Part shown: in pieces, positions 1-64,000 of the stretch | Layout: every line of letters starts with the position of its first letter | Position numbering within the stretch: position 1 is the first letter of the stretch | Origin: Armatimonadota bacterium | Lineage (GTDB): Bacteria; Armatimonadota; Zipacnadia; Zipacnadales; UBA11051 | DNA length: 64,000 bases | Assembly (NCBI GenBank): GCA_013178155.1 | Contig: JABLXH010000020.1 | Span: 1-64,000, forward strand | Direction: 5' to 3' | The notes under the pieces: generated by a model | Told to the model about the DNA's origin: nothing | Databases searched by the model: none | Seen by the model: the letters and a program-made list of their open reading frames with translations, nothing else | Position numbers and translations under genes: made by a program

Positions 1-1101
1 GACGCGGGCGACCCCGAGGGTGACTGGGGCGTCTGGTGCGTGAACGGGGCCCATGACATCGTCATCCGCCATCTGCGGGTGCGCATGGGCAGCAAGCTAC
101 AGCACGACGCGGGCAACAACCTGCTGTTCTACGGCACCGCGGAGCCGGGGATCCACGACGTCATCGTGGATCACTGCTCCGTGGCCTGGGGATCTGACAC
201 CCAGCTCGACTGGTATGGCTCGTACCTGGACCGCGCCACCTTCCAGTGGTGCCTCATCAGCGAGTGTTACATGGGCAGCCACATCGGCGGCACGCTGGCC
301 CCCAGGAACATCACGCTCCACCACAATCTCTACGCCAATCTCGGTTCGCGGACCCCGCTGATACAGCACGCTGACGTGTTTGATTTCCGCAACAACGTCA
401 TCTACAACTGGGGCGGGAACAACGGCTCGGTCTTCGGGCAGTTCGCCCTCAACAGCTCCGCCTTCGGCAACGTCGTCGGCAACCTCTGGCGCGCTGGCCC
501 GCGCAGCGGACGGCCGTACGTGAGCCTTGGAAATGGCGGCCCAGTGCGGATTGACGGCACCGAGGCTGACAAGGGGGGTACACGCATCTACCTGGCCGGT
601 AACGGTGGGCCCGACTGCCCGACCGGAACCGCCGATGACTGGTCCGGGCTCGGGGTGAACACCTGGGACTACTGGGAGCTTGATGGCAACGGTGAGACCC
701 GTCTGGTGGACCCGGCGCAGTACGGCGCGAAACAGCCTTTCCCTGCGCCCGAGGTGGTATTGGACCCCCTGCCGCAGCTGCTGGAGCGGGTGCTGGCGAC
801 GGTTGGGGCCTGTCGGCCCACACGCGACCCCATAGACGAGCGCATTGTCGCCAGCGTGCGGGATGGCGGCGACACCTTCCGGCCGGAGCTGTTGGACCAA
901 TGGCCCGACTTGGGCACCGGCGCCCCGGCGCCACCGCCGGACGCGGACCATGACGGCATGCCCGATGCCTGGGAGGTGGCGCAGGGCCTCGACCCGCAGG
1001 ACCCGCGCGACGGCGCCGCCTATGCCGACAACGGCTACACCAATGTCGAGAACTACCTGAACGCGCTGGCGGGCGATCCCGTACCGGGCCTGGATGAGTA
1101 G
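1..1101 (+). CDS. Pectate lyase-like protein, 5'-truncated
   Basis: The reading frame is open from base 1, so the start codon and any signal peptide lie outside the window. The visible 366 residues form a right-handed beta-helix of the pectate lyase (PL1/Amb allergen-like) type: turns such as IVIRHLRVRMG, DVIVDHCSVAWGSD and NITLHHNLYANLGSRTP are typical of secreted polygalacturonate lyases. After the helix comes a calcium-binding, thrombospondin type 3-like stretch (DADHDGMPDAWEVAQGLDP) followed by GYTNVENYLNAL, an ending common in pectate lyases of Planctomycetes and Bacteroidetes. It would cleave pectin backbones by beta-elimination outside the cell; activity is inferred. It heads a run of same-strand genes that includes other glycan-active proteins. 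Residues of the calcium site are partly outside the window. Confidence 0.82.
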   Translation, partial: DAGDPEGDWGVWCVNGAHDIVIRHLRVRMGSKLQHDAGNNLLFYGTAEPGIHDVIVDHCSVAWGSDTQLDWYGSYLDRATFQWCLISECYMGSHIGGTLAPRNITLHHNLYANLGSRTPLIQHADVFDFRNNVIYNWGGNNGSVFGQFALNSSAFGNVVGNLWRAGPRSGRPYVSLGNGGPVRIDGTEADKGGTRIYLAGNGGPDCPTGTADDWSGLGVNTWDYWELDGNGETRLVDPAQYGAKQPFPAPEVVLDPLPQLLERVLATVGACRPTRDPIDERIVASVRDGGDTFRPELLDQWPDLGTGAPAPPPDADHDGMPDAWEVAQGLDPQDPRDGAAYADNGYTNVENYLNALAGDPVPGLDE

Positions 1102-1374
1102 CCGAGTGGGAGCAGTGATGCAGCCCAACCCCGCCCCGGCCATCAGCGCCCCGGTACCCCCCGGCGCGGACCCCTCCGGGATCGGACGTGCTGCGGAGGA
1201 GGGGGCGACCAGCGCCTGCCTCGCCAGTCCCCTCGCGCCCCTCTCCACAGGCTACTACGCGCGCTTCAGCCACGGCTCCAGAGCGGTCACCGGTGGCAGG
1301 GAACCGGTGCTGGGGCCAGACCGGCGCGGCCGGGTGCGCACGGGTCTGAGGCGGCCGAGCCGGAGGTGATGCCG

Positions 1375-3876
1375 ATGCAGCCTGGTCTGGGTGCGGTGTT
1401 GCTGGCCATACTGGCGTGTTCGGTTGTCGCGGCGGCCGAGAGGCTGGAGCTGGTACGCGACGGCCAGCCGCGGGCAACCGTCGTCATCGATTCCGGACGG
1501 TACCCACTCCGCGAAGACCTGACCAACCAGTGGGCGACCGAGGAACGCACCATCGCCAACATCGCTGCTACGGTGGTGGAGTACGTCCGCAAGCGCACCG
1601 GGGCCACGCTGCCGATCGTGGACCTGGCGACCCAGCCGTTGCCCGCCGAGGGATGCCTCGTGCATGTTGGGCGCAGCGAGTATACGGACGAGGTGGTCGG
1701 CGACCAACTCGACGGCCTGGACCCCTCCGGCTACCTCATCCGCGCCGTGGGTAACCGGCGGCTGATCATTGCCGGGCCCACGTCTGAGGGCACCGAGTTC
1801 GGCACCTATGAGTTCCTGGAGCGTTTCCTGGGCGTCCGCTGGCTGTTCCCGACCGAGGTGGGGGAGTATGTGCCGCAGGCGCGCGACCTTTCGGTGCCGG
1901 GGAATACCAACATCCGCGACGAGCCGGCCTTTATGCAAGTCCCGCTGGTGGCCTCCAAGCCCACCCACCAGACCTGGGCGCGCCGCATGCGCTTCTGGAC
2001 CCGCCTGAACTTCCACCACAGCCTCGTGGACCTCTTTCCACCGGCGAGATACCGGGAGACGCATCCCGAGTTCTTCCCGGTCGTCCAGCCGGGAACGACC
2101 GAGCGCTACGTGCCTGCCGACAATGACTACAACTGGCAGCCGTGCTTCACTGAGCCGGCGCTGGTGGACGAGGCTGCCGCCAACATCATCCGCTCCCTGG
2201 ACGCCAACCCGCGCATACGCAGCTACTCCTTCGGCGTCAATGATAGCAACCTCTACTGCCAGTGTGACCGCTGCCGCGCGCAGTACATCCCGGGCGAGCA
2301 GTTCCTGGGCATGGCCTGCTACTCCGACGCCTACTTCCGGTGGGTCAACGCCGTGGCTGACCGGGTTCTGGAGGTCCACCCGGACGCGTGGTTCGGCTGC
2401 CTGGCCTACAGCCACGTGGGCAAGCCGCCGGTGAACGTCGGAGTGCATCCGCGGGTGGTGCCCTTCCTGACCTACGACACCATGCAGCTTCTGGATCCCG
2501 AGCGCCGCCGGGAGCACGAGGCGCTGGTTCAGGCCTGGGCCGACAAGTGCACCTTCCTGGGCCGCTATGACTACACCTATGGCGACCACCACGTACCGCC
2601 GCGCCTGTACCTGCACCACTGGGCCGACTATGTTCGTTGGGCCCGCGACCATCGGGTGCGCGCCTGGTATGCCGAGACCTACCCCTTCTTTGGCGAAGGG
2701 CCCAAGTACTACGTCATGGCAAAGGTCTGGTGGGACCCCGACCGGGACGTGGACCAGCTTCTGGACGAGTGGTACCGCCTGGCCTTCGGGGCCGCGGCGC
2801 CGCCGATGCAGGCGTACTTCGCCCACTGGGAGGACTACTGGACCCGCCGCGTGCCCCGGACCGACTACTTCCGCCGGTGTCGCCACGAGCAGTACCTGAT
2901 GGGCGGGGCGGGCTGGCTGGAGGCCCTGCGCCCTGCCGACATTCAGCAGGCCGACGCGTGGATCGCGGCGGCCCAGCGCCGGGCCGACACGCCGGAGACC
3001 CGGGCTCGCGTGGCCGTCATGGCCCGCTCCTGGGAGTACTACCGGGCGGTCATGGAGACCTACCTGGCCCGCCGGGGCGCCGACGGCCGGCTGTCCGTGG
3101 AGCAGGCCCTGGACCTGCTGGGTGGCGACAGCGAGGTGCTCGCGCAGCCGCTGTGGGCGCTGCACCAGGAGCTGATGGCCGACCCGGTACTGACCTTCAC
3201 CTGGGAGTCGTCGTACCCCTACAGCGACGCTGAGCGGGCCCCGGCCCTGGACGCGGTGGAGACCTACCTCGACAGCACCGACGCGCGTCTGGCCGGAAGA
3301 CTGCTTGAGCTCAGTCACGGACCGAACTCCGGGCTTGCCGCCCTCGCCCGCACCGTGCTGGCGGTGGCCGACGGCGGTGCGCCGGACCTGGTGCCAAACT
3401 CGGGCTTTGAGGCGGAGGACCCGCTGGACGGCTGGTGGTCGGGCATGCATTTCGGCACGGGCGCGTGCCGGGTTACCGAGTACGAGCCCTATGAAGGCCG
3501 GCATGCCGTCGAGGTGACGGGAACCGCCGACGGGTACGGTGGCGTGTTCCGGACCGATGTGCCGGTCCAGCCGGGGAAGCGCTACCTGTTCGTGCTGCGC
3601 GGGCGCTGGGAGGGTGAGCCGGGGGTGGCTACTGTCTGCCAGATGATCACCCAGTTCCACAACGCCCGGGGGGAGGCCCTGCCTGACACCGTGCGCAGCA
3701 ACCGCTTCCGTGACACCGACGTCTGGCGCGCCCACGCGCTGCTGACCCTACCCGCACCCGCCGCCGCGGCGACGATGACCGTGCGCGTGGACGCCCTCTA
3801 CCAGCCCAAGACCGGACACCGCGCCCTTTTTGACGCCCTGCGGGCCTACGAGGTCGCCGACGCCGACAAGCCCTGA
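1375..3876 (+). CDS. Secreted DUF4838 protein with C-terminal carbohydrate-binding module
   Basis: A protein of 833 residues with a signal peptide (hydrophobic stretch ending near VVAAA, residue 20). Residues about 25-150 resemble the N-terminal domain of alpha-glucuronidases and GH20 enzymes. Residues about 170-480 match the DUF4838 family, including its CQCDRCRAQ cysteine motif near residue 295, followed by aromatic-rich barrel sequence. Residues about 670-830 start with LVPNSGFEAEDPLDGW and look like a CBM4/9-type beta-sandwich. DUF4838 proteins are frequent in polysaccharide loci, but I know of no proven reaction; a glycosidase or sugar-acid-binding role is inferred. I chose ATG 1375 because GGAGG at 1362-1366 lies 8 bases upstream; GTG 1366 is also in frame but overlaps that site. 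Confidence 0.85.
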   Translation: MQPGLGAVLLAILACSVVAAAERLELVRDGQPRATVVIDSGRYPLREDLTNQWATEERTIANIAATVVEYVRKRTGATLPIVDLATQPLPAEGCLVHVGRSEYTDEVVGDQLDGLDPSGYLIRAVGNRRLIIAGPTSEGTEFGTYEFLERFLGVRWLFPTEVGEYVPQARDLSVPGNTNIRDEPAFMQVPLVASKPTHQTWARRMRFWTRLNFHHSLVDLFPPARYRETHPEFFPVVQPGTTERYVPADNDYNWQPCFTEPALVDEAAANIIRSLDANPRIRSYSFGVNDSNLYCQCDRCRAQYIPGEQFLGMACYSDAYFRWVNAVADRVLEVHPDAWFGCLAYSHVGKPPVNVGVHPRVVPFLTYDTMQLLDPERRREHEALVQAWADKCTFLGRYDYTYGDHHVPPRLYLHHWADYVRWARDHRVRAWYAETYPFFGEGPKYYVMAKVWWDPDRDVDQLLDEWYRLAFGAAAPPMQAYFAHWEDYWTRRVPRTDYFRRCRHEQYLMGGAGWLEALRPADIQQADAWIAAAQRRADTPETRARVAVMARSWEYYRAVMETYLARRGADGRLSVEQALDLLGGDSEVLAQPLWALHQELMADPVLTFTWESSYPYSDAERAPALDAVETYLDSTDARLAGRLLELSHGPNSGLAALARTVLAVADGGAPDLVPNSGFEAEDPLDGWWSGMHFGTGACRVTEYEPYEGRHAVEVTGTADGYGGVFRTDVPVQPGKRYLFVLRGRWEGEPGVATVCQMITQFHNARGEALPDTVRSNRFRDTDVWRAHALLTLPAPAAAATMTVRVDALYQPKTGHRALFDALRAYEVADADKP

Positions 3877-3989
3877 GCAGGGCATGACTTCGGGCCGGCA
3901 GGGAGGCCTCCCCAGGGCCAACGGCGAAGCCACGGCGACCAGGCAGCCGCGCCGGGCACGGTCGGCAGCGGCCCAAGGGAGGCGAGGGG

Positions 3990-5318
3990 ATGAGACACTC
4001 AGCCCGCCGGTTCCTGCCGCTCGCGGTGGCCCTCACCACCATGGCAGGGCTGACCCACAGCGCTGCTGCACAGCCTGCCAACCACAACGCCCCCCACGGA
4101 GGAGCGCTCATGCCGAAGCTTCAGGTTACGGTCGGCCCGGCGGAGGCCGATTTCATCGGTTCCGACCATCTGGCCCTCCAGGGGGCGGTGGACTACGTGG
4201 CAGCCCGTGGCGGCGGGACGGTCCGCATCCTGCCCGGCGTCTACCTGATGGGCAACTCGCTGTTCCTGCGCGAGGGCGTGCGCATCGTTGGTTCCGGCGA
4301 CGAGACCGTGTTGCGCAAGTGCGATGCTGCCACGACACCGCTGACCGACAACGTGGACTGGTACGAGGAATTCGTGCCGGTTGCGGACGCATCCATCTTC
4401 CGACTCGGCGGCGGCATCTGGATCGAAGGCAAGTCCCCCTTCTACCAGGGCCGCAACCAGATCGCCAAGCGCACGGTCATCGCCATCGAGGGCAACCGCG
4501 TGTACCTCGACAAGGCCGTGCGCGACGACTACTGGCTCGACCCGGGCGCCACGGCCAGCACGGCCTTTCCGGTGGTGACCGCCGAGTATGTCAACGACGC
4601 CACCGTGGAATCACTGGCGATTGACGGCAACCGCGCCAACAATCCCCACCTCGATGACAACTACACCGCTGCGGTCTTCATCCAGGACTGCGATCGCATC
4701 GTCCTTCGCGACCTGACCATCCGCGAGTACAACAGCGACGGCATCAGCGCCCAGATCTGCGATGACTTGACCGTGGACAACTGCCGGATCAGCGACTGCA
4801 CCGATCTGGGCATCCATCCGGGCAGTGGCTGCCAGCGACCCGCCATGACCAACAACACGGTGAAGCGCTGCGCCCAGGGCATCTTCTTTTGCTGGGGGGT
4901 GCGTTACGGCCTGGCGGAGGGCAATATCATCGAGGACTGCAGCCTCTATGGCATCTCCATTGGCCACCGCGATACCGACAACGTGGTGCGGAACAACACG
5001 GTGCGTCGCAGCGGCCGCAACGGGCTGCTGTTTCGTACCGACCACGGACCTGGCCGGGCGCCTGACCGCTGCGTGATCGAGAACAACACCTTTGAAAACA
5101 GTGGCACGGAGGAGGGCGACTGGGTCGCGATGGACATCACCGGCACGGTGGCCGACCTGGTGATCCGCGGCAACCGCTTTACCGACACGCGCCCGGCGTC
5201 GCCCGACCACCCGCGCATCGGCATCCGCATTGCGGCCGGTGTCGTGCGTCCCGTCCTTGAGGGCAACACTTTCGAGCACTTCGAGCGCGAAGTGGTAGAC
5301 CTGCGGCAGGCGCAGTGA
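3990..5318 (+). CDS. Right-handed parallel beta-helix repeat protein
   Basis: This 442-residue protein has many beta-helix turns (for example VNDATVESLAIDGNRANN, CDRIVLRDLTIREYNSDG, NVVRNNTVRRSGRNG). These folds usually bind or cleave acidic polysaccharides. The helix starts with a pectate-lyase-superfamily cap (GSDHLALQGAVDYVAARGGG). From start 3990, preceded by GGGAGGCGAGGGG, it carries a likely signal peptide ending near HSAAA. A second in-frame start at 4110 (MPKLQVTVG) has its own strong site, GGAGGAG at 4098-4104, and would give a 402-residue form with no signal. Catalytic residues cannot be assigned, so lyase versus epimerase versus pure binding is open. It lies between the DUF4838 gene and a discoidin-barrel gene, 33 bases from the likely start of the latter. 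Confidence 0.8.
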   Translation: MRHSARRFLPLAVALTTMAGLTHSAAAQPANHNAPHGGALMPKLQVTVGPAEADFIGSDHLALQGAVDYVAARGGGTVRILPGVYLMGNSLFLREGVRIVGSGDETVLRKCDAATTPLTDNVDWYEEFVPVADASIFRLGGGIWIEGKSPFYQGRNQIAKRTVIAIEGNRVYLDKAVRDDYWLDPGATASTAFPVVTAEYVNDATVESLAIDGNRANNPHLDDNYTAAVFIQDCDRIVLRDLTIREYNSDGISAQICDDLTVDNCRISDCTDLGIHPGSGCQRPAMTNNTVKRCAQGIFFCWGVRYGLAEGNIIEDCSLYGISIGHRDTDNVVRNNTVRRSGRNGLLFRTDHGPGRAPDRCVIENNTFENSGTEEGDWVAMDITGTVADLVIRGNRFTDTRPASPDHPRIGIRIAAGVVRPVLEGNTFEHFEREVVDLRQAQ

Positions 5319-5351
5319 GTGTCGGCTACGCCTGTGCCGGGAGGTGCGCCT

Positions 5352-7574
5352 GTGCCGATGTCTCCTCTCATCGTAGTGCCGCTTGTGTTTGCGCTGGCCC
5401 TGACGGCGCCCTCGGTCGCCCAGAATCTGGCTGCCGGGCGGCCTTGTGATTTCTCGCCGCGGCCTAACTACGGACCCACTACGGAGGGGGACGCCACCGA
5501 TCTGACTGATGGTCGTCTCGGCGAGCGCGAGGATCAGTGCATCTGGTTCGAGCCGCACGTGGTCGGCTGGACCTACCTGCCGCAGATGAACGTGCGAGTG
5601 GATCTGGGACAGGTCGAGCCCATCGGCGAGGTGGTCATGCGCTTCCTGGGCGGCTCGGCGCAACCGGGCCTGGACTTCCCCTGCTTCGTCCGACTGCTGG
5701 TGAGTGATGACGATGAGACCTACTACCAGGTCGCGGAGTACTCGCGCCGGAACCCCGGTGACGACGTCCGCTTCGCTATACCCGCCACCGAGGGCAAGGC
5801 CTGGGTGGCCCCCCTGCGCTTCGCGGACCTGCGCACACGCGGTCGGTATGTTGGTCTGGTTATCGGCGGCACAGCGGTCACATGCTCGGACGAACTGTAT
5901 GTCTACCGGGGGCGCCACGACCCGGCGGCCTACCAGCCGGACCCGGCCCGCGTTGCCGACTTCTCGGTCACCCGTCCACAACTGGCCTTCGTCAAGCCCC
6001 TTCTGACCGTCACCAGCAACATCGCCACCCCGCAGCCAATACTGCTGCTGGACGAGTCGGGCATCGCCCGCACGATCAAGCTGCACCTGGAGATGCCGCC
6101 CGGCATCGAGCTGATGGATGGGCCAGGCGGCGGCATGGGGGTGAAGGTGGACGACGCCCGGACCGAGCGAAGCGAAGCCGGGACGCACTATGCCATGACC
6201 AGCGAGATCTCGGGCCAGTCGAGCCTGCCCTGGGCGAAGCTGACCATGCAGGCCAGTCTTCCGCCGGGAACGCAGACGAGCCTGCGCGCGTGGATCGAAT
6301 GGGAGGGCGGACGGTCGGGGGTGGTGACCGTGCCGGTAACCATAGCCGAGATCCCACCGGCACCCCGGTGCCAGCGCCTGGCGATGGGACTCGGCTGGTG
6401 GCCCCTGGCCGATACCCGCGCCTGGCCCGACGGCCTCCACGCGGCGCGGACCATCGGCCTTAACACGCTGGCCACCTTCACCATGTGGATGGACCCGGAG
6501 GACCAGGCCTTGTGGGACTTCGCCCGGGAAGCGCGGCAGGCAGGCTTCCGGTTGATGAACGTAGACTCCGCCTGGCACGTAATGATGAGCCGCCACAAGG
6601 ACGAACCCGACCTCTTCTGTCAGTTCGCCGACGGCACGACCGGTGCTTCCTTCTGCCCGTCGTATCGCGGTCCCGCCTATGCCGAGGAGATCAAGCGTGT
6701 GGCCGCCGAGAATGCCAGACTACGCCCAGACTTCCTGTCGGAGGACGTAGAGCTGTGGAGCTGGGCGGGACCGCCCGATGTGGACAAATGCACCCGCTGC
6801 CAGGCTGACAAGGCCGCATCCGGCCTCGCGACGTGGGAGGAGTGGAGGTTGGCCAAAGGCTACGAGATGTGGCGGGACCTCCACGACGCGGTGCAGGCGG
6901 CGGTAGCGGCGGCCGGGGGCGAGCCGGTGGAGATCGGAGGCTACGACTGGCGCCCCGGAAAGGACTACCAGTTCTTCTGGCCCTTCGACCGGCTCTACCG
7001 CGACGGCCTGGTGCACAACGCCCAGGTATCCACCTACACCCCCCTCTTCCCCTACCACATAGGACTGCTGGGTGATGAGGTGCGTGGTGACCGACGCCTG
7101 ATGGAGACCACCGAGAATCTGCCGTGGCTCTCACCCGGTGACGCCGGGGTGTTCACCGCCGAGGCACTGCGTTGCGCCATGCTGGAGTGCTTCCTCAACG
7201 GGTCGCGAGGCATTCACTTCTGGAGCAATCGTTACTGGGATGGCGAGTCGTTCCTGGGCTACAACCAGGCGGTGCGGGCCGTGGCCGCTGCGGAGGACAT
7301 CATCATTGACGGCCAACTCTACGACGCTGTTTCGGTCGCCCCACCGGCACGGGTCAGCGCGATGATCCGCGGCAACGACCTCGCCTTGCTCGTGGGTGAG
7401 TACTACGGGCACGAGCCGGTCACGCTGTTGGTGACCCTCGAGGTCCCGGCGGCTTCCGTCGTGACCGATGCGGAGACGGGCGAGCGGCTGGGGCAACTCG
7501 CGGCGGGTCAACAGACTATCGCGGTGAGCCTGGGCGAGCACCGCTCGCGGGTACTGCTGTTGCTGGCTGAATGA
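5352..7574 (+). CDS. Secreted discoidin-domain plus TIM-barrel glycosidase-like protein
   Basis: The 740-residue product has a signal peptide (hydrophobic run ending in APSVAQ) and an N-terminal F5/8 type C (discoidin) beta-sandwich, residues about 25-195, seen in NLAAGRPCDFSP, the DLTDG turn and VRVDLGQVEPIGEVVMRF. A linker beta-sandwich follows, then a barrel-like region from about residue 340 (LGWWPLADTRAWPDG, IGLNTLATFTMWMDP, MNVDSAWHVMMSR, LSEDVELWSWAG) with a CTRCQ pair. The final part (ALRCAMLECFLNGSRGIHFW, then a small beta domain) is typical of uncharacterised GH-like proteins. No family could be assigned. GTG 5352 is preferred: GGGAGG at 5339-5344 is 7 bases upstream. The frame extends further to GTG 5319, directly after the previous stop. 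Confidence 0.75.
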   Translation: MPMSPLIVVPLVFALALTAPSVAQNLAAGRPCDFSPRPNYGPTTEGDATDLTDGRLGEREDQCIWFEPHVVGWTYLPQMNVRVDLGQVEPIGEVVMRFLGGSAQPGLDFPCFVRLLVSDDDETYYQVAEYSRRNPGDDVRFAIPATEGKAWVAPLRFADLRTRGRYVGLVIGGTAVTCSDELYVYRGRHDPAAYQPDPARVADFSVTRPQLAFVKPLLTVTSNIATPQPILLLDESGIARTIKLHLEMPPGIELMDGPGGGMGVKVDDARTERSEAGTHYAMTSEISGQSSLPWAKLTMQASLPPGTQTSLRAWIEWEGGRSGVVTVPVTIAEIPPAPRCQRLAMGLGWWPLADTRAWPDGLHAARTIGLNTLATFTMWMDPEDQALWDFAREARQAGFRLMNVDSAWHVMMSRHKDEPDLFCQFADGTTGASFCPSYRGPAYAEEIKRVAAENARLRPDFLSEDVELWSWAGPPDVDKCTRCQADKAASGLATWEEWRLAKGYEMWRDLHDAVQAAVAAAGGEPVEIGGYDWRPGKDYQFFWPFDRLYRDGLVHNAQVSTYTPLFPYHIGLLGDEVRGDRRLMETTENLPWLSPGDAGVFTAEALRCAMLECFLNGSRGIHFWSNRYWDGESFLGYNQAVRAVAAAEDIIIDGQLYDAVSVAPPARVSAMIRGNDLALLVGEYYGHEPVTLLVTLEVPAASVVTDAETGERLGQLAAGQQTIAVSLGEHRSRVLLLLAE

Positions 7575-7584
7575 GGGCGGCAGC

Positions 7585-9060
7585 GTGAAAGGAACGGGGA
7601 GTCACGTGCAAGACCGACAGGGACTGCGGGCTGGCGTCGGCAGGGCTGACATCACTGCCAGTGGCGACGGCGTGCGGGTGCACGACCCGCTCTACGCCAA
7701 GGCGCTGGTGCTGGACGATGGCCGGACCCGGGTCGCGATCATCGCCATGGATGCCGTGGCCATCGGCGGCATTGGGGATGTGAGCGACGACTTCCTGCCC
7801 CGCCTCCGGGCACGGATCGAAGCCAAACTTAGCATCCCCGGCGACAACGTGCTCGTCAACGCCTCCCACACCCATCCCCCCGGCCGGATGCTGTGCGATG
7901 ATGACGAGCAGGTGGAACGCACCTTCGACGCGGTGCGCCAGGCGGTCGAGAGCCTGGAGCCGGTGACCGTGGGCGCTGGACGGGGATATGAAGACCGGAT
8001 CATGATCAACCGCACGCTGCGCCTGCGGGACGGCAGCGGGTGGACCATCCGCCACGCCAACCCGTGCCCGCCGGACGACGAGGTCGCTGGCCTGGGGCCG
8101 GTGGACCCGGAGATCGGCCTGCTGCGGGTGGACCGGCTGGATGGCCGGGCCCTGGCGGTGCTCTACAACTTCGCGTGCCACCCGCTCCTGGGTGTGCCCG
8201 GCGGCGCCATCACCGCCAACTTCCCCGGCTTTGCCTCGGCGGTCATCGAAGCGGCCCTCGGCGGCGCCACGGCCCTGTTCCTGCAGGGTGCCGGCGGCGA
8301 TGTCACCGAGGTCCTCTACAAGGACGCCAACCGCCCTCGGGACGCCCGTCCCGTCGGCGTCGTGCTGGGTCTGAGTGCCCTGCGGGCCCTCTCGCAGGTC
8401 CAGACCGGGGCGGCCGACCTGGCTGTAGCGCGGCAGGAGGTGCGCTTGCCGCGGCGCACCGACAGCGACGCGCGCATCGCCGAACTGCGCCGGGAGCAGG
8501 AGGAGCTTCTGGCCTCGCTGCGCTTCACCAGCCTGAACTTCCGCGCCTTCCTGCCCCTCTATCTCAAGTGCGCCCTGAACCCCGAGTACCCTGCCGACTA
8601 CTCTTACCGCTACCTGCATGAGGCGTCCATCGGCAGTCACGACCTGCAGGCCCTTGACGAGGAGAACCGCGGCAACATCGCCAAGTACCTGAGCAACATC
8701 CGGGCCATGGAGCGATTGGCGCGCATCCAGGACCGGATTGCGACCTATGAGCGCCACCGGGAGATCAACCGGGCGAGTGGTGAGGATACGGTCCTGACGG
8801 AAGTCCAGGGCATCCGCATCGGCGACTGCGTGCTGGTGACCTCACCGGCCGAGGTGCTGGTGGAGGTGGGCCTCAACATCAAGCGCCAGTCGCCCTACGA
8901 GTACACCTTCCTCGCCGCCTTCTCCAACGGGTACATCCACTATGGGCCACCGGCCAGCGACTACCCCAGGGGCGGATACGAAGTGACCGAGTGCTTTCTG
9001 GCCCCGGAATGGCAAGAGATCTTCGAGCGCACGGCCCGGGAAGTCATCGCCCGGCTGTAG
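7585..9060 (+). CDS. Neutral/alkaline ceramidase-like N-terminal domain protein
   Basis: A 491-residue protein of the neutral/alkaline non-lysosomal ceramidase N-terminal family. Family signatures are GVGRADIT near the start, NASHTHPPG (predicted zinc histidine), NFACHPLLG followed by TANFPG (second zinc histidine and surroundings) and FLQGAGGDV. True neutral ceramidases cleave the amide of ceramide and carry a C-terminal Ig-like domain. This protein ends near family-domain length and shows no signal peptide, so it may act on another amide or ester in the cytoplasm. Proteins of this type are common in glycan loci of Planctomycetes-like bacteria, with unknown substrates. GTG 7585 has GAGG 8 bases upstream; GTG 7606 is an alternative with a closer GGGGAG. 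It is followed at 38 bases by an esterase gene. Confidence 0.8.
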   Translation: MKGTGSHVQDRQGLRAGVGRADITASGDGVRVHDPLYAKALVLDDGRTRVAIIAMDAVAIGGIGDVSDDFLPRLRARIEAKLSIPGDNVLVNASHTHPPGRMLCDDDEQVERTFDAVRQAVESLEPVTVGAGRGYEDRIMINRTLRLRDGSGWTIRHANPCPPDDEVAGLGPVDPEIGLLRVDRLDGRALAVLYNFACHPLLGVPGGAITANFPGFASAVIEAALGGATALFLQGAGGDVTEVLYKDANRPRDARPVGVVLGLSALRALSQVQTGAADLAVARQEVRLPRRTDSDARIAELRREQEELLASLRFTSLNFRAFLPLYLKCALNPEYPADYSYRYLHEASIGSHDLQALDEENRGNIAKYLSNIRAMERLARIQDRIATYERHREINRASGEDTVLTEVQGIRIGDCVLVTSPAEVLVEVGLNIKRQSPYEYTFLAAFSNGYIHYGPPASDYPRGGYEVTECFLAPEWQEIFERTAREVIARL

Positions 9061-9098
9061 CCGCCCGTGGTACGCGGGCCCCGGAGGAGGAGCATCCG

Positions 9099-10013
9099 AT
9101 GGCATCACCGGAGAGCCAGGCATACCTGCAGATGCTGCGCGAAACGCCAGCCTTTGGCCGCGACGGGTTTGACTTCGAGGGTCTGCGACTGGGCATGGCG
9201 ACGCGCCGGGAGCCGGCCGACCCGACGGTGCGCTGCCATCCCGGTGAACTGGGCGGTGTCCCCGGTGAGTGGGTCCTGACGCCCACAGCAGACCCCGACG
9301 TGCGGCTCCTGTACCTGCATGGTGGAGGCTTCGTGTCCGGGGCCGGGGCCTACTACCTGCCCCTCGGGGGGCATCTGTCGGCGGCTGCCGGCTGTGCCGT
9401 CTTTCTGGCCGACTACCGCCTGGCCCCCGAGCACCCCTTCCCGGCGGGGCTGGAGGACTGCATCCGCGCCCATCAGGCCCTGACCGACACCGGCCCGGGA
9501 GGCCCCGCGCCGGCGACCGCCACCTTCATCGCCGGGGATTCCGCCGGTGGCGGACTTACCCTGTCCACCCTCCTGGCTCTGCGCGACCGTGGCCTGCCGC
9601 TGCCCTGTGGCGCCATCGCCCTGTCGCCCTTCGCCGACCTCACACTGTCGGGCAAATCCCTGGTGTCCCAGGCCGAGGCCGACCCGATCATGCACCCCAA
9701 CTGCCTGCCGGGTTTCGTCAGCCGGTACATCGGCGATGGGGATGTGCGGGATCCGCTGGCCTCGCCCGTCTTTGGCGACTACACCGGGCTGCCGCCACTG
9801 CTCATTCAGGTCGGTGAGCACGAGATCATCCTGGACGACAGTCTGGCTGTGGCCGCGAGGGCTCGAGCGGACGGGGTTGAGGTGACGCTTGAGGTCTGGG
9901 AGGGCATGTTCCATGTGTTTCAGTCTCACGAGCCCCTGCTCCCGGAGGCCCGCGAGGCGATCGAGCATATGGCGGCCTTCATGCGCGGTCAGCAGGAGCC
10001 GGGGCCGAGCTAA
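9099..10013 (+). CDS. Alpha/beta hydrolase, hormone-sensitive-lipase-type esterase
   Basis: A 304-residue alpha/beta hydrolase of the HSL (hydrolase fold-3) family. It has the oxyanion-hole motif HGGG (residues 74-77), DYRLAPEHPFPA, the nucleophile elbow GDSAGG (Ser148), an aspartate in GEHEIILDDS and the histidine in GMFHVF, so the triad is complete. Members hydrolyse short-chain acyl esters; in this setting it could remove acetyl or other ester groups from glycan fragments, but that is inference. No signal peptide is seen, pointing to the cytoplasm. ATG 9099 is preceded by GGAGGAGG (9083-9090) at 8 bases. Longer in-frame starts would overlap the previous gene and add low-complexity sequence, so they were not used. 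Confidence 0.9.
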   Translation: MASPESQAYLQMLRETPAFGRDGFDFEGLRLGMATRREPADPTVRCHPGELGGVPGEWVLTPTADPDVRLLYLHGGGFVSGAGAYYLPLGGHLSAAAGCAVFLADYRLAPEHPFPAGLEDCIRAHQALTDTGPGGPAPATATFIAGDSAGGGLTLSTLLALRDRGLPLPCGAIALSPFADLTLSGKSLVSQAEADPIMHPNCLPGFVSRYIGDGDVRDPLASPVFGDYTGLPPLLIQVGEHEIILDDSLAVAARARADGVEVTLEVWEGMFHVFQSHEPLLPEAREAIEHMAAFMRGQQEPGPS

Positions 10014-10054
10014 CCAGTTCAAGAAAACGCCAGACTGCGGAAGGACGGTCAAGC

Positions 10055-11152
10055 ATGCACACGTGGAATGTCGGCATCGTCGGGCTCAGTCGAGGGCGGG
10101 GCTTCCTGTCCCTCTTCGCCGCCCATCCCCGGATGCGTGTCACCGCCTTGTGCGATGTGAACCCGGCCATCCTTTCCGACCTGGGGGCCGCCTTCGCACT
10201 GCCCGACGCGGCCCTGTACACCGATTACGAGCAGTTCCTCGCCGCCCCTACCGATATTGTGATGATCGCCACGCCCATCCGTTTCCACGCTGAACAGACC
10301 ATCAGGGCGCTGCAGGCCGGGAAGCACGTGCTCTGCGAGCAGACCGCCGCCTACACCGTGGACGACTGTGCGCGAATCGTGCAGGCCGTGAGAGATACCG
10401 GACGGACATACATGATGGCCGAGAACTACTGCTACTTTCACTACATCCGCCAGTGGCGGCAACTGGTGGACCAGGGCAAGCTGGGCTTCATCTACTACGC
10501 CGAGGCCGAGTACATCCACGAGATCGAGGACCTGCTGGTGGACCGAGCCACCGGCGCTTTCCATTGGCGCCATGAGCGACCGCCGATCTGGTACTGCGCC
10601 CACTGCCTGGGACCGCTGCTGACGCTGATGGATGACCGCATCGTAGCCGCGTCCGGCAGTCACGCGGGCTTCCACAAGCGGCCGGAGTATGCCGACCACC
10701 TGGGTTTCCTGGACATGGAGGTCGGGCTGTTCCGCACCAAGAAGGGAGCGCTCATCAAGATCGCCCGCAGCCAGGTCGCCCCGCGCTACCCCCATACGGT
10801 CTACTACTCGCTCTACGGCACTCACGGCTACGTCGAGAACGGCCGCGACGGCAGCGATACCAACGGCTTCCTGTGGATCGAGGGGGAGACGCCGGAGAGC
10901 GAGCACGGCCACCGCCAGGCCGAGACCATCTGGTGCCCAACCTCAGACCCGGACGCGCCCGAGGAGGCCCGGCACGGGGGCCATGGCACGTCCGAGTACT
11001 ACATGCTGGCCGACTTCCTCTACGCCCTGGACAACGGTGTCGCGCCGCCCATTGACGTGGTCCGGGCCATGGACTTCACGGTCCCCGGCATCGTTGCCCA
11101 TGAGTCCGCGATGAGCGACGGCAACTGGCGCGAGGTGCCACTACTGGGCTAG
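10055..11152 (+). CDS. Gfo/Idh/MocA family oxidoreductase with altered EKP motif
   Basis: This 365-residue protein has an N-terminal Rossmann fold (WNVGIVGLSRGRG, then ALCDVN) and the (beta)6 C-terminal domain of NAD(P)-dependent sugar or cyclitol dehydrogenases. The usual EKP motif, whose lysine supports catalysis in many members, reads CEQTAAY here (E95-Q96-T97), so that lysine is absent. A histidine region, WYCAHCLGPLLTL, may correspond to the C-terminal catalytic helix. The protein may therefore be a divergent dehydrogenase or a sugar-nucleotide or cofactor-dependent glycosidase-like member. It closes the plus-strand gene run, 41 bases after the esterase, with GGAAGGA upstream. No signal peptide is present. 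Confidence 0.85.
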   Translation: MHTWNVGIVGLSRGRGFLSLFAAHPRMRVTALCDVNPAILSDLGAAFALPDAALYTDYEQFLAAPTDIVMIATPIRFHAEQTIRALQAGKHVLCEQTAAYTVDDCARIVQAVRDTGRTYMMAENYCYFHYIRQWRQLVDQGKLGFIYYAEAEYIHEIEDLLVDRATGAFHWRHERPPIWYCAHCLGPLLTLMDDRIVAASGSHAGFHKRPEYADHLGFLDMEVGLFRTKKGALIKIARSQVAPRYPHTVYYSLYGTHGYVENGRDGSDTNGFLWIEGETPESEHGHRQAETIWCPTSDPDAPEEARHGGHGTSEYYMLADFLYALDNGVAPPIDVVRAMDFTVPGIVAHESAMSDGNWREVPLLG

Positions 11153-11211
11153 GGCCGCACGGACCACCTCAGAGCCCGGAACGGCCGACGGCAAGGGGCG
11201 CGGCGGGGTTC

Positions 11212-11940
11212 TCACTTGCGGCCGCCCCACACGGCCTCTCGGTACTCCAGCCATAGCAGCGACACGTCACGCAAGCCGGCAGCCTCCAGCAGGGCGAGCT
11301 CGTCCCTGATGGTCCTGGGCTGGTCGCCGTCCCGGGCTTCGAGCCCATCGAGGAACTGGCGGGTCGCCGTGGCGTCCCGGAAACGGTCGTCAGAACCGGC
11401 CGCGCGGGCGACAATGCCCTGCACGCGCAGCTTCTGGATGCGCTGCTCCATCATCGCTGACTCCGCCACGATCAGGTCCGCGTTCAGGAACCAGCCACCC
11501 GGGCGGAGAACCCTGAGACACTGCGCCACCACCGCCGACTTCTCGTCCCGGTTCAGGTGATGCAGGGCGTAGGAGGAGAAGACCACGTCGAACTCCTCGC
11601 CCGCGGCCAGCAGGCTCGCCAACTGCCGAAAATCGCCCAGCCGAAAATCCACTCGTCCCGCCAGCAACCCCAGCCGCGCCTGGGCCATCTCCAGCATCGC
11701 CCGAGCGACATCCACGGCCACCACCTGACTCGCGCCGAAGTGCTGCAGGAGACAGTGAGTGAAATAACCGGTGCCCACTCCCAGGTCCAGCGCCCGCAGC
11801 GGCGTCTCCGGCGCGAAGGGAAGCACCTCGAGGGCGACCTCCACCATCTTCGCGCGGTTGGGGTGCATGATCGCCATGTCGGCGTCATACGAGGCCACAC
11901 GTTCCGGCAGGTCGTAAGCGCCCAGATGTGTCTGCTCCAT
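11212..11940 (-). CDS. Class I SAM-dependent methyltransferase
   Basis: A 242-residue methyltransferase of the class I Rossmann type. Motif I is LDLGVGTGYFT (SAM-binding glycine loop), motif II is VVAVDVARAML, motif III region is DFRLGDF, and a FSSYALHHL segment followed by LRPGGWFLNADL matches the ubiquinone/menaquinone-like small-molecule methyltransferases. The substrate cannot be predicted. It starts with ATG at 11940, with GGAGA 7 bases upstream, and is the last gene of the minus-strand run, 86 bases after the HEAT-repeat glycosidase-like gene. It converges on the oxidoreductase gene; the 59 bases between them show no clear terminator. Confidence 0.88.
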   Translation of the reverse strand: MEQTHLGAYDLPERVASYDADMAIMHPNRAKMVEVALEVLPFAPETPLRALDLGVGTGYFTHCLLQHFGASQVVAVDVARAMLEMAQARLGLLAGRVDFRLGDFRQLASLLAAGEEFDVVFSSYALHHLNRDEKSAVVAQCLRVLRPGGWFLNADLIVAESAMMEQRIQKLRVQGIVARAAGSDDRFRDATATRQFLDGLEARDGDQPRTIRDELALLEAAGLRDVSLLWLEYREAVWGGRK

Positions 11941-12026
11941 GACAGGTCTCCATGTCGGGTAACCAGCGACGGCCGCTCACCCAGGCGCCGTGCTCACCGG
12001 CGTCCCCTGTACGGACGCCTTCGCCT

Positions 12027-14150
12027 CTATCCGGCCCGCATACCCGGGAAGGGCGGGGCGAACTTGTCATGGATACGGATCGCCTCAGCCTCGTCGCAAA
12101 GGATATGGGTGTTCGGGTCCTGGGGGACGTGCAACACCTCGTAAGCCGCCCAGGCCAGCCAGCCGTCCTCGCGCTGGTCACGGAACGCCTCCAGCGCCTT
12201 CCGGCCCCGGTCGCCGCAGGCCAACAACGCCATGCCCACCGGTCGCCAGCCCCAGGCGGCATCGCTGCGCGTGCAACCGTCCCCGTACTCGCGGAAACCT
12301 CGGCGCAGAGCCGTATAGGCCGCCTCGGCCTGCTGGGAGGAGAGCAGGTTGCCTCGCAGCAGCGTCGCCAGGTCAGTGGCCGCGCGGACCCGTACCGTGG
12401 CACTCTCCTCCGCCAACCCGGCCAGCAGGGCGTCAAAGGCTCCGGCACCGGCCACCGTGGTCAGCCCCGCCAGCGCCCAGTACCGCACGCGGTCATCGGC
12501 GTCCGTGCACGCCACGCGGAGCGCGTTCTCAGGGTCTGGCACCTTGCCTGTTCCCAGGGCCCGTGTCGCCACGTCGCGCACCCACCAGTGCGGCGAGTCC
12601 AGCGCCTCCCGCAGCGCCGGCCTTGCCGCCTCGCCCATCGCCGCCAGGGCCGTGATGCACTCCTGCTTGAACTGGCAGCCCGCGTCCCGCGCCAGGGCCC
12701 GCACAACCGCCTCGGCGCTCCCGGGCCCGTGCACCAGTCCCAGCGCCGTGGCTGCCTGGATGCGGACTGACGACTCGGAGTCAGTCAACGCACGCTCGAG
12801 CTCGCCGATCCACTCCTCAGCCTTGAGTTTCCCCAGCGTCCGCACGGCCTCCCGGCGCACCAGCACATGCCGGTCACGCAGCAGCCCAGCCACCTGTGAC
12901 GGGTCAGCGCTCAGCTTCCCGGCGCCGATGTCGGCCAGTGTCTGTGCCCGGAGCTTCCAGTCGTCGCTGTTGAGCGTCTCCAGGCTGGTCGGTTCCAGAC
13001 TGAGGGGGTCAATCCCGTACCCCGGCGAAGGGACCGTGCAGAGAGCCAGGCCCTGGTCGAGAAGCGGTTGCCAGTCAGGCAGGAACGGGGAACTCGAGAA
13101 GGCCACGACCTTCACATCCGTGCCGCGGCAGACCTCCAGCACCCGCTCGGCCAGCGCATAGAGCGCCCCGCCGCAGTAGATGTAGAGTTCATCTACCAGT
13201 CTCTCCTTCACCCAGCCCTCCCAGTCCAGGTGGATGCCGCCCTGGCACAGCACGTCGGTCGGCATCGCCAGCCAGCGCTGCGCCAGGTTGGGCTGGTCAG
13301 GACGCAGGAGCATGGTGAGCTTCTTGCCGCGCGGCTTCAGGGCAGCATGCAATTCGCGCAGGAACTGGGTGAAGTACTCCCCGCGCAGCCTGTTCCAGGC
13401 CTCGCGGTCGAAGGGCTCGGTGCGGATGTCCACGCCGTAGCGGCGCCGAAACTCCGCCACGATCGGCTCATTGAAGCCGAACTCGTCCATGTACCGCATG
13501 CCCATGTTCTCGACATAGGTGTAGAAGGCGATGCCGTCGTAGCCGGGCTGCACCGTGTGGCGGACGTAGCGGTCCACCAGCAACTTGCGCGCCTCGGGGT
13601 AGCACCACTCGATGGGCCCTGGGGCGCGGCGCTCCCCCCAGCGGTCCACCGGACACCACTCGGGATGCTCCACGCGCAACCGGTCCTCTGTCGCATAGGG
13701 GAAATAGGCGCAGCCACCCACGTCCCCCTGAGCCCCGTGCTCGAAGATGCCGGTGATGGCGTAGATTTCCATGCCCTGGCGCCGCGCGGCTTCTATCGCC
13801 AGCTTGTCGGTCTGCACGTCGCGGGTCAGATGCCCGATCCAGTTGGTCCACCAGTCGTGGTACAGCGGGTTCTCGCGCCGGATGAGGTGGTTCTCCAGCC
13901 AGATGCGGTCCTGCTCACCGCGCCAGTACATCCGCTGGACCCCGTAGGTGTCGCGGAGCCACTCGAACATGGCATCAATGGTGGCCGGACTGTCCACCGG
14001 CAACCACTCGCTGACCCATTGGTTGTCGCCAGTGCTGCAGTAGGCGTAGAGCCGCTGGTGCTTGCCCTGGGCGTGCGCCAGGGCGCTGATCGCCAGCAAC
14101 AACGTGCCGGCCAGCGACACGGTCCACCGTGGACAGTCCAGGCTTGGCAT
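12027..14150 (-). CDS. Secreted GH-like TIM barrel fused to HEAT repeats
   Basis: The 707-residue product has a signal peptide ending near ALAHAQ. Residues about 28-385 look like a glycosyl-hydrolase-like barrel of the GHL10/DUF187 type: MFEWLRDTYGVQRMYWRG, a marker like EIYAITGIFEHG, YDGIAFYTYVENMGM and a C-terminal HVVAFSSSPF-like strand (KVVAFSSSPFLPDW). From about residue 390 to 610 there are tandem helical HEAT repeats (VRREAVRTLGKL, VRIQAATALGLV, VRDVATRALGTG, VRYWALAGLTTV, VRVRAATDLATL). HEAT repeats are usually protein-binding, so the fusion to an exported carbohydrate-active-type barrel is unusual. Start ATG 14150 has GAGGAGG upstream and lies 20 bases after the stop of the preceding hydrolase gene, suggesting co-transcription. 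Confidence 0.8.
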   Translation of the reverse strand: MPSLDCPRWTVSLAGTLLLAISALAHAQGKHQRLYAYCSTGDNQWVSEWLPVDSPATIDAMFEWLRDTYGVQRMYWRGEQDRIWLENHLIRRENPLYHDWWTNWIGHLTRDVQTDKLAIEAARRQGMEIYAITGIFEHGAQGDVGGCAYFPYATEDRLRVEHPEWCPVDRWGERRAPGPIEWCYPEARKLLVDRYVRHTVQPGYDGIAFYTYVENMGMRYMDEFGFNEPIVAEFRRRYGVDIRTEPFDREAWNRLRGEYFTQFLRELHAALKPRGKKLTMLLRPDQPNLAQRWLAMPTDVLCQGGIHLDWEGWVKERLVDELYIYCGGALYALAERVLEVCRGTDVKVVAFSSSPFLPDWQPLLDQGLALCTVPSPGYGIDPLSLEPTSLETLNSDDWKLRAQTLADIGAGKLSADPSQVAGLLRDRHVLVRREAVRTLGKLKAEEWIGELERALTDSESSVRIQAATALGLVHGPGSAEAVVRALARDAGCQFKQECITALAAMGEAARPALREALDSPHWWVRDVATRALGTGKVPDPENALRVACTDADDRVRYWALAGLTTVAGAGAFDALLAGLAEESATVRVRAATDLATLLRGNLLSSQQAEAAYTALRRGFREYGDGCTRSDAAWGWRPVGMALLACGDRGRKALEAFRDQREDGWLAWAAYEVLHVPQDPNTHILCDEAEAIRIHDKFAPPFPGMRAG

Positions 14151-14170
14151 GTCCGTCCTCCTCGGTCGGT

Positions 14171-17100
14171 TCAGGGCAGCTCCTCAAGTCTGAGGCCTTC
14201 GACCCACAGCGTGCCGACGGACATGAAGTAGACCTCGAACCGCACGTCATCGCTGTCGCGGGTCGCCGTGAACTCGTGGGTGACGGTCTCCCAGTCGCTG
14301 CCGATGCGCTGTTCCTTCTGCAGCCCGCAACTCTCCCACGGGACGATGTTGTAGACAGCCACGCCGACCAGACTAGTGACCCCCTGGCAGCGGGCACGGT
14401 AGGTGACCCGGTAGCGCTTTCCCCGCGTGATGTGGTCCTGCCGGTCACGGTGCAGGATGATCCAGCCCCCGCCGAACCTTGTGCAGGTGATCCTCTGGCA
14501 GCAGAACTCGCTGTCGCCCGTTTCGATGCTGGCCTCGGCGAGATTGGGGCGCTCCGGCGGACCGCCCTCCGGATTGAGGCGCCAGCCATCGGCGACACCG
14601 TCGCCGTCACGGTCAGCAATGGTTGGAGACAGACTGATCGTCCGCTCCGCGTGGGCTCCATCGGTGCACGTTGCCCGTAGAGCCAGCGCGTCGGTCGAGA
14701 CGACTGGCCGCGTGGCCGTAAGCCCCACGGGCAGCACCCTCGTACCGCCGCCGGCGAGGTCACTGAAGGTCTGCGTCTTGGGGTCCACCACGTAGCCCTC
14801 CGGGACGGCGGCTTCCAGTCGCCCCGTCAGCGGCGAGCCCGCCACGTTGTGGACTTCGACCTCCACAGGGGTCACAGTCGGCCCGAGTTGGTCTGTGCGG
14901 AAAGGCCGTACGGTCAGCCGCAGGGGTTGCTGCACCCGCACAAAGGCCCGCAGGGTGATCTCCTGGCCACCGGGCACGGTCACACTGACCGGGATCTCCC
15001 TCAGCCCAGGAGCAGCGTCACGGGTGACCGCCAGCGCCAGCCGCACCTGGGCCTCCTCTCCGGGCGCCAACCGCACCCGCTCAACCGCCGCGGCCGGAAC
15101 AACACCATCCGCCCTCCCGGGACGCACCGTGAAGGTCGCCGGCATGCCGAAGTCGTTGCGCAGACTGCAGGCCAGCTCCAGCGACGCTCCCGCCAACACC
15201 TCCGATTCCGCCGGCAAGAGGGTGACGAGCTCACGCTGCGTGACCTCCAGCCCCTCCAGGGAGTCCGCCTCCAGGTACTGGATGCGCCCATCCACGGCGA
15301 GAGCCCGCCCGGCCGCCGGCAGGTCCAGCGGAGACGCGTTGCCATACCAGTCGCAGGTCCGCAGGCGCATGGCCCGCGGCGGCTTCAGGAAGGCGAAGTC
15401 CGTGCCCGTCTCCGCGCAGAGCGTCAGCAAGTCAGTGTCATCGCGGCGAAACCACAGCGCGTGCAGCCGGCCCCCAACCTCCAACCGCCGCACCAACCTG
15501 GCCCCGCTGAGCCTGGGCACCATCGCCGCGTAGGCCAGCAGAGCAGGGCGGGGGACACCCGTGGGGTCCGCCAGCCCGAACATGCCGTGGGCGAAGTCGT
15601 GCCAGGAGAGGTTCGCCGCCTCACCGGAGGCTTGCGCCAACTGGTAGCTGCGGGGGACGTACTGGCCGTGCGTCGCCACCGGCACCGTGACCCAGTCCCG
15701 TCCCGATACCGCCCATCCCAGCTCAGTGGCCCAGACCTCGGCCTGCGGGTGGCCATGCTCCGTGAGCCAACGGCGCGCCGTCTCAAAGACGGTGCCCACG
15801 TTGCCCATCTCATGCACCGAGTAGTTCAGCGACCAGGCTTCGGGCGGGTCCCCCGGGCGGTAAGGGTGCGGTACGATGCCGTCAAAGGCATCGCCCAGAC
15901 CCGCGTCGAGACACTCGCCCACAAAGCTCAGCCAGTCGGCGCTCAGCAACACTTTGTTCTCGGGGTCTATCTCCTTGAGGATGCGGTAGGTGCGGCGATG
16001 AAGGTCCACGTACTTGGCCACGCTCCAGCCGAGCCGCCCCGATTGCGCCAGCCCCATGATCTCGCTCCAACTCTCCCAGACCCTGATCTGGCCCCGGTAC
16101 CGGGTCGCAACGGCGCGGACGTAGGCCTCCCAGTCGGCCATGTCGGCCGGACAGCCGGGGGTGGTCACCTGGCCTGGTTCGACGTTGGCCGGCGAGCTCC
16201 ACGCTGGAGACGCCAGGCCGCCAAGAACACCGATGGTCTTGACATTGTGCCACCGCGCCTCAGCCATGCGCTCGTCGTGCCAGTTCCAGTTCCACTGCCC
16301 CCGTTCGGGCTGAATCCAGGCCCAGACGAACCACTGCCGGCTGTACTCGCAGCCGATGGCCTCCAGCGCCTCGTAGCTTGCGGCAAACTCATGGTGGTTG
16401 ATGCCGAAGATGGTGCCCTGGGAGGGCTTCCCGGCACGGGACTCGAGGAGGCCGAAGCGCACTGTCCGTTCAGCTACCGGCTTGCCTCCCGCCAGAGCCG
16501 TGAGGTGCAGGTCGTAGATGCCGTTTGGCAGGGCACGCATGTCCAGGCGGGCGCGGCCGAGCGCTGCCGCGGTGCTGCCTGGCTCCAGGAACACGGTCTG
16601 GCGGGTCTCCAGGACGGTCCGTCCCGAGTCCGAGGTGACGCGGCCGGCCAGCACCGCCTGACCCGGCTCCGGCCCCAGCACGGTCACCAGGAGCGCCTCG
16701 CCGCGGTACAGCAGGCCAAAGGGGTGCAGTTCAGGCCGCACATGCCAGCCGGTTGTCGCCGCATAGCGCCAGACCGGTTGCGGCGGCGGCGCGGCCCGTA
16801 GCCACTGCACATCGCACCAGTCCGCCAGGTCCGGGTTGCCATAGCCCTGGGCGTCGGTGACCAGCTTGAGCCAACCCGTGGCGCTGCGGACCGGGATGGT
16901 CACGAGGAGGGCCGGGTCGTCGCGGGTGAGGGCCATGCTGCGCCAGACCATCTCACCGTCCGCCCAGACCGAGAAGTAAGTTCCGTTGCCGGAGCCTGTA
17001 TCCTGGTCGTCTATGCCGAGGCGGGCCGAGAGCCCCGTCACCCCGGCCGGCACACGGAGCTCAACGATGGAGAAGCCCCGACAGCCGAACCCGTGCTCAT

Positions 17101-17323
17101 ACACGCGGCCATCGAGGGTCAGGGGCTGGCCCGCGAAGTTGGTGTCGCGCCTGACCTCCGGGATCTGGCCGCCATAGTGCGGCGTGTAGATGTTGTAGCA
17201 GAAGCCAGACCGCCAGGGCCCGGCGGAGACGAGGTTCTCCTCCGCCTGGGCCCCGGCGGCATCCGTCACCAACAAGGTGACAACCACGGTGAGTGCTGCC
17301 AGGAGCATCGGTGACGCGCGCAT
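14171..17323 (-). CDS. Large secreted NPCBM/GH39-like glycoside hydrolase
   Basis: A multidomain exported protein of 1050 residues. After a signal peptide (ending near DAAGA) comes an NPCBM-type binding module, residues about 35-180 (YEHGFGCRGFSIVEL, ARLGIDDQDTGSGNG). A beta-sandwich follows, then a clan A-type TIM barrel from about 304 to 600: FGINHHEF, YSRQWFVWAWIQPERGQW, the acid/base candidate in WESWSEIMGL (near residue 423) and the nucleophile candidate in VWATELGWAVS (near 530), the two-glutamate arrangement of GH39/GH5-like retaining enzymes. Residues about 690-890 are NEW3/NPCBM-associated Ig-like domains and the last about 130 residues form a carbohydrate-binding-like beta-sandwich. 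Specificity is unknown. ATG 17323 has GGGAGG 5 bases upstream. Only 36 bases separate it from the GH38 gene. Confidence 0.82.
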   Translation of the reverse strand: MRASPMLLAALTVVVTLLVTDAAGAQAEENLVSAGPWRSGFCYNIYTPHYGGQIPEVRRDTNFAGQPLTLDGRVYEHGFGCRGFSIVELRVPAGVTGLSARLGIDDQDTGSGNGTYFSVWADGEMVWRSMALTRDDPALLVTIPVRSATGWLKLVTDAQGYGNPDLADWCDVQWLRAAPPPQPVWRYAATTGWHVRPELHPFGLLYRGEALLVTVLGPEPGQAVLAGRVTSDSGRTVLETRQTVFLEPGSTAAALGRARLDMRALPNGIYDLHLTALAGGKPVAERTVRFGLLESRAGKPSQGTIFGINHHEFAASYEALEAIGCEYSRQWFVWAWIQPERGQWNWNWHDERMAEARWHNVKTIGVLGGLASPAWSSPANVEPGQVTTPGCPADMADWEAYVRAVATRYRGQIRVWESWSEIMGLAQSGRLGWSVAKYVDLHRRTYRILKEIDPENKVLLSADWLSFVGECLDAGLGDAFDGIVPHPYRPGDPPEAWSLNYSVHEMGNVGTVFETARRWLTEHGHPQAEVWATELGWAVSGRDWVTVPVATHGQYVPRSYQLAQASGEAANLSWHDFAHGMFGLADPTGVPRPALLAYAAMVPRLSGARLVRRLEVGGRLHALWFRRDDTDLLTLCAETGTDFAFLKPPRAMRLRTCDWYGNASPLDLPAAGRALAVDGRIQYLEADSLEGLEVTQRELVTLLPAESEVLAGASLELACSLRNDFGMPATFTVRPGRADGVVPAAAVERVRLAPGEEAQVRLALAVTRDAAPGLREIPVSVTVPGGQEITLRAFVRVQQPLRLTVRPFRTDQLGPTVTPVEVEVHNVAGSPLTGRLEAAVPEGYVVDPKTQTFSDLAGGGTRVLPVGLTATRPVVSTDALALRATCTDGAHAERTISLSPTIADRDGDGVADGWRLNPEGGPPERPNLAEASIETGDSEFCCQRITCTRFGGGWIILHRDRQDHITRGKRYRVTYRARCQGVTSLVGVAVYNIVPWESCGLQKEQRIGSDWETVTHEFTATRDSDDVRFEVYFMSVGTLWVEGLRLEELP

Positions 17324-17359
17324 CGCGACCTCCCGGGTGCAGCGAACGCCGGCCGGACG

Positions 17360-20263
17360 TCAGCCGATCTTTACCGTCACGATCCCGAAGGCCGGAACAT
17401 TGACGCTTAGCACGCCGCCGGACATGCTGGCTGTGCTCTCGGCGAGGGGCTGCTCCAGGGTGTCCGTCTCGACGACAGGCGCGTCGGCGGCGAACAGTCC
17501 GGCCGCGATGCGCACCTCGGCTCGCGTCTCCTGTCCGGTCATCTCGTACAGCCGCAGCACCAACGCCTCGCTGTCCTCGGCCCGTTTGGCGCCCGATAGC
17601 ATCACATTCGGCGTCAGGACCTCCAGCATCGCCGCTTCGGCCGGCAGATCACCCGCGTGCACGGTGGTCCCTACCGGGATGACCGGGTGATTGAAGGCAT
17701 ACCCTTGCCGCGTCGCCACACCGGCGTCGAACTCGCCCACGTGCGGCACCAGCGCAAAGCGGATGCTGTGATGACCCAGTTCTGGCAGCGGATCCGGATC
17801 GTAGCTGGAACGCAGCAGGGTCAGGCTCAGGGTGTCGTCGGAGAGCCGGTGGCCGTACTTGCAGTCATTCAGTAGCGTGGCTCCGGCCTGGGCGTCAGGA
17901 TCGTCCAGTGCCTGGCCCGTCAGGTCGGCCCAGTTCAGCGCTGGACACTCCTCGCCATCGGCCGGACGCTCGATGATCCCGCACGGGATCTCGAAGTTGG
18001 CCCGACCGTACATGATATTGAGAGGGAAGCTTGCCCGCAGCGTCGGTACGCCGGTGGCAGGGTCGCCGCGCTCCAGCCAGTTGACATCGAGCCGGAAATC
18101 CACCTGCCGGCTGCCGGTTGCCAGCGAGATGGTGAGGGCATAATCCGACTGCCCGTGGCGTCCGCGCAGCCGCACGGCGGCCTCGTTGGGTCCCATCCGC
18201 AGTACGTCGAGAACAGCGCCCGCCAGGGGCTCCACCCGCTCAACGATGGGCCCCAGCATCCAGGCGGTCATTCCGTGGGGTGCCTCCTGCTCGCGCTGGA
18301 TGGCCCCCAGCACCTCGCCCTCCTCCACCAGTTCCAACCCGGTCGCCTTGTCCACCAGGCTAACGATACCGCCGGCTTCCGCCGAGACGACCAGCTCCAG
18401 GTGCTCGTTGCCCAGGACCACCGGGTTCGTCTGCTGGGCCTGCACATAGCCCAGACCGTAGGTGGGTCTGCCGGTCTCGTGGGCATAGGCAGCCCCGGCG
18501 GAGGCTGCCGGCGCCACCGGTTCGATGGTGTAGCAACGGTAGCCCATGGCCGGCAGGGCGCGGGCCGGGAAGACCACGACGGCGAAATTGTGACCCCAGT
18601 AGTGGCCCCGCTCGGTGACCTGACCAGGTACCTGGTTGCCAGCGCTGTCGCGCACCAGCACCGTATCCGGCAGCTCTCGGTTCCAGACCTTGACCGTCAC
18701 CAGTTCATCCCGTGCGAAGGGAGCCGGATTGAAGACAAGAAAGGGGTCCGCACCCGACTGGCCCGCCCCCACCGACGACACTCCGCCCCACCATGAGCCT
18801 TCGCCGACGCCGCCGCCCAGCCCCAGGTCCGGGCCGCCGTCTGCCGGCGCCAGAGCCGAGGTATCCACCCGCGCCGCCAACCCGCGCAGCGCCTGGCTGC
18901 GGATGGCCGTAGTGTGGGCGAGGTTCTCCTGGAAGAGCCCCATCGCGTGCTCCACGGTCTCCTTGACGCCGGAACCGGGGAGGATGTCGTGGAACTGCAG
19001 GAACATGGCCCGCTGCCAGCACTCGTTGAGCTGCTCGCGGGGGTACGGATAGCCCGCCAGTGCGCCCGCCGCCAGAGCCACCGCCTCGGTGTCGGCCAGG
19101 TCGCACTCGCCCTTGCGGTTGGCAAACTTGATGCGGCTCTCGGACGTGTAGCAGCCCTCGAAGACGAAGTTCAGCTCGGCGTCAATGACCGGCAGCTCCA
19201 GCCCTCGCGCCGCGATCTCCTGCTCGCAGGCGCTGTAGAAGTCGTCGGTCGTAGTCAGCTTGACCACCGGGTAGATGGGCCACTGCGCCATCTCCCGGGC
19301 CGCCCGCAGGTGCCGCCGCGTCGGTCCGCCGCCGTGGTCGCCCACGCCATAGACCCACAGCAGCTTCTTGAGGCCAGTGTGCCGCTCCAGGTCGAACAGC
19401 AGCCGGGTCATGCCGGGGTTGATCTCGCAGTTGTAGCCGTTGGGCGAGTCATCATAGGCCAGCACCCGGGAGCCGTCCTTGCCCTGCCACCAGTAGAGCT
19501 GCGAGGTCTCGCCGCTGCTCATGGTGCGCAACTGCGGACCGGAGCTGCGGTGGTGGTAGTACCGGGTCACGCCGCCACGCCGCAGGATGCCCGGCAGGGT
19601 CCAGCAGTGCCCGAAGGTGTCGCATTCCCAGGCGATCTTCACCGCGTCATAGGGCAGACCCAGATGCTCGTGCATCCACCGGCGGGTGTAAAGCAGGTGC
19701 CGGCAGAGAATCTCGCCCCCGGCCAGGTTCTTGTCACCCTCGACCCACTGGCTGGCGGTGACGTCCCAGCGCCCCTCGGCAACGCGCTGCTTGACCCGTG
19801 CAAACAGCTCGGGCGCGTACTTCTTGGTCAGGTGATAGACCGAGGCCTGGCTCTGGGAGAAGTGAAACTCCGGGAACTCGTCCATGAGCTGGTCCATGGT
19901 GGCGAAGGTGTCGCAGGTGACGGCGACGGTCTCCGGCCAGGTCCACATCCAGTTCATATCAATGTGGGCGTGGCCCGCGCAGTAGATGGTGTACTCCTTG
20001 GCCGCCGCGCCAAGGGGTGCCAGGATGTCCTCGGCCTGCTGCAGCGCCGCCTGCAGCGTGCCGCCCGCCCGCAGGCCCTCGAGTACGGCTCGCGCAGCCT
20101 GTTCCAGCATCGGTGCCCACTCGGCGGCATTCTGCGGCTGCGCCGCCAGCAGTCGCCGCGCGAAGTCAAACTCCGCCCGGAAACGATCCACCCAGCGCCG
20201 GTGCTCCCCCTCCGCCACCTGCAGTTCAGCCATCATCTTCTGCAACTCTTGCTCTGCGCTCAC
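17360..20263 (-). CDS. Alpha-mannosidase, glycoside hydrolase family 38
   Basis: A 967-residue GH38 alpha-mannosidase. The family zinc site is visible in GHAHIDMNW (residues about 97-105) and the nucleophile region in WECDTFGHCW (Asp215), followed by the LPGILRR substrate-site segment, the helix-rich middle domain (MFLQFHDILPGSG) and the beta-sandwich C-terminal domains. Known members are retaining enzymes that release alpha-linked mannose from N-glycans or mannans. No signal peptide is seen, so it likely works in the cytoplasm on imported oligosaccharides. The first about 85 residues form a helical N-terminal region, as in bacterial class members. It lies 83 bases downstream of the sorbitol-dehydrogenase-like gene and 36 upstream of the NPCBM hydrolase gene on the same strand. 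Confidence 0.93.
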   Translation of the reverse strand: MSAEQELQKMMAELQVAEGEHRRWVDRFRAEFDFARRLLAAQPQNAAEWAPMLEQAARAVLEGLRAGGTLQAALQQAEDILAPLGAAAKEYTIYCAGHAHIDMNWMWTWPETVAVTCDTFATMDQLMDEFPEFHFSQSQASVYHLTKKYAPELFARVKQRVAEGRWDVTASQWVEGDKNLAGGEILCRHLLYTRRWMHEHLGLPYDAVKIAWECDTFGHCWTLPGILRRGGVTRYYHHRSSGPQLRTMSSGETSQLYWWQGKDGSRVLAYDDSPNGYNCEINPGMTRLLFDLERHTGLKKLLWVYGVGDHGGGPTRRHLRAAREMAQWPIYPVVKLTTTDDFYSACEQEIAARGLELPVIDAELNFVFEGCYTSESRIKFANRKGECDLADTEAVALAAGALAGYPYPREQLNECWQRAMFLQFHDILPGSGVKETVEHAMGLFQENLAHTTAIRSQALRGLAARVDTSALAPADGGPDLGLGGGVGEGSWWGGVSSVGAGQSGADPFLVFNPAPFARDELVTVKVWNRELPDTVLVRDSAGNQVPGQVTERGHYWGHNFAVVVFPARALPAMGYRCYTIEPVAPAASAGAAYAHETGRPTYGLGYVQAQQTNPVVLGNEHLELVVSAEAGGIVSLVDKATGLELVEEGEVLGAIQREQEAPHGMTAWMLGPIVERVEPLAGAVLDVLRMGPNEAAVRLRGRHGQSDYALTISLATGSRQVDFRLDVNWLERGDPATGVPTLRASFPLNIMYGRANFEIPCGIIERPADGEECPALNWADLTGQALDDPDAQAGATLLNDCKYGHRLSDDTLSLTLLRSSYDPDPLPELGHHSIRFALVPHVGEFDAGVATRQGYAFNHPVIPVGTTVHAGDLPAEAAMLEVLTPNVMLSGAKRAEDSEALVLRLYEMTGQETRAEVRIAAGLFAADAPVVETDTLEQPLAESTASMSGGVLSVNVPAFGIVTVKIG

Positions 20264-20346
20264 TCAGCTATCATCCCTTCATCAGCCGGGCCACCCCCGG
20301 CCTCGTTGCCTGCATCTTCACACGCGCGCCCGCGGTCGGCTGCTTG

Positions 20347-21384
20347 CTACCCCGCCACCTCGATCTGCACCTTCACCGACGTTGGCGGCATGTGGCTGGC
20401 GTAGTCGAAGGCCTCGATGGCCCGGTCGAAGGGGAAGACGTCAGTAATCAGCGGCTTTAGGTTCACCTTGCCGCTGCCCAGCAGGGCCAGTGAGCGCGGG
20501 TACTGGTGGGCATAGCGGAAGACATGCTCCACTCGCGCCTCCTTCATCATCGCCGCGACGGTATCGTAGGGCACCAGCTCCTGGAACATCCCGATGAAAA
20601 CCAGGCAGCCACCAGGACAGAGGAGCTGGAAGATGTCCTGCGCCGCCGCCAGACTGCCGCTGCACTCAAAGACCACGTCCGCCCCCCAGCCGCCAGTGAC
20701 GTCCATGACGACTTCCCGCAGCGACCGCTCGGTGACGTTGACCGGCGTGATCGGTCCCAGCGTCGCCGCCAGCTCCAGTTTCGGTGCGACCACATCGGAG
20801 ATGATCACCTGGCTGCAGCCGCCCGCCAGCGCCGCCAGGGCCGTCACCATCCCGATGGTGCCGGCGCCCGTGACCACGGCCACATCGCCGGGCTTGTGAC
20901 GGGCTTTGGTGACCCCGTGCATGCCCACGGCCAGCGGCTCGACCATGGCGCCCTCACCGTAGGAGACACTGTCCGGCAGCTTGTAAGTGAAGTCAGCGCT
21001 GTGGACCACGGACTCGCGGATGACACCGTGGCCGGGCGGTGTGGCCCAAAACTCCACCCCCGGGTCGAGGTTGTACAGGCCGAGCCGCGCCGGGCGGCTG
21101 GTCGGGTCGGGCACACCCGGTTCCATGCAGACCCGGTCGCCCACTGCAAGCTCACTCACCGCGGTGCCGACCTCGATGATGGTGCCCGAGGCCTCGTGGC
21201 CCAGGACCATCGGCGCCTCTACCACAAAGGGCCCGATGCGGCCGTGGTGGTAGAAATGCAGGTCACTGCCGCAGATGCCCACCGTGTGCACGGCGATGCG
21301 CACGTCGCGCGGTCCCAGCTCCTGGGGGATGTCAATGTCCCGCAGGCTCAACTCGCCAGCCCGCTCCAGTACCAGTGCTCTCAT
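20347..21384 (-). CDS. Zinc-type alcohol dehydrogenase, sorbitol/xylitol dehydrogenase-like
   Basis: A 345-residue medium-chain dehydrogenase. Catalytic zinc ligands are present: Cys38 in GICGSD, His63-Glu64 in GHEASG and a glutamate in MVEPLAVG. The NAD-binding glycine motif is [11 protein letters not shown]. The SDH-like signature EPGVP followed by [15 protein letters not shown] places it with polyol dehydrogenases. The lobe that carries the structural zinc cysteines in many relatives has none of them here ([10 protein letters not shown]), as in some animal sorbitol dehydrogenases. It probably oxidises a polyol or sugar-acid intermediate from glycan breakdown. The preferred ATG at 21384 has GGAGGTG 5 to 7 bases upstream; a longer in-frame ATG at 21402 overlaps that site. 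It follows the amidohydrolase gene by 18 bases. Confidence 0.9.
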
Positions 21385-21402
21385 GGTGCACCTCCGTGTC
21401 AT

Positions 21403-22659
21403 TCAAGCCTCAAGGCGATAGAACTCGGCCGCATTGTCATGCATCAGCATTACCGCCAGGCGCCGCGCACCCGCCTCGCTCAGGAAGTCGCGTTCCACCT
21501 TTGTCGCCAGCACATCCGCCACGCAGGAGCGCGCCATCACCAGATGGCCGTAGACGAACTCAGGGAACCCCACATCCGAGCCGAAGCCCAGAATGCGGTA
21601 GCCCGGAGCCAGGTCCAGCCACTCGCTGAGCGACTGCCGCGACACCTCCATGCCGATCACATACATCCAGGCCATGTTCAGCCACACGTTGCTGCAATGC
21701 TTGGCCATCATCCCAATCTCGCGGCTCCAGGGGTATCCGCCGTGATAGAGATTGAACCGGGTACGCGGGAAGGCCTGGATGAGGTTCAGCAGCAGCAGTG
21801 GATTGCTGTCGGGGATCCAGCAGCCGTTGCCCTGCACGCCGGTGTGGATGTCAAAGATGAGGTCCCGGTCGGTGCAAAGGCCCGCCAGGAAGAAGATGAC
21901 GTAGTCCTCCAGTTGCCGGGCCTCCGCCCACGGCAGGGCCTCGCCGCGCAGCGCCCGGTCCAGGAGCATCGCGGCCGTAACTTCGGCCACTGGCCGGGAT
22001 TCCAGCGTCCGCCGGTACGCGTGGGCCAGCTTGATGCCAACCGCGCCGCGACCGGCAAACTCCTCGACCAGCGCGGTGAGCGCCTCGCGCAAGTCGCGCA
22101 GGCTGTGGATGCCGCGGTTCACGCGCTCCTCAAGCTGCCGGCGAGGCCCGGGTCGGTAGATCTCCAGGGCCGGCTCCATGCGCAGGATGGGTGTGAAATA
22201 GGCCGGGTCCCAATCCTCAAACCAGGGGATGTTCTTGACCTGCGTCCGCACGTTGGCCCGGTTGACCGTCACATCGCGGTACCAACTGCGGTCGGCGGTC
22301 CGGTGCCGGATGCTATCGTTGAGGGCCTGCCAGTTGCTATCATCCAGCTCCGCCCCCTCGAAGCCAAACAGGTCGCGGTAGGTGACCAGGTTGTGGCGCC
22401 AGTAGCTCTCGTTGAAGCAGCGGTCCACGATGGCCTTGAGATGCTGCCACCGCTCCTCGTCAGGCGCCTCGCGGTCGTAGTACCGGCCGGGGAACTGCCC
22501 CGACAGCGCCCCTATCTCGCGGTCGAAATACGAACCGAGAGTGAAGAGGTCATAGGGTCCCTGATCGTAGTACTCACTCTCACTGCGAGTGTGGGCGTGG
22601 CAATCAACGGTCGGGGTCGCGGCCATAAGCTGCAGGAGTTCGCTGCGCAGGCTGGACAT
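21403..22659 (-). CDS. Amidohydrolase-family protein (Amidohydrolase_2-like)
   Basis: This 418-residue protein has the metal-dependent TIM-barrel hydrolase pattern: TVDCHAHTRS supplies the HxH pair, FDIHTGVQGNG and NLYHGGYPW supply further histidines, and GFGSDVGFPEF gives the C-terminal aspartate. The length and pattern resemble COG2159-type amidohydrolases often found in sugar-acid loci, where members hydrolyse lactones or decarboxylate. Uronate isomerase was considered because of the size but its closing motifs are not visible. ATG 22659 (MSSLRSELL) has GGAGG 5 bases upstream; the frame stays open to 22830, but that extra part is low-complexity and contains the terminator hairpin. It is probably first in the six-gene minus-strand operon. 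Confidence 0.82.
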   Translation of the reverse strand: MSSLRSELLQLMAATPTVDCHAHTRSESEYYDQGPYDLFTLGSYFDREIGALSGQFPGRYYDREAPDEERWQHLKAIVDRCFNESYWRHNLVTYRDLFGFEGAELDDSNWQALNDSIRHRTADRSWYRDVTVNRANVRTQVKNIPWFEDWDPAYFTPILRMEPALEIYRPGPRRQLEERVNRGIHSLRDLREALTALVEEFAGRGAVGIKLAHAYRRTLESRPVAEVTAAMLLDRALRGEALPWAEARQLEDYVIFFLAGLCTDRDLIFDIHTGVQGNGCWIPDSNPLLLLNLIQAFPRTRFNLYHGGYPWSREIGMMAKHCSNVWLNMAWMYVIGMEVSRQSLSEWLDLAPGYRILGFGSDVGFPEFVYGHLVMARSCVADVLATKVERDFLSEAGARRLAVMLMHDNAAEFYRLEA

Positions 22660-22738
22660 GGCGGCCTCCGGGCACAGTGGTGAAGTGGTCAGGAGTTCGC
22701 TGGGGACGGCGGCCTGTCCTGCCGGGGGCCCAAAAGGT

Positions 22739-22768
22739 CCGGGACGCGGCAGGCAAGCCGCGTCCCGG
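22739..22768 (-). terminator. Intrinsic terminator of the prepilin gene
   Basis: A perfect 12-bp stem (22739-22750 with 22757-22768) closes a 6-base loop. Read on the minus strand it begins 34 bases after the prepilin stop codon and is followed by TTTT. Very GC-rich stem plus a short T run is typical of Rho-independent termination. It separates the prepilin gene from the amidohydrolase operon downstream. Confidence 0.75.
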
Positions 22769-22801
22769 GAGGAGCATACGACGACCGGCGAGCGTGGTGG
22801 C

Positions 22802-23569
22802 CTACTGCGTGGGCTGATCCTTCCAGCCACCCGCGTAGTACGCCTGCTGAATCTGGGCCGTCACTTCCACGTTGGTCGGGTCCTTCAGCCACTTGGCGTG
22901 GCCGTCGCAGAAGGCCCAGTTGCGGCCATCGTTGTGTCGCCGTCCGGATGCCCAGCGGCTGGGGTTGTACGAGCTGCTGGCGCCGTATCCGAAGTAGAAG
23001 TACCAAGTGCCGTAGGCATAGGCCCCCTGCCCGAACTCGCCCGCCACGATACACTGAGAGGGGCTGTTGATAGAGGCTTGCGTGGCATGGCCCTGGGACC
23101 AGCCCAGATAGACGTTGGTGGCGTAGCTGAGCGGCCAGAGGCTTGCGGCCTCGGCCGCCGTTGCCGGAGCGTAGCCGAAGCGGGCTATGAACATGCCGTC
23201 ATAGTCATTGGAGCCGGCGCTGCCGACCTTCGTCATGCAGGCCCGCTGCGCGTCGGAGGGGCAGACCAGGACCTGCCAGTTCTTCACGTAGGGCTGAATC
23301 GTTACGTGCCAGGGAAAGGCACCGGGGCGCCACAGACCAGGACCCGGGGCGTTGAAGCAGTCGTAGTAGGTCATGAAGGGCCACATCTCGTCGTAATCCT
23401 GGGCGTACATCAGCAGGCCGAGGCCGATCTGTTTGAGGTTGCTAAGACAGGAAGTCTGACGCGCCTTCTCGCGAGCCTTGGCGAAGACGGGAAAGAGGAT
23501 CGCGGCCAGAATGGCGATAATCGCGATCACCACCAGCAACTCGATCAACGTAAAACCCTTGCGTCTCAT
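22802..23569 (-). CDS. Type II secretion/type IV-like prepilin, DUF1559 family
   Basis: A 255-residue pseudopilin-like protein. [14 protein letters not shown] is a prepilin peptidase site: cleavage after Gly5 would leave Phe+1 and Glu+5, followed by a 20-residue membrane helix. The [20 protein letters not shown] segment and the C-terminal FCDGHAKWL are hallmarks of the DUF1559 family, present in tens of copies per genome in Planctomycetota and Armatimonadota. The role is thought to be in cell-surface or secretion filaments but is not established. ATG 23569 has GAGGTGATC 6 bases upstream; an in-frame upstream ATG at 23590 overlaps this site. It is a monocistronic unit with its own promoter and terminator. 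Confidence 0.92.
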
Positions 23570-23878
23570 CTGGATCACCTCGGTTCGCATTGGATCGCCG
23601 ACGTCAATATAGTCGGTGCCGGTAGGAGCCTGGAACGTGACCAGGAACGAAACCACTGCTTCGCTGACGGCAAGGAGGCAATCGGGTGGCGCGACGGACC
23701 TTGACCCAATCTTAATACTCTTGCTCCGCTGCGTCAATGGCGATCGTGGCCCGCTCGGAACACGCGGCAACAGGCTCACCCGGGCCAGCACCGGGGGACC
23801 GGCCCTGCCCGGAAGGGGCGCAAGGGGCGTCTGCCGAAGGACTCGGTAGTCTGCTCAAGTCCCAGGAGAGTCCACGCC
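23570..23878. other. Intergenic region between divergent prepilin and lyase genes
   Basis: This 309-base gap is locally AT-richer than its surroundings around 23700-23740, where the prepilin promoter lies. The rest, from 23740 to 23862, is GC-rich and shows no ORF with a credible start, no hairpin and no convincing promoter for the plus-strand lyase gene; AGGAGA at about 23863 is the lyase ribosome binding site. Confidence 0.5.
23709..23737 (-). promoter_or_regulatory. Sigma-70-type promoter for the prepilin gene
   Basis: On the minus strand, TTGACG (23737-23732) and TAAGAT (23714-23709) are separated by 17 bases, a near-consensus housekeeping promoter inside an otherwise GC-rich genome. The predicted transcript would have a leader of about 130 bases before ATG 23569. 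Confidence 0.7.
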
Positions 23879-26800
23879 ATGGTCCGTCTTGTCACGCTCG
23901 GGCTGCTTGCTGCCGTCTCGGTCTCTTTCCCCGCTCTTGCTCAGGACATTGCCCACGACCTGACCCCGGAACTGCGGGCGCGGCTCGGGATGCCCGAGGG
24001 GCCACTGCCAGAGCTCGTGCCGGCCGGGACCAGCCCCGACGCTGGCTACACCCCGGAGCAAGCCGCCCGGAACGCCCCGGACATCCTGGGCGTGCAGGTC
24101 GCCCACCTGGGCGGCCAGCGGCTGCTGTTTGCGGTCACCTTCGCCCGCCGGCCGGACTTCATCGGCGCTACGTTTATCATCTACGTCGATGCCGACAATG
24201 ACCCCGGCACGGGCCGCCGGGACCAGTACCACGGCGGCGTGGACTTCATGCTGGTGGCTGTCGGTGACCAGGTCTCGCTGAACAGCCACAATCCCGCCAA
24301 CGCGCCCGGCAACACCATCGTCCGCGCCGCGCGGGTTGGAGCGGCTCTGTATGTGACCGTGGACACGGCCCTGCCGGACACCGACCCGCTGGCCGTCGGC
24401 GTGCACCTGCTGTCGCAACGCGACGGCGGCGAGAGTGACTCCACCCAGCACCAGGTGGTGCAGTTGCCGCGCCGCGCGGCCACGGTCCCCGCCCTGCCGC
24501 GGGGCAGCGGCTCCAGCCTGCGCACGGCCGAGGACTTCCGTTATGTGGACGACCTGGTGCAGTACGAGAAGCTGTCGGACAAGGGCCTGCGCTTCGACCA
24601 GGTGGCCCCGCGCGAACCCTTCCGGCCCGGCCGAGAGTGCCCGAAGCCGCTCTTCACAGCCACCCCGAGGCGTCCGGGGCAGGGAGGCAATCTGACCCGG
24701 ACCCGGGTGCCGGTCTCACTGTTGGAGGAGACGGGTACAGACCGGCCTCGGAGCCCCGTCAGCTTCGGCTTCCCCTGCCCGGAAGGTGGCATCTTCGACC
24801 CGGCGCACATGCGTCTACTGGAGGGTGACCGCGAGGTCCCGGCTCAGTTTACCATCACCGCCTTCTGGCCCGACGGCAGCCTGAAGTGGGTGCTGGTGGA
24901 CCTCCTGACCGACCTGCGGGCCAACGAAGAGAAGACCGTCACGGTGGAGTTGGGGCATGAGGTCCGGCGGGACGCGGGGAGACCTGCGCTGACGCTGGAC
25001 GACATAGACCGTCTCTGGCCGGACTTCGTGACCCCCGTCGGATTGGAAGTGGAGGACGAGACGGGCGCTAGCTTCCTGAGCAGCCAGTGGCCAGAGGGCC
25101 TCACACTGGAGCAGAGCGGCCCGGTGAAGGCCGTGGTCCGCGGTGAGGGCCGCTATGCCACCGATGAGGGGGCCGGCTTCCTGCGCTACGTCGTTCGGCT
25201 GACGTTCTGGGCGGACTCCAGACGGGTGCAGTTCGCCTGGACGACCGTCAACGACAACCTGGCAACGGAGTTCACCGACATCACCTCCCTGTCCCTGCCG
25301 CTCTTCCTCGGCGGACGCGTGCGCGCTGCCAAGGTGGGTGTCCCGGATGCTACGGGGAAGCTGCAGATGGCCCCCGTGTCGGAGTTCTCGCTGTTGCAGG
25401 CCGATGATCAGACGGGCTCCCTGCGGACCACCCGGGGGACTGAGGGCATCGGCCGCGCGCCGGGCGTGGTGCGCGTTCAGGCGGGCGACAATATCCTTAC
25501 GCTGGCCGTCTGCGATTTCTGGCAGCGCTGGCCCAAGGGCCTGTCGCTGAGCGGCGACCGCCTGTCCCTCGACCTGCTTCCCCGCCAGCCCGGTCCGGAC
25601 TTCGGCACCGGCCTCCCGCACTACCTCCTGTTCAACCTGTGCGAAGGGAAGTACCGCCTCAAGTGGGGCATGAGCTTCACCGAGCGGTTCGCGCTGGACT
25701 TCGACCCCGGGACCACCGCGGAGGCGCTCTACGCCGATGTGAACAAGCCTGTCGTGGCCGTCATCCCCGCCTCGTGGTACGCCAGAACCGAGGCGCTGGG
25801 GCGTGTCGCGCCGCCCCTGGAGAAGCAGTTCGCGGTATGGGACAAGTGGGTCGCTGACGCCTTCCAGGCCAACATGCGGGTCAAGGAGCGCGACCGCGAG
25901 TACGGCTTTCTGAACTATGGCGACTGGTATGGCGAGCGGGGCCGCAACTGGGGCAACAACGAATACGACTACGCCCACGGCCTGTTCCAGGACTTCCTGC
26001 GCACCGGCAACCGCGACCACTACCGCTGGGCTCTCACCGCCGCCCGCCACCAGGCCGAGGTGGATGTCGTGCACGCCTACCCGGACCCCTTCTACGTCGG
26101 CGGGCAAGTGCCGCACTCGGTGGGGCACACGGGGGCCTGGAGCGAGCAACTGGAGCGCGGGACCTGGCAGGCGCGCTATGACAGCATGGTCACCGCCGCC
26201 AACGGCCACAACTGGGCCGATGGCATGGTGGACGCCTGGTGCCTGAGCGGCGACGCAGGGGTCATGCAAAGCGCCCTGCTCTACGGCGAGCATGTGGCCT
26301 GGGCCATGTCTCCGACCTTCAAGGCTCTCGGCACCCACGAGCGCTCGGCCGGCTGGTCGCTGAAGGGGATCATGGCGCTTTACAATCAGACCTATGATCC
26401 GGAGTACCTGGCGGCGGCGCGGCGTATCGCCGCGGTGGCCCTGAAGGAGCAGGACCTGGCGGGGTGCGGCGCCTGGCCCCATGTCCTCCCCCTCGACCAC
26501 GCCAACGGCCAGGCCAACGTCGTCGGCAACAACCTGTTTCTGATCGGGGTGCTGCTGGGCGGCCTGCAGGCCTATGCCGAGGCCGCGCAGGACCCGGCGG
26601 TGGACCAGGCCCTGATCGCCGGTGTGCGCTGGGTGGCAAAGTCGTGGGACGAGAGCGCCGGCGGCTGGCCGTACTCCGCCACGCCCGATGGCCGGCCACT
26701 CTACCCGGCCACCACCAGCCTCAACATGCTCATCATTCAGCCGGTGGCCTATGTGGCGAAGCTGACCGGTGATGAAGCGCTCTGGCACATCGTGGAGGAG

Positions 26801-27688
26801 GCCCTGGCCGCCGTCGCCGTCGGCGGGGCCGACAGCTTCGGCAAGTCCGTGGCCCAGAAGCTGCACTTCGCCGGCGGGACGCTGGCGCTGCTGCAGGAGC
26901 ACTACGCCCAGACGCGGTCCGACAAGGGAGCCAGCGCGCTGAGCGGCGACGCGGCGTGGTTCGCCGCCATGATGGCCAAGACCCCCGCTGCGAAGCGGCA
27001 CTCGGTCCGGGCGCCGGACGAGAAGATCTTCTGGGTCGAGCTCCAGGCCGCCGAGACAGAGCTCACCTGCACCCGCAGCCCCCACGGGGCCATGACCAAG
27101 CGGTCGCCCACCGGCACGCTGCAGGTGACAGACGCCGCCGGGCACGTCATCGGCGAGGACACCTTCAGCACCGATGGCGCCCACGAGTACCGCGTGAAGT
27201 TGACGGGGCAGCCCGGTGAACAGTTCCGGGTTCTCATCAACGACGACCAACGCGGCGTGTGGACCCTGACCGGGGCCGGTCTTCGGATCGTCATGCAGAC
27301 CGGCCCGGACTTCCGCATCGGGGGTGTCGGCAAGGGTCGCTACTGGTTCATGGTGCCCACCGGGACATCCGAGTTCGCCCTGAGACTGCTCGGAGTCCAT
27401 ACGGGCGGCTACGGGGCCGTGGTGCTGACCCCCGGCGGTCAGGTGGCCCGACAGCACCAGGACATCAACCCCGGAGCAGCGCTGATCCCGGGTGCCGCCC
27501 CCGACCCTCCGGTGCCGCCCACGCACCCTGAACGAGGCGAGATCACCGTGCGCCCCGAGCCCGCTGATACGGGCAAGTTGTGGAGCGTGGTCCTGTGGGC
27601 CGCCGGCGACATCGGCGTCGAGCTGGTGGGTGTACCCCCGTATCTGTCTCTGGGCGCGGAGGCGTGGTTTCAGCCCGCGGGGAGATAG
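23879..27688 (+). CDS. Secreted PcRGLX/YetA-like rhamnogalacturonan lyase
   Basis: A 1269-residue exported protein (signal peptide ending near FPALAQ). Residues about 274-470 match the PcRGLX-type N-terminal RIFT-barrel domain: PVSFGFPCPEGG, then VPAQFTITAFWPDGSLKW. Residues about 470-960 carry the further PcRGLX modules with the helical toroid region LNYGDWYGERG, EYDYAHGLFQDFLRTG and a histidine/tyrosine-rich segment, as in PL26 exo-rhamnogalacturonan lyases. These cut rhamnogalacturonan I by beta-elimination; the exact specificity here is inferred. An extra N-terminal domain, residues about 25-230 (VDADNDPGTGRRDQY, a calcium-loop-like piece), precedes the lyase core, and a beta-rich tail follows. 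Start ATG 23879 has AGGAGA about 10 bases upstream. It converges on the next gene at 21 bases. Confidence 0.83.
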   Translation: MVRLVTLGLLAAVSVSFPALAQDIAHDLTPELRARLGMPEGPLPELVPAGTSPDAGYTPEQAARNAPDILGVQVAHLGGQRLLFAVTFARRPDFIGATFIIYVDADNDPGTGRRDQYHGGVDFMLVAVGDQVSLNSHNPANAPGNTIVRAARVGAALYVTVDTALPDTDPLAVGVHLLSQRDGGESDSTQHQVVQLPRRAATVPALPRGSGSSLRTAEDFRYVDDLVQYEKLSDKGLRFDQVAPREPFRPGRECPKPLFTATPRRPGQGGNLTRTRVPVSLLEETGTDRPRSPVSFGFPCPEGGIFDPAHMRLLEGDREVPAQFTITAFWPDGSLKWVLVDLLTDLRANEEKTVTVELGHEVRRDAGRPALTLDDIDRLWPDFVTPVGLEVEDETGASFLSSQWPEGLTLEQSGPVKAVVRGEGRYATDEGAGFLRYVVRLTFWADSRRVQFAWTTVNDNLATEFTDITSLSLPLFLGGRVRAAKVGVPDATGKLQMAPVSEFSLLQADDQTGSLRTTRGTEGIGRAPGVVRVQAGDNILTLAVCDFWQRWPKGLSLSGDRLSLDLLPRQPGPDFGTGLPHYLLFNLCEGKYRLKWGMSFTERFALDFDPGTTAEALYADVNKPVVAVIPASWYARTEALGRVAPPLEKQFAVWDKWVADAFQANMRVKERDREYGFLNYGDWYGERGRNWGNNEYDYAHGLFQDFLRTGNRDHYRWALTAARHQAEVDVVHAYPDPFYVGGQVPHSVGHTGAWSEQLERGTWQARYDSMVTAANGHNWADGMVDAWCLSGDAGVMQSALLYGEHVAWAMSPTFKALGTHERSAGWSLKGIMALYNQTYDPEYLAAARRIAAVALKEQDLAGCGAWPHVLPLDHANGQANVVGNNLFLIGVLLGGLQAYAEAAQDPAVDQALIAGVRWVAKSWDESAGGWPYSATPDGRPLYPATTSLNMLIIQPVAYVAKLTGDEALWHIVEEALAAVAVGGADSFGKSVAQKLHFAGGTLALLQEHYAQTRSDKGASALSGDAAWFAAMMAKTPAAKRHSVRAPDEKIFWVELQAAETELTCTRSPHGAMTKRSPTGTLQVTDAAGHVIGEDTFSTDGAHEYRVKLTGQPGEQFRVLINDDQRGVWTLTGAGLRIVMQTGPDFRIGGVGKGRYWFMVPTGTSEFALRLLGVHTGGYGAVVLTPGGQVARQHQDINPGAALIPGAAPDPPVPPTHPERGEITVRPEPADTGKLWSVVLWAAGDIGVELVGVPPYLSLGAEAWFQPAGR

Positions 27689-27709
27689 CCCTGTTCGCTG
27701 AGATGGGTA

Positions 27710-29959
27710 CTACCGCGTGACCTCAAACACTCGCACCGCCGACGGCCGGAGGTGCGCGATGATCTCATTGGCCGCCTCAGGTTTGGCGTCCGACTCAAAG
27801 AGCAATCGCGAGCAGAACTCGGCCAGGTCCGGCCTGACGCTGACACTCAAGGGCTCGCGGCCGAGGTTCACGACGACCACGTAGCGCTTGTCGCCCACTG
27901 TCTTCATCCGTGCCTCGACGTCTCCGCGCTCGGGCTCCGCGGCCAGGGGCCGCCAGTTGCCCGTTCCCAGGATCGCCTCCTGGCAGGCTACCAGCTCCGA
28001 GTTCAACGCCCGCACGTGCGACCACAGCTCCGGTGTGTTGGCCAGGCAGCCCGCTGGCTCACCGTCGTAGTAGGAGTAGTAGCCGAACCACGTGTAGCCG
28101 TGGATGGCGTGCAGCCAGGCGCTGCTGCGCAGCTCGTCGGGCGTGGGCATGCGCTGGTCATGCCGGCTGTAGACATAGGTCTGCAGGCAGGTCCCCAGGA
28201 CCTTGCGACCCAGAAGCGCCTCATCGGAGATTGCCAGCCAGACCCGGAACGCCTTGGCGGTCAGGGTGGGGAAAGGGTAGCAGTCAAAGCTCCAGATGTC
28301 CTGGCTGTCGAGGTATTCGGTGGCCCGGGGGTACTGGCACAGGTTCACCCAGACGGGGTGATTGGGGTCCAGTTGCCGGATCAGCGTGGCCGCCTCCGCC
28401 ACCTGCTGCGGAGTCACGCTGAGCCCGTCGGGCTCGTCAATGAGGTCCCAGGCGATGATGGCCGGATGGTCCTTCAGGGCCGTGATCACCTGCTGCAGGT
28501 GCCCCAGGTTGAACCCCAGGCCGTCGCGGAAGTAGCTGTGGAACAGCGCGACGGTGCCGTAGACGCCGTTCTGCTGGCAGGCGTCCAGGTGCTGCCTGAT
28601 CTTCGGGGCCGGGTCGTCCTGCGTCTCGGCCCAGCACTGGACCAGGTTGAAGCCCCGCGTCCGCACCTCGGGGGTGGCGGGGGAGTGGTAGAGCAGCCGG
28701 GCCAGAAACGGCCGCCCGTTGACCATCAGCCGGTCGCCCACCGCCTTGGCCTCGCGGACGGGCTCCCAGGCGGGGAAGGCCGTGGTCGGGAAGCGGATGA
28801 AGGCCTGTGTGTCCTCCTGCACGACCCGGTCGGCGAGGCGCAGCACGGCATGGGTCTCATAGCGGCCGATCGGCAGCCGGGAGAGCGGCAACGCACGGGT
28901 CACCTCGGCCGCGCCCTCCAGGTTCTCGCGGGCCACGGTTCGCTCGGGCTCCAGTTGTCGCAGCTCCCAGGCGATGGTCATCCGGGGCATGAGTTCCGGT
29001 GAGCAGAGCAGCCTGCAGGTCCACTTGCCGGACCCGACATTGCTGGGGTAGGCGTATTCGTCGAGAGCCACCTCCGCCGCCGGGGCGACGGTCACAGGAT
29101 AGGTTGCGGCCGCCCCCTCGCGCCCACCGACCAACAGCCTCACCAGCAGCGTCGTCGGTCCCGAGCGCCAGGCTTCCGGCCGCAGCTCCAGGACCGCCTC
29201 CTGACCTTCGCCAACGGTCACGGTACCTGCAGCGGCAGCCTCCTCCCCGATCTTGGCCTCCACACGCATCTCTGTCTGCGGCCCCGTGTTGCGAAGGGCG
29301 ATCTGCAGCAGATTGGGCCCGAGAACGGGTGGGGCCATCGCGACCTGACGCACCACCACGGGCAGCTCCCCCGGGTCGCCGGCAGGCGCTGGCGCCACGG
29401 TGGGCGCCCCTTCAGGCCCACCGCTGAGCATGGGCCACAGCGTGCGGTAGGACGCAAAGTCCTGGTCATCGTTGCACGGCACATAGCCTGGCTGGTTGGT
29501 CAGGAGGATGACGTCAATGTAGGGCCACTGAGTGCTGTCGGCGGACCCCTCCAGGCGCAGCACATGGTCCCCCGGCCCGCTCACCGGCCCCAGGGGCCGC
29601 GACCAGCGCAGCGCCACGGAGTTGGCGTTCTCACGCGCCAGCAGTCCCAGGTCCTGTCCATCCCAAAGCACCCGGGTTCGCGTCTGTGCCATGTCCAGGG
29701 CCCGAATGAACAGCGTGTAGGGCCCCTCGCCCAGGCCTTTGATGTCATATTCCACGAAGCCCCCCGCCGGGTTGCCAAAGACGATGACTTTGCCCCCGGA
29801 GGGGTGCCGCATCCACGAGGTGAAGCCCTCCGCCCGCAGGCCCTGGCCCTCGCCGCGGTCGCACGCCTCACCCTCGATGTAGCGGTACTCATACAGCGCC
29901 GGGGCCGCCGTTGCACCCAGCAACAGGACAGGCAGAACCGCGCTCAGCCGGATGGTCAT
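27710..29959 (-). CDS. Secreted TIM-barrel hydrolase-like protein with CBM-like N-terminus
   Basis: A 749-residue exported protein. The signal peptide ends near AAPALYEY. Residues about 25-170 look like a CBM6/35-type binding domain (IEGEACDRGEG, FVEYDIKGLGEGPYTLFIRALD). Beta-sandwich linkers follow, then a cellulase-fold barrel from about 410 to 680, with FNLVQCWAETQDD, IIAWDLIDEPDG (glutamate near residue 508 is the acid/base candidate) and IHGYTWFGYYSYYDGEPAG. The nucleophile cannot be placed with confidence, though WGIHGYTWFGYY resembles the barrel end of GH2/GH5 relatives. It likely binds and may hydrolyse a plant polysaccharide. ATG 29959 has GGAGGGAGG upstream. A 130-base gap separates it from a divergent gene. 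Confidence 0.78.
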   Translation of the reverse strand: MTIRLSAVLPVLLLGATAAPALYEYRYIEGEACDRGEGQGLRAEGFTSWMRHPSGGKVIVFGNPAGGFVEYDIKGLGEGPYTLFIRALDMAQTRTRVLWDGQDLGLLARENANSVALRWSRPLGPVSGPGDHVLRLEGSADSTQWPYIDVILLTNQPGYVPCNDDQDFASYRTLWPMLSGGPEGAPTVAPAPAGDPGELPVVVRQVAMAPPVLGPNLLQIALRNTGPQTEMRVEAKIGEEAAAAGTVTVGEGQEAVLELRPEAWRSGPTTLLVRLLVGGREGAAATYPVTVAPAAEVALDEYAYPSNVGSGKWTCRLLCSPELMPRMTIAWELRQLEPERTVARENLEGAAEVTRALPLSRLPIGRYETHAVLRLADRVVQEDTQAFIRFPTTAFPAWEPVREAKAVGDRLMVNGRPFLARLLYHSPATPEVRTRGFNLVQCWAETQDDPAPKIRQHLDACQQNGVYGTVALFHSYFRDGLGFNLGHLQQVITALKDHPAIIAWDLIDEPDGLSVTPQQVAEAATLIRQLDPNHPVWVNLCQYPRATEYLDSQDIWSFDCYPFPTLTAKAFRVWLAISDEALLGRKVLGTCLQTYVYSRHDQRMPTPDELRSSAWLHAIHGYTWFGYYSYYDGEPAGCLANTPELWSHVRALNSELVACQEAILGTGNWRPLAAEPERGDVEARMKTVGDKRYVVVVNLGREPLSVSVRPDLAEFCSRLLFESDAKPEAANEIIAHLRPSAVRVFEVTR

Positions 29960-30089
29960 GGGCTTGCCTCCCTCCTGTCCCCCGGAACGGCGGGAACTTC
30001 GCCGCAAGGCCGCACCGGGCCTGCCTGCCGGAAGGTCCGATGGGCCTGAGACCGGAAACAGACCCCCATTCCCTGCGGAGGCCCCTGGT

Positions 30090-33000
30090 ATGAAGCCTGT
30101 TGCTCTGACCATCATCCTGCACCTGGCGCTCGTGGGGGCTCAAACCGTCGTGAACGCCGCCCCCGGTCCGCTGGCTGGCGCCTGGAAAGGCAACACCCTT
30201 ACTGCCCTCCGCAGCGGCAACAGCGACTTGCTGGGCGTGGTGGCGAGGCTCCAGCTTCTCGACCCGCGCACCGGCCAGCCGACAGCGCCCGGTAGATTCA
30301 CGCTGACGGCGCGTCTCGACCCGGGCCGAGGGGCGCTGTGGCTGCAGGGCGAGGTGACCGCCAGCGGCACCGAAGACGCCATCGCTGACCTGGTGCTGCG
30401 TGTGGAGGGCGTGTCCCTGCCCACCGGCAACGGCGTGGATGACCTGCTGCTGGCCTCGTCGCTGGTCAACAAGCTGCCCATCGCGCCCCTGCGGACCCTC
30501 GCCAACGGGCACGACCAACTCGCCCTGGCCATGCCCGCCGACAAGCCCTACTGCTTTGTCTTCCGCAGCCTCCCGGCCGAGCGGGCGGTGGAAATGCGCC
30601 TGCCCCTGGGCTTCAGCAATGACACCCGTCCGGAACTCCGCATGCGGGCGCCCTTTGGCATCGTGCTCATGCCCACTGACCCGCAGTGGCACTTCCGCTC
30701 AGCCCTGGCCCAGTACTACCGTCTGTTCCCGGCCATGTTCGCCCGCGTGGAGAAACGCGATGGCGGCTGGTTCTTTGCCAACGAGATCAACCAGATCCCC
30801 AACCCCCAGCACTACGCCTTCTTCGAGGGTCTGGGCGATGTCGAGGAGACCCACGCCAAGGGCCTCGGCATGTACCCCTACAGTGAGACCAGCTCCGAAA
30901 CCATCTGGCTCCCCGGACCAGGCCTGCCGAAGGACTATGAGGAGGCCATGCGCATCCTTGACGAGATGGATCGCGCCATCGCGCCGGCGGTCTGGTCCAT
31001 GAAGGGCGGCACACTCGACGATCAGGTCAAACACAGCGGCGCCCGCTCCTACAAGTCGCACCTGCCCCAAGCCGCCGGTTCGGGCTATGCCCAGCAGGTC
31101 ATCGTCCCGGAGGAGCCCATCGCCGAGCCAGTCATCGTGGAGGCCTGGAGCAAAGCGGAGAACGTCAGTGGCGGCAGCGACAAGGACTACTCCATCTACG
31201 TGGACTGCGCACTCGAGGGTGGCGGTTACCTGTTCGGGCAGTGCGCCCTGTTCAGCCCTGGCACCCACGACTGGGAGAAGTCGTCCATCACCATTACTCC
31301 GGACAAGCCCCTGGCCGACCTGCGGGTGTATGCCATGTTCCGCAACCATACCGGCACCGCATGGTTCGATGACCTGCGCATCTACCGCCAGAGCCACCCC
31401 GAGGAGAACCTGCTGGCGAACCCCGGTTTTGAGGAGCTGGGCAAGCGCGCCGACATCCAGTACGTCCGCGACAACGCCCTGACCCTGGCCGACGACCGCT
31501 ACCTCGTCTTCATCACCGACAACCTCTCCGCCGACGTTCCGCCCGACAGCCCCCTGAGCCTGCTGCGCTTCGCCTGCAACGTAGATCCGGACTGGCGCGG
31601 CCTGGAGGGCCGTCCAACGCCCGCCAGCCGTGTGACCGAGATGTACGACAACCTGTTCCGCGACCATCCGGGCATAGATGGGGCCTACATCGACTCCGTG
31701 GCCGCCTGGTGCTGCTGGAGCATGAACTTCCGCCGCGACCACCTGGCCGCCGCCAGCCACCCCCTGACCTACGACCCCGCCACCTTCCGCGTCGGCCAGC
31801 ACGGACGCTTCGCCATGTTCAAGTGGCTGCAGTTCCTCCAGGAGCGCTATCACCCTCAGGGGCGCACCATCTTCGGCAACATGGGGCCGTCCACCGAGGC
31901 CTGGACCAACTACACCGTCCTGGACATCATCGGTATCGAAAGCAGCCAGTTTCGGGACCGGGCGCTGATGGGCTACCACCGGTTCGGCGGCTACCACAAG
32001 CCGGTACTGCCCATGAACTTCATTAACCTGCACAAGCTCGATGACCGCGCCACGGCCGAGGAGTTCGTGCTGGCCAGCGCCCAGTGGGGCGAGTTCCCGT
32101 CCACCGGCCGGTTCGTCCGCGAGGGATATGAGAGTTACGGCGACGTCTGCCACAGCTACTACCCGCCGCTCATGGAGATGGCCCGGGCGGGGTGGGAGCC
32201 TGAACCCCTGACCACGGGTGTAGCGGCTGAGCGTTTCGGAACCAGGCCGCCACTGTACTTCACGGTTCGAGCTCCCGCCACTCCGCGTCAGGCCAGGTTG
32301 ACGGTGCTTCCGGAGGCGCTGGCAGGCCTGCGAAACCCGCTGGTCATGGACGCCGTACAGCTTACGCCGGTGCCCTCGAAGCTGACTGCCGCCGGACTGG
32401 AGATCACGTGGGTAGACGGAGCCGAGGTGCTGACCATCCTGCGCATCTCTTCTGCCGAGGAGACCCGGGCGTGGCTGCTGGAGCGGGCCGCTCACCACTG
32501 CGAGAACGCCGCCCGGGTACGTGGCAAGAGCGAGCGCACGGCCCCCCTGGAGGACCTGGCCCGACAGATACGAACGATGCAGCCGTTGGGTGACGCCCGG
32601 GTGGGGGAAGTCGTCACTCGGCTCCGTCAGGAGCTGGCCCGCACCCAGCAGGGCCCCGGCGACCTGGAGCAGACCAGCGAGGAGCGCGAACTGCTGGACG
32701 CACAGCGGGCGCTGGCTGAATGGCTGCTGCTTCTGGGCGGTGCCAGTCTCGAGGTCGGGGGGAAGGCCATACTTCCGGTGTCGGAGACCGCCGAGACGCA
32801 GGTGCGTTTCACGGTCGGCACCTCGGGGGCTCGGACACTCGGCACGTGGGTGGCGCCCGGCCGCAATATCCTGCGTTTGAGCGACACCAGCATCATCCCG
32901 GGCGCCGTGGATAACCGTCCAACTGAGATCAGCGCTGAGCGCCCCGGGGCCGTTCAGGTACGCACGGCTATCCGGGTGCCGGTGCCTGGCGCCGAGCCGT

Positions 33001-33785
33001 TGACCGTCATCCGTGCCAGCAATGTTTTCTTCACCCCGGTGGTCGAAGCCGAGGTGAAGCGGCAGACCACTCCCGCAGGGGGAGCCGTCATCTACCGGGT
33101 AGAGACACGCCGCCTGGCCGGGCCAATGGCGCTGGTAGTCCGCGCGATGGGGGAGGGCGTCAGTGTCGAGCCTGCCTCCGTTACGCTGGGAGCCGACGAT
33201 CCGGCGGCAGAGTTCCGGGTCTCAGCCGCCGCCGACGACGGGACGGTGCGCCAGGTCCACTTCGCTGTCACGACCCCGGAGGGCAAGCCGTTGGCCGAGG
33301 CGATGGCCGAGTTCCGCAACCTGCCGGTCCCGCCAGAGGGTGACCTGGCGCTGGCCTCGGCCGGGGCCAGCGTCGCCGCCGACAGCAGCTACCCCGACTA
33401 TGACCCGGCCGTGACCATAGACGGTATCTGGGACCCCACGGGGCTGCACTGGACAGAAGCCGCCTGGGCCTCCGCTGACCGCGCCGGAGAGGAGGGGCAC
33501 TGGCTGGAAGTCCGCCTGCCCCAAGCGATGCCCGTCTCGCAAGCAGTCATCTACTGGGCCATTGACAATGATCAGGTCATGTCGTCGCGGAGCTATGAGG
33601 TGCAAGCGTGGGTCAACGGCGCCTGGCAGAGCGTGGCCGAGGTCCGGGACGCGTCGCTAAGCACCGTCTCGCGCCACCAGTGGCCCCCCGTGGTTACCGA
33701 CCGCCTGCGCTTGCACCAGCCTCCCGGCGGCGGCCCGGCCTCCCGCCCCAACATCATGTGGATCAGCGAGGTCTGTCTTTACTGA
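30090..33785 (+). CDS. Giant secreted protein of unclassified barrel type with discoidin end
   Basis: A 1231-residue exported protein (signal peptide, MKPVALTIILHLALVGAQT). The N-terminal about 230 residues are beta-rich. A barrel-like region follows, with WSMKGGTLDDQVKHSGARSYK beginning an inserted CBM-like module that ends in LLANPGFEELGK. The barrel continues with IDGAYIDSVAAWCCWSMNF, FGNMGPSTEAWTNY and LDIIGIESSQFRD. After about residue 700 there is a helical connector, then Ig-like segments, and residues about 1090-1231 form an F5/8 type C domain (YDPAVTIDGIWDP, HWLEVRLPQAMPVSQAVIYW). I could not assign a CAZy family. ATG 30090 has GGAGG 8 bases upstream. The last 7 bases overlap the tail of the convergent deacetylase gene. 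Confidence 0.72.
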   Translation: MKPVALTIILHLALVGAQTVVNAAPGPLAGAWKGNTLTALRSGNSDLLGVVARLQLLDPRTGQPTAPGRFTLTARLDPGRGALWLQGEVTASGTEDAIADLVLRVEGVSLPTGNGVDDLLLASSLVNKLPIAPLRTLANGHDQLALAMPADKPYCFVFRSLPAERAVEMRLPLGFSNDTRPELRMRAPFGIVLMPTDPQWHFRSALAQYYRLFPAMFARVEKRDGGWFFANEINQIPNPQHYAFFEGLGDVEETHAKGLGMYPYSETSSETIWLPGPGLPKDYEEAMRILDEMDRAIAPAVWSMKGGTLDDQVKHSGARSYKSHLPQAAGSGYAQQVIVPEEPIAEPVIVEAWSKAENVSGGSDKDYSIYVDCALEGGGYLFGQCALFSPGTHDWEKSSITITPDKPLADLRVYAMFRNHTGTAWFDDLRIYRQSHPEENLLANPGFEELGKRADIQYVRDNALTLADDRYLVFITDNLSADVPPDSPLSLLRFACNVDPDWRGLEGRPTPASRVTEMYDNLFRDHPGIDGAYIDSVAAWCCWSMNFRRDHLAAASHPLTYDPATFRVGQHGRFAMFKWLQFLQERYHPQGRTIFGNMGPSTEAWTNYTVLDIIGIESSQFRDRALMGYHRFGGYHKPVLPMNFINLHKLDDRATAEEFVLASAQWGEFPSTGRFVREGYESYGDVCHSYYPPLMEMARAGWEPEPLTTGVAAERFGTRPPLYFTVRAPATPRQARLTVLPEALAGLRNPLVMDAVQLTPVPSKLTAAGLEITWVDGAEVLTILRISSAEETRAWLLERAAHHCENAARVRGKSERTAPLEDLARQIRTMQPLGDARVGEVVTRLRQELARTQQGPGDLEQTSEERELLDAQRALAEWLLLLGGASLEVGGKAILPVSETAETQVRFTVGTSGARTLGTWVAPGRNILRLSDTSIIPGAVDNRPTEISAERPGAVQVRTAIRVPVPGAEPLTVIRASNVFFTPVVEAEVKRQTTPAGGAVIYRVETRRLAGPMALVVRAMGEGVSVEPASVTLGADDPAAEFRVSAAADDGTVRQVHFAVTTPEGKPLAEAMAEFRNLPVPPEGDLALASAGASVAADSSYPDYDPAVTIDGIWDPTGLHWTEAAWASADRAGEEGHWLEVRLPQAMPVSQAVIYWAIDNDQVMSSRSYEVQAWVNGAWQSVAEVRDASLSTVSRHQWPPVVTDRLRLHQPPGGGPASRPNIMWISEVCLY

Positions 33786-34903
33786 CCCGCCCTAGTGGCC
33801 CCCAGAAGCCCATCGGACCAGAAGCACGGTTCATAGCCATGCTCCGACACCCACCGCAGACAGGTCTCCACCTTCTGCTGGACATCGGGCTGGTAGTACC
33901 GCGCGGGCGTGGCCGAGCCCTGGGGCCCGTAGACCAGCTCCTCCCGGAAGTACTGCTCGTGGATAAGCAGTTCAATCAGCTCACCGGTGTGTGGGTTGGC
34001 TGCCTGCTGTTCGAGGGTTGGCACACATTCGTCCAGCGCCAGTCCGTTGACCACCGCGTCGCAGGTGACGAAGGTCAGACCCTCGCGCACATCCATCCAG
34101 GCGTCGCGGGTACTGCAGTACTCGGTGGTCGCGAGGTCCAGGTAGTAGTTCGTCGTGCACTGACCGTCGCGCACCCAGAAAAGACCGATCAGGATGTCGA
34201 TGCCCCGGTCCTTCAGCGCCCGACAAGCCTCCACGGGCGCCTCCGCCCAGTGCACCGTGGTCTCGTTGCTCAGCACCGCTTCGCCGGCGTAACGCTTGAT
34301 CTCATTGACCGTCAGTTCGTAGTCATTGGCCATGCGGTCATAGGTCGCCGCGCGGTAGATACGGTCTGGCTTGTCCATGAGCGCGTGGAAGGACAGTTGC
34401 AGCCAGTCGGCATTGGCCTCCCACTCGTCCCGCCACTTGTCGGGCATCATGGAGGTGTTCCAACTGGCGTCCTCGGTCTGGTAGTAGGTGTTGATGTGGA
34501 TCTTGGCCCCGTACTCCTCATGCATCCGCTGCCAGAAGGCCAGGTACCAGTGGTCGAAGAGCGACGGGAAGCTGTCCGGTTCAGTGCCCAGGTCGCGCAG
34601 AAACTGGATGTTGTCATCGATGGAGAAGCGATAGCGCTTCTTACCCGACAGATCGGGCAGGACGGTGATCTCGACCTGCTCGCGACCCACTGCGGCCTCG
34701 ATGACCCAGTTGTTGCGGGTCAGCGGTACGCGTGCGCTCCAGGTCTCACCGGTGACCGTCGCCGCCACACCGTTGACCGTCACGTTGGCCCCGGCCGGGC
34801 ACGTGCCGGTCACCGGCACAGTCAGCGTCTCGCCCCTCAACTCCCCATCGTGTCGGTTGAGATAGTCCCCCTGGCGGGGTGAGGTGATGGTCAGTTCAGC
34901 CAT
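33779..34903 (-). CDS. NodB-like deacetylase with N-terminal Ig-like domain
   Basis: A 374-residue protein. The first about 80 residues are an Ig/FnIII-like beta-sandwich (VTGTCPAGANVTVNGVAATV). From about residue 95 it resembles the NodB-homology fold of polysaccharide deacetylases: RFSIDDN gives the aspartates, a histidine lies in WLQLSFHALMDKP, and further conserved-looking acids and histidines follow. Deacetylases of this type remove acetyl groups from N-acetylated or O-acetylated sugars with a metal ion. No signal peptide is seen. It is the third gene of a short minus-strand run after a URO-D-like gene and an amidohydrolase gene, with 24 bases to the latter. Function beyond the fold is inferred. 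Confidence 0.65.
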   Translation of the reverse strand: MAELTITSPRQGDYLNRHDGELRGETLTVPVTGTCPAGANVTVNGVAATVTGETWSARVPLTRNNWVIEAAVGREQVEITVLPDLSGKKRYRFSIDDNIQFLRDLGTEPDSFPSLFDHWYLAFWQRMHEEYGAKIHINTYYQTEDASWNTSMMPDKWRDEWEANADWLQLSFHALMDKPDRIYRAATYDRMANDYELTVNEIKRYAGEAVLSNETTVHWAEAPVEACRALKDRGIDILIGLFWVRDGQCTTNYYLDLATTEYCSTRDAWMDVREGLTFVTCDAVVNGLALDECVPTLEQQAANPHTGELIELLIHEQYFREELVYGPQGSATPARYYQPDVQQKVETCLRWVSEHGYEPCFWSDGLLGATRAGQ

Positions 34904-34927
34904 GTCAGAGTGCCTCCTGTGGCCGTC

Positions 34928-35803
34928 TTATAGCCCCAACAACCCCACCGCGTTCTTGTAGGCGATCTTGTCGTACCCCTCCTGGCTGAGCAGGCCGCTG
35001 GCGAGGGCTTCGTTCATGGTATCCACCTGGGGCACTTCCTGGCCGAAGCCGCAGATGTCCGTCCCGAACAGCAGGCGGTCCTGGAACTCCTCCAGGAAGC
35101 GGAAGCCGAACTCCTTGTCCCGCACCAGGGCGTTGTTGCCGCTGCCAGCCGAGATGTCCCCCCAGAGGTTGTCATACGTCCGCAGCAGCTCGATGAGCCG
35201 CCCCCCCGGCGTCACCGGGCCGGTGGGGTAGCCCATCCAGTTCTCCTCGTTGGCGTCGCCGCTGATGTTGGACCAGATGCCCATGGAGTGAGCGATGAAC
35301 TGCAGCCTGGGGAAGGTCTTCAGCACGAACTCCAGTTTCGTCAACCGGTAGTCGTCAATCAGGCCGTACTGGCCGCGCTCTTTGCTGGCGACATGGAAGA
35401 GCACCGGCAGGCCCACCTTCTCCAGGTGGGACAGCAGATTGAGCACCCGGTCATCATCCCACCACAGGTTGGCGACGAACTCGCCGAAGCCCTTGCAGCC
35501 CAGCTCTTTGTAATGCTCCAGGATCGGCGTGAAGTCGTTGTTGGGATTGTTGTACTGCCACCGTGGGTCCAGGTTGCAGAAGGGGATGATACGGTCGGGA
35601 TAGAGGTTGTAGATGTCCAGCACATTCTCGGTGGTCTGCAGAATGGCGCCGATCTCATGATGGACCAGGGGCAGTACAACGCCCCGGGCGATGCCGAGGT
35701 CGTCCCACATCTGCAGCAACTCGTCCGGCGCGGTCCAGCGGCTGATTCTGCGCTGCCGGGGGTCATGCAGCAGGATGGCATGGGTATGGATGTCAATGAA
35801 CAT
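34928..35803 (-). CDS. Amidohydrolase_2-like TIM-barrel protein (paralogue A)
   Basis: A 291-residue amidohydrolase. MFIDIHTHAILLHDP gives the HxH pair, LFHVASKER and FIAHSMGIW supply further histidines, and LLFGTDICGFGQ gives the aspartate, as in ACMSD and COG2159 families that decarboxylate or hydrolyse lactones. A close paralogue lies at 60109-60981; shared blocks include NVLDI, PFCNLDPR, DFTPILEHYK-type, GLPLLFH-type and NWMGYPTGPVT. Start ATG 35803 has AGGA 7 bases upstream; 35833 is an alternative start without a ribosome binding site. It lies between a URO-D-like gene (100 bases upstream) and the deacetylase gene (24 bases downstream). Confidence 0.85.
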   Translation of the reverse strand: MFIDIHTHAILLHDPRQRRISRWTAPDELLQMWDDLGIARGVVLPLVHHEIGAILQTTENVLDIYNLYPDRIIPFCNLDPRWQYNNPNNDFTPILEHYKELGCKGFGEFVANLWWDDDRVLNLLSHLEKVGLPVLFHVASKERGQYGLIDDYRLTKLEFVLKTFPRLQFIAHSMGIWSNISGDANEENWMGYPTGPVTPGGRLIELLRTYDNLWGDISAGSGNNALVRDKEFGFRFLEEFQDRLLFGTDICGFGQEVPQVDTMNEALASGLLSQEGYDKIAYKNAVGLLGL

Positions 35804-35903
35804 GGGCAAGTCCTCGTCATTATTGTCCCGCATTACCGGACATCGGTGGCCGGCATGCCGGTTGGCGCTAGTTGGCCGTCACCTTTGGGCACACCTCCCG
35901 GCC

Positions 35904-37112
35904 TCACTCCACTCGCCCGTACTCAACCGCGGTCTCGATCATCGCCAGGTAGTTGCGCACGGTCAGCGGCTCCAGCACCGGGGTGTGCGGCGAGGCCGTG
36001 GGGCTCAGCACATAGCCCCGGCAGCCGGTGACCTCGATGTTGTGCCGGACCTGGGCGACAATGTCCTCCGTGCGCCCGGCGTAGAGGTCGCCGATCTGAA
36101 TGTTGCCCTCCAGGCAAGTACGGTGGCCGATGCGCCGGACGGCGTGCGCCAGGGTGACGTCGCCCATCGGCGGCGGCTCCACCGGGTGCAGGCAGTCGCA
36201 GCCGAGCTCCGCGAACTGCTCCAGTACTGCCCCCAGGGGCCCGTGGCAGTGGATGTGCAGCAGCCCACCACGCTCGTGAATGAGCCGGGCCATCTCAGAG
36301 TCGGTGCGAGCGGAGAACTCGTGGAAGTCCCGGGGGCCGTGTAGCGGCGGGGCCACGTACTCGGCCCCGTACATGGTAAAGACCGGCCCTACCCCCTGGT
36401 CCAGCAAGTATCGCAGCAAGTCCAGACAGCGCTGATGGAAGGTCTCCAGCGCCGCCAGCAACCGCGAGCGCTCGTCGAGGCTCCAGACCGCGAAGCGCTC
36501 CGAACCCATCAGCTCGTGCAGCATGGAGATGGCGTTGGGGAGGACACAGTGCACCACACCACGTTCGCCCAGGGCCGTCTGGGCGGCGAAGAAGCCGGCA
36601 CAGTCGGGTCGTAGCGGCTCATAGGGCACCGAGAGCACGCAGTCCAGGTCGGCCAGTTGCTTGACCATGAACTCCGTCTGCATCCCTGGCAGGCCAGACT
36701 TGCTGGCCTGGTACGCCCAGTGCAGGTCGCCAGCAGGGGTGTGGACGGTCGTGCGGTGCAGGACCCAGTCGCCGCGGTCGTCGGTGGACGTACTGGTGGG
36801 ACACTCAGCCGCCGAGTAGAACAGACCTTGTCCGGGTCCCCAGCTACCGACGAAGTCGCCATGGGCCAGCGTGGCCTCGATGACAGGTCGGTAGCTCGGG
36901 TCGCGGCCGGCAACCCAGGCCTCGTCCAGGGCATGCACGCCCCAGACACGCAGAGGCAGGCGATCGACGGGCTGGCGCTGATAGGCGGCAAGCAGTCGCT
37001 GGCGTGAGGTCATGCCAGGGGCTCCCAGAGCTGGTTCGTCACCGATCTCCTCGAACGACATGGTTCCGCGGCCACGCGATACGACCTGCACCCGGCACCG
37101 CGGCGCCCCCAT
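35904..37112 (-). CDS. Uroporphyrinogen decarboxylase (URO-D) family protein, HCHG type
   Basis: A 402-residue URO-D-fold protein. The fold covers uroporphyrinogen decarboxylase and corrinoid methyltransferases (MtaA, MtbA). Here MTSRQRLLAAYQRQPVDRLP opens the domain. A candidate metal motif, LLHIHCHG, is followed by LHPVEPPPMGDVTLAHA and CLEGNIQIGDLY, the spacing expected for zinc ligands His, Cys and a later Cys in methyltransferase members. The decarboxylase is unlikely because no heme pathway gene is nearby. ATG 37112 has AAGGAGGGAG 7 to 10 bases upstream and adds 33 residues ahead of MTSRQ; ATG 37013 with GGGAG at 8 bases would give the usual family length. Function is unknown. Confidence 0.82.
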   Translation of the reverse strand: MGAPRCRVQVVSRGRGTMSFEEIGDEPALGAPGMTSRQRLLAAYQRQPVDRLPLRVWGVHALDEAWVAGRDPSYRPVIEATLAHGDFVGSWGPGQGLFYSAAECPTSTSTDDRGDWVLHRTTVHTPAGDLHWAYQASKSGLPGMQTEFMVKQLADLDCVLSVPYEPLRPDCAGFFAAQTALGERGVVHCVLPNAISMLHELMGSERFAVWSLDERSRLLAALETFHQRCLDLLRYLLDQGVGPVFTMYGAEYVAPPLHGPRDFHEFSARTDSEMARLIHERGGLLHIHCHGPLGAVLEQFAELGCDCLHPVEPPPMGDVTLAHAVRRIGHRTCLEGNIQIGDLYAGRTEDIVAQVRHNIEVTGCRGYVLSPTASPHTPVLEPLTVRNYLAMIETAVEYGRVE

Positions 37113-37168
37113 TGGGTCGCTCCCTCCTTAGCATTCAGCGTACTTGCGGCTACAGTGTGGTAGCGCTG

Positions 37169-37234
37169 ACAACCTGATTCCGGTAGCGCGGACAGTCCTG
37201 TCTGCACGTCCGGGCAGGCCGGAGTGCCTGCCCC
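37169..37234. repeat. Palindrome-rich intergenic element upstream of marC-like gene
   Basis: GGTAGCGC occurs twice, 23 bases apart (about 37159 and 37182). Then comes a near-perfect 7-bp dyad with a 2-base loop (CGGACAG/CTGTCTG, 37189-37204), and an 8-bp perfect hairpin (GGGCAGGC/GCCTGCCC, 37212-37219 with 37226-37233, 6-base loop). It could be a dispersed REP-like element or a structured leader for the MarC gene, which starts at 37256. Confidence 0.5.
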
Positions 37235-37255
37235 ACCGGTCTGAAGGGAGGCCCC

Positions 37256-37873
37256 ATGGAACCGAGAGAGCTGGTCCTGCACATCACCCGGAGCGCGGTG
37301 GCCCTGTTCGTCATCATGGACCCATTGGGCGGCGTTCCCATCTTTGCGGCCCTCCTGCGCGGACAGACGCCTCACGAGCGGCGCCGCAATGCCAACATGG
37401 GGGTGGCCGTGGCGGCGCTCATCCTGATGCTGTTTGCCACGGTGGGTCAGCCGGTGCTGGGGCTCTTTGGCGTGGGGGTGCCGGAGCTGCTGGTGGCCGG
37501 GGGGCTGATGCTGGTCATCATTGGCCTCAACGAGGTCTTCGACTTCCTGGGGCGCGACTCGGCCTACCGCCAGAACCTGGGCGTCGTGCCCATGGCCTGC
37601 CCGCTCCTGGCCGGGCCCGGGGCCATCGTCACGGTGATGCTGGCGGTCCAGCGCCACCCGTTCCCCCACAACTACCTCATCGCTCTCGGCAGCATGGTCG
37701 TGGCTCTCGGCGCCGCCTGGCTGGTAGTGTCACAGACCTGCCGGCTGATGCATCTGCTGGGCGAGCGCGGGGCCGCGGTCCTCAGCAAACTCATGGGCAT
37801 CCTGGCCACCGCCATCGGCACCCACTTCGTCCTCCAGGGGCTGGCAGACTTCTGGCTCCAAGGACCGAACTGA
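37256..37873 (+). CDS. MarC/NAAT-family integral membrane protein
   Basis: A 205-residue membrane protein with about six hydrophobic segments. AVALFVIMDPLGGVPIFAAL and VVPMACPLLAGPGAIVTVM match the MarC family, where the two DP(L/I)G-type and P..aGPG loops are conserved. Members were called multiple antibiotic resistance proteins, but the transport role is not settled; some are described as amino acid transporters (NAAT). It lies alone on the plus strand between two URO-D-like genes on the minus strand. ATG 37256 has GGGAGG 5 bases upstream. A palindromic region ends about 22 bases upstream. Confidence 0.9.
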   Translation: MEPRELVLHITRSAVALFVIMDPLGGVPIFAALLRGQTPHERRRNANMGVAVAALILMLFATVGQPVLGLFGVGVPELLVAGGLMLVIIGLNEVFDFLGRDSAYRQNLGVVPMACPLLAGPGAIVTVMLAVQRHPFPHNYLIALGSMVVALGAAWLVVSQTCRLMHLLGERGAAVLSKLMGILATAIGTHFVLQGLADFWLQGPN

Positions 37874-37890
37874 ACCGCTCCCGGGGTGCT

Positions 37891-38958
37891 TCAGGCGAAC
37901 CGCCCGCTGCGCTGGGCCTCGTCGAAGAGGGCCAGCACGTTCTCTATCGGTGTGCCCGACTGGATGGCGTGGCACGGACCGAGGATGAGACCGGTCTGAT
38001 CCGAGGCCAATATCTCGATGTTCTTGCGCACCTCGGCGCGGACGTCCTCCGGTGTGCCGTAGGGGATGATGACCTGGTTCTCCACCGACCCGTGGAAGCA
38101 CAGGTCCTTGCCGTATTCCCGTTTGAGGGTCTGCAGGTCTATCTGGTAGCAGCGGTACTGGATGGGGTTCAGGATCTCCACGCCCATCTCGATCAGTGCC
38201 GGGATAAGGCTGTCCATGCCGCCGTCGTCGTGGTGGAAGACCTTGATGCCGTACCTGTGGCACAGGGCAATGGCGACCTTGTACCAGGGGAAGAAGAACC
38301 GGTCTATGGTTTCGCGGCTCATCAGGAGCCCTGTCTGGCCGCCGAAGTCGTCCGTCACCTGGGTCAGATCCAGCAGGCCGGCGCAGGCCTCAAAGAGCAG
38401 GCGGTGCTGCTCCAGGCGGTAGGCCATGGTGCGCTCCAGGGTCGCCTCAATCAGCTCCGGGCGCAGGGCCAGGTTCAGCAGCGCGGTTTCCAGCCCGTAG
38501 AGGTCCCAGATGTCCACAAAGGGCGCGAAGTACCCGCACATGGTCACCTTGTGTGGATGCTGCTGGCGGAGGGCCTCGGCGGTGGCGGCGAAGTCATAGT
38601 CCGCCGGATTCTCCCAGTTGAAGTCATCCAGCTCAGCGACTTCCGTCACATGAGCCAGCGGCGGCGATACGGCCTCGTAATACACCCCGCCCGTCGGCAG
38701 CTTGACCTCGCGGGTCGCCCGCACGCCCCACAGGCCACAGGGCTCACCGTCCGGCGTCGTTCGCGGCGGGCCGGTGTAGACGAACCCGGCGCTGGCGATG
38801 CCGTCCAGCCCCAGTTCGCGCTCCACTACGCCCCAGTCGTCGGTGCCGAAGTGCTGCAGGAGGTCGCGCTGAATCTCCGGTGTCAGCCAGGCGTCAGTGG
38901 GCACCCGGTCGCAGGGCTGATGAGTGATGGCGGCCCAGACACGCTCGCGCGCGGTCAT
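37891..38958 (-). CDS. Uroporphyrinogen decarboxylase (URO-D) family protein, HHDDG type
   Basis: A 355-residue URO-D-fold protein starting MTARERVWAAITHQPCDRVP. In the position of the metal motif it reads KVFHHDDGGMDSLIPALIEM instead of the HxC motif of corrinoid methyltransferases, and later YGKDLCFHGSVENQ. This is a distinct subfamily often called uroporphyrinogen-III decarboxylase-like in Planctomycetes-type genomes; its reaction is not known to me. An acidic metal ligand set (His, Asp) is plausible. ATG 38958 has GGGAGGG 6 bases upstream. It follows the DMT transporter gene by 13 bases on the same strand, so the two are probably co-transcribed. Confidence 0.85.
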   Translation of the reverse strand: MTARERVWAAITHQPCDRVPTDAWLTPEIQRDLLQHFGTDDWGVVERELGLDGIASAGFVYTGPPRTTPDGEPCGLWGVRATREVKLPTGGVYYEAVSPPLAHVTEVAELDDFNWENPADYDFAATAEALRQQHPHKVTMCGYFAPFVDIWDLYGLETALLNLALRPELIEATLERTMAYRLEQHRLLFEACAGLLDLTQVTDDFGGQTGLLMSRETIDRFFFPWYKVAIALCHRYGIKVFHHDDGGMDSLIPALIEMGVEILNPIQYRCYQIDLQTLKREYGKDLCFHGSVENQVIIPYGTPEDVRAEVRKNIEILASDQTGLILGPCHAIQSGTPIENVLALFDEAQRSGRFA

Positions 38959-38971
38959 GGTGTTGCCCTCC

Positions 38972-39811
38972 CTACAGGTTGATGAGCACAGCGGCGCAGA
39001 TGGCCACGCCGATGCCGACGCGGCCCAGGCGGCCGGGGATTTCGCGCCAGGCGATGGCGGCGAAGGCGGTCGTCAGCGCCAGACCCAGCGCGGCGAAAAC
39101 CGGGAACACCACGGTCCCGGGCAGGGCGTCCAGGGCCGCCAGCAGCGTCGTGCCAGTGAGGATGTTCACGAGGCCGAGGACCGCCCCCCAGCCGGCATCG
39201 GCCAGGCGACACCGCCGGCTCCACCCCAGCCACAGACCCCAGGAGATCACTGCTGAAACGCCGTAGAGTATGCCGAAGTAGACGAAGTTCTCCGCTGCCG
39301 GGGCAGCGACATGGAACCACTTGGAGGTGATCAGTACCGCCCCGTTGGTCAGGAACAGGCCGATGAGCAGAGCGAGCTGGCGCTTGCGCAGCGGCGCGAT
39401 GCGATGGGTGCCGTCCAGGGCCAGGAAGGGCATGGCGGCCACTGCCAGGGCCGCGCCCAGCTTCTGGATGAGGTCTGGGCGCTCGTGCCAGATGACCACC
39501 GCCGCCGCAATCGGCACCAGCACCGAAAGCCGGATCACGGCGTTGGCGATGGCTACCCCGCGCAGCTCCATCGAGTGCAGGATGAGCACGTAGGTCGTGA
39601 CATAGATGACCCCGGCGATGAGGCCGATCTGCACGGTGGACGGCGAGGCATGCCAGGCCCCGACGCCCCGCGCCAGAGCGAAGCCGGCCGAGGAGGCGAC
39701 CACGTAGTTGATCGCCATGACTGCCATCTGGTCGCGGCCACTGCGCTGGGTGTGGCGCATGATGAGGGCGAAGGTGCTGGTGCTGAGCACTGCGACGGCC
39801 AGGGCTAGCAT
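38972..39811 (-). CDS. EamA-like DMT superfamily transporter
   Basis: A 279-residue membrane protein with about nine or ten hydrophobic helices (for example LALAVAVLSTSTFALIM, VIYVTTYVLILHSMEL, GALVILTS-type segment LTNGAVLITSKWF, GLALTTAFAAIAWREIPG). The two repeated halves and the WHERPDLIQKLGAALA-type loop match EamA/DMT metabolite exporters. The substrate is unknown. ATG 39811 (MLALAVAVLS) gives the usual size, but no strong ribosome binding site precedes it; the frame is open upstream to 39961 with non-membrane sequence that I regard as untranslated. It is followed by the HHDDG-type URO-D gene, suggesting transport of a substrate or product of that enzyme. Confidence 0.75.
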   Translation of the reverse strand: MLALAVAVLSTSTFALIMRHTQRSGRDQMAVMAINYVVASSAGFALARGVGAWHASPSTVQIGLIAGVIYVTTYVLILHSMELRGVAIANAVIRLSVLVPIAAAVVIWHERPDLIQKLGAALAVAAMPFLALDGTHRIAPLRKRQLALLIGLFLTNGAVLITSKWFHVAAPAAENFVYFGILYGVSAVISWGLWLGWSRRCRLADAGWGAVLGLVNILTGTTLLAALDALPGTVVFPVFAALGLALTTAFAAIAWREIPGRLGRVGIGVAICAAVLINL

Positions 39812-39984
39812 GGGCGAGACGCACCGTCTGGGCGAGGCTCTGTTCTGGCGGCGCAGGGAGGGCACTGGCATCTGCTGGCGCACGGGTGTAGAATACCCGG
39901 GATGGCAGGGCAGGACACGGGTGAGAGCATGGGCGCGGCGTTCGCCGCCGGGGTGTCCCATCCCTGCCCAGAGCCGGAGTCTGG

Positions 39985-40632
39985 ATGGGACTGCTCATGG
40001 TCCGAAGTCAGACGCTTGCGGCACTGTCCCTGGGGCTGGTGGCATTCTGCCACCCCCTGGCGGAATGCCGGGCCATGACTCTGGTGGACCGCTTCCAGGC
40101 TGACGAGACCGGAGCGGGGCCGGCCGCCGTCCGCCTGGCGCGCCGGGCGCTGGAGGAGTACTGCCTTCGTCGCCAGCGCATCAGCGTGCCAGCCGGGCTG
40201 CCACCGTTGCTGGCCCAGCGGGGTGCGGTCTTTGTCAGCGCCCAAGCGGCCGGCGGGGCCCCGCGCTGCTGCATGGGCAGCCTCTACCCCAGGGGCGCGA
40301 CCCTGGCCGCCGACATCGTCGAGATGGCCTGCCGCGCTGCCGCCCATGACCTCAGGTTCGCCCCGCTCCGACCCGATGAACTCCCGGGGCTGCGGGTCAT
40401 CGTGTCGGTGCTGGACCCGCCCGAGCCCATCGCCGACCCCTGGACGCTTGATCCGCTTACCGATGGCCTGGCGGCCCGCGGGCCACGGCGTACGGGGGTT
40501 GTCCTGCCCGGCGAGACCGGGATGCGCGAACGCTTCGTGCGCTGGGCGCAGGTGCGCGCCGACCTGCAGCCGGGGGAGCAGGCCGTTTACCTGCGCCTGC
40601 GAGCCGTCCGCTTCATCGAGCCGGAAGGATAG
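39985..40632 (+). CDS. AMMECR1-domain protein with predicted signal peptide
   Basis: A 215-residue protein of the AMMECR1 family. The core has LARRALEEYC, AVFVSAQAAGG, the LRGCIG-type signature changed to RCCMGS (residues 94-99), LYPRGATLAADI, RFAPLRPDELPGLRVIVSVLDPPEPI and WTLDPLTDGLAA. The family is widespread and normally cytoplasmic; its biochemical function is not established. The first about 30 residues (hydrophobic LAALSLGLVAFCHPLAECRA) look like a signal peptide, which would be unusual for an AMMECR1 protein. GGAG lies 6 bases before ATG 39985. It is followed after 81 bases by an exported alpha-2-macroglobulin, so both may act in the envelope. Confidence 0.82.
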   Translation: MGLLMVRSQTLAALSLGLVAFCHPLAECRAMTLVDRFQADETGAGPAAVRLARRALEEYCLRRQRISVPAGLPPLLAQRGAVFVSAQAAGGAPRCCMGSLYPRGATLAADIVEMACRAAAHDLRFAPLRPDELPGLRVIVSVLDPPEPIADPWTLDPLTDGLAARGPRRTGVVLPGETGMRERFVRWAQVRADLQPGEQAVYLRLRAVRFIEPEG

Positions 40633-40713
40633 CCGACAACGAGGCCACTAAGGCGGTGTCACGCCAGACCCACCAGTCGCGCCGCCGTGAATGCCAGTCT
40701 GGAGGCAAGAGCC

Positions 40714-43700
40714 ATGTACAGGACAGTGCCGAGCGTCGTTGCCATCCTGTTGCTGGGGACGGTGAGCCTGCCGGCCCTGGCTGCCTCGGCCCAGGCGCCG
40801 AATCTGAGTGTCGAGGTCTACCAGCGCTCCTTTGCCAGTGGCAAGGAGGTGCAACTGGCCCTCTCGCTATACAACCTCAAGCAGGTCAGGGTGACCATCT
40901 ACCCGGTGGCTCTGGAGAGCCTGGCCCCAAACGCCCGCGCGGTCAGCCTCGATGACCCCAAGACCCCCGGAAGCCTTCCGTACCTGCTGCAGCGCCTGGA
41001 CCTGAGCGGCCGTCGCCCGGCAGCGCAGTGGACGCCCAAGCTCAAGGACTTCTACCCGGACTCTTGGAACGAGCTGCCGGCCAAGGTGCCGACGGCGCTG
41101 GCCCCCGGAGTGTATGTCGCCAGTGTCACCGGCGGCGGCATCGAGAAGCGCGCCTGGTTCGCGGTGTCGGGGCGAGCGCTGCTGGTGAAACGCTCCCCGA
41201 ATGAGATCCTGGCCTGGGTGGTGAACGCGACCACCGGCCAACCGGCCACCGGGCTGCCCGTGGCCGTCTACAACGAGCAGGGCAAGCAGACCGTGGCCAC
41301 CACCACCGGCGAGGGCCTGGTGAAACTGCCGGCGCCGCCGCCCGGCCAGGCTGCGTGGGTGGCTGCGCAGAAGGGCGACCCCGCCTTCGCCCTCGCCAAC
41401 TCCCCCGGGGTTCCCGACCCCTATGCCGCCTACCTCTACACCGACCGCCCCATCTACCGCCCCGGCCACCTGGTGCGGTTCCGGGGCACGATCCGCGCCC
41501 GCCAGGGGCGTGACTACGGCCTGGTGCCGCCGGGCATCGAGACCGTGAGGACCGAGATCAAGACCCGGGGCGGCATGACGGTGTACGAGCAGGACCTGCC
41601 ACTGAATGAGTGGGGGACCTTCAGTGGCGAGTTCCAGCTAGGGCCCGAGCCGCCACTGGGAAGCTACGAGATCGTCACTACCGTGGGCGAGGGGAAGGAC
41701 AAGACACAGTTCTACCACACCTTCGAGGTCGAGGCCTACCGCAAGCCGGAGTTCACGGTGGATGTGACCATCCCCAGGGCCCACTATCTGGGCGGTGAGG
41801 AGACCATCCCGGTCACCTTCGCGGCCAAGTACTTCTTCGGCAGCCCGGTCTCCGGCGGCAAGCTGAACTACACCATCAGCTTCTCGCCTCAGGGTGGCGT
41901 GCCCGAGCCGATCCTGCGGGCAGCGGGGCGGGGCGACCTGGCCATGGGCGAGATCGAGTCCGAGATCAAGGGGCAGGCCCGGCTGGACAGGGACGGCAAG
42001 TACACCCTTGAGGTGAAGACCCTGCGCCTGCCGATGGACCGGATGATGTACGTGCAGGCCGAGGTCAGCGAGACGGCGCTGCGGCCCCAGACGGCCAGTG
42101 GCAGCGTCCTCATCACCGCCGCCGCCTTTCGCTTGAATGTCAGCCTGGACAAGCATACCTATCAGGCCGGGGAGCAGGCGCAGGTGCGTATCAGCGCCCA
42201 CGACTATAACGGCAAACCCGTCTCCACTGCCGTCCAGCTCACCTTCACCGAGAACCTCGTGGACCGCGAAGGCCGCTCGTACCGGGAGACCACGAAGCAG
42301 ACCCTGGAGACCAGCAGCGAGGGCGTGGTGACCACACAGCTTGGCCTCAAACGCCTGGGCTACCATGAGATCGAGGTCTGGGCCCTGGACGCCGGAGGTA
42401 ACGCCGTCTACGCCAACACGCGAGTGAACGTGGTCAAGAAGATCGAGCAGCGCTGGCCCTCGCTGGCGTTGAGCAGCGACCGCTATGAGTACCAGGCCGG
42501 CGACACGGCGACCATTACCGGAGTCACCGACCAACTCGGGGCGTGGCTGCTGGTGACCGTCGAGGGCGAGAAGGTCTACTCGTCCAAGGTCTGCCGGCTC
42601 CAGGACCACAACTTCCGGCTGCAGGTTCCCCTGGTCGCGGCCTACGAGCCCAATGTCGAGGTGCGCGCGGCGCTGGTGCGGAAGGGTGAGCTCACGGCGT
42701 CCAGCCTGACCCTCCGGGTGCCCCCGAAGCACCGCCGGCTGCAGGTCATCCTGGCCCCAGACAAGGAGCGCTATCAGCCGGCCGAGACCGCCACTTACAC
42801 CATTACGACGCGGGACGCCCAGGGCCGGGGCGTGCCGGCCGAAGTGGGCCTTGGGGTGGTGGACGCCAGCGTCTATGAGATTCGCGCCGACAACACGCCG
42901 GACCCGTTCGACGCCTGGTGGGGTGACCGCCCGATCCTGGTGGAGACCGACTTCTCCCTGGCGAACCTGTACCCCGGTGGGGCCTATCAGCGACTGGCGG
43001 CCAAAGCGCCGCCGGCACCAGCCATGGCGGCGGCCGACCGCGCCGAGGCCAAGGCTGAGGCCGAGGGCGAGGCCCCGCGCATCCGCAAGTTCTTCACCGA
43101 CACCGCCTTCTGGGGACCGTCCCTGGTGACCGGCGCCGACGGTTCGGCCCAGGCCACGCTGACCATCCCCGACAACCTGACCACCTGGCGCGCCACCGCT
43201 CGCGGCCTGACCAGGGCCACCCAGGCGGGCGAGACCCGCAAGGACGTAGTCGTGACGCTGCCGCTGCTGGTGCGGCTGACGCTGCCGCGCTTCTATGTCC
43301 AGGGCGATGAGGCCACCGCCGCGGCGACCGTGCACAACTACACGGGCGAGCAGCGCACCGTGAAGGTGACCTTGAGCGCCGAGGGGGCGGAGCTCCTGGA
43401 AGCCCCCGAGCGGACCATCACCCTCGCCAATGACGGCATCCAGCGCCTCACGTGGAAGATCAGAGTGACCGGGCCAAAGCAGGCGCGGTTCCTGGTCAGT
43501 GCCGACGGCGGCCCCGGCGGCAAGGACGCCATGGAGACCACGCTGCCCGTCCAGGCGGACGCGATGGAGGAGGTTGGCGCTGTCGCCGGCATGACCGAAC
43601 AGAGTGACACGGCGACCCTCCACCTGCCCGCCAACGCCATACCGGGCAGCGGGATGGTGGAGGTCACGCTGTCACCGTCGCTGGCCGGGCCGATCTTTGA

Positions 43701-45183
43701 GGCCCTGGACTACCTGACCACCTACCCCTATGGCTGCGCCGAACAGACTATGGACAGCTTCCTGCCCGATGTGGTGGTCGCCGATACCCTCAAGCGCCTC
43801 GGCCCGCAACGCCCGCGGCCGCCGATGCTGGACCGCTACGTCAACTTCGGGCTGCAGAAGCTCATGCGCTACCAGCATGACGACGGCGGCTGGCACTGGT
43901 GGGAGTTCGACGAGAGCGACCCGTATATCAGCGCCTACATCTGCACCGGCCTGAAGATCGCCGGCCAGGCGGGCTACGTCACCGCCCGGGGGCCGCTGCA
44001 GCGCGGCGTCGAGTACCTCAAGGATGCACTCGCGCAGGAGGAGTACCGCGACGCAAGGGCTTACCTGCTGTGGGCCCTGGCCTTCTGCGACATCTGGAAT
44101 GGCGCTGAGGACCTGGCCCCGGCCCTCGCGGCGGCCAAGGCCCTGCATGCCGACCGCGACAAGCTCAACCTCTTCAACCGGGCCAACCTGGCCCTGGCGC
44201 TGCGCTACCTGTCGCGGGCGCGTGGGGTCAGCGCCGCTGAGACCCAGGTCCTGGCCGCCAACGCCACGGCCATGGCTGCCGACCTCGAAGCGGCCGCCAA
44301 GCCCGTCGGCAGCGGGGCCTTCTGGGGGGCCGACGGGACCTACCGGTACTCGTGGCTCGACAACAACGTCGAGGTCACCGCGCAGGTCCTCTCGGCGCTA
44401 TTGGCCCTGAAGCCGGAGAGCCCACAGATACTGCCCGCCGTGCGCTGGCTCATGGCGCAGCGGCAGGGCAAGCAGTGGACGAGCACCAAGGACACCGCGG
44501 CGGCAGTCATGGTGCTGACGAAGTACCTGGAGGGCGCCAACGAACTCAAGCCGGACTTCACCGCCCGCGTCTACAGCGGCGACAAGCTGGTGCAGGAGAC
44601 GAGGTTCACAGCAGACGACATCTTCAAGGATCCGGTCAAGGTGGCAATCCCGGCCATGGACCTGCAGACCGGGGACAACGCCATCCGCATCGAGAAGTCG
44701 GGCACGGGCAATGTCTACTGGACGGCGCACTTGATGTACCTGACGCCCAGCGACCAGGTGAAGCCCTCGACCGGCGTGATGGAGATGACGCGGCAGTACC
44801 ACCTGCCCGCCGAGGACCCCACCACCGCCGGGGTACAGAAACCGGGCGACGTCATCCAGGTCGAGGTGACACTCCGCAGCCATGAGAACCTGCGCTACGC
44901 GCTGCTGCAGGAGCCTATCCCCGCGGGGTGCGAGGTGCTGGACTCCGGGGAGGACCATATCCCATACATCGGCTGCGACCGGCGAGAGGTGTGGGACAAC
45001 CGGCTGGTGCTGTATTTCGACTACCTGCCGAAGGGTGAGGTGAGCTTCACTTACGCCCTGCGAGCCGAGGCTCCCGGCGCCTTCCGGATCCTGCCCAGCC
45101 AGGCCGAACTCATGTACTTCCCCGAAGTACGGGGCAACGCCCGGCCGGTGCGCATGCAGATCGCCGATACGACGGAGGAGTAG
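40714..45183 (+). CDS. Bacterial alpha-2-macroglobulin family protein
   Basis: A 1489-residue exported protein (signal peptide ending near LPALAAS). It has serial macroglobulin domains, with the family block YLYTDRPIYRPGHLVRFRG and YLGGEETIPV, a bait-like low-complexity stretch near residues 770-800 (RAEAKAEAEGEAP), the WRATARGLT-type segment, and the thioester motif PYGCAEQT with Cys near residue 1008, Glu and Gln intact. The helical thioester domain continues to about residue 1300 and a C-terminal macroglobulin or receptor-like domain follows. Such proteins trap proteases by covalent thioester attack in the periplasm. No lipobox is seen. The usual bacterial partner, penicillin-binding protein 1C, is absent; a TlpA-like gene follows instead. 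ATG 40714 has GGAGG 8 bases upstream. Confidence 0.92.
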   Translation: MYRTVPSVVAILLLGTVSLPALAASAQAPNLSVEVYQRSFASGKEVQLALSLYNLKQVRVTIYPVALESLAPNARAVSLDDPKTPGSLPYLLQRLDLSGRRPAAQWTPKLKDFYPDSWNELPAKVPTALAPGVYVASVTGGGIEKRAWFAVSGRALLVKRSPNEILAWVVNATTGQPATGLPVAVYNEQGKQTVATTTGEGLVKLPAPPPGQAAWVAAQKGDPAFALANSPGVPDPYAAYLYTDRPIYRPGHLVRFRGTIRARQGRDYGLVPPGIETVRTEIKTRGGMTVYEQDLPLNEWGTFSGEFQLGPEPPLGSYEIVTTVGEGKDKTQFYHTFEVEAYRKPEFTVDVTIPRAHYLGGEETIPVTFAAKYFFGSPVSGGKLNYTISFSPQGGVPEPILRAAGRGDLAMGEIESEIKGQARLDRDGKYTLEVKTLRLPMDRMMYVQAEVSETALRPQTASGSVLITAAAFRLNVSLDKHTYQAGEQAQVRISAHDYNGKPVSTAVQLTFTENLVDREGRSYRETTKQTLETSSEGVVTTQLGLKRLGYHEIEVWALDAGGNAVYANTRVNVVKKIEQRWPSLALSSDRYEYQAGDTATITGVTDQLGAWLLVTVEGEKVYSSKVCRLQDHNFRLQVPLVAAYEPNVEVRAALVRKGELTASSLTLRVPPKHRRLQVILAPDKERYQPAETATYTITTRDAQGRGVPAEVGLGVVDASVYEIRADNTPDPFDAWWGDRPILVETDFSLANLYPGGAYQRLAAKAPPAPAMAAADRAEAKAEAEGEAPRIRKFFTDTAFWGPSLVTGADGSAQATLTIPDNLTTWRATARGLTRATQAGETRKDVVVTLPLLVRLTLPRFYVQGDEATAAATVHNYTGEQRTVKVTLSAEGAELLEAPERTITLANDGIQRLTWKIRVTGPKQARFLVSADGGPGGKDAMETTLPVQADAMEEVGAVAGMTEQSDTATLHLPANAIPGSGMVEVTLSPSLAGPIFEALDYLTTYPYGCAEQTMDSFLPDVVVADTLKRLGPQRPRPPMLDRYVNFGLQKLMRYQHDDGGWHWWEFDESDPYISAYICTGLKIAGQAGYVTARGPLQRGVEYLKDALAQEEYRDARAYLLWALAFCDIWNGAEDLAPALAAAKALHADRDKLNLFNRANLALALRYLSRARGVSAAETQVLAANATAMAADLEAAAKPVGSGAFWGADGTYRYSWLDNNVEVTAQVLSALLALKPESPQILPAVRWLMAQRQGKQWTSTKDTAAAVMVLTKYLEGANELKPDFTARVYSGDKLVQETRFTADDIFKDPVKVAIPAMDLQTGDNAIRIEKSGTGNVYWTAHLMYLTPSDQVKPSTGVMEMTRQYHLPAEDPTTAGVQKPGDVIQVEVTLRSHENLRYALLQEPIPAGCEVLDSGEDHIPYIGCDRREVWDNRLVLYFDYLPKGEVSFTYALRAEAPGAFRILPSQAELMYFPEVRGNARPVRMQIADTTEE

Positions 45184-45187
45184 GGCC

Positions 45188-45703
45188 TTGGACGTGCGTG
45201 CGGCGTGGTTGCTTTGCCTAACGGCAGGGCCTGTCGCAGTCGCGGCGGAGGAGCCAGCAGGCCCTCCGCCGCCGCGTCTGGGCGTGACCGTGGGCAATGC
45301 CACGCTGGTGGACATGGCCCAGCGCCCGCGCCACTTGGCCGAGTTCACCGCACCTGTTCTGGTGCTCAACTTCTGGGCATTCTGGTGTGACACCTGGAAG
45401 AAGCAGTTGCCGCAGCTCGTGGAGCTTTCGCGACGGCAGGACGAACTCGGTTTTCAGTTGGTGACCATCAGCGTGGACGGGCAGTGGAGCGATGCTGCTC
45501 GACGGTACCTGGGCGTGGCCCCGCTGCCCTTCGCAGTTCGGCTGGACGGCCGTCGGGCGCTCAGCGGCCCGCTGGGTATCCGCCGCGTGCCGACCGTGCT
45601 GGTCCTTGACCGCGAGCGCCGCGTGACCTGGCTGCACGAGGCCTACCCGGGCAACCCGGCGGTCCTGCGGGCCATCCGGGCGGCGCAGCGGCCGCAGCGA
45701 TAG
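45188..45703 (+). CDS. TlpA-like thioredoxin-fold protein lacking the second active-site cysteine
   Basis: A 171-residue exported protein with a TlpA/AhpC-TSA-type thioredoxin fold: LNFWAFWCDTWKKQLPQLVEL, then LVTISVDGQWSDA and the cis-proline region IRRVPTVLVLDRERRVTW. Where TlpA proteins have CxxC, it has WCDTW (Cys67, Trp70), so it cannot form the usual disulfide. It may be a binding or mixed-disulfide protein. TTG 45188 is preferred as start because GGAGGAG at 45174-45180 lies 7 bases upstream, overlapping the end of the A2M gene; GTG 45194 would be 13 bases away. It follows the A2M stop by 4 bases, implying co-transcription and perhaps translational coupling. Confidence 0.83.
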   Translation: MDVRAAWLLCLTAGPVAVAAEEPAGPPPPRLGVTVGNATLVDMAQRPRHLAEFTAPVLVLNFWAFWCDTWKKQLPQLVELSRRQDELGFQLVTISVDGQWSDAARRYLGVAPLPFAVRLDGRRALSGPLGIRRVPTVLVLDRERRVTWLHEAYPGNPAVLRAIRAAQRPQR

Positions 45704-45712
45704 GCGGGACGG

Positions 45713-48700
45713 TCACCGTCCTGCCCGCAGCTCCCGCCGGTCGTGAAGGCGCTGCACTGCCTGGGCCAGTTGGCCACTGGGGGCGACGACGGCCACCTGG
45801 CCCAGGCGGGCGAAGCGCACTGCGGGCCCGTCATACGGAGCCGCACGCTCCGCCGACAGCGCCGCCGGAGGCGCAATGGCACAAAACGCGTCCCGAAGCT
45901 GCCGCAGCCCCGCCAGGCGCACCTCGCGGCAGGCGTGGGGGAAGACCACAATCTGCTCGCTATCCCGCAGGTCGCGCCCGTCGAGGGCCGCCAGGCCGTA
46001 GTGCCCCCGGGCCTCAGCGAGCCGCCTGCCACCCACCCGCACCGCGCCCTGGCTCTCGGCGGCCACCACCGCGCCGTCCGCGCCGGTCAGGACGAAGGCA
46101 AACCCCTGCCCGGTCAGTTCCACCGACACGTCCAGGTCCGGCAGGTCCACACGCAGCAGGTCGTCGCCGTCCGTCGTGCGCGCCAGGACCGTCAGTTGCC
46201 CCTGGGCCAGGGGCCGGGTCAGGACGCGCACCGGCGCCTCAGCCGGATCCACCCGCACCGGCGGCACTCCCGCGGCCTGCAGGAAATCCCGGTAGACCGC
46301 GGGATCGCCGGCCTGGGCGCGGAGTTCCAGCGGGTACGGTGCGAAGTGAACCTTGCCCTGACCAACCTGGGTCCGCAGGACTGGCTGCGCGAAGCTTGGC
46401 TCCGGCACTGCGAAGGGCGAAAGCGCCTCGGCTGCCGGGAGCCCCAACTGTGTCCGGCGGTCGGCGCGGGTGGCCCGGCGGGTGCGGTCGAACTGGATGT
46501 CGCCCGAGAGATAGAGCGTTCCGCCCGCCTCGACCCACGACCGGACTTGCTCGAAGGTGGCGTCATCCGGGCAGTAGGGCAGCGGCCACAGCACCGCCCT
46601 GGTCTCCGCCGGCAGCGCGCCGACCTCGGCTTCCGTGCAGACACCAAACGGCACCCGCTGGTCCAGCAGCAGGTCGAAACAGCGCTTCAGGGCCCCGTGC
46701 AGTTCCCCGAACCGCGGCCCGATACGGTGGCTGTCGGGCGCCACGACCACGACGGGGGGCGGTGCGTACCGGGGCTCGGCCACCGACAGCAACAGCGACG
46801 CCTGTTCCCAGGCGTAGGTCCACGGCTTGGCCACATCGGACTGCCGTTGGATCAGCCCCCACGGGAAGACGCTCTCGTCGAAATCCTTCCAGCACCAGTT
46901 ACAGATGAAGGCGGCTCCGAGGCCCGCCGCGTAGTGGATATAACTCTGGAAGCGATAGACGGACTCCTCCACCGGCACGTCGTAGCGGCCGTAGATACGG
47001 GCATCGTGGGACTCCTGAGCGCCACACTCGCCCAGCGACAGCCCCTTGCCGGCCGCACGGCGGTCGCTTAGCAGGAACTCCGTCGCCATGCCCTCCGTGG
47101 GCCCGTAGTAGTGCATATTGGAGAAGTCCAGCAGTTCCGCGCCCAGCAGCTTGTCGGCCGGGGGCATGGAGGGCAGGTAGCCCACCGTCACTATTGCGTC
47201 CGGATCGCCGGCACGGATGCCGTCGAGATTGGCCTTGATCCAGCGGTTGAGCACCACCGTCTCAAAGCGTTTGCGGTCGGCGGAGCGAACGTCATCCCAC
47301 TCGTCGGTCTGGGCGCCCAGCGGCACGTTGGGCAGGGCCGCCTCCGGCGGGTGCTGGACCCAGGCGGCGCGCAGAGCGGCGTCAGACCCGTAGCGCTCCT
47401 GCAGGAAGGCATTCCACAGGGCCACCATGTCCGGTCGGTCGGGCACATCAACGCTGGGCTCGTTCTGGATGTCATAGATGATCCCGGGCACGTCGCGGTA
47501 ACGGGCGGCCCAGAAGCGGTTCCAGTCGGCCTGCGCCGCCAGCTCGGCGTCGGTCAGGCCCACGCCCATCCAGTCATGCAGTGACAGGAAGATGCCCACA
47601 CGGTGCTTCTGGGCCAACTGCACGATGGCGTCCATCTGCCGCACCAGGCGCTCCGGCCGCTCCGCCAGGTCCAGCGGGTTGTTGGTCGGCGCGCCCTCAT
47701 ACCCGCCCCGGGAATAGGGCGAGAAGTGCAGGATGCGCAGCAGATGGAAGTTGTGGGCGGCCATGTTGGCAAAGTCCCGGTCCCACACCAGCGGCGTCTC
47801 GTGGGGCGAATAGTACATCATCCCGGTCTGATTGGAGCCGATGAGGAAGGTCGGGCGGCCGTCCACTGTGACCTGGTTGGACGCCCAGCGCAACTCGGGA
47901 CCGGAGCGCAGGATGGTCTCGCTGCGGACGCAGAAGGCGGTCTCCAACTCATCGGCGGGACGCCCGTCCTCTTCCAGGCGGGCCGTCACCCGCACCAGAT
48001 CGCCCAGGTCTCCGGTCACTGGCAGGTCCACATCCAGCCGCTCGGTCGTGCCGCCGGTCAGCGCCAGACGCCGGCGCAGCACTTCCTGTTCCCCCGCCGT
48101 GACGGTCAGCAGCCGGTCCGCGTCCAGCCGCCCGTGGTTCGCCACTTGCAGCGAGATGTGCGCCGTCTCCCCCGGCTCATAGCAGGCCAGGTCGGTCTGC
48201 AGGTCGCGCACGAAGACCTTCTCGGTCAGCTCACGCATGACGCGGACGAGCAGAGCCTCGCGATACGGGCTGTCCAGGAACAGGTCCGTGTCGGAGGTGA
48301 AGCCGCTCACGGCCCAGCTCGACCGCGGGTAGGCCCCGCCGAAGTTGTGCACGACGCTCAGCGCCGGGCCCAGGTCGGCCCCGCCGGGCTGGTCATAGGC
48401 CTCCAGGATCGGGATCAGGCGGCGGTACACCGGCGGGAACACCGGGCTGTTGGCCCCCAGGAGTACACAGGCCGCAAAGCCCTGGGCAGGCTCGGTCAGT
48501 TCGTACCGCGGGAACGTTGCGTCGGCGCCCATCCAGGCCGCCGGCTGCAAAGCGGTGACGCCCTCCAGCGGGAACTGCGGGTCGAAGACAGGGATCTGGT
48601 CCAGTTCGAAGGTCATGGCGTCGCCCGGCCTGCCCGTCCGGGCGTTCATGGGGCCCGCGCCGGGCGCCGACTCCTGGCCCATCTCCGCCGCTGTGCGGTC

Positions 48701-49648
48701 CGGGGCGCCACCGGTCCAGCCCTCGGCGGTCAGCGTCACCAGGCGATCGAAGGCGTAGCCGCCGACGGCCAGGAAGCTGCCACCGGCCTTCAGGTAGGCT
48801 GTGAACGCCTCGCGGGCATTAGCAGGGAAAAGCTCTCCCCAGGGCAGGATGACGGCGTCCAGGCGCTCCGTGGTCAAGACGTCCGGATCCGCCAGGTCAC
48901 CGGGCTTGAGAACGAACGCGCGAAAGCCGCTGCCCTCCAGAGCCCGGACCAGCCGCTCCGGGGCATGTGCGGTGAAAAGCTTCTCGCCGGTGTCGGCGTC
49001 ACGGTCGTGGCCGTCGGCCGCCATGTCTAGCACCCCGACACACCCCAGCAGACCGCGGCTGAGGGTTAGCTCTTCAGTGCGGGGCAGCGGCATCGGCGGA
49101 CGGGCATCGCCGGTCTCCCAGCGCATATCGGCCAAAGTGACCTCCAGGTCGGCGTAGTTGCAGCCGATAAGCATGCGGTCCACGGTGGTCATCTCGCGGG
49201 TCCGGCGGCCTCGCGGCTCGAAGAGGAAGCCCGATACCGGCAGGCGCGCCTCATACCAGCCCGATGCCGCCTCACCGACGGACTGGGTGCCCAGACGCAC
49301 CTGTTGCAGCCAGCCGTCGCCGTCAGGCTCAAAGAGCCAGATATGCAGAGCGGCGCGGGCCCCCGCCGAGTGCTTGTAGACCCATAGACGGAGCGCCCGC
49401 GCCTCGGGCGGGACGTGACAAGGCCCCGTCAGGTTGCCCCAGTCCGGGGGCTGGTTGTCATACTGCACGCGCATGGCAGGGCCGTGCTCGAGGCGCTCCG
49501 TCTCGGCAGCAACGCTGCCGGCATGGCCACCGTCCTCGTTGGGCTGCCACACCGACACGTCAGTGAAGTCATGCAGTGGCACGTCCGCCCAGGCAGAACA
49601 GCACCACAGGCACGCCAGGAGCGCGAGGCACAGCAGCAGGACTGGCAT
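45713..49648 (-). CDS. Large secreted cellulase-fold hydrolase with GATase-like domains
   Basis: A 1311-residue exported protein with signal peptide (LLLCLALLACLWCCSAWA). Residues about 25-180 are a binding-type beta-sandwich (LRLWVYKHSAGARAALHIW). Residues about 200-450 resemble a GATase1/ThuA-like domain (LDAVILPWGELFP, GGSFLAVGGYAFDRL). An Ig-like segment follows, then a GH2/GH5-type barrel, residues about 590-960, with LLRILHFSPYSRGG, acid/base candidate IIYDIQNEPSVD (near 726) and nucleophile candidate LSLGECGAQES (near 873). A second GATase-like domain (TFEQVRSWVEAGGTLYLSGD) and beta-rich tail follow, an arrangement like GH42-type enzymes. Substrate unknown. ATG 49648 has GGGAGG 5 bases upstream. 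It converges with the TlpA-like gene at 9 bases. Confidence 0.8.
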   Translation of the reverse strand: MPVLLLCLALLACLWCCSAWADVPLHDFTDVSVWQPNEDGGHAGSVAAETERLEHGPAMRVQYDNQPPDWGNLTGPCHVPPEARALRLWVYKHSAGARAALHIWLFEPDGDGWLQQVRLGTQSVGEAASGWYEARLPVSGFLFEPRGRRTREMTTVDRMLIGCNYADLEVTLADMRWETGDARPPMPLPRTEELTLSRGLLGCVGVLDMAADGHDRDADTGEKLFTAHAPERLVRALEGSGFRAFVLKPGDLADPDVLTTERLDAVILPWGELFPANAREAFTAYLKAGGSFLAVGGYAFDRLVTLTAEGWTGGAPDRTAAEMGQESAPGAGPMNARTGRPGDAMTFELDQIPVFDPQFPLEGVTALQPAAWMGADATFPRYELTEPAQGFAACVLLGANSPVFPPVYRRLIPILEAYDQPGGADLGPALSVVHNFGGAYPRSSWAVSGFTSDTDLFLDSPYREALLVRVMRELTEKVFVRDLQTDLACYEPGETAHISLQVANHGRLDADRLLTVTAGEQEVLRRRLALTGGTTERLDVDLPVTGDLGDLVRVTARLEEDGRPADELETAFCVRSETILRSGPELRWASNQVTVDGRPTFLIGSNQTGMMYYSPHETPLVWDRDFANMAAHNFHLLRILHFSPYSRGGYEGAPTNNPLDLAERPERLVRQMDAIVQLAQKHRVGIFLSLHDWMGVGLTDAELAAQADWNRFWAARYRDVPGIIYDIQNEPSVDVPDRPDMVALWNAFLQERYGSDAALRAAWVQHPPEAALPNVPLGAQTDEWDDVRSADRKRFETVVLNRWIKANLDGIRAGDPDAIVTVGYLPSMPPADKLLGAELLDFSNMHYYGPTEGMATEFLLSDRRAAGKGLSLGECGAQESHDARIYGRYDVPVEESVYRFQSYIHYAAGLGAAFICNWCWKDFDESVFPWGLIQRQSDVAKPWTYAWEQASLLLSVAEPRYAPPPVVVVAPDSHRIGPRFGELHGALKRCFDLLLDQRVPFGVCTEAEVGALPAETRAVLWPLPYCPDDATFEQVRSWVEAGGTLYLSGDIQFDRTRRATRADRRTQLGLPAAEALSPFAVPEPSFAQPVLRTQVGQGKVHFAPYPLELRAQAGDPAVYRDFLQAAGVPPVRVDPAEAPVRVLTRPLAQGQLTVLARTTDGDDLLRVDLPDLDVSVELTGQGFAFVLTGADGAVVAAESQGAVRVGGRRLAEARGHYGLAALDGRDLRDSEQIVVFPHACREVRLAGLRQLRDAFCAIAPPAALSAERAAPYDGPAVRFARLGQVAVVAPSGQLAQAVQRLHDRRELRAGR

Positions 49649-49870
49649 CGTAACCTCCCATTGAGCTCCAGGGGCAGACCAGCTCGCTCGAGGTGTTCCC
49701 TGACCAGGGAGGGTGTTCCTGCCGCCCGGATCTGGTCGCGAGCGGCGGCCAGAGAGTGTTTGTCAGGGTCTGAGTTCCAGTTGCGCAGTACTTGCGCCTG
49801 TCTGGAGAGCTCGGGCTCAGAATCTTAGCAAAGGCGCGGCCCCAACGAGCGCCACCGGGAGCAGCCAATC

Positions 49871-50038
49871 GTGTTGCCTCGAATAGCCCATCTCTGGCGA
49901 GACGAAGAAGGCCTCACCACCGTGGAGTATGCGCTCCTGCTGGCACTTCTGGCCGTTGCAGCGGTGGCTGCCTGGGGGGACCTGGGCTGCAAGGTCGGCT
50001 GGACAGCCTGGCGCGTCGGGCGCTATCTCCGTCGGTAG
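49871..50038 (+). CDS. Flp/Fap-type pilin, solitary small gene
   Basis: A 55-residue protein starting at GTG 49871, with GGGAG at 49857-49861, 9 bases upstream. The sequence RDEEGLTTVEYALLLALLA is a Flp prepilin signature: cleavage after Gly14 would place Glu at +5 and Tyr at +6, followed by a hydrophobic helix (ALLLALLAVAAVAAW). Flp pilins are assembled by the Tad apparatus (TadA ATPase, TadB/C, RcpA/C, TadV peptidase). No Tad gene lies in this window, so the partners must be elsewhere. It sits between the divergent minus-strand hydrolase gene and the convergent ktrA gene. The C-terminus (GCKVGWTAWRVGRYLRR) is short and basic. Confidence 0.8.
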   Translation: MLPRIAHLWRDEEGLTTVEYALLLALLAVAAVAAWGDLGCKVGWTAWRVGRYLRR

Positions 50039-50096
50039 TGGCCGCCGGAGTCTGCACTCTCCCCGCAATCAGTGCGCTTGGGCACCATCCTCGGGC

Positions 50097-50804
50097 TCAG
50101 TCCAGCCCGTCGAGCCGTCGCAAGCCCTCGCTCGGCCCCACCACATAGAGCTGGTCCTGGGGTTGCAGAACATAGTGCGCGTCGGGGAAGATAGTCGTCG
50201 CCGCCTGGGTGTCGGTCTCAGCGGTGCGGATCGCCACCACATTGACGGTGTACTTCTGTCGCAGGCCCAGCTCGACCAGGGACTTGCCGCAGAAGCTCCT
50301 GGGGGCCTTTAGCACAGCCAGCTCGAGGTCTCCGACCAGGTCCACCTGGTCCAGTACGTGCGGCGAGGCGAGACCCCGCACCAGGCGCTTGGCCTCCTCA
50401 TCCTCGGGGTAGATGACACGGTTAGCGCCCACCATGCCCAGGATCTGGGCGTGCAGTTCGTTGGATGCCCGGGCGACGATATAGGGGCAGCCTGCCTGCT
50501 GCAGGAGGGCGGTGGTCAGGATGCTGGCCTGCACGTCACGGCCAATGGCCACGACCACCGCATCCATGTTGTCCACCCCCAGGGACCGCACCGCCTCTTC
50601 GCGGGCACTGTCCAGGCAGACCGCCGCGGTGACCTGCTGCTTGATTGCCGCCACTTTGGCAGCATCGGAATCGATGGCCAGCACCTCGGCGCCCATCTGG
50701 TACAGACCGGTGGCCACGCGCTGCCCAAAGCGTCCCAGTCCGATGACGGCAAACTGACGATAACCGCGCTTCCGGCTCTCCGACGCCTGGGGTCCAGGTT
50801 TCAT
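50097..50804 (-). CDS. ktrA: KtrA/TrkA-type potassium channel regulatory subunit
   Basis: A 235-residue RCK/TrkA protein. The N-terminal NAD(H)/nucleotide-binding domain starts FAVIGLGRFGQRVATGL and continues VLAIDSDAAKV and AVVVAIGRDVQASILT. The C-terminal TrkA-C domain, residues about 150-235, follows after the LGMVGANRVIYPEDEEAKRL hinge. It forms a cytoplasmic ring that gates a KtrB/TrkH-type channel in response to nucleotides. It directly follows the channel gene (16-base gap) on the same strand, as in Ktr operons. Whether it is better named TrkA cannot be decided from the sequence. Confidence 0.92.
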   Translation of the reverse strand: MKPGPQASESRKRGYRQFAVIGLGRFGQRVATGLYQMGAEVLAIDSDAAKVAAIKQQVTAAVCLDSAREEAVRSLGVDNMDAVVVAIGRDVQASILTTALLQQAGCPYIVARASNELHAQILGMVGANRVIYPEDEEAKRLVRGLASPHVLDQVDLVGDLELAVLKAPRSFCGKSLVELGLRQKYTVNVVAIRTAETDTQAATTIFPDAHYVLQPQDQLYVVGPSEGLRRLDGLD

Positions 50805-50820
50805 ACGCCCTCTCCTAGGC

Positions 50821-52590
50821 TCATCCCACCATGACCTCTTCTTCGGGGTAGGACAGCAAACGCTCGCGCACGCGCTGGCGAATGCTCAGGGCGAGAGTTA
50901 GCGGACCGACACGCCCCACGTACATGGCCAGCGAGATGATGACGCGTCCCGCGGCCGAGAGGTGTGGGGTCAGGGCCACGCTCAAGCCGACAGTGCCAAA
51001 GGCCGAGACCGTCTCAAAGAGCAGTTCGTGGAGCGCCCGGCGCTCAGTAAGACAGAGCAGGAAAGTGACAAGCATCACACCGGTAGCATAGAGAATCGTC
51101 ACAGCAAAGGCCCTGTGTCGCACCGTCTCGGGGATGGCTCGCCGCCAGAGCTGGACTCGACTGGAGCCGCGTAGCATCGCCAGCGTCTGCGACACAACCA
51201 CACAGAGGGTGGTGGTCTTGATGCCGCCGCCAGTGGAGCCAGGCGAGGCTCCCACGAACATCAGCAGGATCAGCACCATCTGCGTCGCCAGGGTGAGCTT
51301 CTCGATGGGCAGTGTGTTGAAGCCAGCCGTGCGGGGTGTAATGCTCTGAAAGAGCGAAGGCCAGAGGCGGTCCGATAGAGCCATTCCCGCAAAGGACTGG
51401 CGGCTCTCAAGAAGCAGTACAGCCATGAAGCCCACAGCGATGAGCGTGCCCGTGGTCACCAGGACCATGAGGCTATGGAGCTGCAGCCGGGGCCGCCGGC
51501 CCGCTCGACGCTCTGTCAGGAAGCGCTGCAGGTCCACCACCACCGGGAAGCCGATCCCGCCGGTGACGATCAGGGCGCAGATGGCGGCGTTAATCCAGGG
51601 GTTTTGGGCAAAGCCGACCAGGTTGTCGGAGAAGAGGCTGAACCCGGCATTGTTGAAGGCGGAGATGCTGTGGAAGACCCCCTGCCATGCAGCGTACCCC
51701 GGGGACAGACCTGTCGCCGACCAAGCCAGGGTCAGCACGGCTGCACCGGTGGCCTCCGTGGCCAGCACGAAGGTCACAATGTCACGCACCGTGCGACCCA
51801 GGTCACGGTGGTGGGTCAGGACGAGTGTGTCGTGCACCACCAGACGGTGACTGAGCGACAGCCGGCCACTGGCGATGGCGCCGAAGAAGGCCGAGAGGGT
51901 CATGATGCCCAGGCCGCCGACGTGAATCAGGGTCAGGATCACTATCTGGCCGAAGAGCGTGAAGTCGTTGGGGGTGTCCAGCACGATGAGACCGGTCACA
52001 CAGGTGGCGGAGGTGGCCGTGAATAGCGCGTCCAGCGGATGGTGCGCCACCTCGTGGGGCGAGGCGAGAGGCAGGCACAGAAAGACGGTGCCACTGGCAA
52101 TCACCAGGGCGAAGGTGCCCGCCACCAGGGCCGGCGGTGATAGCGGCGTTGCGTGCAGCGAGCCGGGGAGAAGGTACCCGGTCCGGAACACGAAGGCCAA
52201 CCGTAGCGCAGAGAGGACGACAAACCACTTCAGCAGGATGCTGATCGCCGGGATGAGGGGGCTATGAAGTTGGTCACTGCCAGGGAGGGCCCAGGCAGCT
52301 ACCGCCAGGACACTCACCAGGGCGAATCCTCCCCCCAGGCCGCGCTCGAGCCGCTGGACCGCCGAGCGCACCCCCAAAGACCGGCATAGCCTACCCGCGA
52401 CCACTGCCAGATGGAGGTAGTAGACGGTCAGGAGCAAGTCCGCCACGCGGAGCAAGGCCATCTGCCGGTCGCTCAGCGGGCGGGCGCCCACGTCCAGGAC
52501 GAGGGCCAGCAGCGCCAGGACACCCAAGAGGCCAAAGCTGTTAGCCGCGCGTCTGAGTTCGCGAGTCAGCGCATGGCGCTCAGAATCCAT
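50821..52590 (-). CDS. ktrB: KtrB/TrkH-type potassium transporter subunit
   Basis: A 589-residue membrane protein of the Trk/Ktr/HKT superfamily. Four P-loops with filter glycines are visible: TSATCVTGL, SAFNNAGFSL, TPRTAGFNTL and SAFGTVGLSV, and the MxM-P-M2 units follow each. The C-terminal gating-type helix region is YVGRVGPLTLALS. About 150 residues with three or four extra hydrophobic segments precede the first M1 helix, making it longer than typical KtrB (about 450 residues). It couples with ktrA, 16 bases downstream, for potassium uptake. ATG 52590 has no strong GGAGG, only GCAGGAC upstream. The dedA-like gene ends 38 bases before. Confidence 0.92.
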   Translation of the reverse strand: MDSERHALTRELRRAANSFGLLGVLALLALVLDVGARPLSDRQMALLRVADLLLTVYYLHLAVVAGRLCRSLGVRSAVQRLERGLGGGFALVSVLAVAAWALPGSDQLHSPLIPAISILLKWFVVLSALRLAFVFRTGYLLPGSLHATPLSPPALVAGTFALVIASGTVFLCLPLASPHEVAHHPLDALFTATSATCVTGLIVLDTPNDFTLFGQIVILTLIHVGGLGIMTLSAFFGAIASGRLSLSHRLVVHDTLVLTHHRDLGRTVRDIVTFVLATEATGAAVLTLAWSATGLSPGYAAWQGVFHSISAFNNAGFSLFSDNLVGFAQNPWINAAICALIVTGGIGFPVVVDLQRFLTERRAGRRPRLQLHSLMVLVTTGTLIAVGFMAVLLLESRQSFAGMALSDRLWPSLFQSITPRTAGFNTLPIEKLTLATQMVLILLMFVGASPGSTGGGIKTTTLCVVVSQTLAMLRGSSRVQLWRRAIPETVRHRAFAVTILYATGVMLVTFLLCLTERRALHELLFETVSAFGTVGLSVALTPHLSAAGRVIISLAMYVGRVGPLTLALSIRQRVRERLLSYPEEEVMVG

Positions 52591-52627
52591 CGTTCAGTCC
52601 TGCAGGGCCAGTCGGCGGGAATGGCCG

Positions 52628-53299
52628 TCAGGGCTCCACACTGTCCTCGGCGGTCGTTGCTGCCGCCTGCTTCCGCGGCTGGCCCCAGTAGGGTCTGAGG
52701 TGCCGGTAGAGATACAGCCCAATGCCCAGCAGCAGGACCACCCCAATGGCCGCATCAAACTTGTGGAACAGCGGCTTCAGCGTCTTCTCCCAGTTCTCTC
52801 CCAGCTTCAGGCCAGCGTAGGCAAGCGCAAGACACCACGGATACGAGCCCACGAAAGTGTAAATGATAAACTTGGTCATGTTCATCCGGTTCACGCCGGC
52901 CGGGAAGGCGATGAAAGTGCGGATCACCGGCAGCAGGCGAGCGATGAAGACAGTGATGTCGCCCCGCCGCTCGAACCAGCGGTCGGCCATGTCCACATCA
53001 TGGGGGTTGATCAGCACGTACTTGCCGTACTTGAGGATAAGCGGCCGCCCGCCGTACATCCCCAGGTAATAGGCGGGGATTGAGCCCACCACACAGCCGA
53101 TGGCTCCGGCCAGCGCCGCGAGCCACAGGTTCATCTGCCCCTTGAAGACAAGGTAACCTGCAAAGGGCATGATGACCTCGGAGGGCAGGGGGATGCAGCA
53201 GCTCTCGATGCCCATCAGGAGCACGATGCCCCAGTACCCCATCCCCGCGATGGTGTTCATCACGAAGGTGCCAATAATTGTCAGGATGTGCTCTACCAT
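52628..53299 (-). CDS. DedA-family membrane protein
   Basis: A 223-residue membrane protein of the DedA/VTT (SNARE-associated) family. The acidic and proline-rich motif GIESCCIPLPSEVIMPFAG and the later ARLLPVIRTFIAFPAGVNRM (with conserved Arg) are both intact; both are linked in E. coli DedA proteins to phospholipid flipping (undecaprenyl phosphate and related lipids) and proton-dependent function. It has about five or six hydrophobic helices. ATG 53299 has AAGGGG 4 to 5 bases upstream and a strong promoter about 42 bases further up. It probably heads a dedA-ktrB-ktrA transcript. Confidence 0.9.
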   Translation of the reverse strand: MVEHILTIIGTFVMNTIAGMGYWGIVLLMGIESCCIPLPSEVIMPFAGYLVFKGQMNLWLAALAGAIGCVVGSIPAYYLGMYGGRPLILKYGKYVLINPHDVDMADRWFERRGDITVFIARLLPVIRTFIAFPAGVNRMNMTKFIIYTFVGSYPWCLALAYAGLKLGENWEKTLKPLFHKFDAAIGVVLLLGIGLYLYRHLRPYWGQPRKQAAATTAEDSVEP

Positions 53300-53347
53300 G
53301 AAACCCCTTTGCCTTTGCCTGATACCCACCACGACAACGGTGGAGGG

Positions 53348-53377
53348 AGGATAGTTGCCGACGCGCCTCATTGTCAA
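53348..53377 (-). promoter_or_regulatory. Sigma-70-type promoter for dedA-ktrB-ktrA
   Basis: On the minus strand TTGACA (53377-53372) and TATCCT (53353-53348) are 18 bases apart, a good housekeeping-type promoter. The expected transcript start lies near 53341, about 42 bases before ATG 53299. Confidence 0.65.
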
Positions 53378-53479
53378 GGCAACCCCGACCCGAGGATCTA
53401 CGGGCCGGCCAAGGAGGCGCCTTCATCGAGGGCGAAAATGGTCTCCGCCAAACCACTTCGGCGGCCGCAGGTGAGTCAG

Positions 53480-54214
53480 ATGAACTGGCCAGATGGCAAG
53501 CGCTGGGTCTACTCGATCACTTACGACGAGGGCTGTCAGGAGCTACTCAACCACGCCCTGCCCCTGCACCGCAAGTACGGTGTTCCGGGGCATGTGGCCC
53601 TGGTCGCCAGCCAGATCGGCGTGCCCCGCAACGTTCCGGGCAGTAGCTACGACGGCTGGATGATTCTCTCGCGGGAGGAGATAGACATGCTGTGCGCCGA
53701 GGGCTGGGGTGTGTCCTGTCACAGCATGACCCATGCCTCAACCACAGACGCCAACGCCGAGTACGAAGTCGTGGAAGCCCGCAAGGTGCTGGAGGAGGCC
53801 CTGGGGAGGCCGGTAACGATGTACTGCGTGCCGGGCAGCAACGAATGCTACCCGGCGGCGCTGAAGGTCGCCGAGCGTGCCGGTTACAAAGCCATCATGA
53901 CCATCACCGACATGGTCAATACGCCGGAAACCGACCTGCTGGCGCTGGGCCGGGTGCCTCTGCACACCCAGTACCCGCCGCCGTTCTACTCGGCTTACGA
54001 CCCCTACAAGCGGATTCACCAGGCCATGGACCTGGGCGGGTGGATCATTGACTATTGCCATTGCCCGATGCCCGACAAGGCAGTGCACCCGTGGAAGGAT
54101 TGCACCCTCGCCGAGCTGGAGGAGCGCTTTGCGACGGTCTGCCGCGTCGGAGGCGACGAGGTCTGGCTGGCGGAGCCCAACGACGTGGTGGCTCATCTCC
54201 TGGAGAACCGCTGA
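53480..54214 (+). CDS. Polysaccharide deacetylase-like (NodB-homology) protein
   Basis: A 244-residue protein with NodB-homology features: VYSITYDEG is the metal/catalytic aspartate-containing motif 1 (usually TFDDG) and GVSCHSMTH is motif 2 with the two histidines (HxxxH). A later VTMYCVPGSNECYP replaces the common RPPxG motif, and the C-terminal DYCHCPM carries a histidine. Members deacetylate chitin oligomers, peptidoglycan or xylan with a divalent metal. There is no signal peptide, and the substrate is unknown. Start ATG 53480 has AGGTGA 5 bases upstream; GTG 53471 and ATG 53438 (with GAGGG upstream) are alternatives. It diverges from the dedA operon and is followed by a long hairpin. Confidence 0.82.
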   Translation: MNWPDGKRWVYSITYDEGCQELLNHALPLHRKYGVPGHVALVASQIGVPRNVPGSSYDGWMILSREEIDMLCAEGWGVSCHSMTHASTTDANAEYEVVEARKVLEEALGRPVTMYCVPGSNECYPAALKVAERAGYKAIMTITDMVNTPETDLLALGRVPLHTQYPPPFYSAYDPYKRIHQAMDLGGWIIDYCHCPMPDKAVHPWKDCTLAELEERFATVCRVGGDEVWLAEPNDVVAHLLENR

Positions 54215-54223
54215 GAAAGACCA

Positions 54224-54291
54224 CGGTAAGAGCGCTCACCAGTGCACGACCGGAATTCCAGGGCATCGCGCTCTGGTGAGCGCTCCTACCG
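54224..54291. repeat. Large inverted repeat between convergent genes
   Basis: An imperfect stem of 19 bp (54224-54242 with 54273-54291, one mismatch) encloses a 30-base loop that itself contains the palindrome GGAATTCC. A further weak 5-bp hairpin follows at 54306-54319 (AGGGC/GCCCT). It lies between the deacetylase gene and the minus-strand ACT-protein gene, so it may serve as a bidirectional transcription terminator or be a dispersed MITE/REP-like element. No T run follows it. Confidence 0.6.
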
Positions 54292-54326
54292 GTTGTCATG
54301 GGTGAGGGCTCTTGCCCTGAGCCCCG

Positions 54327-54593
54327 CTACTCACACGTGAAGCACATCTGCTTCACGCACACACCCTCCAGCGCGTTGAGCTTGTCGGCCAGCTCCTGAC
54401 ACTTGTCCTGACAGCCATACATCTCCAGCAGGATCAGCCCACCGGTGGCGCAGACGCCCTCGGCAACCTGGTGCAGGCCGATGCGGGTGCGGATGTGACA
54501 ACCGTATTCGGTCAGCAGTCTCTGCACGTCGGCGGCCTCCTTGGCCCGGTCGCTGACGTGAATCCCAAAGACCAGATGCTGGCATTCGGCCAT
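54327..54593 (-). CDS. TM1266-like ACT-fold regulator (iron-only hydrogenase system type)
   Basis: A small 88-residue protein whose pattern matches the TM1266/NikR-like ACT family: HLVFGIHVSDRAKEAADVQ opens the beta-alpha-beta fold, TRIGLHQVAEGVC lies in the middle and LADKLNALEGVCVKQM closes it. Members occur beside hydrogenase maturation or nitroreductase genes and are thought to be regulatory. This copy has eight cysteines (including CFTCE at the end and CQDKC), unusual for the family, which may bind a metal. The neighbour is a divergent aspartase gene, not a hydrogenase gene. ATG 54593 has AAAGGGGA about 9 bases upstream. Confidence 0.62.
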   Translation of the reverse strand: MAECQHLVFGIHVSDRAKEAADVQRLLTEYGCHIRTRIGLHQVAEGVCATGGLILLEMYGCQDKCQELADKLNALEGVCVKQMCFTCE

Positions 54594-54612
54594 GTCTGCA
54601 TTCCCCTTTCCC

Positions 54613-54641
54613 TTGCTTCAGTCCCGCGGAATAGGTAAGCT
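54613..54641 (+). promoter_or_regulatory. Possible sigma-70 promoter for aspA
   Basis: TTGCTT (54613-54618) and TAAGCT (54636-54641) are 17 bases apart on the plus strand, giving a leader of about 78 bases before GTG 54725. The -10 matches the consensus only in part. Confidence 0.4.
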
Positions 54642-54724
54642 GTCCTGAGTTCGCGAGTACGTCGGTCGCTGCATGATTCGCCCCGGCGGGCCCTGTTTCC
54701 TGCCCGCATTCGAGGTGTTGTCCC

Positions 54725-56152
54725 GTGTCTGAAGCCCCTGAGTTTCGCACTGAGCACGACCTGCTTGGCACTCGGCCCGTGCCCGCCGGAGCCCTGTGGG
54801 GCATCCATACCGAGCGCGCAAGGGAGAACTTCCCGCTGACCGGGCGCCGGGTCTACCCGGAGCTGATCCACGCCTTCGGAGCGGTCAAGCTGGCCTGCTG
54901 CCGGACCAATGAGGAACTGGGGTACCTGGACCCGTCGCTGGCCCAGGCACTCGCCGCCGCCTGCGCGGAGATGATGGAGGGACAGCTCGACGAACACATC
55001 GTCGTGGATGCTCTTCAGGGCGGGGCGGGCACCTCCACCAACATGAACGTGAACGAGGTCCTGGCCAACCGCGCCCTCCAGCTTATGGGACGTCCGCTGG
55101 GCGACTATGACACTCTCAGCCCCCTGGACCATGTGAACCTGCACCAGTCCACCAATGACACCTACCCCACCGCTCTGAAGATCGCCGCCATCCGGCACCT
55201 CCGGACGCTCGAACGCGAGGTCATCACCCTGCTGGAGGAGTTCCAGAGCAAGGAACGGCGGTACGCGGGGGTGGTCAAGGTCGGGCGGACGCAGCTTCAG
55301 GACGCGGTGCTGACCACCCTCGGCCGCGAGCTGTCCAGTTACGCCGAGGCCTTCGCCCGGGACCGCTGGCGCATCTACAAGTGCGAGGAGCGCCTGCGGG
55401 TGGTGAACCTGGGCGGGACGGCCATCGGGACGGGCCTGGCTGCGCCGCGACGGTACATCTTCCGGGTCATCGAGCACCTGCGCGACATCACCAACCTGGG
55501 CCTGGCCCGCGCAGAGAACCTGGTGGAGTGCACCCAGAACACCGATGTCTTCGTCGAGGTCTCGGGCATCCTGAAGGCCTGCGCCAGCAACCTGTTGAAG
55601 GTGGCAAGCGACCTGCGCCTGCTCTCCAGCGGCCCCGACGCGGGCTTCGGCGACATCCGTATCCCGGCCCGTCAGGCCGGCTCGTCCATCATGCCCGGCA
55701 AGGTCAACCCGGTCATCCCCGAGGCGGTGTCCCAGGCCGCCCTGCAGGTCATGGCCAACGACCAGGCGCTGACCATGGCCTGTTCCCTGGGTAACCTGGA
55801 GCTGAACGCCTTCCTGCCCCTGATTGCCGACACGCTCTTGGGCAGCCTCGACCTGCTGACTCGGGCCTGTCGCCTGTTCTACCAGCACTGTGTCACCGGC
55901 ATCGAGCCCAACGAGGAGCGCCTGCGGCAGTACGTGGAGGGAGCCACGGCAACCGTCACGGCGCTGGTGGAGAGGATCGGCTACACGCGGGCCACCGAGG
56001 TCGCCGAGACCGCGCGGGCCAGCGGAAAGACCATCAAGCAGGTGGTCCTGGAGCAGGGGCTGCTGAGTGAGGAGGAGTTCGCCGCCCTGGTCGCCCCCGA
56101 GAGCGTGACGCGGCTGGGGAGCCCCGACTCGGAGGACGGGTTTGGGGTCTAG
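54725..56152 (+). CDS. aspA: Aspartate ammonia-lyase
   Basis: A 475-residue member of the aspartase/fumarase superfamily. The signature loop AGSSIMPGKVNPVIPE (near residue 318) with VIPE rather than the TQCE of class II fumarases points to aspartase. Other family blocks are LQGGAGTSTNMNVNEV, NLHQSTNDTYPTALKI, GRTQLQDAVLTTLG and LGGTAIGTGLAAP. It reversibly releases ammonia from L-aspartate to give fumarate, in the cytoplasm as a tetramer. GTG 54725 has GAGGTG 6 bases upstream. It diverges from the TM1266-like gene and converges on a HAD phosphatase gene with 48 bases between. Argininosuccinate-lyase or adenylosuccinate-lyase types are excluded by the loop sequence. Confidence 0.95.
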   Translation: MSEAPEFRTEHDLLGTRPVPAGALWGIHTERARENFPLTGRRVYPELIHAFGAVKLACCRTNEELGYLDPSLAQALAAACAEMMEGQLDEHIVVDALQGGAGTSTNMNVNEVLANRALQLMGRPLGDYDTLSPLDHVNLHQSTNDTYPTALKIAAIRHLRTLEREVITLLEEFQSKERRYAGVVKVGRTQLQDAVLTTLGRELSSYAEAFARDRWRIYKCEERLRVVNLGGTAIGTGLAAPRRYIFRVIEHLRDITNLGLARAENLVECTQNTDVFVEVSGILKACASNLLKVASDLRLLSSGPDAGFGDIRIPARQAGSSIMPGKVNPVIPEAVSQAALQVMANDQALTMACSLGNLELNAFLPLIADTLLGSLDLLTRACRLFYQHCVTGIEPNEERLRQYVEGATATVTALVERIGYTRATEVAETARASGKTIKQVVLEQGLLSEEEFAALVAPESVTRLGSPDSEDGFGV

Positions 56153-56200
56153 TGACCGGCCAGACCCACCCTGATGTTGTTGGCGCAGTCCGCTCAGGAC

Positions 56201-56866
56201 TCAGACCCCAACCAGAGCGCGGAGTTGCGCCAGCGTCAGCTCCGCCAGGCTGTCCACCACCAGGTCGGCGGCCTGGAGTTCCCCCGCGGTGACGGTGCTG
56301 GTGACGGCCACACAGCGCATTCCGGCGGACTTGGCGGCCTGCACGCCGGCCGGGGCGTCCTCAAAGACGATGCAGCGCTCCGGCGTCACGCCCAGGCGCT
56401 CCGCCGTCAGCAGGTAGATCTGCGGGTCAGGCTTCTTGCGGGTCACGTCATCACCGGTGATGACCGCGTCAAACCACTCGAGCTTGAGACCGGTGCCCGC
56501 GATGACCGGGAACTGCTTGGTCTTCTGGCCGGAAGTCGCGATGGCTAGCTTCACTTCCGGGTCGTGGCGGGCCGCGGTCACCAGTTCCAGAACCCCGGGA
56601 GAGGCTGGCAGGGGCTCGTCCTGCAAGAGCCGGAAGAAGTTGGCTGCCCGGCGGTCCACCGCCGCCTGGGTGTCTATGGTCACGCCATATTTCTCGGCCA
56701 CACCCTCGCAGTAGCGCTCATCCCCATGCCCGACAAAGGGCCGGAAGTCCTCGGGCTGCACCGTGACGCCGTAGAGCTCCCGAAACATCAGCACGCTGGC
56801 CCGGGCGTTGAGCGCCTCGGTGTCAGCTACCACGCCGTCCACGTCGAAGATCAGCGCCCAGACCAT
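56201..56866 (-). CDS. HAD-family phosphatase, beta-phosphoglucomutase-like
   Basis: A 221-residue HAD-superfamily hydrolase with cap domain C1. Motif I is DVDGVVADTE, motif II is AIATSGQK, motif III the lysine in TRKKPDP, and motif IV is VFEDAPAGVQAA. The DxDGV(V/L)xDTE form and size match beta-phosphoglucomutases and sugar-phosphate phosphatases. It likely acts on a sugar phosphate, as suggested by the coupled pgl gene. ATG 56866 has GGAGG 7 bases upstream; GTG 56869 is the first in-frame codon but sits too close. The start overlaps the pgl stop as TGATG, which points to translational coupling. Confidence 0.88.
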   Translation of the reverse strand: MVWALIFDVDGVVADTEALNARASVLMFRELYGVTVQPEDFRPFVGHGDERYCEGVAEKYGVTIDTQAAVDRRAANFFRLLQDEPLPASPGVLELVTAARHDPEVKLAIATSGQKTKQFPVIAGTGLKLEWFDAVITGDDVTRKKPDPQIYLLTAERLGVTPERCIVFEDAPAGVQAAKSAGMRCVAVTSTVTAGELQAADLVVDSLAELTLAQLRALVGV

Positions 56867-57609
56867 CACGATACCTCCAGGCTGTGCAGAGAGTCACCGA
56901 CCGCTGCCTCGTCTACCCACCAGACCAGCCCTCCGTCGGTGGGCTGTACCCCGGTCGCTGGACACGCCGTGACGGGTTCCTCCCGTGAGAGCGCACGCCG
57001 TAACGCCTCACGCTTGCTCGCCCCGGACACCAGGAACCACACGCGGGCAGCATGGTTCAGAACCGGAAGGGTCAGGGTCAGGCGCGTCCGCGGCTCGGTC
57101 GGGGCCTCGCCAACAGTCACCCACCGCCGGCGTTCAGCGACGGCGGGGCTTCCCGGAAACAGCGACCCGGTGTGACCGTCGTCACCCAGCCCCAGCAGAA
57201 TCAGGTCGAAGCGGGGCCAGTCGCCAGTGAACACCCGGCGCAGTTCGGTCTCGTAGGCCTCTGCCGCCGCCTGGGCGTCCGGCAGCGCAGTGGGGAACGG
57301 GTGCACCTGCGACGGCGGCACCGGCACGCGGCTGAGGAGGGCCTCCCGTGCCATGCGCTGGTTGCTGGCCGGGTCATCCGGGGGCACGAAGCGCTCGTCG
57401 CCCCAGAAGACGTGCACCGCGGACCACGGGAAGCTGTCGCGGTACCTGGTGGCGAGCGCCTGGTACAGCCCGCGGGGTGTGCTGCCGCCGGCCAGGGCCA
57501 CAGCAAAGTGGTCCTGGCCCGAAACAGCCTCCCGCACCACGGCTGCCAGAGCCTCCGCGGCAGCCGCGCTTAGCGCCTGCAGGTCCGGAAAGACACGCAC
57601 CTCGGCCAT
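56866..57609 (-). CDS. pgl: 6-phosphogluconolactonase
   Basis: A 247-residue DevB/SOL-type 6-phosphogluconolactonase. GGSTPRGLYQAL, VFWGDERFVPPDDPASNQ and LLGLGDDGHTGSLFPGSPA are the family motifs, and LVSGASKREALRRAL closes the fold. It hydrolyses 6-phosphogluconolactone in the oxidative pentose phosphate pathway. It is divergently paired with transketolase, and overlaps the downstream HAD gene, forming a compact sugar-phosphate cluster. ATG 57609 has GGAGGG about 11 bases upstream. A consensus-like promoter is seen about 45 bases further up. Confidence 0.95.
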   Translation of the reverse strand: MAEVRVFPDLQALSAAAAEALAAVVREAVSGQDHFAVALAGGSTPRGLYQALATRYRDSFPWSAVHVFWGDERFVPPDDPASNQRMAREALLSRVPVPPSQVHPFPTALPDAQAAAEAYETELRRVFTGDWPRFDLILLGLGDDGHTGSLFPGSPAVAERRRWVTVGEAPTEPRTRLTLTLPVLNHAARVWFLVSGASKREALRRALSREEPVTACPATGVQPTDGGLVWWVDEAAVGDSLHSLEVS

Positions 57610-57660
57610 CTTCCGCAGTCCCTCCGCAACCGACGGGAAGGTGTCGCTGGTCCAGTTGGC

Positions 57661-57689
57661 ATAATATACGCCGCAGCCGCAGCGCGCAA
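57661..57689 (-). promoter_or_regulatory. Sigma-70-type promoter for pgl
   Basis: On the minus strand TTGCGC (57689-57684) and TATTAT (57666-57661) are 17 bases apart. The start would lie near 57654, about 45 bases before ATG 57609. The same AT island might also serve the divergent tkt gene, but no good plus-strand -35 was found. Confidence 0.6.
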
Positions 57690-57724
57690 CGTGCTGCCAA
57701 CTCTACGACTCGGTGTGATCCCCC

Positions 57725-59713
57725 ATGAACGAACTGGACCAGCTGTGCATCGACTCTCTGCGCTTTCTGGCGGTTGACGCCGTCGAGGCGGCCAACTCCG
57801 GCCATCCGGGCCTCCCTCTGGGCGCAGCTCCCATGGCCTACGCCATCTTCGACCGCTTCCTGCGGTTCAACCCGGCCAACCCGGGCTGGTTCAACCGCGA
57901 CCGCTTCATCCTGTCGGCGGGCCACGGGTCCGCTCTGCTCTACGCGCTGCTGCACAGCTTCGGCTACGATGTGTCACTGGAGCAGGTGAAGCAGTTCCGC
58001 CAGTGGGGCAGCATCACGCCCGGCCACCCGGAGTACGGCCTGACCCCGGGAGTGGAATGCACCACGGGCCCCCTGGGCCAGGGATTTGCCATGGGCGTGG
58101 GCATGGCCATGGCTGAGCGCTTCCTGGCGGCACGCTACAACACGCCGGAGGCGACGGTGGTGGACCACTACACCTACGCTATCGTGTCGGACGGCGACCT
58201 GATGGAGGGCGTGGCCTCCGAGGCCGCCTCGCTGGCCGGGCACCTGCGGCTGGGCAAACTGATTTACCTGTATGACGACAACGAGATCTCGATCGAGGGT
58301 TCCACGGACCTGGCCTTCACGGAGGACGTGCCCGCCCGGTTCGCGGCCTATGGCTGGCATCTGCAGGACGTGGCCGATGGCAATGACCTGGACGCCATCT
58401 GTGCTGCCATCGAGGCTGCCCAGGCGGAGACGGAGCGACCGTCACTGATCGTGGTGCATACCACCATCGGCTGCGGCAGCCCGAAGGCGGGGACGGCGGG
58501 CGTCCATGGCGAGCCTCTGGGCGCCGAGGCCATGGCCGCGACTCGCGAGTGCTATGCCTGGCCCAAGGAGCCCTTCTTCATGCCGGACGAGGCCCGTGAT
58601 CACATGGGCGAGGCGGTGGAGAGGGGTTTGCGCCTGGAGGCCGAGTGGAGCGCCTTGTGCGACCGGGCGGCCGCGGCGAACCCCGACCTCATGGCCGAGT
58701 TCCGGGCGGCCATCGCCGGCGAGCTGCCCGCAGGATGGACAGAGGCCTTGCCGGTGTTCCCCGCCGACAAGGAGCAGGCGACACGCAATGCTTCTGGCGT
58801 CGTCCTGAACGCCCTGGGCGAGGTCCTGCCCAACCTGTTGGGCGGCTCGGCGGACCTGTCGCCCTCCAATAAGAGCGACATCAGGAGCGGTGGCGAGTTC
58901 GGCCTGACTAACGCCGAGTGCGGGCGCAACATCCATTTCGGAGTCCGCGAGCACGCCATGGGGGCCATCGTCAACGGCATGGCCCTCCACGGCGGCGTCA
59001 TCCCCTATGGCGCGACCTTCCTGATCTTCTCCGACTACCTGCGCCCGGCGCTGCGGCTGGCGGCGCTGCAGGAGGCTCACTCGCTGTTCATTTTCACCCA
59101 TGACAGTATCGGGGTGGGCGAGGACGGGCCCACGCACCAGCCCATCGAGCAGATCATGAGCCTGCGTCTGATACCCCATCTCATGGTCTACCGCCCGGCC
59201 GACGCCAACGAGACCGCCCAATGCTGGAAGCTGATGATTGAGCGGAAGGAGCCTGCTCTCATCGCCCTCACCCGGCAGAACCTGCCGACGCTGGATGTGG
59301 AGCGGTACCCGGTGCGCCAGGGCGTGCCCCGGGGCGCGTACGTCCTGTCGGAGCCCGAGGGCGATCCACAGGTCATTCTGCTGGCGACCGGGTCTGAAGT
59401 CAGTCTGGCGCTGGCAGCCCAGGAGGTCCTGGCGGCAGAGAGCGTCCGGGCCCGCGTGGTCTCGATGCCCTGCTGGGAGCTGTTCGAGGCTCAGCCCGAG
59501 TGCTACCAGTGCGAGGTACTGCCGCCGGGCATCCCCAGGGTGGCCATCGAGGCTGGGGCGACCATCGGCTGGCAGAGGTGGGTGGGCAGCGACGGCGCGG
59601 TCATCGGCCTCAACCGCTTCGGCGCCTCGGCTCCGGCGAAGACCGTGTTCAAGGAGCTGGGGTTTACGATCGAGAACGTCGTCCAGACAGCAAAGGGGCT
59701 GCTGGAGGCGTGA
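57725..59713 (+). CDS. tkt: Transketolase
   Basis: A 662-residue transketolase, full length for the family. Residues of the TPP and sugar sites are clear: [46 protein letters not shown], the TPP-binding [26 protein letters not shown], and in the C-terminal half [15 protein letters not shown] and [17 protein letters not shown]. It transfers two-carbon units between sugar phosphates in the non-oxidative pentose phosphate pathway. It is divergent from pgl, with 115 bases between start codons. ATG 57725 has no strong ribosome binding site (GTGTGATCCCCC upstream). A small cysteine-rich gene follows at 36 bases. Confidence 0.97.
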
Positions 59714-59749
59714 GCCGTCTGCATCCTCGCGGACGATGAGGGAGCCAAG

Positions 59750-59986
59750 ATGGAGAACGACGCCGCGAAAGCAGCCGCAGCGACTGAGCGCCCCGGCTTC
59801 GCCGCCGATTGCCCGTGCGAGAAGACCGACTGTCCCATCTGGGGTGACTGCGTGGCCTGCGTTCGCGGCCACCGCGAGCATCAGGCGCACCTGCCGGAGT
59901 GCATGCAGCCCATCCTGCGTGGCCTGGTCGAGGAGTTGGCCCGGAAGGTGGAGTACGGCGTGGTGGAGCGGCGGCCAGGGCACTGA
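59750..59986 (+). CDS. Small six-cysteine protein (DUF6485-like)
   Basis: A 78-residue protein with CPCEKTDCPIWGDCVACVRGH, i.e. cysteines at 21, 23, 28, 34 and 37, then HLPEC (Cys51). The C-x-C-x4-C-x5-C-x2-C pattern followed by LPxC resembles short cysteine-rich DUF6485-like proteins that I know only by sequence; assignment is tentative. It probably binds a metal or an iron-sulfur cluster. An N-terminal low-complexity, alanine-rich stretch and a C-terminal helix follow. ATG 59750 has GAGGGAG 5 bases upstream. It follows tkt by 36 bases and may be co-transcribed. No enzymatic role is suggested by the sequence. Confidence 0.65.
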   Translation: MENDAAKAAAATERPGFAADCPCEKTDCPIWGDCVACVRGHREHQAHLPECMQPILRGLVEELARKVEYGVVERRPGH

Positions 59987-60007
59987 GGCGGACGCCGTGC
60001 TGGCTCT

Positions 60008-60087
60008 GGAGGGACCGGCCAGAACCCGGCCCCTCCGCGAGGCAACCTCGAGAGGGCAAGGGTGGGCCGGGCCGGTCCGGCCCCTCC
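60008..60087. repeat. Nested GC-rich hairpins and direct repeat between genes
   Basis: CCGGCCCCTCC occurs at 60026-60036 and again at 60077-60087. The first copy pairs with GGAGGGACCGG at 60008-60018 (one mismatch, 7-base loop), and the second with GGGCCGG at 60064-60070 (7 bp). CGAGG/CCTCG pairs in between. Several of these pairings exclude each other. It could act as an attenuator or terminator before the amidohydrolase gene, or be a dispersed repeat. Confidence 0.45.
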
Positions 60088-60108
60088 GAACGGCGCAAGG
60101 AGATCACC

Positions 60109-60981
60109 ATGTTCTTTGACATGCACCTGCACGCAGTCTGGTTCAGCAATCCCCGGCAGAAAGCGATCACCAACTTCGCGACCGCCGAGGAGCTGCTGAC
60201 ACGCTTCCCGGAGCTGCAGATTGACCGGGGGGTCCTGCTGCCCATCGTGAATCACGAGTGTCTGAACTTCATCCAGAGCAACGAGACGGTGTTGGACATC
60301 TGCGCGGCCCATCCGGGCAGGTTCGTGCCCTTCTGCAACCTGGACCCGCGAATGCACGGCAACCGGCCGGACTACGACTTCACCCCCGTGCTGGAGCACT
60401 ACAAGGGTCTCGGGTGCAAGGGCGTGGGCGAGGTCTGCGCCACACTGCGGTGGGATGACGCCCGAGTGCTGAACATGCTCGGCCATGTGGAGCGGGCCGG
60501 GCTCCCATTGCTGTTTCACCTGGGGTTGGAGAGTGGCACCTATGGTCTGGTGGACGACTTCGGCCTCCCGGGGCTGGAGCTCGTGCTGCAGCGCTTCCCC
60601 CGGCTCAACCTCATCGGCCACTCCATGGCCTTCTGGAGCGCCATCAGCGGTGACGTCACGCCCCAGAACTGGATGGGATACCCGACGGGCCCGGTGACCG
60701 AAGGGGGGCGTCTGCCGGAGCTGCTGCGCCGGTACCCAAACCTGTGGGCCGACATCTCGGCTGGCAGCGGCTATAACGCCATCTCCCGCGACCCGGACTT
60801 CGGCTACGCCTTCCTGGAAGAGTTCCAGGACCGTGTTGTCTACGGCACCGACATCTGCTGGCCGGGGCAGGAAGTTCTGCAGTCGCAGTTTCTCCTGGAT
60901 GGCCTGGCTACCGGCAGGCTGAGCCAGCAAGCTTTTGACAAGATCGCGCGCACCAATGCCGAGGCGCTGCTGGGGGTGTAA
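60109..60981 (+). CDS. Amidohydrolase_2-like TIM-barrel protein (paralogue B)
   Basis: A 290-residue amidohydrolase with MFFDMHLHAVW (HxH), LFHLGLESG and LIGHSMAFW (histidines) and YGTDICWPGQE (aspartate). It is a clear paralogue of the protein at 34928-35803, alignable end to end without large gaps, sharing NETVLDI-like, PFCNLDPR, DFTPVLEHYK and NWMGYPTGPVT. It likely decarboxylates or hydrolyses a small acid. ATG 60109 has AGGAG about 7 bases upstream. The frame extends back to 59899, but that part overlaps the small cysteine-rich gene in another frame. It is followed after 25 bases by a GH38-like hydrolase gene. Confidence 0.85.
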   Translation: MFFDMHLHAVWFSNPRQKAITNFATAEELLTRFPELQIDRGVLLPIVNHECLNFIQSNETVLDICAAHPGRFVPFCNLDPRMHGNRPDYDFTPVLEHYKGLGCKGVGEVCATLRWDDARVLNMLGHVERAGLPLLFHLGLESGTYGLVDDFGLPGLELVLQRFPRLNLIGHSMAFWSAISGDVTPQNWMGYPTGPVTEGGRLPELLRRYPNLWADISAGSGYNAISRDPDFGYAFLEEFQDRVVYGTDICWPGQEVLQSQFLLDGLATGRLSQQAFDKIARTNAEALLGV

Positions 60982-61006
60982 GCGCCACCCAGGGAGGCGA
61001 GGCGCC

Positions 61007-63301
61007 GTGGCCATCAACGAGATCCACATCCTACACCATACCCACGTGGATGTGGGCTACACCGACCTGCAGCCGGTGATCTTCCGCACCCATGTCGAGT
61101 ACCTGGAGCAGGCGCTGGACCTGTGCCGGGAGACCGACGACTACCCCGACGACGCGCGCTTCCGCTGGATCAGCGAGTTCAGTTGGCCGGTGGTAGAGTT
61201 CCTGCGCCGCCGGCCCGAGCGCTCGGAGGAGCTGTTTGCCCGCCTGCGCGAGGGGCGCTGCGAGCTGGCAGGGCTGTTTCTCGACCCGACAGAGCTCATG
61301 GACCGCCGGGCCTTTGAGATGTCGCTGCTGCCGGCTCTGCAGCTCGCCCGCCAGCAGGGCTTCGCCGTAACCACGGCCATGACCACCGACATTCCCGGCC
61401 AGGGCTGGGGACTGGCCGACATCCTGGCCGAGCAGGGCCTGAAGTATCTGAGCGTGTCGCCCAATGCCATGGTCAGCAAGCCGCTGGAGGTGCAGCGCCC
61501 CTTCTGGTGGGTCGGGCCAAAGGGCAAGCGGGTGCTGGTGTGGTTCACCGACTGGCGCAAGGGCTGGTATGGAGAGGGGCATGTCCTGGGATTCCCCCAG
61601 GGCTTTGCCGTGGCCCGCGACAAGGTGCTCGAGTACCTGGAGCTGCTGCACAGCGAGAGTTACCCCTGGGAGGTGCTGGCCCTGCACTTTGGGGCCGACA
61701 ACTACCCGCCGGCGACGGGCCTGGCCGACCTCGTGCGCGCCTGGAATGAGCAGGGAAACCTGCCACGGCTGCGGATCTCCACCAACGCGGAGTTCTTCAG
61801 GCGGCTGCAGGAGTTGCACGGCGACGGCTTCCCGGAGTACCAGTTGGCCTGGCCGGACTGGTGGTCCGAAGGGCTGGGCTCGGCCGCCTACGAGGCGGGA
61901 CTGTCGCGCGAGACACACTGTCGCCTGCTTCGCATCGAGACCCTGCTGTCGCGGCTGGGTGAAAGCCGCGATCTCTGGCCCATCTGGGAGAACCTGCTGC
62001 TCTTTGACGAGCATACCTGGGGCTGCTCGGACATGGCCAGCGAACCCTACTCCTTCGCCAGCCGCGCCAGTTGGGCGTATAAGGCGGCGCACATCTACCG
62101 GGCCCACGACGATGCCCGGCGCCTGGAGGCGGAGCTAGCCGCCGCTGTGGCGGCCAGGCAACCGACCGAGGAAGCGGCGGACTACCGTGACGCCACGGTG
62201 CGGGAGGCCGGGCCGGCCGCGGCCTCGCTGGTCCTGGCTAACCCGCTCGGCGTGGACTGGGCGGGCCCCGTGGAGCTTCCTGGTCTCAGCCCTGGCCACA
62301 ACAGTCTGCAGGGCCCCGACGGCGCTCTGGCGATGGTCCAGCGGTCCGTAGCGACGCCTTTGGCCCCGGCGCGGGCCTGGGCCATGCCGCGGGTAGCGGC
62401 GGGTACGGCAGCGGTCTGGGCCGCCGTCTCCGCCGACATCGAGCCGCGGACTCAGCCCGCCGCGGACCCCCTGGTGCTGCAGAACGACCACTACCTGCTG
62501 CGCTGGGATGAGTCCGGGCGGCTCGTCTCCCTGGTGGACCGCGACACTGAGACCGAACTCATTGACCCGTGGTCGCCGTGGGGCTTTGCCGAGGTCATCC
62601 ATGAGACCATCACCGGCCACCAGGACCGGCGGGCGGTCTGGGAGCGAGGCTACACAGCCATCCCTTACGGCAAGCGCCGCACGGATGCGCCCTTCCGTCG
62701 CGAGGGATCGCTGGCTGCGGCGCGGCTCTTGTCGCGACAGGATGGGGCGCTGTTTGATGCCGTGCTCTGGCAGAGCGCTCTACCCACCGTGCCCTCCCTG
62801 GAGACCGAGATCCGCCTGTGGCGGGGCCTGCGGCGCATTGACGTGGAGGTGCGCCTGGACAAGGAGCCGCGCACAGCCTACGAGAGCCTCTACTGCGCCT
62901 TTCCCGTCAACCTGGACCACCCGCGCGGCTTCATCCACAGCGGCGACGCGGTCTTTGAGGTTGAGCGGCAGCAGCTCCCCGGTACGTGCCGGGACTACTA
63001 CGCGGTCGAGCACTTCGCGGCCCTCCAGGGTGATCAGGGCTGGTCAGTGCTTTGCCCGTTGGAGGCCCCGCTGGTCCAGATGGGGCAGATAACGTTTGGG
63101 CAATGGGCCGACCACCTGCGCCTCACAAGAGGCTGCATCTACTCCTGGCTTTGCAACAACTTCTGGTACACCAACTTCCCCGGCTACCAGCAGGGCCGTC
63201 TGTCTTTCCGGTTCGTCCTGCAGGTGGGTGCCGGAGATCTGGACCTGAGCGCCGCGGAGCAGTTCGCCCGGCAGGTGCGTATGGGGCTGACGGTGGCATA
63301 G
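61007..63301 (+). CDS. GH38-like glycoside hydrolase
   Basis: A 764-residue protein with a GH38-type N-terminal catalytic fold: ILHHTHVDVGYTD (HxHxDxG pattern, residues 9-20), ISEFSWPVVEFLRR, TTDIPGQGWGLADIL (Asp128 is the nucleophile candidate) and LLFDEHTWG (near 334). The middle and C-terminal beta-sandwich domains follow. It differs from the canonical GH38 enzyme at 17360-20263 in the metal motif (HTHVDVG instead of HAHIDMNW), so the substrate may not be mannose. No signal peptide is seen. GTG 61007 is preferred, GGGAGG being 9 bases upstream. It is located between the amidohydrolase paralogue and a CocE-like gene. Confidence 0.82.
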   Translation: MAINEIHILHHTHVDVGYTDLQPVIFRTHVEYLEQALDLCRETDDYPDDARFRWISEFSWPVVEFLRRRPERSEELFARLREGRCELAGLFLDPTELMDRRAFEMSLLPALQLARQQGFAVTTAMTTDIPGQGWGLADILAEQGLKYLSVSPNAMVSKPLEVQRPFWWVGPKGKRVLVWFTDWRKGWYGEGHVLGFPQGFAVARDKVLEYLELLHSESYPWEVLALHFGADNYPPATGLADLVRAWNEQGNLPRLRISTNAEFFRRLQELHGDGFPEYQLAWPDWWSEGLGSAAYEAGLSRETHCRLLRIETLLSRLGESRDLWPIWENLLLFDEHTWGCSDMASEPYSFASRASWAYKAAHIYRAHDDARRLEAELAAAVAARQPTEEAADYRDATVREAGPAAASLVLANPLGVDWAGPVELPGLSPGHNSLQGPDGALAMVQRSVATPLAPARAWAMPRVAAGTAAVWAAVSADIEPRTQPAADPLVLQNDHYLLRWDESGRLVSLVDRDTETELIDPWSPWGFAEVIHETITGHQDRRAVWERGYTAIPYGKRRTDAPFRREGSLAAARLLSRQDGALFDAVLWQSALPTVPSLETEIRLWRGLRRIDVEVRLDKEPRTAYESLYCAFPVNLDHPRGFIHSGDAVFEVERQQLPGTCRDYYAVEHFAALQGDQGWSVLCPLEAPLVQMGQITFGQWADHLRLTRGCIYSWLCNNFWYTNFPGYQQGRLSFRFVLQVGAGDLDLSAAEQFARQVRMGLTVA

Positions 63302-63337
63302 GACAGAACCGCGGGCCACGGGGAGCGAGACACCGAC

Positions 63338-64000
63338 ATGACCAGCTTCGCCCGCGACTGTCGCATCCTGCGCAATGTGCGTGTCCCCATGCGCGACGGC
63401 GTAACCCTCGCCACAACCGTGTACCTGCCCCTGGGCGAGGGCCCATGGCCGGTTGTCCTGGTGCGGACCGCCTACAACCGCGTGCCCATCATCGGCACCG
63501 GCTTCGCCCAGAAGGGCATGGCCTTCGTGAGTCAGGACGTGCGCGGACGGTACGACTCGGAGGGCGCCTGGTACCCGTTCACGGCCGAGGAGCGCGACGG
63601 CTTCGACACCCTGGAGTGGCTGGTCAGCCAGCCCTGGTGCAACGGCCGCGTTGGCATGTTCGGCGACTCCTACCTGGCTGCCACGCAGTTCTACGCTGCC
63701 CTCAGCGGCCATCCGGCGCTGGCCGCTCTCAACCCGCGCTTCATGGCCGGCGACTGCTGGAAGCGGGCCTACTACTGCGACGGGGCTTTCAGCCTCGGCC
63801 TCACGTGGAGCTGGCTGTGCTTCGAGACCTGCGCCCGCACTTCCGAGGCGGCGCTGATGCCGTGCTTCGATGTCAGGGGCATCCTGCAGTCGCTGCCGCT
63901 GCTGACGATAGACGAGGCCTCGGGGGCCGCACCGGTGCGGGAGTACCGCGACTATGTGACGCACTCGCGGTATGGTGAGCTGTGGGACGTGCTCAACGTC
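63338..64000 (+). CDS. CocE/NonD-family hydrolase, 3'-truncated
   Basis: The frame is open to the end of the window, giving 221 residues with no stop. It starts MTSFARDCRILRNVRVPMRDG, continues ATTVYLPLGEG and DVRGRYDSEGAWYPF, and has the serine nucleophile in GMFGDSYLAATQ, the pattern of the X-Pro dipeptidyl-peptidase (S15) and CocE esterase families. The histidine, aspartate and beta-sandwich domain lie beyond the window. It may cleave an ester or acyl bond on glycan-derived compounds. ATG 63338 has GGGGAG about 12 bases upstream, with GAG nearer. It follows the GH38-like gene by 36 bases. Confidence 0.85.
   Translation, partial: MTSFARDCRILRNVRVPMRDGVTLATTVYLPLGEGPWPVVLVRTAYNRVPIIGTGFAQKGMAFVSQDVRGRYDSEGAWYPFTAEERDGFDTLEWLVSQPWCNGRVGMFGDSYLAATQFYAALSGHPALAALNPRFMAGDCWKRAYYCDGAFSLGLTWSWLCFETCARTSEAALMPCFDVRGILQSLPLLTIDEASGAAPVREYRDYVTHSRYGELWDVLNV

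Follow-up and report, generated by a model that had tools for sequence, protein, structure and literature searches.

Bacterial alpha-2-macroglobulins (A2Ms) have been described in two settings, the type I yfhM-pbpC arrangement (E. coli yfhM-pbpC; Salmonella SaA2M) and the type II mag/yfa operons (P. aeruginosa mag; E. coli yfaPQSTA). As far as could be tested here, AMMECR1 and thioredoxin genes are absent from both, and the E. coli yfa partners are annotated as DUF2135/2300/1175/2138. A PBP1C neighbour of type I A2Ms is frequent but not obligatory. AMMECR1 proteins are conserved from archaea to humans and have no established activity. In SaA2M and in ECAM from E. coli, a Tyr pocket and an EXMY motif serve as protection of the thioester (PMC4498604). 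MagD, which has no thioester, still traps protease and binds its operon partners, and the MagA/B/F proteins that accompany it are a precedent for an A2M partner complex (PMC5764988). The locus described here, in which an A2M gene lies between genes for an AMMECR1 protein and a thioredoxin-fold protein, is best read as an A2M operon of a third kind, which would guard the envelope and has a recurrent wall-enzyme context. It would add a third operon type, with a diagnostic thioredoxin variant, to the two A2M systems already known from bacteria.

The DNA analysed, referred to below as the window, is a stretch of 64,000 nucleotides from an Armatimonadota bacterium. The three genes are co-directional, span positions 39985-45703 and are separated by intergenic gaps of 81 and 4 bases (Table 1). 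The ORF list and Pfam matches confirm these genes, positions and gaps as given in a preliminary description of this DNA, and the apparent signal peptides it had reported are present as a hydrophobic leader on each protein. The best start of the A2M gene is the ATG at 40714, a short way behind GGAGG, and the thioredoxin gene starts with TTG at 45188, behind GGAGGAG. For AMMECR1, the window alone would also allow an internal start at ATG 40075 that deletes the leader; this start was rejected because every close homologue whose N-terminus is complete has a leader. Convergent with the trio lies a gene for a 1311-aa glycoside-hydrolase-like protein with a weak GH5 match (window:45713-49648, minus strand).

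Table 1. Features of the AMMECR1-A2M-thioredoxin locus in the window
Feature	Position	Strand	Basis
Exported AMMECR1-domain protein, 215 aa	39985..40632	+	ORF; Pfam PF01871
AMMECR1 predicted signal peptide, approximate, cleavage near ECRA/MTL	39985..40074	+	conserved hydrophobic segment; pLDDT low at 1-30
AMMECR1 RCCMG motif (Cys96 = conserved family cysteine; canonical LRGCIG)	40264..40278	+	
A2M, 1489 aa, predicted signal peptide	40714..45183	+	Pfam domains; full-length relatives 50-61%
A2M thioester motif PYGCAEQT	43726..43749	+	invariant in 11/11 near relatives
A2M second conserved Cys (IPAGC), MG10 domain	44929..44931	+	invariant in first-branch A2Ms
One-cysteine TlpA/ResA-like thioredoxin-fold protein, 171 aa, with leader	45188..45703	+	Pfam, PDB profile search
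Thioredoxin WCDTW motif, Trp for resolving Cys of CxxC	45383..45397	+	

Among 291 genomes of Armatimonadota, a phylum mostly known from MAGs, neighbouring AMMECR1, A2M and thioredoxin genes were found in 32 genomes from 12 families, always with a WCxTW thioredoxin. These comprise 19 first-branch and 13 second-branch genomes; the trio is contiguous in 28 and split at contig ends in 4. The same class (Ca. Zipacnadia/WS1) is represented by 46 genomes. Besides the window genome, 11 of them carry the close AMMECR1 subfamily, and in 11/11 it is followed by the A2M and then the thioredoxin, once across a contig break. A profile search of the 291 genomes added seven first-branch genomes and led to the second branch with its 13 genomes. 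A scan of 84,980 bacterial and archaeal species genomes with two strict motifs, which divergent forms elsewhere could escape, returned 14 loci, every one in Armatimonadota; the A2M follows at all 14, and so does the thioredoxin behind it unless the contig ends first. The gene order is AMMECR1-A2M-thioredoxin except in G224, where it is A2M-thioredoxin-AMMECR1, and in the 11 first-branch trios whose gaps were measured these lie between -4 and +201 bases. When all ORFs around the loci were clustered, only the three trio families recurred once antisense shadows and stray matches were set aside, and no conserved fourth gene was found. The view that three unrelated exported genes came together by chance, without a common function, could draw on G007, where a first-branch A2M is kept with neither AMMECR1 nor thioredoxin adjoining. 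It is refuted by the recurrence of the same trio in 32 genomes and 12 families, with protein identity falling to about 30% and non-conserved flanks. The adjacency across families, together with the conserved leaders, strongly supports the three genes as one module, as had been proposed. An MsrA-like gene (methionine sulfoxide reductase) lies beside three closely related trios (L115:9743-10444, minus strand; L117; L118), with a leader on the L115 protein, and one lies farther from the trio in L140:11726-12169 (minus strand).

The window A2M was described beforehand as a full protein with an intact thioester, and this holds: it contains MG2, MG3, BRD, A2M, TED and bMG10 domains in Pfam and the sequence YPYGCAEQT. 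Its protective pocket is also intact, with a Tyr pair just before the Cys (TYPYGCAEQ) and ELMY in the C-terminal MG domain, and the pocket residues match those of SaA2M and ECAM (PMC4498604). With type I A2Ms the window protein shares the CxEQ thioester, the MG2/BRD/TED/bMG10 domains, the Tyr pocket, EXMY and export. It differs in its length (about 1490 against 1650 aa), in apparently having no lipobox, in its partners, AMMECR1 and the WCDTW thioredoxin, and in having no PBP1C in operon or genome. The leaders of the trio A2Ms look like ordinary signal peptides, with no lipobox apparent by eye. A missing PBP1C neighbour had been noted as unusual; none is adjacent, but the absence is not specific to the locus, as the BiPBP_C (PBP1C-type) domain was found nowhere in the window genome. 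Like the type II operons, the trio has dedicated operon partners, and the second-branch A2Ms resemble type II A2Ms in being mostly without a thioester. In contrast, the window A2M has a thioester, and the yfa partners are not AMMECR1 or a thioredoxin. In the A2M tree the trio proteins form one group (SH-aLRT 93), beside the A2Ms of SpoIID-AMMECR1-A2M-VanW and A2M-VanW clusters, and the A2M and AMMECR1 trees have matching groups. The set had been suggested to be unrecognised, in line with which no report of a bacterial AMMECR1-A2M link was found among the open-access papers searched and none of the three proteins matched the PADLOC anti-phage defence models. In our estimate the chance is somewhat below even that the trio represents an ancient class of bacterial A2M system, the third one and so far seen only in Armatimonadota; its exported AMMECR1 protein, as an enzyme, and its single-thiol WCDTW thioredoxin would then act on the A2M or the adjacent wall.

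Conserved cysteines in all three proteins and the intact thioester of the window A2M could mean that the two partner proteins work on the thioester Cys, maturing or protecting it through reduction, thioester formation or repair after oxidation. This explanation is improbable given how the thioester is distributed. Among the 13 second-branch A2Ms, one of which (L154) was read across a frame break, the CxEQ motif occurs in G224 only, and one first-branch A2M also lacks the thioester; the A2M of G066 (L113) reads YPYGDTEQT, with Asp for the thioester Cys, whereas its close relatives G067 and G068 keep CAEQT. The thioester-less loci retain their partners, and the AMMECR1 Cys and WCDTW remain. An extra AMMECR1 Cys (RCC instead of RTC) was also considered as a residue coupled to the thioester. 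It does not track the thioester and was ruled out, G067 and G068 having RTC with an intact thioester. Because most second-branch A2Ms lost the thioester and kept both partners, helping the thioester to mature is not the main task of these partners. This loss resembles the thioester-less state of MagD (PMC5764988) and shows that a thioester can disappear within one conserved A2M operon. The L154 frame appears broken at 7362-7367, through a sequencing error or as a pseudogene.

The product of the third gene matches Redoxin/AhpC-TSA in Pfam and the ResA family in a PDB profile search, and its AF2 model has a pLDDT of 85. The TlpA/ResA fold is present, as is the cis-Pro loop, the latter by sequence position only. 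The periplasmic thioredoxins ResA, TlpA and DsbE have the same fold, leader, WC motif and cis-Pro-Thr. Their CxxC active site, however, is absent from the window protein, where it reads C-D-T-W without a resolving Cys at that place, and FWCDTW holds the single Cys of the mature part. With Trp for the second Cys there can therefore be no ordinary CxxC disulfide cycle; the protein would probably act in single-thiol binding or as a mixed-disulfide protein. The earlier label of one-cysteine thioredoxin is exact for the window protein, but some first-branch relatives have another Cys further along, which is non-conserved and absent from the window. W-C-D-T-W is found in every trio in which the gene is present, apart from one WCETW and one WCCTW. 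A six-frame scan for WCDTW in the 291 genomes gave about 66 sites, and the reversed pattern gave roughly 26. Of the WCDTW sites, 30 belong to trio genes and about 16 were left unread. All 20 non-trio sites that were read are chance occurrences, which rules out WCDTW as a general motif. Among the sites checked, WCxTW thus appears diagnostic of the trio thioredoxins.

The second-branch gene joins the thioredoxin domain to a polysaccharide deacetylase (PF01522) in which TFDD and HxxxH motifs occur, and wall enzymes also accompany related genes elsewhere. Two other Armatimonadota families contain SpoIID-exported AMMECR1-A2M-VanW clusters (L119:1886-8919; L121, whose A2M has no thioester). A SpoIID-like gene is immediately followed by an exported AMMECR1 without an A2M in L045:563-2222, L130, L132 and L133. 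A2M-VanW pairs occur in L073, L075, L077, L078 and L079, and upstream of four of these five lies a membrane protein of ~555 aa without a Pfam match (L073:1903-3558). The deacetylase fusion and the SpoIID/VanW contexts suggest that the trio system may take part in wall maintenance. They also favor the strongest rival to an A2M complex, a machine for modifying the wall or polysaccharides, with the A2M as a possible scaffold or adhesin and AMMECR1 as a possible enzyme working with the deacetylase, the lytic SpoIID and VanW. However, the window-branch operon contains no deacetylase, SpoIID or VanW, and its A2M keeps the bait-region and thioester domains, which argues for protease trapping; we regard such a machine as rather unlikely.

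We give about even chances to the trio being one Armatimonadota operon that makes an extracytoplasmic, protease-trapping A2M complex that includes two exported partners dedicated to it. From the operon, the leaders, the conservation of domains and motifs and the agreement of the trees, all of which are directly observed, we infer a physical complex with protease trapping, single-thiol chemistry and wall maintenance. In such a complex, the A2M would trap proteases that reach the envelope, the bait region being cut and the protease enclosed, and A2Ms that retain the thioester, the window protein among them, would hold the protease covalently. The exported AMMECR1 and the WCxTW thioredoxin may bind, stabilize or service the A2M and the surrounding wall, accompanying it much as MagA/B/F accompany MagD and PBP1C accompanies YfhM. 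Counting against the A2M complex are G007, with its A2M without partners, and G224, with its different gene order and an AMMECR1 that shows no clear leader. The chemistry of A2M and the NodB, SpoIID and VanW neighbours make a periplasmic defence or envelope repair function, as initially proposed, plausible.

The window AMMECR1 protein scores 97 bits against PF01871 (gathering cut-off 25; E 9.8e-28). Its AF2 model has a pLDDT of 89, low at residues 1-30, and Foldseek matches the model to PDB 1vaj (PH0010) with a TM of 0.71 and E of 3.9e-16. A leader on a member of this family might have been a start-site artefact, but the hydrophobic segment is conserved: among the 18 close homologues, those with a full N-terminus have a hydrophobic leader, ending in small residues, before the AMMECR1 domain. 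Export is predicted from this conservation and from hydropathy. The maximum N-terminal hydropathy over 12 residues is at least 1.58 in the measurable AMMECR1s of trios and SpoIID pairs, except for G224 (0.08), which has no clear leader, and at most 1.29 in cytoplasmic AMMECR1s, leaving aside one artefactual value caused by a membrane protein fused upstream of the domain. The second-branch leaders are short.

Every AMMECR1 protein of the trio set has the family Cys, the first-branch proteins mostly have RCCMG in place of canonical LRGCIG, and the segment after LP departs from the canonical LPQVAxEWGWD...KAGL. With the AMMECR1 family and AmmeMemoRadiSam protein A (PF01871, TIGR04335; PDB 1vaj, 1zq7, 1wsc) the trio AMMECR1 shares the fold and the C-x-G core motif; it differs in being exported, in its RCCMG and LPxE signatures, in its A2M partner and in the loss of the WGWD and CxKAGL segment. 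The AMMECR1 domain itself, and a 527-aa MEMO-AMMECR1-like protein in the same genome, might point to an exported version of the AmmeMemoRadiSam system. Genomic context largely refutes this very improbable reading: the recurrent trio neighbours include neither a MEMO nor a radical SAM gene, the window protein scores 82.3 against TIGR04335, below the cut-off of 99, and the clade is separate. In a tree that includes the window orthologue L034 rather than the window protein, the AMMECR1s of both trio branches and the SpoIID-linked ones form a group (SH-aLRT 86) that excludes the cytoplasmic and MEMO-fused ones, so the exported proteins are, by sequence, a separate subfamily. Tied to an A2M, whose mechanism is known, this subfamily offers a concrete partner and compartment to test; if the assignment is true, it would be the first extracytoplasmic role and defined partner for AMMECR1 proteins.

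Two further AMMECR1 genes lie elsewhere in the window genome. The 527-aa protein (G000:C192; L001, L051) is probably a MEMO-AMMECR1 fusion, its MEMO part being assigned by resemblance, and L030 encodes a similar fusion with an N-terminal hydrophobic segment. In L128 and other f26 genomes, frames of 380-400 aa apparently fuse a PlsY-like membrane protein to an AMMECR1 domain in which the motif Cys is replaced (RGLMG).
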